A stretch of DNA of 33,536 nt, from positions 1 to 33,536 of the forward strand of contig CACYPH010000018.1 of assembly GCA_902776185.1 (NCBI GenBank), read 5' to 3'. Positions 1 to 33,536 of this stretch are shown piece after piece. A program made the position numbers and the translations under genes. Within the stretch, counting starts at the first letter, position 1; each line of letters opens with the position of its first letter. Below the pieces are notes generated by a model that did no database searches, had not been told where the DNA came from, and saw nothing but the letters and a program-made list of their open reading frames with translations. The stretch is from an uncultured Ruminococcus sp. GTDB lineage: Bacteria; Bacillota; Clostridia; Oscillospirales; Acutalibacteraceae.

Positions 1-24
1 TTCTATTGGAAGTTGTAATCCGTC

Positions 25-46
25 CAGTCGAGGTTATACTCGACTG
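25..46. repeat. Perfect 8-bp stem-loop
   Basis: CAGTCGAG at 25-32 pairs exactly with CTCGACTG at 39-46 around the 6-base loop GTTATA. No T-run follows, so it is not an obvious terminator. It is the most distinct element in the first 150 bases, where I see no gene. Whether it belongs to the end of an upstream transcript or is an operator cannot be judged from this window. Confidence 0.5.
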
Positions 47-152
47 ACTCTTTCGCTGCAAGCAGCGGGGAATTATACCCTAACTATGTTATTAAATTAT
101 ACGATATTCGGCTGGCTGTTTCTATATTTTTGAGTGATAAACTAAAATATTT

Positions 153-198
153 CTGAGCAAAAATCCACTATTTATCTCATTTTTTGAGTTTTGCTCAG
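153..198. repeat. Inverted repeat in the leader of the DUF5131 gene
   Basis: CTGAGCAAAA at 153-162 is the exact reverse complement of TTTTGCTCAG at 189-198, separated by 26 AT-rich bases. The right arm ends 33 bases before the ATG of the next gene and 20 bases before its ribosome binding site. It could form a leader hairpin or be a two-arm operator. The function is not known. Confidence 0.45.
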
Positions 199-230
199 GG
201 CTAAAATATTATACATAGGGAGGTGAGCAT

Positions 231-1106
231 ATGCACGATATCTGGAACCCGTGGCACGGGTGCAAAAAATGCAGCGAGGGCTGCGAGAACTGCTATATGT
301 ATTTTCTGGACGCTCAGCGCGGCAAGAGCGGCGCGGACATCTACCGCACAAAATCCGGCTTCAGCTACCCCTTATCCAAAGACCGCAGCGGCAGATACAA
401 GGTCAAAAGCGGCGAACAGATCCGCGTATGTATGACCTCCGACTTCTTTCTGGAAGAAGCCGACCCTTGGCGCGACGACGCGTGGCGCATCATCCGTCAG
501 CGTCCCGACGTCATCTTTTTCCTGCTGACCAAACGACCCGAGCGCGTCGCCGACTGTCTGCCTTATGACTGGGGCGACGGATGGGAAAACGTCTTTTTCA
601 ACGTCACCTGCGAAAACCAGCGCCGCGCCGACGAGCGCATCCCGATCCTGCTGGATCTCCCCTTCAAGCATAAGGGCGTCATGTGCGCGCCGTTCATCGG
701 CGGGATCACTCTTGACACGTATCTCAAAACCGGACAGCTCGAGCAGGTCATCGCCGACGGCGAGAACTACGCGGGCGCACGCCCCCTGCACTATGAGTGG
801 GTCAAGCGCCTTAGCGACGAGTGCCGCCGATACAACGTTACCTTTGCCTTTGTCGGCACAGGCAGACGCTTTGTCAAGGACGGCAAGACCTATGCCATCG
901 AGGGCAGCGAGCTGCAGGCAAATCAAGCCTTCCTCTCCGGATTGAGCTTCAAAGGCAAGCCGATCGACTTCAAGCTCCAAAACCTCTTGGGACTTCCCAT
1001 CTCCGACGAAAAGCGCTACGTCCCCTTTTTCCGCGACAAATGCCAAACCTGCGGCATGAGGATCATCTGCAACGGCTGTTCAAACTGCGGCAAATGCGAA
1101 AGCTGA
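231..1106 (+). CDS. DUF5131 (phage Gp37/Gp68-type) Cys-rich protein
   Basis: This 291-residue protein starts NPWHGCKKCSEGCENCY (residues 6-22), the hallmark of the DUF5131/Gp37Gp68 family, which is distantly related to radical-SAM proteins. The family's usual Cys-x6-Cys-x2-Cys set appears here as C11, C18 and C21, with an extra C14. A CMTSDFF segment (residues 67-73) and LLTKRPER (97-104) are further family-typical stretches. The C-terminus carries six more cysteines in three CxxC pairs (C271/C274, C280/C283, C286/C289), which suggests a second metal or Fe-S site. The biochemical role of the family is not established. The start is fixed by GGGAGGTGAG seven bases before the ATG. No phage structural genes surround it, so it looks like a resident chromosomal copy. 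It has its own terminator, so it is monocistronic. Confidence 0.85.
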   Translation: MHDIWNPWHGCKKCSEGCENCYMYFLDAQRGKSGADIYRTKSGFSYPLSKDRSGRYKVKSGEQIRVCMTSDFFLEEADPWRDDAWRIIRQRPDVIFFLLTKRPERVADCLPYDWGDGWENVFFNVTCENQRRADERIPILLDLPFKHKGVMCAPFIGGITLDTYLKTGQLEQVIADGENYAGARPLHYEWVKRLSDECRRYNVTFAFVGTGRRFVKDGKTYAIEGSELQANQAFLSGLSFKGKPIDFKLQNLLGLPISDEKRYVPFFRDKCQTCGMRIICNGCSNCGKCES

Positions 1107-1130
1107 AAAGGCTTTCGCATTTTTTGTTTT
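1092..1130 (+). terminator. Intrinsic terminator of the DUF5131 gene
   Basis: AATGCGAAAGC (1093-1103) pairs perfectly with GCTTTCGCATT (1111-1121) around a 7-base loop, followed by a T-rich tail to 1130. The left arm lies inside the end of the coding region and the TGA stop (1104-1106) sits in the loop. Confidence 0.9.
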
Positions 1131-1209
1131 TCTCCGGTTTTTATCAAAAAACTCCTCTATTTCATCACAAATATTTTTTCGAAACAGGAAATTTCTTTGT
1201 GAAAATCGC

Positions 1210-1252
1210 TTGAATCTTTTCCACATATATGTTATTATAAATAACGTATAAT
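1210..1252 (+). promoter_or_regulatory. Probable amylase promoter region
   Basis: TTGAAT at 1210-1215 stands 17 bases before TATTAT at 1233-1238; a consensus TATAAT also lies at 1247-1252. GTTAT-TATAA-ATAAC (1231-1245) is a small palindrome between the two -10 candidates. The segment from 1131 to 1297 contains no gene. The exact -10 element is uncertain. Confidence 0.5.
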
Positions 1253-1297
1253 TATGCAAATGTCCTTTATTCTACCACCGCCTAAGGAGGAATTTAC

Positions 1298-4200
1298 ATG
1301 AAACGCAGACTTACCAGTTTCGTCCTCGCACTGTGTCTGATCGTATCCATCGTCAGCGTCGGGATCGTTCCGGCGTCAGCGGATACCACCACCGTCGAGA
1401 CCTACGCGCAGGACACCATCGAGGGCAGCGCAGTCCTGCACTGTTTCGACTGGTCTTACAACAACATCAAGGCCGCCTTGCCGGATATTGCCAAGGCGGG
1501 CTACACCGCGGTCCAGACCTCTCCGGTCCAGGCGCCTAAGGACTACAGCGCCTCTTGGACGGACGGCAAAAACCAGTGGTGGAAGCTGTACCAGCCGCTG
1601 GGACTTTCCATCGCGGCAAACGGCACCACTTGGCTCGGCACCAAAGCAGAGCTGGCGAGTCTGTGTACCGAAGCTGAGAAATATGACATCAAGGTCATCG
1701 TCGATATCGTCGCGAACCACGTCGCCAACAACGGCACGACGGGCGGCGGCTATGCCCTGATCAACAGCTCCGTCGATTCCTCGCTCAAAAACGCAGATTA
1801 TTATCATACCGACGACAGCAGTGCTTCCGGCAGAAAAAAGACAACGAATAACAACATCGGCATGCCCGACCTGAATACCGGCAACAGCACTGTTCAGCAA
1901 AAAGCTCTCGACCTGCTCAAGGAATGTATCGACTGCGGCGTCGACGGCTTCCGCTTTGACGCGGCGAAGCATATCGAAACGCCCGCCGACGACTCCTCCT
2001 TCGCAAGCCGATTCTGGCCGACCGTGATCGACGGCGCCAAGAGCTATGCCTCAACAAAAGGCGTATCGGAGCCCTTCTTCTACGGCGAGATTCTCGGAAA
2101 CACCGGATCGGACAGCTTTTCGATCTCTAACTATACGGATCTCGGTATGGCAGTCACCGATAACTACACCGGCGACCTCGCGCTGGTTAATGCATACAAT
2201 TCGTCAGCGTCCGGGCTTGCCAGCAGCACCTATCATAAGGGTACCTCTGCCTCGAACAGTGTCCTTTGGGTCGAATCACACGACACCTACATGGGCACCG
2301 CCGGCTCGGCAGGATACGAAACCACCAAGGCCTTCACCTCCGACGTATTGAACAAAGCATGGGCGATCGTCGGCGCAAGAGCCGACTCCACCTCGCTGTT
2401 CTTCGCCCGCCCGAACGACACGATGGGCGCAGCAAGCTCGGATGCCAACTGGAAATCGACCGAGGTCGCCGAGGTCAACAAGTTCAAGAACCACTTTGAA
2501 GGCACAAACGAGTACCTCGCCTCATCCGGCAACACCGCCTATATCGAGCGCGGCGCCAAGGGTGTCGTCATCTCAAAACTCGACGGCTCCGGCAATGTCA
2601 GCCTGACCGCCCATCAGATGGCGTCCGGCACCTATACCGATCAGGTCACCGGCAATCCCTTCACCGTATCGAACGGCACGATCTCCGGTACCGTCGGCTC
2701 GACCGGCGTCGCGGTCGTCTATAACGCAAGCGACGACGCGCTGAGCTATATCACCGAGTCCACGCTCTATCTCAAGCCGAGCTCCAACTGGACGAATGAC
2801 GGCGCGCGCTTTGCGATGTATGTCTATAACAGCGCGACCGACACCAACGCATGGGTCAGCATGACCGCTGACAGCAGCGGCTATTACTCCGCGGCTGTCC
2901 CCGCCGGCAGCTGGACGAACGTCATCTTCTGCCGTATGAATCCTGCGTACACCGATAACAGATGGAATCAGAGCGGCGATTCATCAAAGCATGTTTGGAA
3001 CCAGACCGACGACCTCTTCCCCGGCGAAAACACCAACTGCTATGCGGTTACCGAAGGCACGTGGGACAAGGGCGGAGGCACGTGGAGCCTGTACGACCCG
3101 TCTGCTACCGAGGCAACAACTGCTACCACGGCAACAGAAGCGACAACTGCGACCGAAGCGTCAAGCGATACCTATACCGTTTATGCCTACAATAAACTTG
3201 TCAAATGGAGCAATATGTACGTCTATTGGTGGGGCAGCGCTTCAAATAATCCGAAATGGCCCGGCGAGAAGATGGAACAGGGCAGCGCTGTTTATGTCAA
3301 AGAGATCCCGAACGACGTCGATGGTATCATCTTTAACAACGGCAGCAGCCAAACTGTGGACATCACCTCCGGCATCACCGATAATGCCCAGTGGGTCATC
3401 TTGAACACAAAAACCGACAATAAATACAATGTTGAAAGCGGTCCTACCTATTACCTCGTCGGTACTCCGAACAATTGGACCCAAAACAACAGCTACGCTT
3501 TCTCTTTAAACCGCTCTTCAACAGACAGGGTGCAGTATAAGCTGTCAAATGTTTCACTGACTGCGGGTAACGAGCTCAAGGTCAACGACGCCAAAAACAA
3601 CTGGTATCCCGGCGGCAGCAATAACAACTATACTGTCACTGAGACCGGTACCTATGACGTCTATTTCCGCCCGAACGCCGACGGCAACAGCGACTGGCAC
3701 GAAAGCTATTTCCACCTCGACAAAGTCGTTCAAACATATACCGTCACATGGAAAAACTACGACGGCACAACTCTCGAGACCGACGAAAATGTCGCTGAGG
3801 GCACGACCCCGACCTATGACGGCGAGACCCCGACCAAAGACCCGACCGATGAAAAGGTCTACACCTTCTACGGCTGGTCGCCCGCCGTTTCCGCGGTCAC
3901 CGGCGACGTCACCTACACCGCACAGTTCACCGAGAGCGTCCGCACCTATACGATCACATGGAAGAACTACGACGGTACGGTTCTCGAAACCGATGAGAAC
4001 GTCGCATACGGCTCCAACCCGTCCTATGACGGCGCAACACCGACAAGATCCTCCGAAGGATCGACTACCTATGTATTCTCCGGATGGGCTCCTGAGATCT
4101 CATTGGTCACCGGTGATCAAGTCTATAGCGCCAGATTCAGCGCCAACACCAACACCTATACCATCACGTGGGTAGACGGCGACGGCAACACACTGAAAAC

Positions 4201-6208
4201 TGAATCGTGTGTCGAGGGCGTCACGCCTCAGTATACCGGCGCTACCCCGACCAAGACCGCAACCGCACAGTATACCTATACCTACAACGGTAAATGGACG
4301 CCCGGCGTCGTTGCGGCAGAAGCGGACGCGACCTATACCGCAAACTTCACCGAAACAGTCAACACCTACACCGTCACATGGAAGGACAGCGACGGCAACA
4401 CGCTTGATACCGACACAGTTGCTTACGGCGAAACGCCCGCTTACACCGGCGAAACCCCGACCAAATCAGCCGATGCGGCGTATACCTACACCTTCTCCGG
4501 ATGGTCGCCCGAGGTCAGCGCTGTCACCGGAGATATCACCTACACCGCCCAGTTCACCTCGGCAGCCATCGGCAGCTACACCATCTACGTCACCAACAAC
4601 CGCGGCTGGGACGACGTCTATTGCTATTACTGGACCGATTTCGGCAATAATACGTGGCCCGGCGTCAAGATGTCCGCTACGGATAATGAGATCGTCTATA
4701 CGGCTGCTATCCCTGCAAACGCCAAGGGCATCGTCTTCAGCAACGGCGATACCTCTGATATGAAGCAGACCGTCAATATCGAATCAGGTATCGAAGACGG
4801 CGCTCACTGGTACATCCGCGGCACACAGGATAGCGGCAAGTATTTAATTAGAACTGTCCCGACCTATTATTTGGTCGGCACGATGACCGAATGGAAAACC
4901 GATAACGCGCCTGTATTTGCTCCGCACAAATCCTCTGACGGCGCTGAGGAATACAAGCTGACCACGACCCTGAACGACACAGATCAGATCAAAGTCTACG
5001 GCGGCGAAACATGGTATCCGAGCGGCGTTAACTACACCGTCACTGCTGACGGCACCTACAGCATCTACTTCCGTCCGAATGCCGACGGCGGCGATGATTG
5101 GCACGAAAAGGTCATCTACGTCAAGAACATCACCTCGTACACCGTCACATGGGTCGACGGCGACGGCAATACTCTCAAGACCGATAACGCCACCTACGGC
5201 GATACCCCCGCTTACACCGGCGCAACCCCGACCAAGACTGCGACCTTTGATTACACCTACACCTTCAACAACACCTGGTCGCCCGCGATCACCCCGGTCA
5301 CCGGTGACGCGACCTATACCGCACAGTTCTCCGAGACCGCGCGCAAATACTTCACCGGCTACTCGCTGACCCTCAAGGGCGAGATCGGCGTCAACTTCTT
5401 CATCGACCTCCGCGGCGAATCGCCGGAGAACGCGACCGTTACCCTGAGCTGGCACCAATACACCGAGACGGTCAGCCTTTCTGATCTCCCCCCCGAAGCG
5501 AACGGCACCTACAAGGTCACCTGCTATGTCGCGGCGAAAGAGATGAACGATGATATCACTGCTGTGCTGACTATCGGCGGCGCAGAAGCTGCGACCGATA
5601 CCTACTCAGTCGCACAGTATGCGAACCGCATCATCAAGAACGAAGACGGCGAATTCGACGATCTCTTCCCCACTGACAACACAAAACTCTCAAAGTTGCA
5701 GGAGCTTGCAAAATCGATGCTCCATTACGGCGCAGAGGCTCAGAAGTACTTTGACCACAATACCGGCGCCTTCGCCGACAGCAGTCTGAGCGGATACACT
5801 CCCGCAGAGATCGATACCGAACAACTGTCGACCCACACCTACGGTGATGAAGAATTCAGCACCTACGGCTTGACCTACTCCGGCAACAGCCTCCTGCTCA
5901 AGGACACCACCACCCTCCGCGTATTCTTCACTCCCGACGACAACTATGACGGAACAAATGTCTACTATGGTGATACAGAGCTGACCGCCGGTACACGCGG
6001 CAAGTACGTCTACTTCGATATCGTCGGCATCAAGGCGGCTGATATCCTGAAAGATCAGACACTGACCTTCAAAAAGAGCGACAATTCGCAGAATATCACA
6101 TTCAACATCTCGGATTATATCGTCGATATGAAGGATAAAGACTCCACCCGCGAAATCCTGAAAGCGTTGTATGACTACAACCGCAGAGCAGTCGCATTCT
6201 TCGGCTGA
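1298..6208 (+). CDS. Secreted multidomain alpha-amylase (GH13, subfamily 28-like) with CBM26-like modules
   Basis: This 1636-residue extracellular endo-amylase should hydrolyse internal alpha-1,4 bonds of starch. A signal peptide covers residues 1-28 (cut after PASA). The GH13 catalytic barrel spans about 36-480. Conserved region I is DIVANH (136-141), the nucleophile is D221 in GFRFDAAKH, the acid/base is E264 in FYGEIL and the stabiliser is D329 in VESHD; the order and wording resemble Bacillus AmyE. Next come a beta-rich module (about 485-600), a Thr/Ala/Glu linker (602-622), a CBM26-like module (624-712) and a YYLVG...W module (717-810). Four InlB-type repeats follow (813-1087), then a second CBM26-like plus YYLVG pair (1093-1279), a fifth repeat (1280-1345) and an unassigned C-terminal domain (1350-1636) beginning GYSLTLKGEIGVNFF. 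There is no dockerin, LPxTG or S-layer motif, so how it is retained is unclear. The start follows AAGGAGG at 1283-1289. The 41-codon gene at 6250 is probably co-transcribed. Confidence 0.95.
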   Translation: MKRRLTSFVLALCLIVSIVSVGIVPASADTTTVETYAQDTIEGSAVLHCFDWSYNNIKAALPDIAKAGYTAVQTSPVQAPKDYSASWTDGKNQWWKLYQPLGLSIAANGTTWLGTKAELASLCTEAEKYDIKVIVDIVANHVANNGTTGGGYALINSSVDSSLKNADYYHTDDSSASGRKKTTNNNIGMPDLNTGNSTVQQKALDLLKECIDCGVDGFRFDAAKHIETPADDSSFASRFWPTVIDGAKSYASTKGVSEPFFYGEILGNTGSDSFSISNYTDLGMAVTDNYTGDLALVNAYNSSASGLASSTYHKGTSASNSVLWVESHDTYMGTAGSAGYETTKAFTSDVLNKAWAIVGARADSTSLFFARPNDTMGAASSDANWKSTEVAEVNKFKNHFEGTNEYLASSGNTAYIERGAKGVVISKLDGSGNVSLTAHQMASGTYTDQVTGNPFTVSNGTISGTVGSTGVAVVYNASDDALSYITESTLYLKPSSNWTNDGARFAMYVYNSATDTNAWVSMTADSSGYYSAAVPAGSWTNVIFCRMNPAYTDNRWNQSGDSSKHVWNQTDDLFPGENTNCYAVTEGTWDKGGGTWSLYDPSATEATTATTATEATTATEASSDTYTVYAYNKLVKWSNMYVYWWGSASNNPKWPGEKMEQGSAVYVKEIPNDVDGIIFNNGSSQTVDITSGITDNAQWVILNTKTDNKYNVESGPTYYLVGTPNNWTQNNSYAFSLNRSSTDRVQYKLSNVSLTAGNELKVNDAKNNWYPGGSNNNYTVTETGTYDVYFRPNADGNSDWHESYFHLDKVVQTYTVTWKNYDGTTLETDENVAEGTTPTYDGETPTKDPTDEKVYTFYGWSPAVSAVTGDVTYTAQFTESVRTYTITWKNYDGTVLETDENVAYGSNPSYDGATPTRSSEGSTTYVFSGWAPEISLVTGDQVYSARFSANTNTYTITWVDGDGNTLKTESCVEGVTPQYTGATPTKTATAQYTYTYNGKWTPGVVAAEADATYTANFTETVNTYTVTWKDSDGNTLDTDTVAYGETPAYTGETPTKSADAAYTYTFSGWSPEVSAVTGDITYTAQFTSAAIGSYTIYVTNNRGWDDVYCYYWTDFGNNTWPGVKMSATDNEIVYTAAIPANAKGIVFSNGDTSDMKQTVNIESGIEDGAHWYIRGTQDSGKYLIRTVPTYYLVGTMTEWKTDNAPVFAPHKSSDGAEEYKLTTTLNDTDQIKVYGGETWYPSGVNYTVTADGTYSIYFRPNADGGDDWHEKVIYVKNITSYTVTWVDGDGNTLKTDNATYGDTPAYTGATPTKTATFDYTYTFNNTWSPAITPVTGDATYTAQFSETARKYFTGYSLTLKGEIGVNFFIDLRGESPENATVTLSWHQYTETVSLSDLPPEANGTYKVTCYVAAKEMNDDITAVLTIGGAEAATDTYSVAQYANRIIKNEDGEFDDLFPTDNTKLSKLQELAKSMLHYGAEAQKYFDHNTGAFADSSLSGYTPAEIDTEQLSTHTYGDEEFSTYGLTYSGNSLLLKDTTTLRVFFTPDDNYDGTNVYYGDTELTAGTRGKYVYFDIVGIKAADILKDQTLTFKKSDNSQNITFNISDYIVDMKDKDSTREILKALYDYNRRAVAFFG
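3167..3727 (+). repeat. First copy of duplicated CBM26-like + YYLVG block
   Basis: Residues 624-810 of the amylase contain a CBM26-like module (YTVYAYN, WPGEKM, IIFNNG) and a second beta module (PTYYLVGTPNNW ... YFRPNADG ... DWHE). The same two modules recur in the same order at 4574-5134, so this is a segmental duplication inside the gene. CBM26 modules bind starch; the YYLVG module looks like a carbohydrate-binding beta sandwich but I cannot assign it to a numbered family. Confidence 0.75.
3734..4558 (+). repeat. Four tandem InlB-type (Flg_new-like) repeats of about 65-70 residues
   Basis: Residues 813-1087 hold four consecutive copies built on YTVTW..DG.TL.T, followed by Y.G.TPT, a GW or KW(S/T/A)P element, and a TYTA.F ending. 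A fifth copy is at 5135-5332. Such repeats usually act as rigid spacers or adhesion modules in Firmicutes surface proteins. The nucleotide copies have diverged, so recent slippage is unlikely for most of them. Confidence 0.8.
4574..5134 (+). repeat. Second copy of duplicated CBM26-like + YYLVG block
   Basis: Residues 1093-1279 repeat the arrangement of the block at 3167-3727: YTIYVTNN, WPGVKM and GIVFSNG in the CBM26-like half, then PTYYLVGTMTEW, YFRPNADGGDDWHE in the second half. Between the two blocks lie the four InlB-type repeats, and a fifth repeat follows this block, so the enzyme carries two starch-binding arms at different reach. Confidence 0.75.
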
Positions 6209-6249
6209 TAACGCCCCTATCTAAATTAAGAAGAAAAGGAGATAAACCG

Positions 6250-6375
6250 ATGAAAGAGAAATATCAGAAGACGCAGCTGGAGATCATCGCTTTCGAGTTA
6301 GAGGATATCATTTTGTATTCCACAGACGAAGACGAAATGGAAGAAAACCTCAAAAATATCATCTTATTTAAATAA
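6250..6375 (+). CDS. 41-residue acidic small protein downstream of the amylase
   Basis: ATG at 6250 follows AAAAGGAG (6234-6241) and opens a 41-codon frame ending TAA at 6373. The peptide starts MKEKYQKTQLEIIAFELEDI and continues with an acidic Asp/Glu stretch (STDEDEMEEN) before a hydrophobic end (IILFK). It has no signal peptide or cysteine. The Y..xLEII.FE.EDII pattern resembles short conserved proteins I know from gut Clostridia, but their role is not established to my knowledge. It lies 41 bases after the amylase stop with no terminator between, and a strong terminator follows directly, so it is probably co-transcribed with the amylase. Confidence 0.7.
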   Translation: MKEKYQKTQLEIIAFELEDIILYSTDEDEMEENLKNIILFK

Positions 6376-6382
6376 TCACAGC

Positions 6383-6411
6383 AAAAAGGGGAGCATCTGC
6401 TCCCCTTTTTT
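6383..6411. terminator. Strong bidirectional terminator between convergent operons
   Basis: AAAAAGGGGAGCA (6383-6395) is the exact reverse complement of TGCTCCCCTTTTT (6398-6410), giving a GC stem flanked by A- and T-runs. It serves the amylase/peptide transcript on the plus strand and the holin-like gene that ends at 6411 on the minus strand. Confidence 0.9.
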
Positions 6412-6782
6412 CATCCTTCTTTTCGTTTCAGCCGCAGCGCATTGACGTCGCGCATCAGGTTATCCAGATCGCCGTTCCCTTTCAGCCCGCTGTGATACAC
6501 CGCGTGCATCGAGTTGAGGATCCTCCTGTCGTCAAAGTCGATCTCACCCGCGGCGATATATGCCTGCCCGAGAAAACGGATCCTGTCATAGAGGATGTAT
6601 TTCAGCGCTTCGCTCTGGGCGATATTCTGCTCCTCCATCGCTGTCAGGCGCTCCTCAATCTTCCTCTGTGCCAGCGCCTCTTTCCTTGCCCTCTGTTCAT
6701 ACCGCCTGCCGAGCCATTCGCGCAATCCCTCGATCAGCGCGACCGCCGCCCCTCCCGAGAGGATCGCGATCAATACCTCCAT
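6411..6782 (-). CDS. Phage-holin-like small membrane protein
   Basis: This 123-residue protein has a single N-terminal hydrophobic stretch (about residues 1-20), then a basic, probably coiled-coil segment (25-60), and a C-terminal part with YHSGLKGNGDLDNLM. The last element matches the YHALGGNG-type signature of small phage proteins encoded beside endolysins in Firmicutes phages. I infer a holin or membrane-anchoring partner of the amidase encoded just upstream (30-base gap, same strand). The ribosome binding site AGGAAGGG precedes the ATG at 6782. A true holin usually has two or three membrane segments, so the holin role is an inference from context. Confidence 0.65.
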   Translation of the reverse strand: MEVLIAILSGGAAVALIEGLREWLGRRYEQRARKEALAQRKIEERLTAMEEQNIAQSEALKYILYDRIRFLGQAYIAAGEIDFDDRRILNSMHAVYHSGLKGNGDLDNLMRDVNALRLKRKEG

Positions 6783-6812
6783 AAAGCGTCCCTTCCTCTT
6801 TGTAAGCTCATT

Positions 6813-7643
6813 TTATTTTCCACCGGTGAGCTTCTTCCATGTTGCCGGGCCGACGACCCCGTCGACGGTCAACCCGTTTTTCTTCTGGAACGCGCGCACC
6901 GCATAATCCGTATTCGCGCCGAATTTACTGTCGACCGTCAGCTCTTTGCCATCCTTTCCCTTGTATTGGATATCCCGTAAAAGCCTTTGGAGCATCTTTA
7001 CCTGCGCTGAAACGTTGTTATAACCTGTCAACGCAAGGTAGTTGAACGTCAAGGTCGCCGTTTCGGTTTTCTTTGACGAGGCTGTCGAAGCAGATTCAGC
7101 TGTCCCGCCGAGCTGTTGATTCACCTCTGCCATGATCTGCGGATGCAGATCATAGAGATAATCGCCGGGACAGGCTTTGTTTGCAAACCAGCGGTGAACT
7201 GTCATCACAAGCTCATCCGGCTTAGGCTCATAACTCAGCGCCCAGCTCTTACTGCCGAACCACATGAGCTTTTTCTTACCGTTGCGGCGGCAGATATCAA
7301 CGAGCAGCTTGATCAGCGCATTATACGCCGCGGCGGTCACCTTGTACGGCTCAAAGGTATCAGACGCGACCTCGATCGTGATCGCGCGGTTATCGTTGTC
7401 GTAGCTCGACGTACACCACGAACGGTAGCTCTCCGGCAGGTACTGACCGATGCTCCCGTCAAACCCGATGCCGTAGTTGGACGACGCCTCAAAGCCCGCA
7501 TCGGCAAAAAGGTCGCCGAGGCTCTTTGCGTAGCACTGGCCGACGACACAGTGGATCGAGATGCGCGTCAGCGGATAGATTCGTTTACCCGAATGATTCG
7601 GGGACGGTACGACCACCGATACCAGCTTACTGTCCGCGATCAT
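6813..7643 (-). CDS. N-acetylmuramoyl-L-alanine amidase (Amidase_2) with peptidoglycan-binding domain
   Basis: This endolysin-type enzyme should cleave the amide bond between MurNAc and L-alanine in peptidoglycan. Taking the ATG at 7643 gives 276 residues. Zinc ligands appear as H31 (ISIHCVVGQ), H150 (TVHRW) and C158 (ACPGDYL), with E91 (AITIEVAS) a likely catalytic acid. A Ser/Thr linker (about 182-196) leads to a C-terminal PG_binding_1-like domain (about 210-275) with AVRAFQKKNGL and GVVGPATWKKL. The longer frame from 7721 adds 26 basic residues without a fitting start; the chosen ATG follows AAAGGGGAC and overlaps the end of the 37-codon ORF upstream, suggesting coupled translation. There is no signal peptide, as expected for a holin-dependent lysin. 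Neighbours: small acidic ORF upstream, holin-like gene downstream. Confidence 0.9.
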   Translation of the reverse strand: MIADSKLVSVVVPSPNHSGKRIYPLTRISIHCVVGQCYAKSLGDLFADAGFEASSNYGIGFDGSIGQYLPESYRSWCTSSYDNDNRAITIEVASDTFEPYKVTAAAYNALIKLLVDICRRNGKKKLMWFGSKSWALSYEPKPDELVMTVHRWFANKACPGDYLYDLHPQIMAEVNQQLGGTAESASTASSKKTETATLTFNYLALTGYNNVSAQVKMLQRLLRDIQYKGKDGKELTVDSKFGANTDYAVRAFQKKNGLTVDGVVGPATWKKLTGGK

Positions 7644-7740
7644 CGTCAAAGTCCCCTTTATTGTCCTCAAAGTTCTCGAGCGTTTCTTCCGTGATCTCTT
7701 CGCCCTGAGGCAAATCGGCAAATGTCATATTCTCCATCAT
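7627..7740 (-). CDS. 37-residue acidic ORF overlapping the amidase start
   Basis: Reading leftward from ATG at 7740, a 37-codon frame ends at TAA (7627-7629). It overlaps the amidase start by 17 bases. The peptide begins MMENMTFADLPQGEEITEET and is strongly acidic, with a GDFDDDRGQ end. AAAGGAAG seven to eight bases upstream of the ATG is a good ribosome binding site. The EEITEETLENF pattern is reminiscent of short acidic peptides in Clostridial prophages, but I cannot name a function. It could be a real protein or a leader ORF that sets amidase translation by coupling. Confidence 0.55.
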   Translation of the reverse strand: MMENMTFADLPQGEEITEETLENFEDNKGDFDDDRGQ

Positions 7741-7792
7741 TCATTCTTCCTTTCATTTATCGCCTCTCACTATTGCCGATTTTCGCGCTATT

Positions 7793-7812
7793 GTTGCATA
7801 TTTCTATGCAAC
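7793..7812. repeat. Perfect 8-bp palindrome with 4-base centre
   Basis: GTTGCATA (7793-7800) and TATGCAAC (7805-7812) are exact reverse complements around TTTC. It lies upstream of the lysis cassette and directly abuts the terminator of the neighbouring operon. It could be an operator for the lysis cassette, but no clear promoter was found to go with it. Confidence 0.45.
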
Positions 7813-7814
7813 TA

Positions 7815-7846
7815 AAAAAGAAGCAGTCGAACGACTGCTTCTTTTT
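7815..7846 (-). terminator. Terminator of the rfbB-ending operon
   Basis: AAAAAGAAGCAGTCG (7815-7829) pairs with CGACTGCTTCTTTTT (7832-7846), a 15-bp perfect stem with A/T runs on both sides. It stands 14 bases after the rfbB stop on the minus strand, and its symmetry would let it work in both directions. Confidence 0.9.
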
Positions 7847-7859
7847 CTAACGATTCTGT

Positions 7860-8879
7860 TTATCTGTTTCCATACATCTTTTCGTAGTAATTTTGGTATT
7901 CGCCGCTGATGATCTCCTGCCACCAGTCCTTGTTGTCAAGATACCACTGAATGGTTTTCTTGATGCCGTCCTCGAATTTTGTCTCCGGCAGCCAGCCAAG
8001 CTCATTGTGGATCTTCGTCGGATCGATCGCGTATCTCAGGTCATGACCCTTACGGTCGGTTACGTAGGTGATCAGGCTTTCAGGCTTGCCTAACTCCTTA
8101 CAGATCAGCTTGACGATATCGATATTCGCCATCTCGTTATGACCGCCGACGTTATAGACCTCGCCGACCCTGCCCTTGCGGATGATCAGGTCGATCGCCT
8201 TGCAGTGATCCTCGACATACAGCCAGTCGCGCACATTCTCACCCTTGCCGTAAACCGGCAGCGGCTTGTCCGCCAGCGCATTCGCGATCATCAGCGGGAT
8301 CAGCTTCTCGGGGAAGTGATACGGGCCGTAGTTGTTGGAACAGCGGCTCACGGTCACCGGCAGCCCATAGGTGCGGTGATACGCCAACACCAACAGGTCG
8401 GCGCCCGCTTTTGACGAGCTGTAGGGGCTGGAGGTATGGATCGGGGTCTCCTCGGTAAAGAACAGATCGGGTCGGTCGAGCGGCAGATCGCCGTAGACCT
8501 CGTCGGTCGATACCTGATGATACCGCTGGATCCCGTACTTGCGGCAGGCGTCCATCAACACCTGCGTTCCGAGGATATTCGTCTGCAAAAAGATCTCGGG
8601 ATTCTCGATGGAGCGGTCAACATGGCTTTCCGCCGCAAAGTTGACGACAACATCGGGCTTTTCCTCTTCAAAGAGATTGTATACCGCCTCTCTGTCACAG
8701 ATATCCGCCTTGACAAATCTGAAATTCGGGTTGTCCATCACACTTTTCAGGGTGCTCAGATTGCCCGCATAGGTCAGCTTATCCAGGCAGATAATGCGAT
8801 CCTCGGGATGCTCTTTCAGCATATGGAACACAAAGTTCGACCCGATAAATCCGGCGCCGCCGGTAACAATAATTTTCAT
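7860..8879 (-). CDS. rfbB: dTDP-glucose 4,6-dehydratase
   Basis: This 339-residue short-chain dehydrogenase-type enzyme converts dTDP-glucose to dTDP-4-keto-6-deoxyglucose using bound NAD. The Rossmann motif is TGGAGFIGS (residues 6-14). The catalytic TDE triad is T125-D126-E127 in STDEVYG, and the YxxxK pair is Y153 and K157 in [14 protein letters not shown] (82-90) and [15 protein letters not shown] are further RfbB/RmlB hallmarks. Length matches the family. The start follows AGGTGAG. It is the last gene of a four-gene minus-strand operon; its product is the substrate of the aminotransferase encoded by the first gene, so the two together make dTDP-4-amino-4,6-dideoxygalactose. Genes rfbA, rfbC and rfbD are not in the window, so this copy is probably devoted to the amino sugar rather than rhamnose. 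Confidence 0.95.
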
Positions 8880-8913
8880 AAGAACTCACCTGTCTTTTCG
8901 ATGATATGAGATA

Positions 8914-10833
8914 TTATTTCTCTTCCGCTTCAACGGTGACGACCTTGTAAACCGCAAAATACTTGTTGAATTCCGGCTCGGTCTCCCTGACCAGCTGAAT
9001 GGTCTCACCCTTTTTCGCGTAGTGTTGATTGTAGAATGTCTGCAAAGATTTGATCTGCGATTTCATCATCACAAAGTGCCGATGCTCGTTGTCGATCATT
9101 TCCTCGAACAGCTTTTTGATGCCGTGCTTCTCCAGCAGATCGTCATAGTAATAGGACGAGATCTGCCAGTCCGCGAATACCACCGCATTATCGGGGACGT
9201 CGGACATCCGCATCGCCCTGTCGCGGCTGGTATCCACCGCCGAATACAATCTGGTGTTGTAAACATAGATATCCGGCGCATGCTCCTTGATGTAATTCTG
9301 GATGGTCACATTCGGCTCGGGGATATTGCGGGTGTGCGGCTTCCACTGATAGTTTTTATATCCGATAAAGACGACCGTCGCCGCCGCAAACAGCGCGATC
9401 ACCCCGTACGCAAACCGTTTTCCCGCTGCGGGGATCGATTTGTATTTCGCGCGCAGTCTGTCGTGATTGAACGCCACCATCAGATATACCAGCGCCGGCA
9501 AAAAGAAGGTCAGCGTCACTCGATAGGACAGTCGGGACAGGTATTGATATTCGTACAGCCCGAATACCGCCGCACTGAGCGCCGCGCATACCAGAAAATA
9601 GTACCGGTTGTAAAAATACGACGTCAGCACAAACACCACCGCCAGCGCGAGGGTCGGAAAATTATCTCTCAGCGGCGGGAAACGATACAGGAAGATCACC
9701 CACCCTACCGTCAGCAGGATCGGGAAAATCAGCTTGATCCTGTTTCTGAAAATGAACAGCAGGACCGCCGCGATACAGACGCCGACCGCCAGCATGATGA
9801 GCAGCACCATATGACTGACATGGAACGGCAGAACCTTGTCGATCCTCTCCAGCCACATCTTGCCGATCTCCTTGGCGCTCAGCTGACCGCCGCCGGTCTC
9901 ACGCGAATATTTAGAGATCGCCTGCAGTCTTTCGGTCGTAAAGAAATCTCTGTCGTAATAGTATCTTCTGATCGTGCTGATATCGTTCTGCGACTTGATC
10001 CCGATGGAATTGTAGAACTCCTCGTTCCCCTTGTAGGGAGCGACGGAATAGTCGTTGATGCGAGCGCGCGCAGAGTTAAAGGTCTTGAACTCCGTATACC
10101 TTTCCGAAGCGTTCATCTTCTCGGAGAGGAACTGCGCGCCGAACGCCATCCCGACGATGATCACAGCGCTGATGATGATGCCGAGAAAGCTCTTCAGCCC
10201 GCCGATCAGCGATTGCTTGAGGCTCTCTCCTTCTTTCTTTTTGGTGACGATCTTTTCGATCAGCATACATCCGCACATCAAAGCGAAGATCGCAAGGCTG
10301 ACCTCGAACACGATGAACCGATAGCACGCGCCGACCAAAGCCGCAAACACCGCGACGATGATCTGAAAGATCCTGAAGCCCTTTCTCTTTTCGCAGAAAA
10401 AGGCATAGTACAAGAGCGAGAAGCCCGCCGCGCATAAATAGACCGCGGTATGCGTCCACTGCACAACGATGATCCCCATATACAGGAACAGCGCCTCAAA
10501 GAGAAAGGCGATCACCACGCCGAGCTTTGTCGGGAATTTTGCCATGAACACATAGCTGATGATCACAAAAGCAAGCAGCGCGTTCGCGATCTGCAGCACC
10601 ATGAACATATTGAAATTCGTGAACACCTTTTGTGCCAGAACGTCGAACGATACCAAAAAGAAGTTCAGAAAGATGCTGTGGTTGTCCCCGTGCTGGACCA
10701 AAATCGACATGATATAGTCGTCGTTGGTTCCGAAGATGGGGTCGTAAATGCTGAACAGCAGCGCCGCAATCAAGCCCGTCAGAATGACCGCCAGCGCTAT
10801 TTTGCAGTCAAAAAACTTTTTCAAAATCTTCAT
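8914..10833 (-). CDS. Large polytopic membrane protein, GT-C/glucosyltransferase-like
   Basis: This 639-residue protein has about ten hydrophobic segments, one at residues 11-30, several between about 70 and 250, and a second set between about 345 and 500. A short acidic NDDY motif (after GT, residue about 37) sits in the first outside loop, where GT-C glycosyltransferases and GtrII-like proteins often carry catalytic acids. A soluble C-terminal tail of about 130 residues follows the last segment. I do not recognise the family with certainty. Its place between an acyltransferase gene and rfbB, with gaps of 48 and 34 bases, suggests transfer of a sugar to a surface glycan. It could equally be a flippase or an assembly protein. 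Confidence 0.7.
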   Translation of the reverse strand: MKILKKFFDCKIALAVILTGLIAALLFSIYDPIFGTNDDYIMSILVQHGDNHSIFLNFFLVSFDVLAQKVFTNFNMFMVLQIANALLAFVIISYVFMAKFPTKLGVVIAFLFEALFLYMGIIVVQWTHTAVYLCAAGFSLLYYAFFCEKRKGFRIFQIIVAVFAALVGACYRFIVFEVSLAIFALMCGCMLIEKIVTKKKEGESLKQSLIGGLKSFLGIIISAVIIVGMAFGAQFLSEKMNASERYTEFKTFNSARARINDYSVAPYKGNEEFYNSIGIKSQNDISTIRRYYYDRDFFTTERLQAISKYSRETGGGQLSAKEIGKMWLERIDKVLPFHVSHMVLLIMLAVGVCIAAVLLFIFRNRIKLIFPILLTVGWVIFLYRFPPLRDNFPTLALAVVFVLTSYFYNRYYFLVCAALSAAVFGLYEYQYLSRLSYRVTLTFFLPALVYLMVAFNHDRLRAKYKSIPAAGKRFAYGVIALFAAATVVFIGYKNYQWKPHTRNIPEPNVTIQNYIKEHAPDIYVYNTRLYSAVDTSRDRAMRMSDVPDNAVVFADWQISSYYYDDLLEKHGIKKLFEEMIDNEHRHFVMMKSQIKSLQTFYNQHYAKKGETIQLVRETEPEFNKYFAVYKVVTVEAEEK

Positions 10834-10881
10834 CCGTATACCCTATTTCTTCTGCTGAACCGATGTGCCGCACACACCCCG

Positions 10882-12069
10882 TCATTCAGCGTTGCCCTTT
10901 TTTGCAAATTTCGGCGTCGTCAGCCATTTTACCGGCTTGTCGTATCGGATCCATTTTTTGACATATTGCATTCCGACCGACAAGAGATAACAAATGATTG
11001 CCAGAACCAAAAAAATCAGTATTGCATACTTGAACGAATAGATAAACTCTCTGAAGTAGCGGCTGAAGATGAACGTGTGGAACATGAATATCGCGCCGCT
11101 TTGGATTCCCAGATGCTCCAGCACCGTGCTCAGCACCGGGATCCGCGATAATACCAGATACGAGAGCAGGATCACCGCGATCGCGAACACGCCGTCAAAA
11201 TACACCTTGTGCTTGAGATACAGCCTGACAGCAACGCACGCAATCAGAAAAGAACCGGTCATCACGACCGCTGTCGACAGCTTGGTATTATGCGCCTGAA
11301 TTTTTTCAAACAGCGCATACCGTGCAAAAACCATCCCGATCACAAACGGGATCAGCCACACATAGTAGCGGCTGAAAACCGTATGGAAGCGGATGATCCA
11401 TGTCAGCCGTGAAAACCAGTTCATGCGCAAAAGGATATTGTAGATCACGGGAGAGAATGTCAGGAATACCGCGATCGACAACAGCGTCCCGGGCGACCGC
11501 TTCACGATAAACATCATCAGCGGGAACAGCAGGTAGAACAGGATGATCACGCTCATAAACCACCATGTCCCGTTCATGGACGGCGTCTTGAACAGATTCG
11601 CCAGCCCCAAAAAGTCGACCAGCCCGTACAGGAAATTCCCCTTGTAGATCTCCCAGAACGGCGTGCCGAAAAACACGCTCAGCGGCACAAAGAGGATGTA
11701 AATGAACCAGTAGTTGAACATCAGCTTCAAAAGGTGGTTCTTGACGAACAGCAGCTGATGCCCGATCGTAAATTTCCCCTTGCTCGCGATAACCTTTTTC
11801 TCGTAGCTCTGCCAGCTCATATACAGTCCGTAGCCGCTGAGCAGCAGAAATACCGCAACGCAAACCTTGCAGTAATTCGACAAGGTGCTCTCGATCGGGA
11901 TCCCCTTGTACAGGTGCATCGTCGTAAAGCGCTGATAATACTCTGCGCTGCTGTAAAACAGATGATGCCACAAAAGCATCAGCAGCGCGACGCCCTTCGC
12001 GATATTAGTCTGCCGGATATCAAACCTCATTCTGTTTTGATCGTCAAGCGTTCTGACCTCTTTGCTCAC
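10882..12069 (-). CDS. Acyltransferase 3 family membrane O-acetyltransferase
   Basis: This 395-residue integral membrane protein has about ten hydrophobic segments and the family's N-terminal pattern: a short cytoplasmic stretch, then IAKGVALLMLLWHHLF with the conserved histidines H35/H36. Members (OafA-like) move acetyl or other acyl groups across the membrane onto sugars. The start is GTG at 12069, decided by CGGAGGA five bases upstream; no nearby ATG has a comparable site. It lies 20 bases after wecE and 48 before the large membrane protein. I infer that it acylates the glycan built by this operon. A C-terminal basic tail (KKWIRYDKPVKWL) probably faces the cytoplasm. Confidence 0.85.
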   Translation of the reverse strand: MSKEVRTLDDQNRMRFDIRQTNIAKGVALLMLLWHHLFYSSAEYYQRFTTMHLYKGIPIESTLSNYCKVCVAVFLLLSGYGLYMSWQSYEKKVIASKGKFTIGHQLLFVKNHLLKLMFNYWFIYILFVPLSVFFGTPFWEIYKGNFLYGLVDFLGLANLFKTPSMNGTWWFMSVIILFYLLFPLMMFIVKRSPGTLLSIAVFLTFSPVIYNILLRMNWFSRLTWIIRFHTVFSRYYVWLIPFVIGMVFARYALFEKIQAHNTKLSTAVVMTGSFLIACVAVRLYLKHKVYFDGVFAIAVILLSYLVLSRIPVLSTVLEHLGIQSGAIFMFHTFIFSRYFREFIYSFKYAILIFLVLAIICYLLSVGMQYVKKWIRYDKPVKWLTTPKFAKKGNAE

Positions 12070-12089
12070 AGAATTCCTCCGAAAAGAAG

Positions 12090-13223
12090 TTATTGGTAGA
12101 ATCGATTGATCCTGTCGACAACGATATCGATATCGCTTTCAGTCAAGCCGTAATACATCGGCAGTCTGAGCAGTCGTTCGCTTTCCTTTGTCGTATACTT
12201 GTCCTCGCCGGAAAAGCGTCCGAACTTCACGCCCGCCGGGGAAGAATGCAGCGGGATATAATGGAACACCGCGCTGATGCCGTCCTCTTTCAGAAAAGCG
12301 GTCAGCTTGGTTCTCTCCTCAAGGTCCTTGGTCTTGATGTAAAACATATGCGCGTTGTGGGTGCATTCCTCGGGGATGAACGGCAGCTCGATCGCGCCCT
12401 TGTCCTTGAGCGGGGCGAGCCGCTCATAGTAGCGGTTCCAGCTTCTCAGCCTGTCGTCATTGATGATATGCGGGTCTTCGATCTGACCGTAGAGATAGGC
12501 GCAGTTGAGCTCGCTCTGCAGATATGACGAGCCCACGTCCACCCATGTATATTTGTCTACCTGACCGCGGAAAAACCGCGAGCGGTTCGTACCTTTTTCG
12601 CGGATGACCTCCGCGCGGTCAACGTCCTTTTCACGGTTGACCAGCACCGCGCCGCCTTCGCCCATGCTGTAGTTTTTGGTTTCATGGAAGCTGTAGCATC
12701 CGAAATCGCCGATACTGCCGAGCGCTCTGCCCTTATAAAAGCCCATCACGCCCTGTGCGGCGTCCTCAACGACCGCGATCCTGTGGCGTTTCGCGATATC
12801 GCAGATCGTGTCCATCTCGCATCCGACGCCCGCATAATGTACGGGAACGATCGCCTTTGTTTTATCGGTGATCGCCTCTTCGATCAGCTTCTCGTCGATA
12901 TTCATCGTATCGGGGCGAACGTCGACGAAAACGATCGTTGCACCCCTGAGCACAAACGCGTTCGCTGTCGATACAAAGGTATACGACGGCATGATCACCT
13001 CGTCGCCCGGCTGGATATTGCACAAGAGCGAGGTCATCTCCAGCGCCGAGGTACCCGATGTCGTCATCAATACCTTCTCAGCGCCGGTCAGCTCCTCCAA
13101 CTTCGCGTTGCATTTTTTGGTAAATTCGCCGTCGCCGCAGATCTTGCGATTCGCGATCGCCTGTTTGATATACTTGTCTTCTGTCCCCAGATACGGAGGG
13201 ATATTAAAAGGAATATGATTCAT
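12090..13223 (-). CDS. wecE: dTDP-4-amino-4,6-dideoxygalactose transaminase (DegT/WecE family)
   Basis: This 377-residue PLP enzyme should move an amino group from glutamate to C4 of dTDP-4-keto-6-deoxyglucose, giving dTDP-4-amino-4,6-dideoxygalactose. The match to Enterobacterial WecE/RffA is unusually close over the core: GDEVIMPSYTFVSTANAFVL, VFVDVRPDTMNID and VEDAAQGVM. The PLP-binding lysine is K183 in SFHETKNYS and the cofactor-contacting aspartate is D154. Length fits (E. coli WecE is about 376). It is the first gene of the four-gene minus-strand operon whose last gene, rfbB, makes its substrate. An acetyltransferase like RffC is missing; the acyltransferase next door is of an unrelated membrane type. 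Confidence 0.92.
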   Translation of the reverse strand: MNHIPFNIPPYLGTEDKYIKQAIANRKICGDGEFTKKCNAKLEELTGAEKVLMTTSGTSALEMTSLLCNIQPGDEVIMPSYTFVSTANAFVLRGATIVFVDVRPDTMNIDEKLIEEAITDKTKAIVPVHYAGVGCEMDTICDIAKRHRIAVVEDAAQGVMGFYKGRALGSIGDFGCYSFHETKNYSMGEGGAVLVNREKDVDRAEVIREKGTNRSRFFRGQVDKYTWVDVGSSYLQSELNCAYLYGQIEDPHIINDDRLRSWNRYYERLAPLKDKGAIELPFIPEECTHNAHMFYIKTKDLEERTKLTAFLKEDGISAVFHYIPLHSSPAGVKFGRFSGEDKYTTKESERLLRLPMYYGLTESDIDIVVDRINRFYQ

Positions 13224-13333
13224 GATTCACAACCTACATTCAAATGAAGTTTTTGCCGGTAGTATTCCCGTTCTCAGCGGGCAAAAGAAGCAGAAAAACA
13301 CATCGTTCTCCAAGCTCTTACTACATCGTTTAA

Positions 13334-13362
13334 AGATTACCACAAAACCCGGTTGATGTCAA
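13334..13362 (-). promoter_or_regulatory. Sigma-A promoter of the wecE operon
   Basis: On the minus strand TTGACA (13357-13362) stands 17 bases before TAATCT (13334-13339). The transcript would start about 105 bases upstream of the wecE ATG, a leader in which I see no clear structure. The -35 is consensus, the -10 only matches at the key first two and last positions. Confidence 0.5.
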
Positions 13363-13404
13363 TTCTTTTGCCTTGTGCAAAAGGAGCAGAACGCTAATCG
13401 GTTT

Positions 13405-13434
13405 TTGATCAATTATATCTCTTCCGCATATAAT
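13405..13434 (+). promoter_or_regulatory. Candidate promoter of the sodC-DUF421-Rieske operon
   Basis: TTGATC (13405-13410) lies 18 bases before a consensus TATAAT (13429-13434). The expected start point (about 13441) falls within the ribosome binding site GGAGG (13440-13444), which would leave a very short leader. This makes the assignment less certain despite the good -10. Confidence 0.4.
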
Positions 13435-13454
13435 AATGCGGAGGTGCATATCAC

Positions 13455-13895
13455 ATGCAATACAGCAGACGACCGAACGCGCGAGCGATCATCAAAAGCC
13501 GCGAACCGTATCTGAACGTCCGCGGAGAAGTGCTGTTCTATCAGGAGAGGGACGGCGTTTTGGTAACGGCAAAAATCACCGGCTTGCCGCAGAACGGATC
13601 TGGCTTCTACGGCTTTCATATCCATGAGGGCAACGATTGTAACGGAAAAGGCTTTCCCGATACCGGCAGTCATTATAACCCGAACGATCTCCCCCATCCG
13701 TCCCATGCCGGCGATCTGCCGCCGCTCTTATCCAATCACGGCAGCGCCTATATGACGGTCAAAACCGACCGTTTCCGTCTGCGCGACGTCATCGGCAGGA
13801 CCGTTGTCATCCACGCCGGACCGGATGACTTTCACACCCAGCCATCGGGCGACGCCGGTGAGAAAATCGCGTGCGGGGTCATCCGAGCAGTATAA
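13455..13895 (+). CDS. Cu/Zn superoxide dismutase-like protein
   Basis: This 146-residue protein belongs to the SodC family, which disproportionates superoxide. Likely copper ligands are H55 and H57 (GFHIHEG), H73 (SHYNP) and H120 (VVIHAGPDD); likely zinc ligands are H73, H81, H84 and D87 (HPSHAGDLPPL). The structural disulfide pair is C62 and C140. The arginine that guides superoxide in eukaryotic enzymes (GSRLACGV) is a lysine here (K137, GEKIACGV). There is no signal peptide, so it is cytosolic or packed in the spore, unusual for bacterial SodC. The start follows GGAGG at 13440. It is the first gene of a run of four plus-strand genes, 40 bases before the next. Bacillus YojM-type homologues that lost copper ligands exist; here all appear to be present. 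Confidence 0.88.
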   Translation: MQYSRRPNARAIIKSREPYLNVRGEVLFYQERDGVLVTAKITGLPQNGSGFYGFHIHEGNDCNGKGFPDTGSHYNPNDLPHPSHAGDLPPLLSNHGSAYMTVKTDRFRLRDVIGRTVVIHAGPDDFHTQPSGDAGEKIACGVIRAV

Positions 13896-13935
13896 TCGCA
13901 AGAAATTCACTCACAATAACCGTGAGGTGAATCAT

Positions 13936-14211
13936 ATGGCAAAACAAGGAATGAAACGAGAACAGCGGACACATACCAAACCGCGCAACGAACAGGCGGC
14001 AGTCCCCGAGATCCAAGGAAAGGCGAAACACGGCAAAGAGAAAGTCAACCCGATCATCGCGGGAACACATGCCCCATCCCAAAAGGTGTACCACACCACG
14101 CCCTACGCGCACGAGAAACCGATATCGGACGTATACAAAGAGATCGACACCGATCTTGCGCGGGATAATCTCGAGAACGATATCCCGGCGGCAGACCTGC
14201 AGGATTTATGA
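13936..14211 (+). CDS. 91-residue hydrophilic protein of unknown function
   Basis: ATG at 13936 with GAGGTGA upstream gives 91 residues; the longer frame from 13804 overlaps the end of the SOD gene and has no ribosome binding site. The N-terminal half is basic and rich in Lys, Arg, His and Gln, without hydrophobic segments, so it is probably disordered. The C-terminal half contains APSQKVYHTTPYAHEKP and then a neat acidic DVYKEIDTDLARDNLENDIP, which looks like a helix. I do not recognise the family. Its stop overlaps the start of the DUF421 gene as ATGA, so translation of the two is likely coupled and they may act together. Confidence 0.75.
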   Translation: MAKQGMKREQRTHTKPRNEQAAVPEIQGKAKHGKEKVNPIIAGTHAPSQKVYHTTPYAHEKPISDVYKEIDTDLARDNLENDIPAADLQDL

Positions 14212-14906
14212 CAATGGAAATCTTGCAGGTCATCCTCGCCTCGGTATTCTCGGCAATCATTCTCTTTCTGATCGCAAAGATCATCGGGCATAAGCAGGTC
14301 GCGCAGCTCGAATTTTTCGACTACATCACCGGCATCACCATCGGCTCGATCGCCGCGGAGCTTGCCACCACGCTGGACAAGCCGTGGTGGAAGCCGACGA
14401 TCTCCATGCTGGTGTTCGGGACGATCACCGTCGCTTTGAGCATCATCACGAGGCGGTTCGCCCGAACCAGAAAATTCATCAACGGCACGCCGACCATCAT
14501 TTTGAACGACGGCAAGCTCTACCGCGAGAACATGAAAAAGGCGAAGCTGGAGCTCAGCGAGTTTCTGCTTTTGTGCCGTCAGGAGGGCTATTTCAACCTG
14601 AATGATATCCAGACCGCCGTATTCGAATACAACGGCAAGCTGTCGATCCTGCCCGTCAGCACCAAGCGTCCGATCAATCCCGAGGATATGAAGCTGAACC
14701 CCAAGCCCGAGCACATCGGCACCGAGCTCATCATGGACGGCAGGATCATGGGCGATAATCTCAGACGCAAGGGACTGAGCGACGATTGGCTGATGAAAGA
14801 GCTGAAAAAACAAGGCTATAAAAACGCCAAGGAGATCTTTCTCGGTATCTGTTATGACGACAATCAGCTGACCCTGTTCCCGATCAAAAACGGAGGCGCA
14901 AAATGA
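14208..14906 (+). CDS. DUF421/YetF family membrane protein
   Basis: This 232-residue protein has the YetF layout: two to three hydrophobic N-terminal segments (about residues 3-22, 43-60 and 66-80), then a cytosolic DUF421 domain with RKFINGTPTIILNDGKL, LLLCRQEGYFNLNDIQ and AVFEYNGKLSILP. YetF homologues in Bacillus are membrane proteins; some paralogues are spore membrane proteins linked to wet-heat resistance, but the mechanism is not settled. The ATG at 14208 overlaps the previous stop (ATGA); an alternative ATG lies two codons later (14214). The next gene again overlaps by ATGA, so the three genes form a tightly coupled unit. Confidence 0.9.
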   Translation: MTMEILQVILASVFSAIILFLIAKIIGHKQVAQLEFFDYITGITIGSIAAELATTLDKPWWKPTISMLVFGTITVALSIITRRFARTRKFINGTPTIILNDGKLYRENMKKAKLELSEFLLLCRQEGYFNLNDIQTAVFEYNGKLSILPVSTKRPINPEDMKLNPKPEHIGTELIMDGRIMGDNLRRKGLSDDWLMKELKKQGYKNAKEIFLGICYDDNQLTLFPIKNGGAK

Positions 14907-16198
14907 AATCTGTATGGGAAGAAACGGTAAAGCTGCCCCGATTTCCGCAGTTAAATAAAGATATCCGCACCGATGTGCTGATTATCGGCGGCGGGATCGC
15001 GGGCATCCTGACCGCCTATTATCTGCACCAAAACGGCGTAAAATACACGCTGGTCGAAAAAGGCAGGATCTGCTCCGGCACGACCCGAAACACCACCGCG
15101 AAGATCACCTACCAGCACGGTCTGAATTATCAAAAGCTCCTCAACAGCGGCGGACTTGAAGCGGCGCAAAAATACCTTTCGGCTAACCGAAAGGCGTTCG
15201 AAGCATATGCGGCGATATGTGCAAAGATCGACTGCGATTACGAGGTCAAGGACAACTATGTCTACAGCATCCATGACCGCAAAAAGCTCAAGAACGAAAT
15301 GGATGCGCTGCGAAAAATCGGTTATCCAGCCGAGCTTTGTGAAAAGCCGAACATCCCGATCGATACCGTGGGCGCCGTCAAATTCCCCCGTCAGGCGCAG
15401 TTCCATCCGCTGAAATTCATCACAGCGATCGCCAAAGATTTGAACATCTATGAGAACACCTTTGTCCGCGAGATGATCGGCAATATCGCTTTGACGGAAC
15501 GCGGGAGCATCTCTGCCGACAAGGTGATCGTCACGACGCATTTTCCGTTCATCAATAAGCACGGCAGTTATTTTCTCAAGCTCTATCAGCACCGTTCCTA
15601 TGTGATCGCGCTCGAAAACGCACAGGGCGTCGGCGGCATGTATGTCGACGAAAGCCGAACGGGATTGTCTTTTCGAAATCACGACAATCTTCTCCTGCTC
15701 GGCGGCGGCGGTCACCGCACCGGTCACAAGGGCGGCAACCGGCACGAGCTGCGCGCATTTGCCGGCAGGGTCTATCCCGACGCTGCCGAAAAATATCACT
15801 GGGCGGCTCAGGACTGCATGAGCCTCGACGACGTCCCCTACATCGGACAGTATTCGAAACGTACCAATCATCTCTACGTCGCGAGCGGCTTCAATAAATG
15901 GGGCATGACCGGCGCGATGACCGCGGCGATGCTGCTGAGCGATCAACTCCTCGGCAGGCAGAACGACTGTGCCGATGTCTTCGCCCCGTCACGCAGTATT
16001 CTCAAACCGCAGTTATTAGTCAACGGCTTCGAGGCGACCAAGAACCTTTTGACCATCTCGAAAAAACGCTGTCCCCACCTCGGCTGCGCCCTCAAATATA
16101 ACCGTGCCGAGCGCTCGTGGGACTGCGCCTGCCACGGCTCGCGCTTCGATGAATCCGGCAAGGTTCTCGACAACCCCGCCAACGGCGATCTGAAATAA
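14903..16198 (+). CDS. FAD-dependent oxidoreductase with C-terminal Rieske [2Fe-2S] domain
   Basis: This 431-residue protein combines a DAO-type FAD domain with a Rieske cluster. The dinucleotide motif is IIGGGIAG (residues about 27-34), then TAYYLHQNG and a TRNTTAKITYQHG stretch typical of this subfamily. The Rieske ligands are C390 and H392 (CPHLGC) and C408 and H411 (CACHGS); C395 and C410 are placed to form the disulfide seen in bc1-type Rieske proteins. The family is usually nearer 500 residues; the C-terminal end after GDLK is short. Substrate is unknown. It starts within the DUF421 stop (ATGA at 14903). The context of a superoxide dismutase-like gene suggests a role in redox stress. 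Confidence 0.9.
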   Translation: MKSVWEETVKLPRFPQLNKDIRTDVLIIGGGIAGILTAYYLHQNGVKYTLVEKGRICSGTTRNTTAKITYQHGLNYQKLLNSGGLEAAQKYLSANRKAFEAYAAICAKIDCDYEVKDNYVYSIHDRKKLKNEMDALRKIGYPAELCEKPNIPIDTVGAVKFPRQAQFHPLKFITAIAKDLNIYENTFVREMIGNIALTERGSISADKVIVTTHFPFINKHGSYFLKLYQHRSYVIALENAQGVGGMYVDESRTGLSFRNHDNLLLLGGGGHRTGHKGGNRHELRAFAGRVYPDAAEKYHWAAQDCMSLDDVPYIGQYSKRTNHLYVASGFNKWGMTGAMTAAMLLSDQLLGRQNDCADVFAPSRSILKPQLLVNGFEATKNLLTISKKRCPHLGCALKYNRAERSWDCACHGSRFDESGKVLDNPANGDLK

Positions 16199-16319
16199 GC
16201 TGCCGATCAAAACGATTCCGGTTAACAAATTTTGGTTCGCCCGCGGCCGTATGATTCCTCTGACACTGCAAACACTAGATTTGCAAGGAATTGTAAACCA
16301 ACATTAAGGAGATTCAGAT

Positions 16320-16862
16320 ATGAAAGCAACAGGAATTGTACGCAGGATCGACGATTTAGGACGCGTTGTCATCCCGAAGGAGATCCGACGCACGTTACGC
16401 ATCCGCGAAGGCGATCCGCTGGAGATCTATACCGCCACAGACGGCGAAGTCATCTTCAAAAAATATTCACCGGTCGGCGAGCTGAGCGTGTTCGCCGCAC
16501 AGTACGCAGACGTACTGTCACGCATCAGCGCGATGCCGACGCTGGTCTGCGACCGCGACCATGTGATCGCCGCCGCAGGCGTGAGCAAGCGCGAATATCT
16601 CGAGCGCAGGGTCACCTCCGTGCTGGAAAACTTCATGGAGAGCCGCCGCTCCTACAGCGCCCACCCGAACTCGGTCGACGAGGTCCAGCCGGTCGAAGGG
16701 CTCAACCACGCCGCTGCGATCATCTATCCGATCATTGCCGCAGGCGACGTCACCGGCGCAGTCGTGATGCTCAAGGGCGAGCGCATCCAGACGCCGACCG
16801 AAACCGAGCTCAAGCTCGCCCAGTCCGCCGCCGCCTTCCTCGGCAAGCAAATGGAAGAATGA
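16320..16862 (+). CDS. spoVT: Stage V sporulation regulator SpoVT (AbrB family)
   Basis: This 180-residue regulator has an N-terminal AbrB/SpoVT swapped-hairpin DNA-binding domain (residues 1-50: GIVRRIDDLGRVVIPKEIRR) and a C-terminal GAF-like domain (about 56-178). This is the full SpoVT length and layout; in Bacillus it tunes sigma-G-dependent genes in the forespore. AAGGAG at 16307-16311 precedes the ATG. It lies 121 bases after the Rieske-FAD gene and has its own terminator-like hairpin. The 16199-16319 gap holds no gene, and I could not settle on a promoter (a forespore sigma-G promoter would be expected). Its presence is the best evidence for spore formation in this window. Confidence 0.93.
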   Translation: MKATGIVRRIDDLGRVVIPKEIRRTLRIREGDPLEIYTATDGEVIFKKYSPVGELSVFAAQYADVLSRISAMPTLVCDRDHVIAAAGVSKREYLERRVTSVLENFMESRRSYSAHPNSVDEVQPVEGLNHAAAIIYPIIAAGDVTGAVVMLKGERIQTPTETELKLAQSAAAFLGKQMEE

Positions 16863-16874
16863 TATAAAGGAAAC

Positions 16875-16915
16875 GCCGCCGCAGAACGCTCCTGTCCTGC
16901 GGCGGCACTTTATTT
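16875..16915 (+). terminator. GC-rich terminator-like hairpin after spoVT
   Basis: GCCGCCGCAG (16875-16884) pairs with CTGCGGCGGC (16897-16906) around 12 bases, followed by ACTTTATTT. The stem is strong but the T-tract is interrupted. Confidence 0.7.
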
Positions 16916-16942
16916 CAATATTAAGCGGGATTAAGCGGGGGA

Positions 16943-17920
16943 TCAGTCTTCGATGAACCGATCGCCGTAACCGCTTCTTTTCCTTTTGCGGGGCTGATCG
17001 TCGCCGCCGTAAAAGCCGTCGTTCATCGGCGGATCATTCACGTCCCCTGCGCTGCCGTTCAAACGCGCTTCTTTGATATGGCGGTTATAGCCCAGCGCGA
17101 TCTTAGCGTCGACGATATGGGTGATAAAGGTGATCAGCGCGCTCAGGAACAGGCACAGGAATAACCACATACTGCCGTCGACAAAAATACTGCTCAGCTC
17201 CTCGGGAATATCCGTGATTGCCGCATTCCGCAGCAGATCAACGACCCGACTGCGCAGTATGAACAGACCGAGCGTCCCCAGAACACCGAACGCCGAGCTG
17301 ATCGCCGACAATACGGAGAAAACGCCGAAAGCCTTCGCGCCGGTATTACATAACTCAGCGGTTTTCGCAGTTTTTCTGACAGAACCGATGTACGCCTTGT
17401 AAATGATCGCGATGATCAGTGCGATCACGCACATCACGACCGTGCCGATCAACGATGCCATCAGCACCCTGCTGCTGTTTGCCGACAGATCCTTGGGCTT
17501 TCTGAGAAAAATAAATACCGACCCCGCGACGACAGCGACTGACGCGATGATCACGCAAACCAGCTCGATGATCGCAAAGATGTTCAGGATGATAAAGCCC
17601 GCGTCAGATCTCGCGTTCGGCTTGCTGCTGCGGCTTTTGCCGAAGATGATAAAATAGGCAACGGCGATCAATACCATCGGGATCGCGGTGGTGATGATCG
17701 ACGGAACTGCGCTCGTCAACACGGAATTGACCGGCACATTTGTCCCGTACTCCTTGTTGATGAGGCTGACGATCCGCGGTGTTTGGGCATTCATCGCCAG
17801 GCAAAAACCAATACCGGCGCCGAGCGCCAACAGCTGCAGGATTCCTCTGACCAGAACTGCGCCCGATCTGAAATAGTCATTAAGGATTCGGTTGTTTTTT
17901 TGAAGATGGTTAGATTCCAT
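16943..17920 (-). CDS. Polytopic membrane protein of unknown function
   Basis: This 325-residue protein has about six hydrophobic segments (roughly residues 22-43, 68-93, 107-138, 148-172, 193-222 and 250-270) and a hydrophilic, charged C-terminal tail of about 45 residues containing GGDDQPRKRKRSGYG. I do not recognise the family. AAGGAGA precedes the ATG at 17920. It lies 61 bases downstream of the GH53 galactanase gene on the same strand, with a weak hairpin between, so it may be partly co-transcribed with it; no functional link is evident. Confidence 0.7.
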   Translation of the reverse strand: MESNHLQKNNRILNDYFRSGAVLVRGILQLLALGAGIGFCLAMNAQTPRIVSLINKEYGTNVPVNSVLTSAVPSIITTAIPMVLIAVAYFIIFGKSRSSKPNARSDAGFIILNIFAIIELVCVIIASVAVVAGSVFIFLRKPKDLSANSSRVLMASLIGTVVMCVIALIIAIIYKAYIGSVRKTAKTAELCNTGAKAFGVFSVLSAISSAFGVLGTLGLFILRSRVVDLLRNAAITDIPEELSSIFVDGSMWLFLCLFLSALITFITHIVDAKIALGYNRHIKEARLNGSAGDVNDPPMNDGFYGGDDQPRKRKRSGYGDRFIED

Positions 17921-17951
17921 AATGCTTCTCCTTTTTCATTATTTTATAGAA

Positions 17952-17972
17952 CGGCAGTAAGCGAGACTGCCG
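17952..17972 (-). terminator. Weak hairpin between the GH53 and membrane protein genes
   Basis: CGGCAGT (17952-17958) pairs with ACTGCCG (17966-17972). On the minus strand it follows the galactanase stop by ten bases but is trailed by TTCTATAAAAT rather than a T-run. It may give partial termination or protect the 3' end of the upstream message. Confidence 0.45.
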
Positions 17973-17981
17973 CTGTGTTGC

Positions 17982-19475
17982 TTATTCATCGTTGAATCCC
18001 GCAAGCATCCGCTGGATGCGCGTCGCATCGAGGATATCCACCTCGCCGTTACGATTAACGTCCGCCGCCTTTTGCGCCGCAGGCTTGAGATAGATCAGAT
18101 CGACCAGATATCGCTGAACCGCGGTCGCGTCCAGAATCGTGACCTCCCCGTCGAGATCGACATCGCCCAAAACAGGATCGTATGTCACAACTCGATCAAA
18201 TACCCAAAGCGATCTGAGCGCCTTTCCTGACGGGTCGAAGAACGCCTGATTGTCGACCGCCGAACCGCCAAAATACTGACCCGCGTCGTCGGGTTCATAT
18301 GCGCCCGCAAAGCTCGCCGCCCAGCCGCAGCCGTATTGCTCCCACAGCGCCTTGTTATCATTCACGCGCTGTGTATATGCATCGCCGCTGAGCCCAGTCG
18401 TATCGCCGACCGTGATCCACGCGCCTTCCCAGTAGAAAACGCCCAGACCCTTCTCGCCGACATTGTTCACGGCGTTCATCACCGCGCGCACCTCGTCCGC
18501 CTGACCCTGCTCGCTGAATTCCCACAGCAGATCGTCGCCGCTGTTGTTATCCCATTCACTGACGGTATTCGGATGCCCGTCGCTGTCCTCGAGCGTGTAG
18601 GCGTAGGAGGTCTCGGCGACCATTACATATTTTCCATAGGTATCCGCGACGTAACGCAGTACCTCGGTCAGATTCTCAAGACTGCCGTGCCAGTAGGGAT
18701 AGTAGGAGGTCGCAAAAACGTCGTAATCCACGTTGTTTTGAGCAAGCCAATCCGCACGCCATTTCATCGTGCTTGTCTGCTCGGGATTGGTGAAATGCAC
18801 CGCGATCAGGATATTCGGATCAAAGTCGCGGACAGCTTTTGCCGCGGCGCTGAACACCTTCGGAATATCGTCAAAATTCGTCACTCCCGCGATCCCGCTG
18901 TTGGTTTCGTTGCCGATCTGCACCATCCCGATCTCAGCGCCCGCCGATCGGATGCTGTCGAGCGCCGAAGCGGTATACTCCTTGATCGCGGAGAGCCTCT
19001 CGTCGAGGTAAAGCCCTGCCCACGATTTCGGGGACTGCTGTTTGAGCGGGTCTGCCCAAAAATCGGAGTAGTGAAAATCCACCAGCAGCTTCATGCCGTA
19101 TTTTGCGGCGCGGCTGCCGATCTGCGCGGCTTTCTCGATATCGTTATTCCCGCCGCCGTAGCCCTTGCCCGCGCCGTCATAGGGATCGTTCCATACCCTG
19201 ACGCGGATATAGTTGACGCCGTGGTCGGCAAGGATGCGAAAAAGATCCGCCTGCCTTCCGTTTTCATCGTAAAACTTCACACCGCTGTTTTCCAGCGAGA
19301 TGACCGACGACACATCCATGCCGCGGATAAAGTCGGCGTTATGAAAGGCGATCGGCTCGACGGTAATCTCCTTTTCGCCCCCGCCCGCAAAGGCAGGCAA
19401 GACCGCGCACAACAGCGTTATCAACGCCGCTGAAAACGCCGCCGAAATCCGCGTGATCAACCGCTTTTTGTTCAT
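17982..19475 (-). CDS. Dockerin-bearing endo-beta-1,4-galactanase (GH53)
   Basis: This 497-residue secreted enzyme should cut beta-1,4-galactan side chains of pectin (arabinogalactan type I). A signal peptide covers residues 1-30 (cut after AFA). The GH53 barrel spans about 45-410, with YIRVRVWNDPYD (89-100), the acid/base E190 in QIGNETNSG and the nucleophile E288 in MVAETSYAY. A type I dockerin ends the protein (about 436-497): two calcium-binding repeats, GDVDLDGEVTILDATAVQRY and ADVNRNGEVDILDATRIQRM. The dockerin means the enzyme docks onto a cohesin scaffoldin, so the organism has a cellulosome or similar complex. The ATG at 19475 with GGGGTGA upstream is preferred over the TTG six codons earlier, which would lie upstream of that site. 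A good promoter lies at 19506-19534. Confidence 0.95.
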   Translation of the reverse strand: MNKKRLITRISAAFSAALITLLCAVLPAFAGGGEKEITVEPIAFHNADFIRGMDVSSVISLENSGVKFYDENGRQADLFRILADHGVNYIRVRVWNDPYDGAGKGYGGGNNDIEKAAQIGSRAAKYGMKLLVDFHYSDFWADPLKQQSPKSWAGLYLDERLSAIKEYTASALDSIRSAGAEIGMVQIGNETNSGIAGVTNFDDIPKVFSAAAKAVRDFDPNILIAVHFTNPEQTSTMKWRADWLAQNNVDYDVFATSYYPYWHGSLENLTEVLRYVADTYGKYVMVAETSYAYTLEDSDGHPNTVSEWDNNSGDDLLWEFSEQGQADEVRAVMNAVNNVGEKGLGVFYWEGAWITVGDTTGLSGDAYTQRVNDNKALWEQYGCGWAASFAGAYEPDDAGQYFGGSAVDNQAFFDPSGKALRSLWVFDRVVTYDPVLGDVDLDGEVTILDATAVQRYLVDLIYLKPAAQKAADVNRNGEVDILDATRIQRMLAGFNDE

Positions 19476-19505
19476 GCCGTCACCCCGTTTCAATCTGATA
19501 GTTTT

Positions 19506-19534
19506 ATCTTAAAAGAAACAGCGCGTTCTGTCAA
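19506..19534 (-). promoter_or_regulatory. Promoter of the GH53 galactanase gene
   Basis: On the minus strand TTGACA (19529-19534) stands 17 bases before TAAGAT (19506-19511). It is back to back with the plus-strand promoter at 19567-19595, leaving about 32 bases between the two -35 elements, so one regulator could act on both. Confidence 0.65.
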
Positions 19535-19566
19535 GGAAAACCCGCAATTTTTGGGCTTTTCTCCAT

Positions 19567-19595
19567 TTGACACAGCGCGAAATATGTAATATAAT
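19567..19595 (+). promoter_or_regulatory. Perfect consensus sigma-A promoter
   Basis: TTGACA (19567-19572), a 17-base spacer and TATAAT (19590-19595) match the sigma-A consensus at all twelve positions. The predicted start point near 19602 leaves a leader of about 25 bases, which fixes the acyltransferase start at 19627 and rules out the upstream in-frame TTG at 19567. Confidence 0.88.
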
Positions 19596-19626
19596 GTGGA
19601 ATAGTTTTGCAGAAAGGAGCGATGCT

Positions 19627-20748
19627 ATGGCACGGCGTATGTTGGATCAAAAGCGCAACTACGGTATCGACGCACTGCGGATCCTCTCGATGCTGATGAT
19701 CATCTTCTATCATATCCTGCATCATCCCAACCTGCTGCCGACGCGCGTCAGGTTCACCCCCGGCTATGACGTCGTGCTGTTCACACAGCTTGCGCTGATG
19801 TGCGCGGTCAACTGCTACGTGCTGATCTCCGGCTATGTCGGCGTCGCTTCGCCCCACAAATACAGCCGCGTTGTCGAATTGTGGCTGACGGTGCTCTGCT
19901 ATTCTGCGGGCATCACGCTGATGTACTATCTCTTCCGCCCCGGCTCGGTCACCTTCACCGTGCTTTGGCGATCCTTCCTGCCCTTGCTGAGCCGCGAGTA
20001 CTGGTTCTTTTCGTCCTACTTTGTGCTGTTTCTGGTGATGCCGCTCCTGAACAACGCCGTCAATACGCTGAGCCGCCGCCGCTTAGAGGTCATTTTAGTG
20101 TCGCTGATGCTGTTTATCGGCGTGTTCGGCTCGATCTACAACAGCTTTACCAACACCGATTCCTTCGGCGTCAACCGCGGTTTTTCCGCATGGTGGATGA
20201 TGGTGCTGTACCTTGTCGGCGCTTATATCCGCAAGTACGATATCTTTGCCCATACAAAACGCTATCGTTTCTTATTAGTATTCTTTATCACCGCCGCCTT
20301 TTCTACAGCACTCAAGCTGCTGATGCAATATCACGTGATCCAAACCCGCCATAACGTCAATTATTTCAACGCGCTGTTCATCAACTACACCTCGCTGAAC
20401 CTTTGGATCTGCGCGATCTCGCTGCTGCTGTTTTTCCGCGGGCTGCACTTCAAGCCGATCGTCAACCGCATCATCGCATTCCTGACGCCGATGACCTTCA
20501 GCGTCTATCTGATCCACGACCACCCGATCATCCGCGCCCGCATCACAAAATCCTCTCTGCTGTTTCTGGGAAAAATGCCGACGCCGACGATGCTGCTCTG
20601 TGCGGCAGGGATCGCGGTCGGCGTCTATCTCGTCTGCTCAGCCGTCGATTTGATCCGTTGGTATCTGTTCCGCCTTTTGAAGCTCCGACAGCGGCTCGAT
20701 ACGCTTGAAACCCGCGTCAAAAAGCGCCTGACAAAAGAAAAAACCTGA
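19627..20748 (+). CDS. Acyltransferase 3 family membrane protein
   Basis: This 373-residue membrane protein has about ten hydrophobic segments and the acyltransferase 3 N-terminus GIDALRILSMLMIIFYHILHHPN, including the conserved histidine in the first membrane segment. Such proteins O-acetylate or otherwise acylate surface polysaccharides and peptidoglycan. TFSVYLIHDHP in the last third is another family hallmark. The ATG at 19627 is chosen because AAAGGAG lies seven bases upstream and the promoter at 19567-19595 overlaps the longer reading frame. It stands alone, with its own promoter and terminator. Its substrate is unknown; the acyltransferase at 10882-12069 is a distant paralogue. Confidence 0.88.
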   Translation: MARRMLDQKRNYGIDALRILSMLMIIFYHILHHPNLLPTRVRFTPGYDVVLFTQLALMCAVNCYVLISGYVGVASPHKYSRVVELWLTVLCYSAGITLMYYLFRPGSVTFTVLWRSFLPLLSREYWFFSSYFVLFLVMPLLNNAVNTLSRRRLEVILVSLMLFIGVFGSIYNSFTNTDSFGVNRGFSAWWMMVLYLVGAYIRKYDIFAHTKRYRFLLVFFITAAFSTALKLLMQYHVIQTRHNVNYFNALFINYTSLNLWICAISLLLFFRGLHFKPIVNRIIAFLTPMTFSVYLIHDHPIIRARITKSSLLFLGKMPTPTMLLCAAGIAVGVYLVCSAVDLIRWYLFRLLKLRQRLDTLETRVKKRLTKEKT

Positions 20749-20758
20749 TCCATTTCTG

Positions 20759-20786
20759 ACTCCCGAGATCATCGGGAGTTTTTTCT
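20759..20786 (+). terminator. Terminator of the acyltransferase gene
   Basis: ACTCCCGA (20759-20766) pairs with TCGGGAGT (20772-20779) around GATCA, followed by a T-run to 20785. Confidence 0.92.
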
Positions 20787-20817
20787 TTGGAAAACAGTAG
20801 CAAAATCTGTCGAAATA

Positions 20818-20826
20818 TGTTATACT
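20818..20826 (+). promoter_or_regulatory. Extended -10 promoter of the C39-like lipoprotein operon
   Basis: TGTTATACT (20818-20826) is a TGn-TATACT extended -10 element about 43 bases before the ATG. No good -35 is found at the usual distance, which is acceptable for an extended -10. Confidence 0.5.
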
Positions 20827-20869
20827 GGATTATTATGTTACTGTGTAAAAGACCAATGAGGAGAATTCC

Positions 20870-21916
20870 ATGAAACGAATCCTTTGCTCACTGCTGTTAT
20901 TAGTGTTGCTGAGCGGATGTACAGCGATATCGTCCCTCTCGACGACCGCCACCCCGGACACCGCCGAAAAAGAGCCAATCTCGTCGGTGAAATCCACATC
21001 CGCCGCAACCGAAAAGCCGACCGAGCCCGCCCCGACGATCACAGAGCTCGCCGAGCGGCGCATCTCCGATATCCTGAAAGCCGACCTGCATTCCGGCTCC
21101 GCGTCGATCGACGTCGATCCGATCGAACAGTATCCCGAGCTGCCCACAGGCTGCGAATCCGTCGCGCTGACCATGGCGATGAACGCACTCGGCTGCAAGC
21201 TGAGCAAAACCGACATCGCCGAAAACTATCTTCAATATGACGACAACTTTGCGATCGGCTTCTGCGGCGACCCGTTCTCTGACGGCGGCGCAGGCGTCAT
21301 GCCGATCGGCATCATCCGCACCGTCGAGAACTACACCGCCGCGACCGGCGCGCCGATCTACGCCTACAACGCCAGCCATCATCCGCTGAGCGACCTGTAT
21401 AAATTCATCGAGGCAGGCTGTCCCGTTGTGATCTGGACGACCTACTATATGGACGAGCCCATGTATACCGACGACGGCATGTACTATGACGACGAGTATT
21501 ATATGTGGTATTACAACGAGCACTGCGTCACCCTCTGCGGCTATGACCGCTCCGCGGGCACGGTCAAGATCGCCGATCCCCTGCAGGGCATGGTCACCTA
21601 TGACGCCGATGCGTTCGAGCGCATCAATCAAGACATCGGCGGCTGGTCAGTCATCCTGCTCGATACCTCGCATCTCGATCAGCCCTTCACCGAAGCGCCG
21701 ACCGAGAAGCCGACCGAGAAGCCGACGGCAAAGCCCACTGAAAAGCCGTCCGAAACACAACCGTCGACCAAACAGCCGACAGAAAAACATCCCGAATCTG
21801 AAAAACCGACCGCCGCGCCGCGTACCGAGATCGCGACCGAAAAGCCGACAATTAAGCCAACTGAAAAACCCACCGAAAAACCAACAGAAAAACCAACCGT
21901 TAAACCGAAACCGTAA
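20870..21916 (+). CDS. Lipoprotein with C39-like cysteine peptidase domain and KPTE-rich tail
   Basis: This 348-residue lipoprotein has a short signal with lipobox LLSGC (lipid-bearing C17). A Thr/Ser/Pro/Glu linker follows (20-58), then a Peptidase_C39_2-like papain-fold domain (about 85-265). The likely catalytic residues are C95 (PTGCESVAL), H218 (NEHCVTLCGYD) and D236 (IADPL), in the right order for this family. The tail (274-348) is low-complexity, with repeated PTEKPT units, and probably spans the cell wall. The exported position suggests processing or binding of surface peptides, but the substrate is unknown; bacterial proteins of this type often lack shown protease activity. A downstream flavoprotein gene starts 15 bases later, so the two are likely co-transcribed. 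Confidence 0.88.
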   Translation: MKRILCSLLLLVLLSGCTAISSLSTTATPDTAEKEPISSVKSTSAATEKPTEPAPTITELAERRISDILKADLHSGSASIDVDPIEQYPELPTGCESVALTMAMNALGCKLSKTDIAENYLQYDDNFAIGFCGDPFSDGGAGVMPIGIIRTVENYTAATGAPIYAYNASHHPLSDLYKFIEAGCPVVIWTTYYMDEPMYTDDGMYYDDEYYMWYYNEHCVTLCGYDRSAGTVKIADPLQGMVTYDADAFERINQDIGGWSVILLDTSHLDQPFTEAPTEKPTEKPTAKPTEKPSETQPSTKQPTEKHPESEKPTAAPRTEIATEKPTIKPTEKPTEKPTEKPTVKPKP

Positions 21917-21931
21917 AGAAAGGAAACGCCT

Positions 21932-22402
21932 ATGTTTCGACCCATGCGCCGCTTTAAGCAGCAATTGACCGAGCAGGAATGCCTTGCGATCCTGACAACC
22001 GAGCCGCGCGGCGTACTGTCGCTGATCGGCGACGGCGGCTATCCCTACGGCGTGCCGCTCGACTTTGTCTATGACGACGGCTGTCTGTACTTCCACTGTG
22101 CTCTCAGCGGTCACAAGCTTGACGCCGTCAAAGCGTGTGACAAAGCCTCCTTCTGCGTCCTCGACAAAGGCAGAAAGCCCGACGACGACTGGGCATACTA
22201 TTTCAACAGCGTCATCGTCTTCGGCAGGATTCGTATCGTCGACGACGCCGAGGAAAAGCTGAACCGCCTCAAACAGCTCGGTCTGAAATATTATCCGACC
22301 GTCGGCGAAGTCAATGAAGAGATCCGAAAAGACGCCGACCGCTGTCATATCCTCGCCCTCACGATCGAGCATATGACCGGCAAGCGCGTCCACGAAAGGT
22401 AA
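21932..22402 (+). CDS. Pyridoxamine 5'-phosphate oxidase-like flavoprotein (NimA-related)
   Basis: This 156-residue protein has the split beta-barrel pattern of PNPOx-like flavoproteins: GVLSLIGDGGYPYGVPLDF (27-45), LYFHCALSGHKLDAV (52-66) and the C-terminal LALTIEHMTGKR. This subgroup binds FMN or related cofactors and includes NimA-type nitroimidazole reductases, though most members are uncharacterised. AAGGAAA lies upstream of the ATG. It is 15 bases after the lipoprotein and 5 bases before the hydrolase gene, so it sits in the middle of a three-gene operon. Confidence 0.85.
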   Translation: MFRPMRRFKQQLTEQECLAILTTEPRGVLSLIGDGGYPYGVPLDFVYDDGCLYFHCALSGHKLDAVKACDKASFCVLDKGRKPDDDWAYYFNSVIVFGRIRIVDDAEEKLNRLKQLGLKYYPTVGEVNEEIRKDADRCHILALTIEHMTGKRVHER

Positions 22403-22407
22403 GTATC

Positions 22408-23337
22408 ATGATCGTATTTCTAATCATTTCCCTAGTCCTGCTGATCGCCCTGTTGATCGGACTGTTCTATCTCTATCACAAGGCGTTCTACTCGCCCTAT
22501 CCCGGCGAGCACGAGATCGAAACAAAGCCGTTCCTCGACGATAAAAAGCTCTTTAACGAGATCATCCGTCAGGCAAAATTCCTGTCCGAGATCCCCTGTC
22601 AGCGCGTCTATACCCGCTCCTACGACGGACTGCGGCTGGCAGCGCGCTACTACCACCGCTCCGATACGGCACCCCTGTGCATCTGCTGTCACGGATTCCG
22701 CGGATCGGCACTGAGGGATTTCAGCGTAATGGGACAGTTTTTGCAGAATGAAGGCTATAACGTCCTGCTGATCGACGAGCGCGCCCATTTCAGAAGCGGC
22801 GGCCATACGATCTCCTACGGTATCCGCGAGCGCCGCGACGTATTGTCATGGATCGAATACGTCAATCGCCGCTTCGGCACAGACAAGCCGATCTACCTTT
22901 TCGGCATCTCGATGGGTGCGGCGACGGTCGTCATGGCGTCGGGGCTTGAGCTTCCCGATAATGTCAGGCTGATCTGCGCCGACTGCCCCTACAGCTCGCC
23001 CAAGGACATCATCTGCCACGTCGTCAAGTGGACGGTCAAAAATCCGAAACCCGTCTGGCCGTTCATCCGACTGTCCGCGCTGGTTTACGGCCATCTGAAT
23101 CTGCGCGGGGATATCACCGGCGCCAACGCGGTGAAAAATACCAAGACCCCGATCCTCCTGATCCACGGCGAGGATGACGCCTTTGTTCCCGCCGCCATGA
23201 GCGAGGAGATCTATCAGGCGAATCCCGACATGGTCGAACGCCACACCTTCCCGAACGCCGTCCACGGCGTCAGCTATTTTTCCGATCCCGACCGCTATAT
23301 CGCGATCGTCCGCGATTTCATCAAGCGGCACGCATAA
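22408..23337 (+). CDS. Membrane-anchored alpha/beta hydrolase
   Basis: This 309-residue protein has one N-terminal membrane segment (about 2-24) and a serine-hydrolase fold. The oxyanion-hole region is CHGFRGSA (94-101), the nucleophile elbow is GISMGA with S168, the acid is D257 in HGEDDAFVP and the histidine is H286 in AVHGVSY. It resembles the YqkD-type hydrolases of Firmicutes. Substrate unknown, perhaps an ester or peptide at the membrane. It is the last gene of the lipoprotein-flavoprotein-hydrolase operon and is followed by a terminator. Confidence 0.9.
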   Translation: MIVFLIISLVLLIALLIGLFYLYHKAFYSPYPGEHEIETKPFLDDKKLFNEIIRQAKFLSEIPCQRVYTRSYDGLRLAARYYHRSDTAPLCICCHGFRGSALRDFSVMGQFLQNEGYNVLLIDERAHFRSGGHTISYGIRERRDVLSWIEYVNRRFGTDKPIYLFGISMGAATVVMASGLELPDNVRLICADCPYSSPKDIICHVVKWTVKNPKPVWPFIRLSALVYGHLNLRGDITGANAVKNTKTPILLIHGEDDAFVPAAMSEEIYQANPDMVERHTFPNAVHGVSYFSDPDRYIAIVRDFIKRHA

Positions 23338-23346
23338 CGTATATCC

Positions 23347-23376
23347 GACCTCCCTTTTTCGGGGAGGTCATTTATT
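23347..23376 (+). terminator. Terminator of the lipoprotein-flavoprotein-hydrolase operon
   Basis: GACCTCCC (23347-23354) pairs with GGGAGGTC (23362-23369) around TTTTTCG, followed by ATTTATTT. Confidence 0.82.
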
Positions 23377-23494
23377 TATCCCGCATTTATCCACAAAATC
23401 CCGAAAAACCGACATCAAAAATCCATACAAAACCGGCTTTTCGCTCCTGCATTTTTATTCATGTATCCAAAATTATTTTGAAGCGCTATTTTTT

Positions 23495-23524
23495 TCACGC
23501 AATCGGCGTGATCTGTGCTATAAT
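23495..23524 (+). promoter_or_regulatory. purA promoter with overlapping palindrome
   Basis: TGCTATAAT (23516-23524) is an extended consensus -10. The -35 zone holds the palindrome TCACGC-AATCG-GCGTGA (23495-23511) in place of a TTGACA-like box. Such a site overlapping the -35 suggests repression or activation by a dimeric regulator. It does not look like the Bacillus PurR box. About 125 bases of leader follow, including the hairpin element at 23538-23595. Confidence 0.6.
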
Positions 23525-23537
23525 TTCTCTCGGAAAG

Positions 23538-23595
23538 CCTTCCCCTCGGGGGGAAGGTGTCACCGTGCAACTTGTTGCCGGTGACGGATGAGGGG
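23538..23595. repeat. Multi-hairpin intergenic element A, in the purA leader
   Basis: Hairpin 1 is CCTTCCCC (23538-23545) with GGGGAAGG (23550-23557). Hairpin 2 is GTCACCG-GCAAC (23559-23571, one bulged T) with GTTGC-CGGTGAC (23574-23585). A TGAGGGG tail follows at 23589. The layout of two hairpins plus a TGAGG tail is shared with the elements before purB and guaA. The rest of the 23338-23656 gap shows only the terminator and promoter described separately. Confidence 0.7.
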
Positions 23596-23656
23596 ACAAC
23601 CTTTCCTCTCCATCTGTTTTATCACAAAAGTCCACCTTTGCATATTGGAGGTCATT

Positions 23657-24931
23657 ATGTCAAATTGCGCTATCGTAGGCATCAACTGGGGCGACGAGGG
23701 AAAAGGCCGCATGGTCGACCTCATCTGCGCCGACTATGACGTGGTCGTCCGCTATCAGGGCGGCGGCAACGCCGGTCACACCGTCATCAACGATTACGGC
23801 AAATTCGCCCTGCATCTTCTGCCCTCGGGTATTTTCCATAAGGACGTCGTGTCCGTCATCGGCAACGGCGTAGCAGTCGACCCCGAGAATCTGATCAAAG
23901 AGATCGAGTATGTCCGCGAAAAGGGAATCAAACTCAGCCCCGATAACTTAAAGATCAGCTCCCGTGCATCACTGCTGCTGCCATGGCACAAAGAGCTCGA
24001 CTGTCTGGAGGAGCAGCGCCTCGCCGACAAAAAGTACGGCTCTACCAAACAGGGCATCGCGCCGTTCTACTCCGATAAATACCAGAAGAAGACCGTCCTC
24101 GCGGGCGAGATATTGAACGAAAAAGCGTTTTTTGAGCACCTGCTCCCGATCATGGAGTGGAAGAACCTCACTCTCGAGAAGGTCTACGGCGCAGAGCCGA
24201 CGACCTATGAACAGCTCAAGGAATGGTACGATAACTACTGCATCAAGCTCATGCCCTTCATCGGCGACCTCGAGTACTTCTTTGATAACGCCAAGAACAC
24301 CGAAAAGGACGTTCTGTTCGAAGCCCAGCTCGGCGCGCTGCGCGATATCGACTTCGGCATCCACCCCTACACCACCTCGTCCTCGACCATCGCGGCATAC
24401 GCGCCCATCGGCGCAGGACTGCCGTCCTTAAAGCTCGACAAGATCATCGGCGTCGTCAAGGCGTACTCCACCTGCGTCGGCGAAGGCCCGTTCACCTCTG
24501 AGTGGTTCGGCGAGGAAGCCGACAAGCTCCGTGAAGAGGGCGGCGAGTTCGGCGCAAAAACCGGACGTCCCCGCCGCGTCGGCTCATTCGACGTCGTCGC
24601 CACGCGCTACGGCGTGCGGATGCAGGGCGCGACCGAGATCGCCCTGACCAAGATGGACGTCCTGAGCTACATGGACGAGATCCCCGTCTGCACCAAATAC
24701 AAGGTCGGCGACCGCATCACCGAGAAATTCCCCTTCCCGAGCCTGCTACCTGCTGCCGAGCCGATCACCGAGTACCTCCCCGGCTGGAAGACCGACATCA
24801 CCGGCGTCCGCCGCTTTGAAGATCTTCCGAAAGAAGCGCAGGACTACGTTCTCTATATCGAGAAAGCCATCGGCTGCTATATCAAATACATCTCTGTCGG
24901 CCCCGAGCGCGACAGCATCATCATCCGATAA
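23657..24931 (+). CDS. purA: Adenylosuccinate synthetase
   Basis: This 424-residue enzyme makes adenylosuccinate from IMP, aspartate and GTP, the first step from IMP to AMP. The GTP-binding loop is WGDEGKG (residues 11-17) with catalytic D13, and GGGNAGHT carries catalytic H41. SSRASLLLPWH, KQGIAPFYSDK and TGRPRRVG-type segments are family signatures. The ATG at 23657, seven bases or fewer after GGAGG, replaces a longer frame from 23588 that would start within the hairpin element. The length agrees with the family (about 425-430). The purB gene, whose product takes the next step, follows after a second hairpin element. Confidence 0.97.
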   Translation: MSNCAIVGINWGDEGKGRMVDLICADYDVVVRYQGGGNAGHTVINDYGKFALHLLPSGIFHKDVVSVIGNGVAVDPENLIKEIEYVREKGIKLSPDNLKISSRASLLLPWHKELDCLEEQRLADKKYGSTKQGIAPFYSDKYQKKTVLAGEILNEKAFFEHLLPIMEWKNLTLEKVYGAEPTTYEQLKEWYDNYCIKLMPFIGDLEYFFDNAKNTEKDVLFEAQLGALRDIDFGIHPYTTSSSTIAAYAPIGAGLPSLKLDKIIGVVKAYSTCVGEGPFTSEWFGEEADKLREEGGEFGAKTGRPRRVGSFDVVATRYGVRMQGATEIALTKMDVLSYMDEIPVCTKYKVGDRITEKFPFPSLLPAAEPITEYLPGWKTDITGVRRFEDLPKEAQDYVLYIEKAIGCYIKYISVGPERDSIIIR

Positions 24932-24937
24932 CCAATG

Positions 24938-25013
24938 GCTCCCTTTGATAAAGGGAGCTCCCGCCAAAGGCGGGTGAGGAATTGCAGTATTGGGTGAGGG
25001 CAAAGCCCTCCCA
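24938..25013. repeat. Multi-hairpin intergenic element B, in the purB leader
   Basis: Hairpin 1 is GCTCCCTTT (24938-24946) with AAAGGGAGC (24950-24958). Hairpin 2 is CCCGCC (24960-24965) with GGCGGG (24969-24974). TGAGGAATTGC follows, then hairpin 3, GAGGGC (24996-25001) with GCCCTC (25005-25010). Hairpin 1 is nearly identical to that of element C. It fills nearly the whole gap between purA and purB, ending about 20 bases before the purB ribosome binding site. Confidence 0.78.
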
Positions 25014-25041
25014 CAACTCTTCACTAAAACCGGAGGTCTAC

Positions 25042-26457
25042 ATGAAAACCAATTACGTATCCCCTTTCTCCGCGCGCTATGCGTCGGACTATATGAGCTC
25101 TCTGTTCTCCGCCCAGACCCGCATCGAAACATGGCGCAAACTCTGGGTCGAGCTTGCCCGCGCCGAATCCGACCTCGGTCTGCCGATCACATCGGAACAG
25201 GTCGAGGCGCTCGAAGATAACGTCAGCAACATCGACTTCGACTATGCCGCACAGAAAGAGAAGGAGTTCAAGCACGACGTCATGGCGCACATCCACGCCT
25301 ACGGCGCAGTCGCGCCCGAAGCGGCGGGCATCATCCACCTCGGCGCGACCTCCTGCTATGTTACCGATAACGCCGACCTCGTCCTCTACCGCGACGCGTT
25401 ATTATACATCCGCGGCGAACTTTTGAAGGTCATCGCGAATCTCACCGATTTCGCGGAAAAATACAAAGCCATGCCCACCCTCGGCTATACCCACTACCAG
25501 CCCGCACAGCTCGTCACCGTCGGCAAGCGCGCCTCTCTCTGGCTGCAGGACTTCGTCAGCGACCTCGATGAGATCGACTTCGCGATCAAAAACGTCAAGT
25601 TCCTCGGCTGCCGCGGCACGACCGGTTCTGAAGCGAGCTTCAAGGAGCTGTTCGAGGGCGACGGCGAAAAAATCAACGAACTCAACCGCCGCATCGCATC
25701 CGCTTTCGGCTTTGACGAGATCTTCGACGTGCAGGGTCAGACCTACCCGCGCAAGGTCGACAGCCGCATCCTCAACGCCCTGTCCTCCATTGCCCAGTCC
25801 GCCCACAAATTCGCGACCGATATGCGCCTTCTCCAGCACGACCGTCAGCTCTTCGAGCCGTTCGGCAAAACACAGGTCGGTTCCTCCGCGATGCCCTACA
25901 AGCGCAACCCGATGATGTGCGAACGCGTCTGCTCGCTGTCGCGCTATCTGATGACGGACGCGCTCAACGCGCCGATGACCATCTCCGTCCAGTGGATGGA
26001 GCGCACCCTCGACGATTCCGCGAATCGTCGCATCAGCCTGCCCGAGGGCTTCCTCTGCGCCGACGCGGTACTGCGCCTGATGCAGAAGATCACCGCAGGC
26101 ATCTTTGTCAACACCCCCGTGGTCGAGAAGGCGGTACGCGAGTATCTGCCCTTTATCGCGACCGAAAACCTGATGATGGAGGGCGTCAAGCGCGGCGCCA
26201 GCCGTCAGGATCTGCACGAGATCATCCGCCAATGCTCGATGAAAGCCATCGAGCGCATGGATAACGGCGAGGGCTGCGATCTGCTCGATCAGCTCGCCGC
26301 AAATCCCGACTTCCCGCTCACGCTCGAAGAGATGACCGACGTGCTCAACCCCGCCGACTACATCGGACGCTGCCCCGAACAGGTACAGGCATTGGTCGAC
26401 AAGACCCGCCCGCTTGTGGAAAACATCGACCGCAAATCCGCGGAGATTAATATTTAA
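25042..26457 (+). CDS. purB: Adenylosuccinate lyase
   Basis: This 471-residue enzyme splits adenylosuccinate to AMP and fumarate, and SAICAR to AICAR and fumarate in the de novo pathway. The fumarase/aspartase superfamily signature is SSAMPYKRNPMMCER (about residues 281-295) with its flexible catalytic loop; HLGATSCYVTDN (about 98-109) and THYQPAQ are the other conserved regions. The length and the start (NYVSPFSARYAS) resemble the longer, eukaryote-like PurB class rather than the 430-residue Bacillus type. The ATG at 25042 follows GGAGG; a longer frame from 24982 starts in the hairpin element and is rejected. Confidence 0.96.
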   Translation: MKTNYVSPFSARYASDYMSSLFSAQTRIETWRKLWVELARAESDLGLPITSEQVEALEDNVSNIDFDYAAQKEKEFKHDVMAHIHAYGAVAPEAAGIIHLGATSCYVTDNADLVLYRDALLYIRGELLKVIANLTDFAEKYKAMPTLGYTHYQPAQLVTVGKRASLWLQDFVSDLDEIDFAIKNVKFLGCRGTTGSEASFKELFEGDGEKINELNRRIASAFGFDEIFDVQGQTYPRKVDSRILNALSSIAQSAHKFATDMRLLQHDRQLFEPFGKTQVGSSAMPYKRNPMMCERVCSLSRYLMTDALNAPMTISVQWMERTLDDSANRRISLPEGFLCADAVLRLMQKITAGIFVNTPVVEKAVREYLPFIATENLMMEGVKRGASRQDLHEIIRQCSMKAIERMDNGEGCDLLDQLAANPDFPLTLEEMTDVLNPADYIGRCPEQVQALVDKTRPLVENIDRKSAEINI

Positions 26458-26466
26458 ACGCATACG

Positions 26467-26536
26467 GCTCCCTTTGGTAAAGGGAGCTGTCGCCATTTGG
26501 CGACTGAGGGATTGCACAATGTCGCCGTCAGGCGAC
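26467..26536. repeat. Multi-hairpin intergenic element C, in the guaA leader
   Basis: Hairpin 1 is GCTCCCTTT (26467-26475) with AAAGGGAGC (26479-26487). Hairpin 2 is GTCGCC (26489-26494) with GGCGAC (26499-26504), then TGAGGGATTGC, then hairpin 3 made of the same arms, GTCGCC (26521-26526) with GGCGAC (26531-26536). It occupies most of the purB-guaA gap and ends 21 bases before the guaA ribosome binding site. Confidence 0.8.
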
Positions 26537-26568
26537 CACCATATTCACATAACAATCAGGAGGCAACC

Positions 26569-28101
26569 ATGCAAAAAATCCTTGTCCTCGATTTCGGCGG
26601 CCAGTATAACCAGCTGATCGCCCGCCGCGTGCGCGAGCAACACATCTACGCCGAGATCAAACCCTATAACAAAATCACCGTCGACGAGATCAAGGCGGCA
26701 GGCTACACCGGCGTCATCTTTACCGGCGGCCCCAACAGCGTCTATGATCCCTTATCACCGCACTACGACCCCGCCATCCTTGACGCCGGTATCCCCATCC
26801 TCGGCATCTGCTACGGCTGTCAGCTGATCGCCTATATGGCGGGCGGCACGGTCACAAGCGCCGAGAACAGCAGCGAATACGGCAAGATCGACCTCACCGT
26901 CGACGACGACGTCCTCTTTAACGACGTCCCGCGCACCAGCGTCTGCTGGATGAGCCACCGCGACTATATCGCCTCCCCGCCCACAGGCTTTGCCGCCACT
27001 GCGCGCACCGCTCAGTGCCCCACCGCCGCCATGTGCGACGAAAGCCGAAAGATATACGCCGTCCAGTTCCACCCCGAGGTCACCCACACCGAATACGGTC
27101 AGCAGATCCTGCATAACTTCCTCTACAACGTCTGCGGCTGTACCGGCGACTGGCAGATGGACAGCTTCATCGACGATACCGTCGCGCAGATCCGCGCACA
27201 GGTCGGCGATAAAGGCGTCGTGCTCGGACTTTCCGGCGGCGTAGATTCATCGGTTGCCGCCGCGCTGATCAGCAAGGCGATCGGCAAACAGCTCACCTGC
27301 GTGTTCGTCGATCAGGGACTGATGCGTAAAAACGAGGGCGACTTCGTCGAAGAGACCTTTACCAACCTGTTTGATATGAACTTCATCCGCATCAATTGTC
27401 AGGAGGAATTCCTCGCTAAGCTCAGCGGACTGACCGATCCCGAGGATAAGCGCAACGTCATCGGCAGAGAATTCTATAACGTATTCTGGAACAGGATCCG
27501 CGAGAGCTACGGCAGCGGTTACTTTGCACAGGGCACGATCTATCCCGACCGCATCGAAAGCGGCAAGGGCGATGCGTCAAAAATCAAAACCCACCATAAT
27601 CAGGTGGGTATTCCGAAAGATATCCATTTTGAGGGCGTGATCGAGCCGCTCAAGGATCTTTTCAAGGACGAGGTCCGCGCCGTCGGCGAAAAGCTCGGAC
27701 TGCCGCATGACCTTGTCTGGCGTCAGCCCTTCCCCGGTCCCGGACTGGGCGTCCGCGTGATCGGCGAAGTCACTGCCGAGCGCGTCAAGATCCTGCAGGA
27801 AGCCGACGCGATCCTCCGCGACGAGATGGATCGCTGCGGCTACGCAAAGGAAATGAGCCAGTTCTTCGCGGTGTTACCGGGCGTCAAAACCGTCGGCGTC
27901 ATGGGTGATGCGCGCACCTACAGCGAGCTGGTCGCGATCCGCGCCGTCACCACCGACGACTTCATGACCGCCGACTGGGCAAAGATTCCCTACGACATCC
28001 TCGGCAGAGTCTCGAACCGCATCATCAACGAAGTTCCCCAGGTCAACCGCGTCGTCTACGATATCACCAGCAAACCCCCCGGAACCGTGGAGTGGGAGTG
28101 A
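26569..28101 (+). CDS. guaA: GMP synthase (glutamine-hydrolysing)
   Basis: This 510-residue enzyme turns XMP, ATP and glutamine into GMP. The N-terminal class I glutaminase has C81 (GICYGCQL) and the pair H168/E170 (QFHPEVTHTEYG). The ATP-pyrophosphatase domain starts at about 200, with LSGGVDSSV (221-229), and the C-terminal dimerisation domain ends KPPGTVEWE. The length is normal. The ATG at 26569 follows AGGAGG; a longer frame from 26497 lies in the hairpin element. The 3' end of guaA is a known insertion site of genomic islands, and the sequence becomes mobile-element-like straight after this gene; the coding frame is intact. Confidence 0.97.
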   Translation: MQKILVLDFGGQYNQLIARRVREQHIYAEIKPYNKITVDEIKAAGYTGVIFTGGPNSVYDPLSPHYDPAILDAGIPILGICYGCQLIAYMAGGTVTSAENSSEYGKIDLTVDDDVLFNDVPRTSVCWMSHRDYIASPPTGFAATARTAQCPTAAMCDESRKIYAVQFHPEVTHTEYGQQILHNFLYNVCGCTGDWQMDSFIDDTVAQIRAQVGDKGVVLGLSGGVDSSVAAALISKAIGKQLTCVFVDQGLMRKNEGDFVEETFTNLFDMNFIRINCQEEFLAKLSGLTDPEDKRNVIGREFYNVFWNRIRESYGSGYFAQGTIYPDRIESGKGDASKIKTHHNQVGIPKDIHFEGVIEPLKDLFKDEVRAVGEKLGLPHDLVWRQPFPGPGLGVRVIGEVTAERVKILQEADAILRDEMDRCGYAKEMSQFFAVLPGVKTVGVMGDARTYSELVAIRAVTTDDFMTADWAKIPYDILGRVSNRIINEVPQVNRVVYDITSKPPGTVEWE

Positions 28102-28179
28102 TATGTAAAACGCTAAAAACCCAGTGTTTATGCGGGTTTGCGAGCTATTTACATTGCTTTTGATAACAATTTGATAACA
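28102..28179. other. Candidate attachment-site region with arm-type direct repeats
   Basis: The segment after guaA has an imperfectly looped inverted repeat AAACCC (28117-28122)/GGGTTT (28134-28139) and two exact direct repeats TTTGATAACA (28159-28168 and 28170-28179) spaced by 11 bases, one helical turn. Such same-face repeats beside an attachment core are typical of integrase arm or excisionase sites. The rest of the 28180-28340 gap contains the terminator at 28273 and no gene. The core site itself cannot be fixed without the other end of the element. Confidence 0.45.
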
Positions 28180-28272
28180 GTCGCTACAACCACAATTATT
28201 CTGTGTATCAGGTGGTTGTGGGGTAAAGGAATAATCATTCTTTGGGTTGTGACTGTAAAAATCCATATGATG

Positions 28273-28317
28273 AAGCCCTTAGCTGTATAAAACTACAGCT
28301 AAGGGCTTTTGTTTTTT
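28273..28317 (+). terminator. Very strong plus-strand terminator at the element's left edge
   Basis: AAGCCCTTAGCTGTA (28273-28287) pairs perfectly with TACAGCTAAGGGCTT (28294-28308) over 15 bp, with a 6-base loop and a T-rich tail (to 28317). The T-run is on the plus strand, so it stops transcripts coming from guaA rather than the minus-strand gene next to it. Confidence 0.9.
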
Positions 28318-28340
28318 CTGTTTTTCCGTAGAGATATGAT

Positions 28341-28979
28341 TTAAGTGGCTTGAAAAATGTTTTGTATAGAAACAATAGCAAGAGGTAAATACATAAAAAT
28401 CAAATTGAGTCTTTGCCACAATCCTTCGTTAGAAATAACCGTATTTGCAAATTCCTGTTTATCAGACATAACAAACAACACAAAGAAAACTAATGAAATA
28501 ATAAAACAGATAATGCTTATAACCCCTATAATCATTTCTCCGCTTTTAAATGAAAGTATTGCTAAAAGCAATGGGACAAAGAGAAAGACGATAAAACCAA
28601 GTACTGAACCTGCACTGTGCATTTTTGATGAAATTGTAACTATATCTTTTGTTTCGTTTACACTAAAGAAAGCCGTAAAAATGCAAGCTCCAATTCCAAA
28701 CACTGCAATAAAAACGATTAAGATAATTGTCATCCAACCTGATGTTGAATGATACTGCTTATATAATGCAGGCAGTGAAATCAAGAAAAGCATTCCTTCT
28801 ATAAACATCCAAATATTAAACGGCAATCTGACGGGGCTTTGAGGATTTCCTAAAGCACTGATTGACATTGTTGCAATGTTATAACCTTTATAAAACAAAG
28901 AAAGAATCGTCGAAACAAGTAAATCACCTATAACTGCAATCAGTAGTCCATACCAGCCAAATATAAAGAATGAATTCAT
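28341..28979 (-). CDS. DUF998-like six-helix membrane protein
   Basis: This 212-residue protein has about six hydrophobic segments and the DUF998 layout: a first helix with a short charged start, ISALGNPQSPVRLPFNIWMF after the second helix, and a KMHSAGSVLGF segment before the fourth. The role of DUF998 proteins is not known. The ATG at 28979 fits the site AGGTGG better than the GTG three codons earlier. The gene is clearly more AT-rich than anything else in the window and likely came from another low-GC Firmicute as cargo of the element. It lies 28 bases downstream of the XRE regulator gene and may share its promoter. Confidence 0.75.
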   Translation of the reverse strand: MNSFFIFGWYGLLIAVIGDLLVSTILSLFYKGYNIATMSISALGNPQSPVRLPFNIWMFIEGMLFLISLPALYKQYHSTSGWMTIILIVFIAVFGIGACIFTAFFSVNETKDIVTISSKMHSAGSVLGFIVFLFVPLLLAILSFKSGEMIIGVISIICFIISLVFFVLFVMSDKQEFANTVISNEGLWQRLNLIFMYLPLAIVSIQNIFQAT

Positions 28980-29007
28980 TTTCTCCACCTAACAAGTAAT
29001 AGTTACA

Positions 29008-29532
29008 TCAATTCTTTTCTTTTCTCAATCCCTCAATCAAAGCGTCGCTTAGCTCTTTAGACGGCACCTTTACCCAACGCTTTGAGGTGTCATACTTCGG
29101 GTAGTTATAACGCCACTTATCATAATCGTCCTTGCTGATTTCGCCCTTGCGGTATTTCTCACGCTCTGCGCACCAACCGGGGAGATCATCTAAAAGATTT
29201 CTGGCTTCTCTGCTCTTGAACGGATCAATACGCATAATGATTTCGCCGTCCCTGTTTTCAATCGTCAGACCGTATATATCCTCTAAGGCAAACAGCGTGT
29301 GCATTAAACCGATATAGGAATCAATGTCGGGTACGGTCAAAGCGTCGGGCGATACATCTAAAGCGTGAGCCAAAGCCTTAGTTAAATCTTCTTTCGGCGT
29401 TCTTGTTCCTGCTTCGTACTGCGCCATACGGATGTCGGCAGTTCTTTCAGGCAAGCCTGCCATTATACCTAAGTATTTCTGTGTCATTCCTCTGAGATTA
29501 CGGATAAAGCGGATTCTTTCGCCAATAGCCAT
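29008..29532 (-). CDS. XRE-family regulator of the mobile element
   Basis: This 174-residue protein has an N-terminal Cro/CI-type helix-turn-helix (about residues 4-62: GERIRFIRNLRGMTQKYLG ... MAQYEAGTRTP) and a C-terminal part with a WCAEREKYRKGEISKDDYDKW stretch common in regulators of Clostridial Tn916-like and mobilizable elements. The ATG at 29532, with AAGGAG upstream, is chosen over a GTG three codons earlier. It is divergent from the xis-int genes, and repeated ATAAGTTTA-type sites lie across both promoters, so it most likely represses both its own gene and the excision/mobilization genes. Confidence 0.85.
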   Translation of the reverse strand: MAIGERIRFIRNLRGMTQKYLGIMAGLPERTADIRMAQYEAGTRTPKEDLTKALAHALDVSPDALTVPDIDSYIGLMHTLFALEDIYGLTIENRDGEIIMRIDPFKSREARNLLDDLPGWCAEREKYRKGEISKDDYDKWRYNYPKYDTSKRWVKVPSKELSDALIEGLRKEKN

Positions 29533-29562
29533 TATTCTCACTCCTTGTCGAATTTTCTTGTA

Positions 29563-29591
29563 ATTATAATAGCATATAAGTTTAATGTCGT
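29563..29591 (-). promoter_or_regulatory. Promoter of the XRE regulator gene
   Basis: On the minus strand ACGACA (29586-29591) stands 17 bases before TATAAT (29563-29568). The spacer contains one TAAACTTAT copy (29576-29584 on the plus strand as ATAAGTTTA), placed well for autorepression. Confidence 0.6.
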
Positions 29592-29675
29592 CAAGAGCAA
29601 TGTAAATAAAAAAGTTTAATTATTTTCTTCAAAACCACTTGACATAAACATATTTGTGTATTATACTAAACTTAT
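29576..29675. repeat. Three operator-like sites around the divergent promoters
   Basis: ATAAGTTTA at 29576-29584, a near copy AAAAGTTTA at 29610-29618, and the inverted copy TAAACTTAT at 29667-29675. The outer two are exact reverse complements. The first lies in the spacer of the XRE promoter, the third covers the -10 edge and start point of the xis promoter. This fits cooperative repression of both directions by the XRE protein. Confidence 0.6.
29639..29667 (+). promoter_or_regulatory. Sigma-A promoter of the xis-int-mob transcript
   Basis: TTGACA (29639-29644) with a 17-base spacer and TATACT (29662-29667) is close to consensus. The predicted start near 29674 leaves a leader of about 200 bases before the xis ATG, much of which can fold. 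Confidence 0.85.
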
Positions 29676-29710
29676 AGCGTTACCTGCTATATTTATATAC
29701 AACTGAATGA

Positions 29711-29813
29711 CCGTCTGCACGGGATACTCCGCCAAGACCTCTTGCGTAAGTAAGAGCGAGCGAGATAACGCTCCTGACAACAAGGGGGCAGGAACGACGT
29801 GCGGGTAGAACGG
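29711..29813 (+). ncRNA. Structured leader candidate upstream of xis-int
   Basis: An outer stem joins CCGT (29711-29714) and GCACG (29717-29721) with CGTGC (29798-29802) and ACGG (29810-29813). Inside it CTCTT (29739-29743) pairs with AAGAG (29752-29756), GAGCG (29758-29762) with CGCTC (29769-29773), and CCTG (29773-29776, competing by one base) with CAGG (29789-29792). The result is a closed multi-branch fold, more GC-rich than the flanks. No coding frame with a ribosome binding site lies in it. It could be a cis-acting regulatory RNA, but no known class is recognised. Confidence 0.5.
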
Positions 29814-29872
29814 CACAACTCTGCGTTTATTTACATCCATATATCAAAAATCATAAAGAAAGGACAAATGCT

Positions 29873-30076
29873 ATGGAGAATAAATTTATGAGAGTAGAGG
29901 AGGTAGCCACCGAGCTTGATGTATCGGTTTCGTATGCTTACAAAATCATTAAGCAGCTTAACGACGAGCTGAAAGCAAAGGGCTTCGTCACTATCTCAGG
30001 AAGAGTAAACAGACAATACTTTAACGAAAGGCTCTACGGAGTCGGAAAGGAGGATTTAACAAATGCCTGTATTTAA
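29873..30076 (+). CDS. Small helix-turn-helix protein, probable excisionase
   Basis: This 67-residue protein has a winged helix-turn-helix pattern (MRVEEVATELDVSVSYAYKIIKQLNDEL), typical of the small excisionase-type proteins encoded right before tyrosine integrases in Clostridial elements. AAAGGAC precedes the ATG. Its end overlaps the integrase start by 14 bases, so both are translated together. The family can also act as a transcription factor; the excisionase role comes from context. Confidence 0.78.
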   Translation: MENKFMRVEEVATELDVSVSYAYKIIKQLNDELKAKGFVTISGRVNRQYFNERLYGVGKEDLTNACI

Positions 30077-31151
30077 GAACGAGAGCAATAACACTTGGTA
30101 TGTGATGGCTCGATATATGAATTGGAAAGGCGAGCGCAAGCAGAAATGCAAGCGAGGTTTTTCCACCAAGCGTGAAGCGCAGGAATGGGAGCGTACCTTT
30201 CAGCAGCAGAACGCCGCTGATATGGATATGTCCTTTGAAGCCTTTACACAGCTTTATGAAAAGGATATACGCCCACGCCTGAAAGAAAACACTTGGCTGA
30301 CTAAGGAGCATATCATCAAAACCAAAATCCTGCCGTATTTCGGAAAACGGAACATCAGCGAGATCACCACAAAGGATGTCATTGCCTGGCAGAATGAGCT
30401 TCTTGCATACCGCAACGAAAAACGGCAACCGTATTCGCAGACTTATCTAAAGACCGTCCATAATCAGCTCAGCGCTATTTTCAATCACGCTGTTAAGCAT
30501 TATGACTTGCGTTCCAATCCTGCCGCCAAAGCGGGCAGTATGGGCGACAAGGACGGTGCAAACATCAACTTCTGGACAAAGGACGAATACAAACGCTTTG
30601 CCGAGGAAATGATGGACAAGCCTGTTTCTTACTACGCTTTTGAAATGCTGTATTGGTGCGGTATTCGAGAGGGCGAGCTTTTAGCCCTGACGGCTGCGGA
30701 TTTCGATTTCAATAACAGTACGGTGAGAATCAACAAATCCTATCAGCGTTTACACGGCGAGGATGTTATTACTACACCGAAAACCAAAAAGAGCAACCGT
30801 GTCATCAAAATGCCGCAGTTTCTGTGTGAGGAAATGCAGGATTACTTTGGTACGCTTTACGGGCTGAAAAAGAAAGACCGTGTTTTCCCGCTGACAAAAA
30901 GCTATCTTCATCACGAGATGGACAGAGGATCAAAAGCAGCAGGTGTAAAGCGCATCAGAATTCACGATTTACGTCACAGTCACGTTTCACTTTTGATTGA
31001 TATGGGTTTTACTCCCGTAGCGATTGCGGACAGGCTCGGTCACGAGAGTATCGAGATTACGTTGAGATACGCCCATCTGTTTCCATCAAGGCAGACAGAA
31101 ATGGTACAACGATTAGATCAGGAAAGGATGGATTTCAAAAATGTCAGCTAA
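30063..31151 (+). CDS. int: Tyrosine site-specific integrase
   Basis: This 362-residue recombinase should integrate and excise the element. The N-terminal arm-binding domain (about 1-50) has the WYVMARYMNWKGERKQKCKRGF strand pattern, with an SAM-like core-binding domain at about 60-155. The catalytic domain carries R202 (CGIREGE), a lysine around 240 (TPKTKKS), H301 and R304 (HDLRHSH), H327 (LGHES) and nucleophile Y336 (RYAHLF). All catalytic residues are present, so it looks active. AAGGAGG (30048-30054) precedes the ATG at 30063. The following mob gene overlaps its end by 11 bases. Confidence 0.96.
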   Translation: MPVFKNESNNTWYVMARYMNWKGERKQKCKRGFSTKREAQEWERTFQQQNAADMDMSFEAFTQLYEKDIRPRLKENTWLTKEHIIKTKILPYFGKRNISEITTKDVIAWQNELLAYRNEKRQPYSQTYLKTVHNQLSAIFNHAVKHYDLRSNPAAKAGSMGDKDGANINFWTKDEYKRFAEEMMDKPVSYYAFEMLYWCGIREGELLALTAADFDFNNSTVRINKSYQRLHGEDVITTPKTKKSNRVIKMPQFLCEEMQDYFGTLYGLKKKDRVFPLTKSYLHHEMDRGSKAAGVKRIRIHDLRHSHVSLLIDMGFTPVAIADRLGHESIEITLRYAHLFPSRQTEMVQRLDQERMDFKNVS

Positions 31152-31473
31152 AAACAGAGATGAACACAACCGTTGGCGAAACATCACAGTAGGGTTTCGG
31201 GTATCACCCGAGGAAAACGAGCAGATCAACACTGCCGTCGCTCTCTCAGGCTTGCCTAAGCAGGAGTATTGTTACCGCAAATGTATGAATCGTGACATTG
31301 TGGTACAGGGCAATCCGAGGGTATATAAGGCGTTGAAAACGCAGCTTGCCTTAGTCTTGGAGGAGCTGAAACGCATTGAAGCGGGCGGCAATATCCGTGA
31401 TGAACTGCTTGACAATATCGAGTTGATTACAATCACGCTCAATGGAATGAAGGAGGAAGGTATATGCGGATAA
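31141..31473 (+). CDS. MobC-like mobilization accessory protein
   Basis: This 110-residue protein has an N-terminal ribbon-helix-helix-type start (NITVGFRVSPEENEQINTAVALSGLPKQEY), as in MobC and relaxosome accessory proteins that bind oriT, followed by a helical C-terminal part. It overlaps the integrase stop by 11 bases and the next small ORF by 10 bases. In related Clostridial elements this gene precedes the RepA-like ATPase and MobV relaxase genes, the same order as here. Actual oriT binding is inferred. Confidence 0.75.
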   Translation: MSAKNRDEHNRWRNITVGFRVSPEENEQINTAVALSGLPKQEYCYRKCMNRDIVVQGNPRVYKALKTQLALVLEELKRIEAGGNIRDELLDNIELITITLNGMKEEGICG

Positions 31474-31616
31474 ATGAAATGACTGTCCACAACGCTTCTG
31501 TTGGCGCAGAAGCAGGACAGCCACTCATACCTAACAAATGTATTATACCCGATTCCTTCTGTAAATTCAATAGATTTGAAAAAATTACAGGAGGTATATG
31601 TAAATGGCAGAATTAA
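31464..31616 (+). CDS. 50-codon small ORF overlapping both neighbours
   Basis: ATG at 31464, preceded by a full AAGGAGGA at 31450-31457, opens 50 codons ending TAA at 31614. The peptide starts MRINEMTVHNASVGAEAGQP and contains three cysteines (CIIPDSFC and ICKWQN). It overlaps the MobC-like gene by 10 bases and the ATPase gene by 13. The strong ribosome binding site suggests that it is translated. It may be a true small protein or a device for passing ribosomes to the ATPase gene. Confidence 0.5.
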   Translation: MRINEMTVHNASVGAEAGQPLIPNKCIIPDSFCKFNRFEKITGGICKWQN

Positions 31617-32557
31617 AAATCATCGGAATGGACGAGGTAGCCATCGAGGAAATCGAATGGCTGTGGTATCCGTACATTCCTTTCGGAAAGCTCACTATCA
31701 TACACGGCGACCCGGGCGAAGGTAAAACCACACTGATTTTACAGCTTGCGGCATTGTTGTCACGGGGAGATAAGCTTCCCTGTGACGACACCGAGCGTGA
31801 GCCGATCAGTATCATCTACCAGACCGCTGAGGACGGCTTGGGAGATACGATAAAACCTCGTTTGCTATCAGGTAACGCCGACTGTACTCGGATTAAGGTC
31901 ATCGATGAATCGGAAGTCCCCTTGACAATGCTCGACACAAGAGTGGAGCAGGCAATTCAAGAAACAGGCGCAAGAATGATTATCCTCGATCCTATGCAGG
32001 CGTATCTCGGAGAAAAGGTCGATATGAATCGTGCTAACGAAGTGCGGAGCATTCTTTCACAGCTGGGGCGCATCGCCGAGAAATACAAGTGTGCGATTAT
32101 CCTTGTCGGGCATTTGAATAAAATGCAAGGGACAAAAGCGAACTACCGTGGACTTGGCTCTGTGGATTTTCAAGCAACGGCAAGAAGTGTGTTGGTTGTC
32201 GGCAGAGTGAAGGACAGCCCCGAAACGCGAGTAATGGCACACCAGAAATCTTCGCTCGCTCCCGAAGGTGAGCCGATAGCCTTTGAACTGAACAAGGAGA
32301 CGGGTTTTCACTGGATCGGTCACTATGACATTTCCATTGACGATTTACTCAGCGGCTTCAGCCGACAGAAAAAATCGGAAATGGCTGAGAGCCTGATTAC
32401 CGATTGTCTTGCTGAGGGAAAGTGTCCGCAGCAGGTCATTCAACAAAAAGCTGAGAGTATGGGTATCTCCAAGCGGATACTCGACACGGTGAAAAAGAGT
32501 TTGGATGTTCAGTCAATCAAGATAGGCTCGAAGTGGTATTGGCAGCTTGCCGCATAG
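31604..32557 (+). CDS. RepA-like AAA ATPase (AAA_25)
   Basis: This 317-residue protein is a RecA-fold ATPase of the plasmid RepA/AAA_25 type, close to hexameric replicative helicases. The Walker A loop is HGDPGEGKTTL (34-44), Walker B is MIILDP (125-130), and a sensor stretch is ILVGHLNK (166-173). The C-terminal part (about 255-317) looks like a helix-turn-helix. It could drive replication of the excised circle. The ATG at 31604 follows GGAGG at 31590-31594; the nearer ATG at 31598 is followed at once by a stop. No primase or initiator is in view. Confidence 0.88.
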   Translation: MAELKIIGMDEVAIEEIEWLWYPYIPFGKLTIIHGDPGEGKTTLILQLAALLSRGDKLPCDDTEREPISIIYQTAEDGLGDTIKPRLLSGNADCTRIKVIDESEVPLTMLDTRVEQAIQETGARMIILDPMQAYLGEKVDMNRANEVRSILSQLGRIAEKYKCAIILVGHLNKMQGTKANYRGLGSVDFQATARSVLVVGRVKDSPETRVMAHQKSSLAPEGEPIAFELNKETGFHWIGHYDISIDDLLSGFSRQKKSEMAESLITDCLAEGKCPQQVIQQKAESMGISKRILDTVKKSLDVQSIKIGSKWYWQLAA

Positions 32558-32567
32558 TCAAGGTTGC

Positions 32568-32768
32568 AACATTGCAGCAGTATAGATACCTGCAATCTTG
32601 CAATGTTCCTTTTCTGGAAGTGACAATACAAAAGTTTCCGCTGGGTGCAGGGAGCCCTTTTCAAAGGGCTGCCCTTGCCCTTCGGAGAGCGCAAAACCTG
32701 CTTTCAGGTTGCATTTTTGATAGCTCTGCTGTCAAAAGTGCTTTTGCGTTACTCTTGGCAAGAGTAAC
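32568..32768. other. Cluster of hairpins: candidate transfer or replication origin
   Basis: The 275 bases between the ATPase and relaxase genes hold five inverted repeats: AACATTGCA/TGCAATGTT (32568-32576/32599-32607), AGCCCTTT/AAAGGGCT (32653-32670), AACCTG/CAGGTT (32695-32710), TTTTGATAGC/GCTGTCAAAA (32715-32737, one G-T pair) and GTTACTCTT/AAGAGTAAC (32748-32768). CGCAAAA (32690-32696) and TTTTGCG (32742-32748) enclose the third and fourth as an outer stem. MobV relaxases are known to nick an oriT next to their own gene, so this is the natural place for it. The third hairpin may also act as the ATPase gene's terminator. Confidence 0.6.
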
Positions 32769-32832
32769 AGAACCTGAGTTAGAGATAAATCAGTGAGATA
32801 ACAATATTTTTATATAGATTTGAGGTAGATAA

Positions 32833-33536
32833 ATGAAGAGAACGATCAGTGCAATGGTGGGTAAAGGCTCCGTGACACACAACAGCCGCACTTTCACAGC
32901 GGAGAATGTGGATAGCGAGCGTACCCACCTCAATATAGATTACTGTAACGAGCCGATCAAGAAAGTGTATCACGAAATGTTTGATGAAGCTCTGAAACAG
33001 TACAACGATAAACAGAAACGCAAGGACAGAAAGATAGCCGATTATTACAAGCATATTGAGTCCGGAAAGCAGGAAAAGCTGTTCCACGAGATCATCTTCC
33101 AAATAGGCAACAAGGACGATATGTCTGCGACTGGAGAACACGCCGAGCTTGCGAGGACAATCCTCGACGAATACTATCAGGGCTTCCAAGAGCGCAATCC
33201 CTACCTGCGAGTGTTCTCCGCTCACCTTCATATGGACGAAGCGACGCCGCATATCCATATCGACTTTGTGCCGTTCACCACCGGCAGCAAACGGGGATTG
33301 GAAACAAGAGTTTCGCTGAAACAGGCAATGCTCAATATGGGCTTCAAAGGCGAGGGAAAGAGCGACAACGAGTTGAATCGCTGGATACTTTCCGAAAAGA
33401 AAGTCCTCGCTCAGATTATGGAGCGGCACGGTATCGAGTGGGAGCAGAAGGGCACTCACGAGCAACACTTGTCCGTCCTTGATTACAAAAAGCAGGAGCG
33501 AGCCAAAGAGGTCGCCGAGCTTGACAGGGAGATTGA
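32833..33536 (+). CDS. MobV/Pre family relaxase, partial (cut by window end)
   Basis: The frame is open from ATG at 32833 to the window end (234 complete codons). The N-terminal part of a plasmid-recombination/mobilization enzyme is seen: the start MKRTISAMVGKGSVTHNSR, the conserved N-terminal YCNEPIKKVYHEMF region, and the metal-binding signature HLHMDEATPHIHIDF with H133, D135, H140 and H142. This enzyme nicks oriT and begins DNA transfer. GAGG at 32822-32825 serves as the ribosome binding site. The full family length is about 400-550 residues, so at least 40 percent is missing. MobV relaxases use a histidine or tyrosine near the N-terminus; which one applies here is not clear. Confidence 0.92.
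   Translation, partial: MKRTISAMVGKGSVTHNSRTFTAENVDSERTHLNIDYCNEPIKKVYHEMFDEALKQYNDKQKRKDRKIADYYKHIESGKQEKLFHEIIFQIGNKDDMSATGEHAELARTILDEYYQGFQERNPYLRVFSAHLHMDEATPHIHIDFVPFTTGSKRGLETRVSLKQAMLNMGFKGEGKSDNELNRWILSEKKVLAQIMERHGIEWEQKGTHEQHLSVLDYKKQERAKEVAELDREI

Follow-up and report, generated by a model that had tools for sequence, protein, structure and literature searches.

Solo multi-hairpin ends of a probable DUF559-linked mobile element beside purine genes of an uncultured Ruminococcus

Three multi-hairpin elements and their dispersal

The window analysed here is a 33,536-nucleotide stretch of an uncultured Ruminococcus sp. (contig CACYPH010000018.1) in which three consecutive purine genes, whose identification as purA, purB and guaA in the initial annotation is borne out by Pfam, are each preceded by a multi-hairpin element (Table 1). 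All three elements, which we refer to as A, B and C, are present where that annotation had placed them, and the first hairpins of B and C are indeed near-identical (one base apart), whilst A belongs to another sequence family. B and C start a few bases past a stop codon, and their third hairpins end, as claimed, about 20 bases 5′ of the ribosome binding sites of purB and guaA. The B/C first-hairpin pattern matched twice in the window (at most three mismatches), against no match in 100 dinucleotide shuffles.

Table 1 Features of elements A, B and C and their neighbour genes in the window
Feature	Position	Strand	Remarks
Element A, whole	23536–23595	+	
Element A, first hairpin	23536–23558	+	CCTTCCCC family; pyrimidine arm, loop, purine arm
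Element A, second hairpin	23559–23585	+	GTCACCG..CGGTGAC; variable loop 2
Element A, tail GGATGAGGGG	23586–23595	+	purine arm mirrored, 9/10 triads
purA, neighbour outside element	23657–24931	+	Pfam Adenylsucc_synt 4.9e-158
Element B, whole	24937–25012	+	
Element B, first hairpin	24937–24959	+	GCTCCCTTT family
Element B, second hairpin	24960–24974	+	CCCGCC-AAA-GGCGGG
Element B, tail TGAGGAATTG	24975–24984	+	purine arm mirrored, 8/9 triads
Element B, third hairpin	24992–25012	+	
purB, neighbour outside element	25042–26457	+	Pfam ADSL_C 3.3e-22, Lyase_1 1.5e-19
Element C, whole	26466–26536	+	
Element C, first hairpin	26466–26488	+	GCTCCCTTT family
Element C, second hairpin	26489–26504	+	GTCGCC-ATTT-GGCGAC
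Element C, tail TGAGGGATTG	26505–26514	+	purine arm mirrored, 9/9 triads
Element C, third hairpin	26521–26536	+	GTCGCC-GTCA-GGCGAC
guaA, neighbour outside element	26569–28101	+	Pfam GMP_synt_C 1.2e-42, GATase 3.2e-40

The host genome holds 49 copies of the B/C type and 21 of the A type, the window copies included; the pattern searches returned 53 and 21 matches against 4 and 0 in the controls, the 53 containing three matches that are not element-like and one element counted twice. Copies adjoin unrelated genes (20 were picked, 18 had a flanking frame and 16 were scanned) and their sequence is near-constant at many unrelated sites. In the nearest relative read, in which purB is 87% identical, neither the purA–purB nor the purB–guaA spacer contains an element, and in two more relatives one of the two spacers is taken up by paired elements of a different kind. 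A purine-responsive RNA leader common to purA, purB and guaA, as initially proposed, has in its favour the three consecutive purine genes and the paired second hairpins with compensatory changes, yet it fails because many copies adjoin unrelated genes, the situation the initial annotation had itself named as speaking against it, and with elements missing or different in relatives and no Rfam match at gathering scores in the window we rejected it as scarcely credible.

Anatomy of the ends

The ends share a common layout, in which a pyrimidine/purine hairpin is followed by a second hairpin, hypervariable in sequence yet still paired, and then by a purine tail mirroring the purine arm. The second loop is thus itself a hairpin, 27 bases long in A, 15 in B and 16 in C. 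Among hairpins of this type on both strands of the window, only A, B and C reach a mirror score of at least 0.8, the next best being 0.79. Across the 178 of 251 ends with arms of 8–10 bases, tails scored a mean of 0.82 as mirrors (at least 0.8 in 128 ends), above the mean of 0.65 obtained when they were read as direct repeats (at least 0.8 in 53 ends), and the mirror was perfect in 77 of the 178, compared with 99 of 5340 pairings with foreign tails. A simple strand exchange, with the tail pairing with the pyrimidine arm, was dropped because the tail mirrors that arm's partner and is no complement.

The covariation of arm and tail takes the form of triplex triads, as expected for a putative purine-motif intrastrand DNA triplex like that of E. 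coli BoxC/PIT. Such mirror-type covariation points to a DNA structure over an RNA structure; purine-motif triplexes, according to the part of PMC4666352 relied on here, do not form in RNA. Compensatory changes, whose lack was initially named as speaking against a conserved RNA, are abundant in the second hairpin, yet the arm and tail triads point to DNA. In a reading that we hold at about even odds, the hypervariable second hairpin would be the free loop of the putative triplex, which would explain how its sequence changes fast whilst pairing is kept. The strength of the hairpins, and the position of B and C just after a stop codon, might suggest intergenic transcription terminators or mRNA-stabilising hairpins, but no T tract follows the hairpins, near-constant sequence at so many unrelated sites is not accounted for and the mirror-tail covariation is, on the same published ground, foreign to RNA. 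We regard this as a very improbable explanation of the elements; such a function may be a secondary role.

Inverted pairs and the DUF559 nuclease

Ends were found in three arrangements: singly, as inverted pairs without a gene, and as an inverted pair with a single small gene inside. None of A, B and C has terminal inverted repeats, each being a solo copy. Gene-less pairs number 13 in the host genome (six of B/C type, seven of A type); these have the terminal inverted repeats of MITEs and span 159–229 bp, and some copies join tail-to-tail in inverted orientation. The gene-bearing form is an inverted pair of roughly 450–550 bp which encloses one DUF559 endonuclease gene, represented in the host by an apparently autonomous unit of 551 bp (contig C5) and by a second, fragmentary copy. 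The sequences on either side of this discrete unit are unrelated, and homology between loci stops at the outer edges of the ends, gene and ends therefore travelling as one unit. The other initial reading, a REP- or MITE-like repeat, is supported as regards a mobile intergenic repeat, but no GTAG or CGTC tag was seen at the first hairpin in copies read by eye, and the MITE-like forms go with DUF559, which takes the place of a known transposase in the gene-bearing version, in a putative transposase-like role.

In the DUF559 protein, E24, D55, E66, D68 and H72 are invariant, as in the EDxHD type, and Foldseek matched the fold to 3hrl (1.1e-6) and, closest after it, to the homing endonuclease domain of I-Bth0305I (1.5e-4). 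From these residues and this fold, DUF559 is predicted to be an EDxHD, Vsr-like, PD-(D/E)XK-type endonuclease; the part of PMC9403480 cited here names it EDxHD, and its Pfam entry is still that of a protein of unknown function. Among the open-access papers searched, 'DUF559' and 'inverted repeat' never occurred in the same paper.

Inverted repeats flank 50 of 79 DUF559 genes, compared with 1 of 360 control windows, the remaining 29 loci showing none at threshold. A first set had given 19 of 28 loci (two of 30 were left out as their flanks were too short); some loci, G012 among them, belong to both sets, and relatives are included, which means that the counts are not independent. On plasmid and phage records from cyanobacteria, Deinococcus and Alphaproteobacteria, 10 of 17 DUF559 loci had inverted repeats (with a control of 16 windows), including phage L178, in which the aligned repeat is not of hairpin type. 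Apart from these, seven loci came from viral contigs. The E. coli DUF559 gene ycjD had no inverted repeat at threshold (score 20).

The association extends to whole genomes of the host's order, where DUF559, scored as present if its best E-value was no higher than 1.6e-20 (77 of 92 matching genomes, the other 15 being placed among those without), is carried by 23 of the 25 most repeat-rich genomes and 54 of 272 others. Conversely, a pattern excess of at least 20 occurs in 23 of 77 genomes with DUF559 and 2 of 220 without. Permutation within families gave P 2e-4, leaving out 8 of 297 genomes (those of single-genome families and of f24, whose two genomes both lack DUF559), and the direction is opposite in 4 of 14 families. 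The same comparison tells against REP-like repeats moved by the host's Y1 (RAYT/IS200-type) transposases. The host genome does hold four Y1 genes, and the cited part of PMC3733652 gives precedent for palindromic repeats paired with Y1 enzymes, but Y1 genes are not enriched in repeat-rich genomes (8 of 25 vs. 79 of 272, P 0.8), inverted repeats at threshold flank only 3 of 17 testable Y1 loci (three of 20 were too short), one of these repeats being a GTAG palindrome of a different type, and no first hairpin lies near the three of the four host Y1 genes whose stretches were searched. On genome association and flanks, we rejected a Y1/RAYT mobiliser as highly unlikely.

The strongest competing explanation is that DUF559 is a passenger or homing gene which settles in pre-existing inverted pairs, the repeats spreading otherwise, by template switching at stalled forks or through an unseen enzyme. 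At two orthologous sites a full pair on one side is matched by a lone first hairpin on the other, which would fit homing into a palindrome, the likeness to a homing endonuclease domain agrees with this, and 28 of the 77 DUF559 genomes show little pattern excess. Against it stand the presence of DUF559 in nearly all of the most repeat-rich genomes and the homology that ends at the outer edges, gene and ends forming one unit, and we consider it unlikely. No target duplication was seen among the sites compared, and none of these is a base-exact empty site: G012 and G017 spacers checked for empty sites were often diverged or held different elements, and the paaD–paaZ spacer of Deinococcus sp. QL22, without the element present there in D. 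psychrotolerans, has a junction that is not base-exact.

A proposed DUF559-linked element and its known counterparts

Solo ends of a DUF559-linked mobile element are the best explanation of A, B and C, with a probability of roughly 0.7. The three would each represent a single end of a mobile DNA element dispersed through the genome, A from one of its sequence families and B and C from another, and if they affect purA, purB or guaA at all, this would be a side effect. In the mechanism we propose, an end would form a purine-motif intrastrand triplex when its DNA is transiently single-stranded, the folded end would be recognised and cut by the DUF559 nuclease, and a new copy, either of the whole unit or of one end, would arise at another intergenic site through repair or replication. 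The nuclease would also act in trans on gene-less pairs, and some solo ends may be left by deletion between the palindromes of the two first hairpins, which double as direct repeats. Whether this amounts to a new class of mobile element, one whose single-strand ends fold as triplexes, whose only mover is an EDxHD (DUF559) nuclease and from which BoxC/PIT-type repeats across several phyla derive, we judge evenly balanced.

If the link holds, a great many of the short G-rich repeats of bacteria would trace back to one nuclease family, a nuclease of homing type would act much as a transposase does, and a DNA triplex occurring in nature would have a function open to selection. BoxC/PIT/TM repeats were first described in the 1990s and, to our knowledge, their way of spreading was not known when they were described; the DUF559-bearing units offer an explanation of their spread in bacteria that can be put to the test. 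As E. coli K-12 holds both partners, ycjD with an adjoining BoxC repeat, this can be tested in a standard strain; in the three E. coli genomes examined in which the ycjD match ends after sapF, an efflux operon is found there instead.

Several known systems resemble these elements in part. The double-hairpin elements of Allomyces mitochondria, which are thought to be mobile, also have two consecutive hairpins, a likeness of layout to elements of a fungal organelle. MITEs are derivatives of terminal-inverted-repeat transposons, and the gene-less pairs resemble them in occurring alongside a gene-bearing version with the same ends; the differences are the lack of a known transposase, no target duplication seen, multi-hairpin ends and many single ends. 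The EDxHD/Vsr-like I-Bth0305I shares the fold and the invariant E, D, E-x-D and H residues, but the DUF559 gene sits between inverted repeats at many intergenic sites, neither an intron nor an intein being noticed in passing. REP/RAYT systems, in the cited part of PMC3733652, likewise combine short palindromes that lie between genes, frequently arranged as inverted pairs, with an enzyme presumed to be dedicated to them; here the enzyme is of predicted PD-(D/E)XK type, not Y1, and the end has two hairpins and a mirror tail.

Closest are the BoxC/PIT/TMECO repeats, which the part of the 2015 survey used here (PMC4666352) describes as a pyrimidine arm, a loop, a purine arm, a loop and a second purine strand, intergenic, dispersed and at loci unstable between strains, its authors noting there that they found no mobility gene close to it. 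The strand order is the same, as is the intergenic, dispersed occurrence, and A, B and C possess the mirror third purine strand. They differ in sequence and in the second loop, here a variable hairpin of 15–27 bases beyond the 1–6 base loops given in that part of the survey, and also in the inverted pairs with a nuclease gene between the ends. The window copies alone would be a variant of intrastrand-triplex repeats; what would be new is the nuclease-bearing, putatively triplex-ended element.

Dispersal of the leader elements

Re-reading the sequence bore out the three multi-hairpin leaders reported by the initial annotation upstream of purine genes (designated A, B and C). Their common layout, which we refer to as an end, consists of a first hairpin whose 5′ arm is rich in pyrimidines and whose 3′ arm is rich in purines, followed by a second hairpin and then a purine tail. 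The first-hairpin pattern had no match in 100 shuffles of the window, and no Rfam family reached its gathering score in the window.

Multi-hairpin elements in the window
Element	Positions	Neighbouring gene	Sequence family	Third hairpin	Tail-to-purine-arm triads
A	23536-23595	purA	A		9/10
B	24937-25012	purB	B/C	extra	8/9
C	26466-26536	guaA	B/C	extra	9/9

The host genome assembly comprises 1.88 Mb in 74 contigs and is 86% complete. In it, the B/C-type pattern matched 53 times, compared with 4 for the reversed control, and the A-type pattern 21 times, compared with 0 for its control. Distinct copies examined with their flanks, including those in the window, numbered 49 of B/C type and 21 of A type, in line with the earlier suggestion of a mobile intergenic repeat. 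The first hairpin and tail are near-constant across copies, but the second hairpin varies from copy to copy and keeps its pairing. Among 32 copies of the 15-base class 191 of 192 cells were paired, with alternative Watson-Crick pairs at five of six positions. Many B/C-family copies in this genome (e.g. L026, L028, L088) keep a third motif after the tail, similar to CGAGC-NNN-GCGAG, which could give tandem G.A mismatches flanking a GCNNNGC mini-hairpin; some have a perfect hairpin at this position, as in B and C.

Scans of 16 flanking genes assigned 13 to a family, in some cases below the curated cut-off, and gave none for the other three. The families included carbamoyltransferase YgeW, protein arginine kinase, dipicolinate synthase, branched-chain aminotransferase, shikimate kinase, a glycogen phosphorylase-type enzyme and an elongation factor G-type protein, and one gene was a phosphoribosyltransferase with no substrate assigned. 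We compared the purine spacers of nine relatives with 78–87% identical purB: the closest (87%) was without an element in both spacers, and different paired elements were present upstream of guaA in one relative (G073) and of purB in another (G012). These spacers rule out a conserved purine leader and, together with the dispersal of copies, contradict the proposed shared regulator of purine genes.

The purine tail as a putative third strand

The tail is a mirror of the purine arm, for example AAAGGGAGG with GGAGGGATT, AGGGGAGC with TGAGGGGT, GAGGGAGG with GGAGGGAG and AAGGGGGG with GGGGGGAT. A mirror score of at least 0.8 was reached by 59% of 251 ends, compared with 16% for foreign tails and 7% for shuffled ones, when no T.CG rule was applied. 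T opposite C is an accepted triad, and with this rule (178 ends, 45 distinct arms) the mirror was perfect in 77 of 178 ends, compared with 99 of 5340 foreign tails and 26 of 3560 shuffled downstream sequences, and scored at least 0.8 in 128 of 178, compared with 1359 and 404, respectively. The base facing the outermost arm base, left out of the tail placement, was T in 34 of 36 cases where that arm base was C, and G in 41 of 48 where it was G; some of the ends in these triad statistics are from related genomes. Judged from sequence, the tail looks like the third strand of a triplex, in which the second hairpin would be the loop joining duplex and third strand. The portion of PMC4666352 drawn on here lists G.GC, A.AT and T.AT as triads of the purine-motif, antiparallel intrastrand triplex, and states that RNA does not form purine-motif triplexes. 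A triad-rule detector found 15 ends in ~180 kb of G012 and 18 in ~180 kb of the related genome G017, and none in the same sequence shuffled by triplets.

Inverted pairs and DUF559 genes

With a tolerant first-hairpin search of the host genome we found gene-less inverted pairs of 159–229 bp, arranged tail to tail, six in the B/C family and seven in the A family. On contig C5, a frame of 127 residues from the DUF559 endonuclease family (PF04480) lies within an inverted pair of 551 bp. Contig C24 ends with the left part of this unit (380 bp at 96.6% identity, beginning one base before the first hairpin) and contig C71 starts with the right part (166 bp at 98.8%), and as their flanks are unlike those on C5, the gene-bearing unit has more than one location in this genome. 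Alignments of DUF559 loci whose flanks are unrelated start and stop at, or a few bases from, the outer first-hairpin edges (e.g. 453 bp in L098/L259, 449 bp in L187/L191); others extend further. In L102, L107, L111, L118 and L120 the DUF559 frame extends into the terminal hairpin, so that the last residues of the protein are repeat-encoded (e.g. ..PSGHLPLKGKA, ..LLTAPSSEGAL).

PF04480 was present in 20 of 39 relatives. An inverted repeat scoring at least 30 was detected in the 250-bp flanks of 19 of 28 testable DUF559 loci; at one of these 19 (L101) a control window from the locus itself also passed, at 46. In a scan of species genomes, which included the isolate Flavonifractor plautii ATCC 29863 (L257), Anaerovibrio and Schwartzia (L217, L238), inverted repeats occurred at 50 of 79 DUF559 loci compared with 1 of 360 windows elsewhere in those loci. 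Left and right flanks drawn from different loci passed in 133 of 800 cases, which we read as ends common to several genomes. Among 15 plasmid-collection and two phage records, 10 of 17 loci passed (Pseudanabaena, Picosynechococcus, three Deinococcus, Azospirillum, two Sphingomonas and both phages, one phage repeat not being of the hairpin type), against a control of just 16 windows, one of them positive. One Sphingomonas plasmid carries, between transhydrogenase genes, a unit with the complete layout, from the first hairpin through the second to the mirror tail. Deinococcus psychrotolerans has a unit between paaD and paaZ, and Deinococcus sp. QL22 has none there. Plasmids of two Deinococcus species (L176, L294) carry DUF559, with inverted repeats, at two different junctions of apparently one hydroxyphenylacetate gene cluster, which suggests separate insertions.

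In two DUF559 alignments, one with 23 sequences and one with 35, residues E24, D55, E66, D68 and H72 were invariant. The fold as predicted (mean pLDDT 89.6) matched 3hrl, a Neisseria endonuclease-like protein, and the catalytic domain of the homing endonuclease I-Bth0305I, with Vsr a lower-ranked, weak match (E 0.1). On this model we would expect DUF559 to be an active homing-type nuclease.

Association across genomes and comparison with known repeats

Among 297 genomes from the order, a generic end pattern exceeded its control by at least 20 in 23 of the 77 that carry DUF559, compared with 2 of the 220 counted as lacking it (Fisher 4e-13). Permutation within families, subtracting two ends per DUF559 gene, gave P 2e-4, with 10 of 14 families following the trend and four not. 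The excess was below 3 in 28 of the 77 DUF559 genomes; other end sequences or loss could account for this, or it may be a point against the model. Y1 transposases (REP/RAYT or IS200 type) were not enriched, occurring in 8 of 25 repeat-rich genomes and 79 of 272 others (P 0.8).

G012 and G017 share ~95% identity in the compared loci. In a collinear span, 75% of it aligned, each has 13 ends, of which 8 (G012) and 9 (G017) fall outside aligned blocks. Several spacers hold different elements in each genome, and two sites have a full pair in one and a lone first hairpin in the other. No target duplication was seen. A second repeat class beginning GTAGGG (e.g. GTAGGGACGACCAGTGGTCGTCC, GTAGGGGAGGGGCTTGCTCCTCCCG) shares the spacer type; in genome G036 (L070) inverted copies of a GTAGGG-type palindrome lie either side of one Y1 transposase match (score 34), and this class looks like a conventional REP of the GTAG type together with its Y1 enzyme. 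Compared with G017, G012 carries an insertion of 561 bp (G012:C1:81659-82219) that reads like a Y1-type transposase gene and is not bounded by first hairpins.

There is good support for A, B and C being dispersed ends of a DUF559-linked element. From the association and the sequence covariation we infer that DUF559 may move these ends, with the triplex as the recognised form; alternatively, DUF559 may home into repeats that spread by other means.

In Escherichia coli, the annotated DUF559 gene ycjD lies between sapF and fabI, with an inverted-repeat score of 20, below threshold. A 2.3-kb query of this region was at least 80% covered in 3362 of 5426 genomes. In L270, L271 and L272, where the match stops after sapF, an efflux operon stands where ycjD would be, so the sapF-side junction is variable within the species. 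A 37-base repeat adjoins ycjD, and a 46-base query containing it matched in 5100 of 5426 genomes, the median being four places per genome. This repeat fits the TMECO/BoxC pattern as quoted in PMC4666352, whose authors, in the portion drawn on here, report no mobility gene near it; their search, as described there, limited loops to 1–6 bases, and hairpin-looped ends like A, B and C would therefore escape it.
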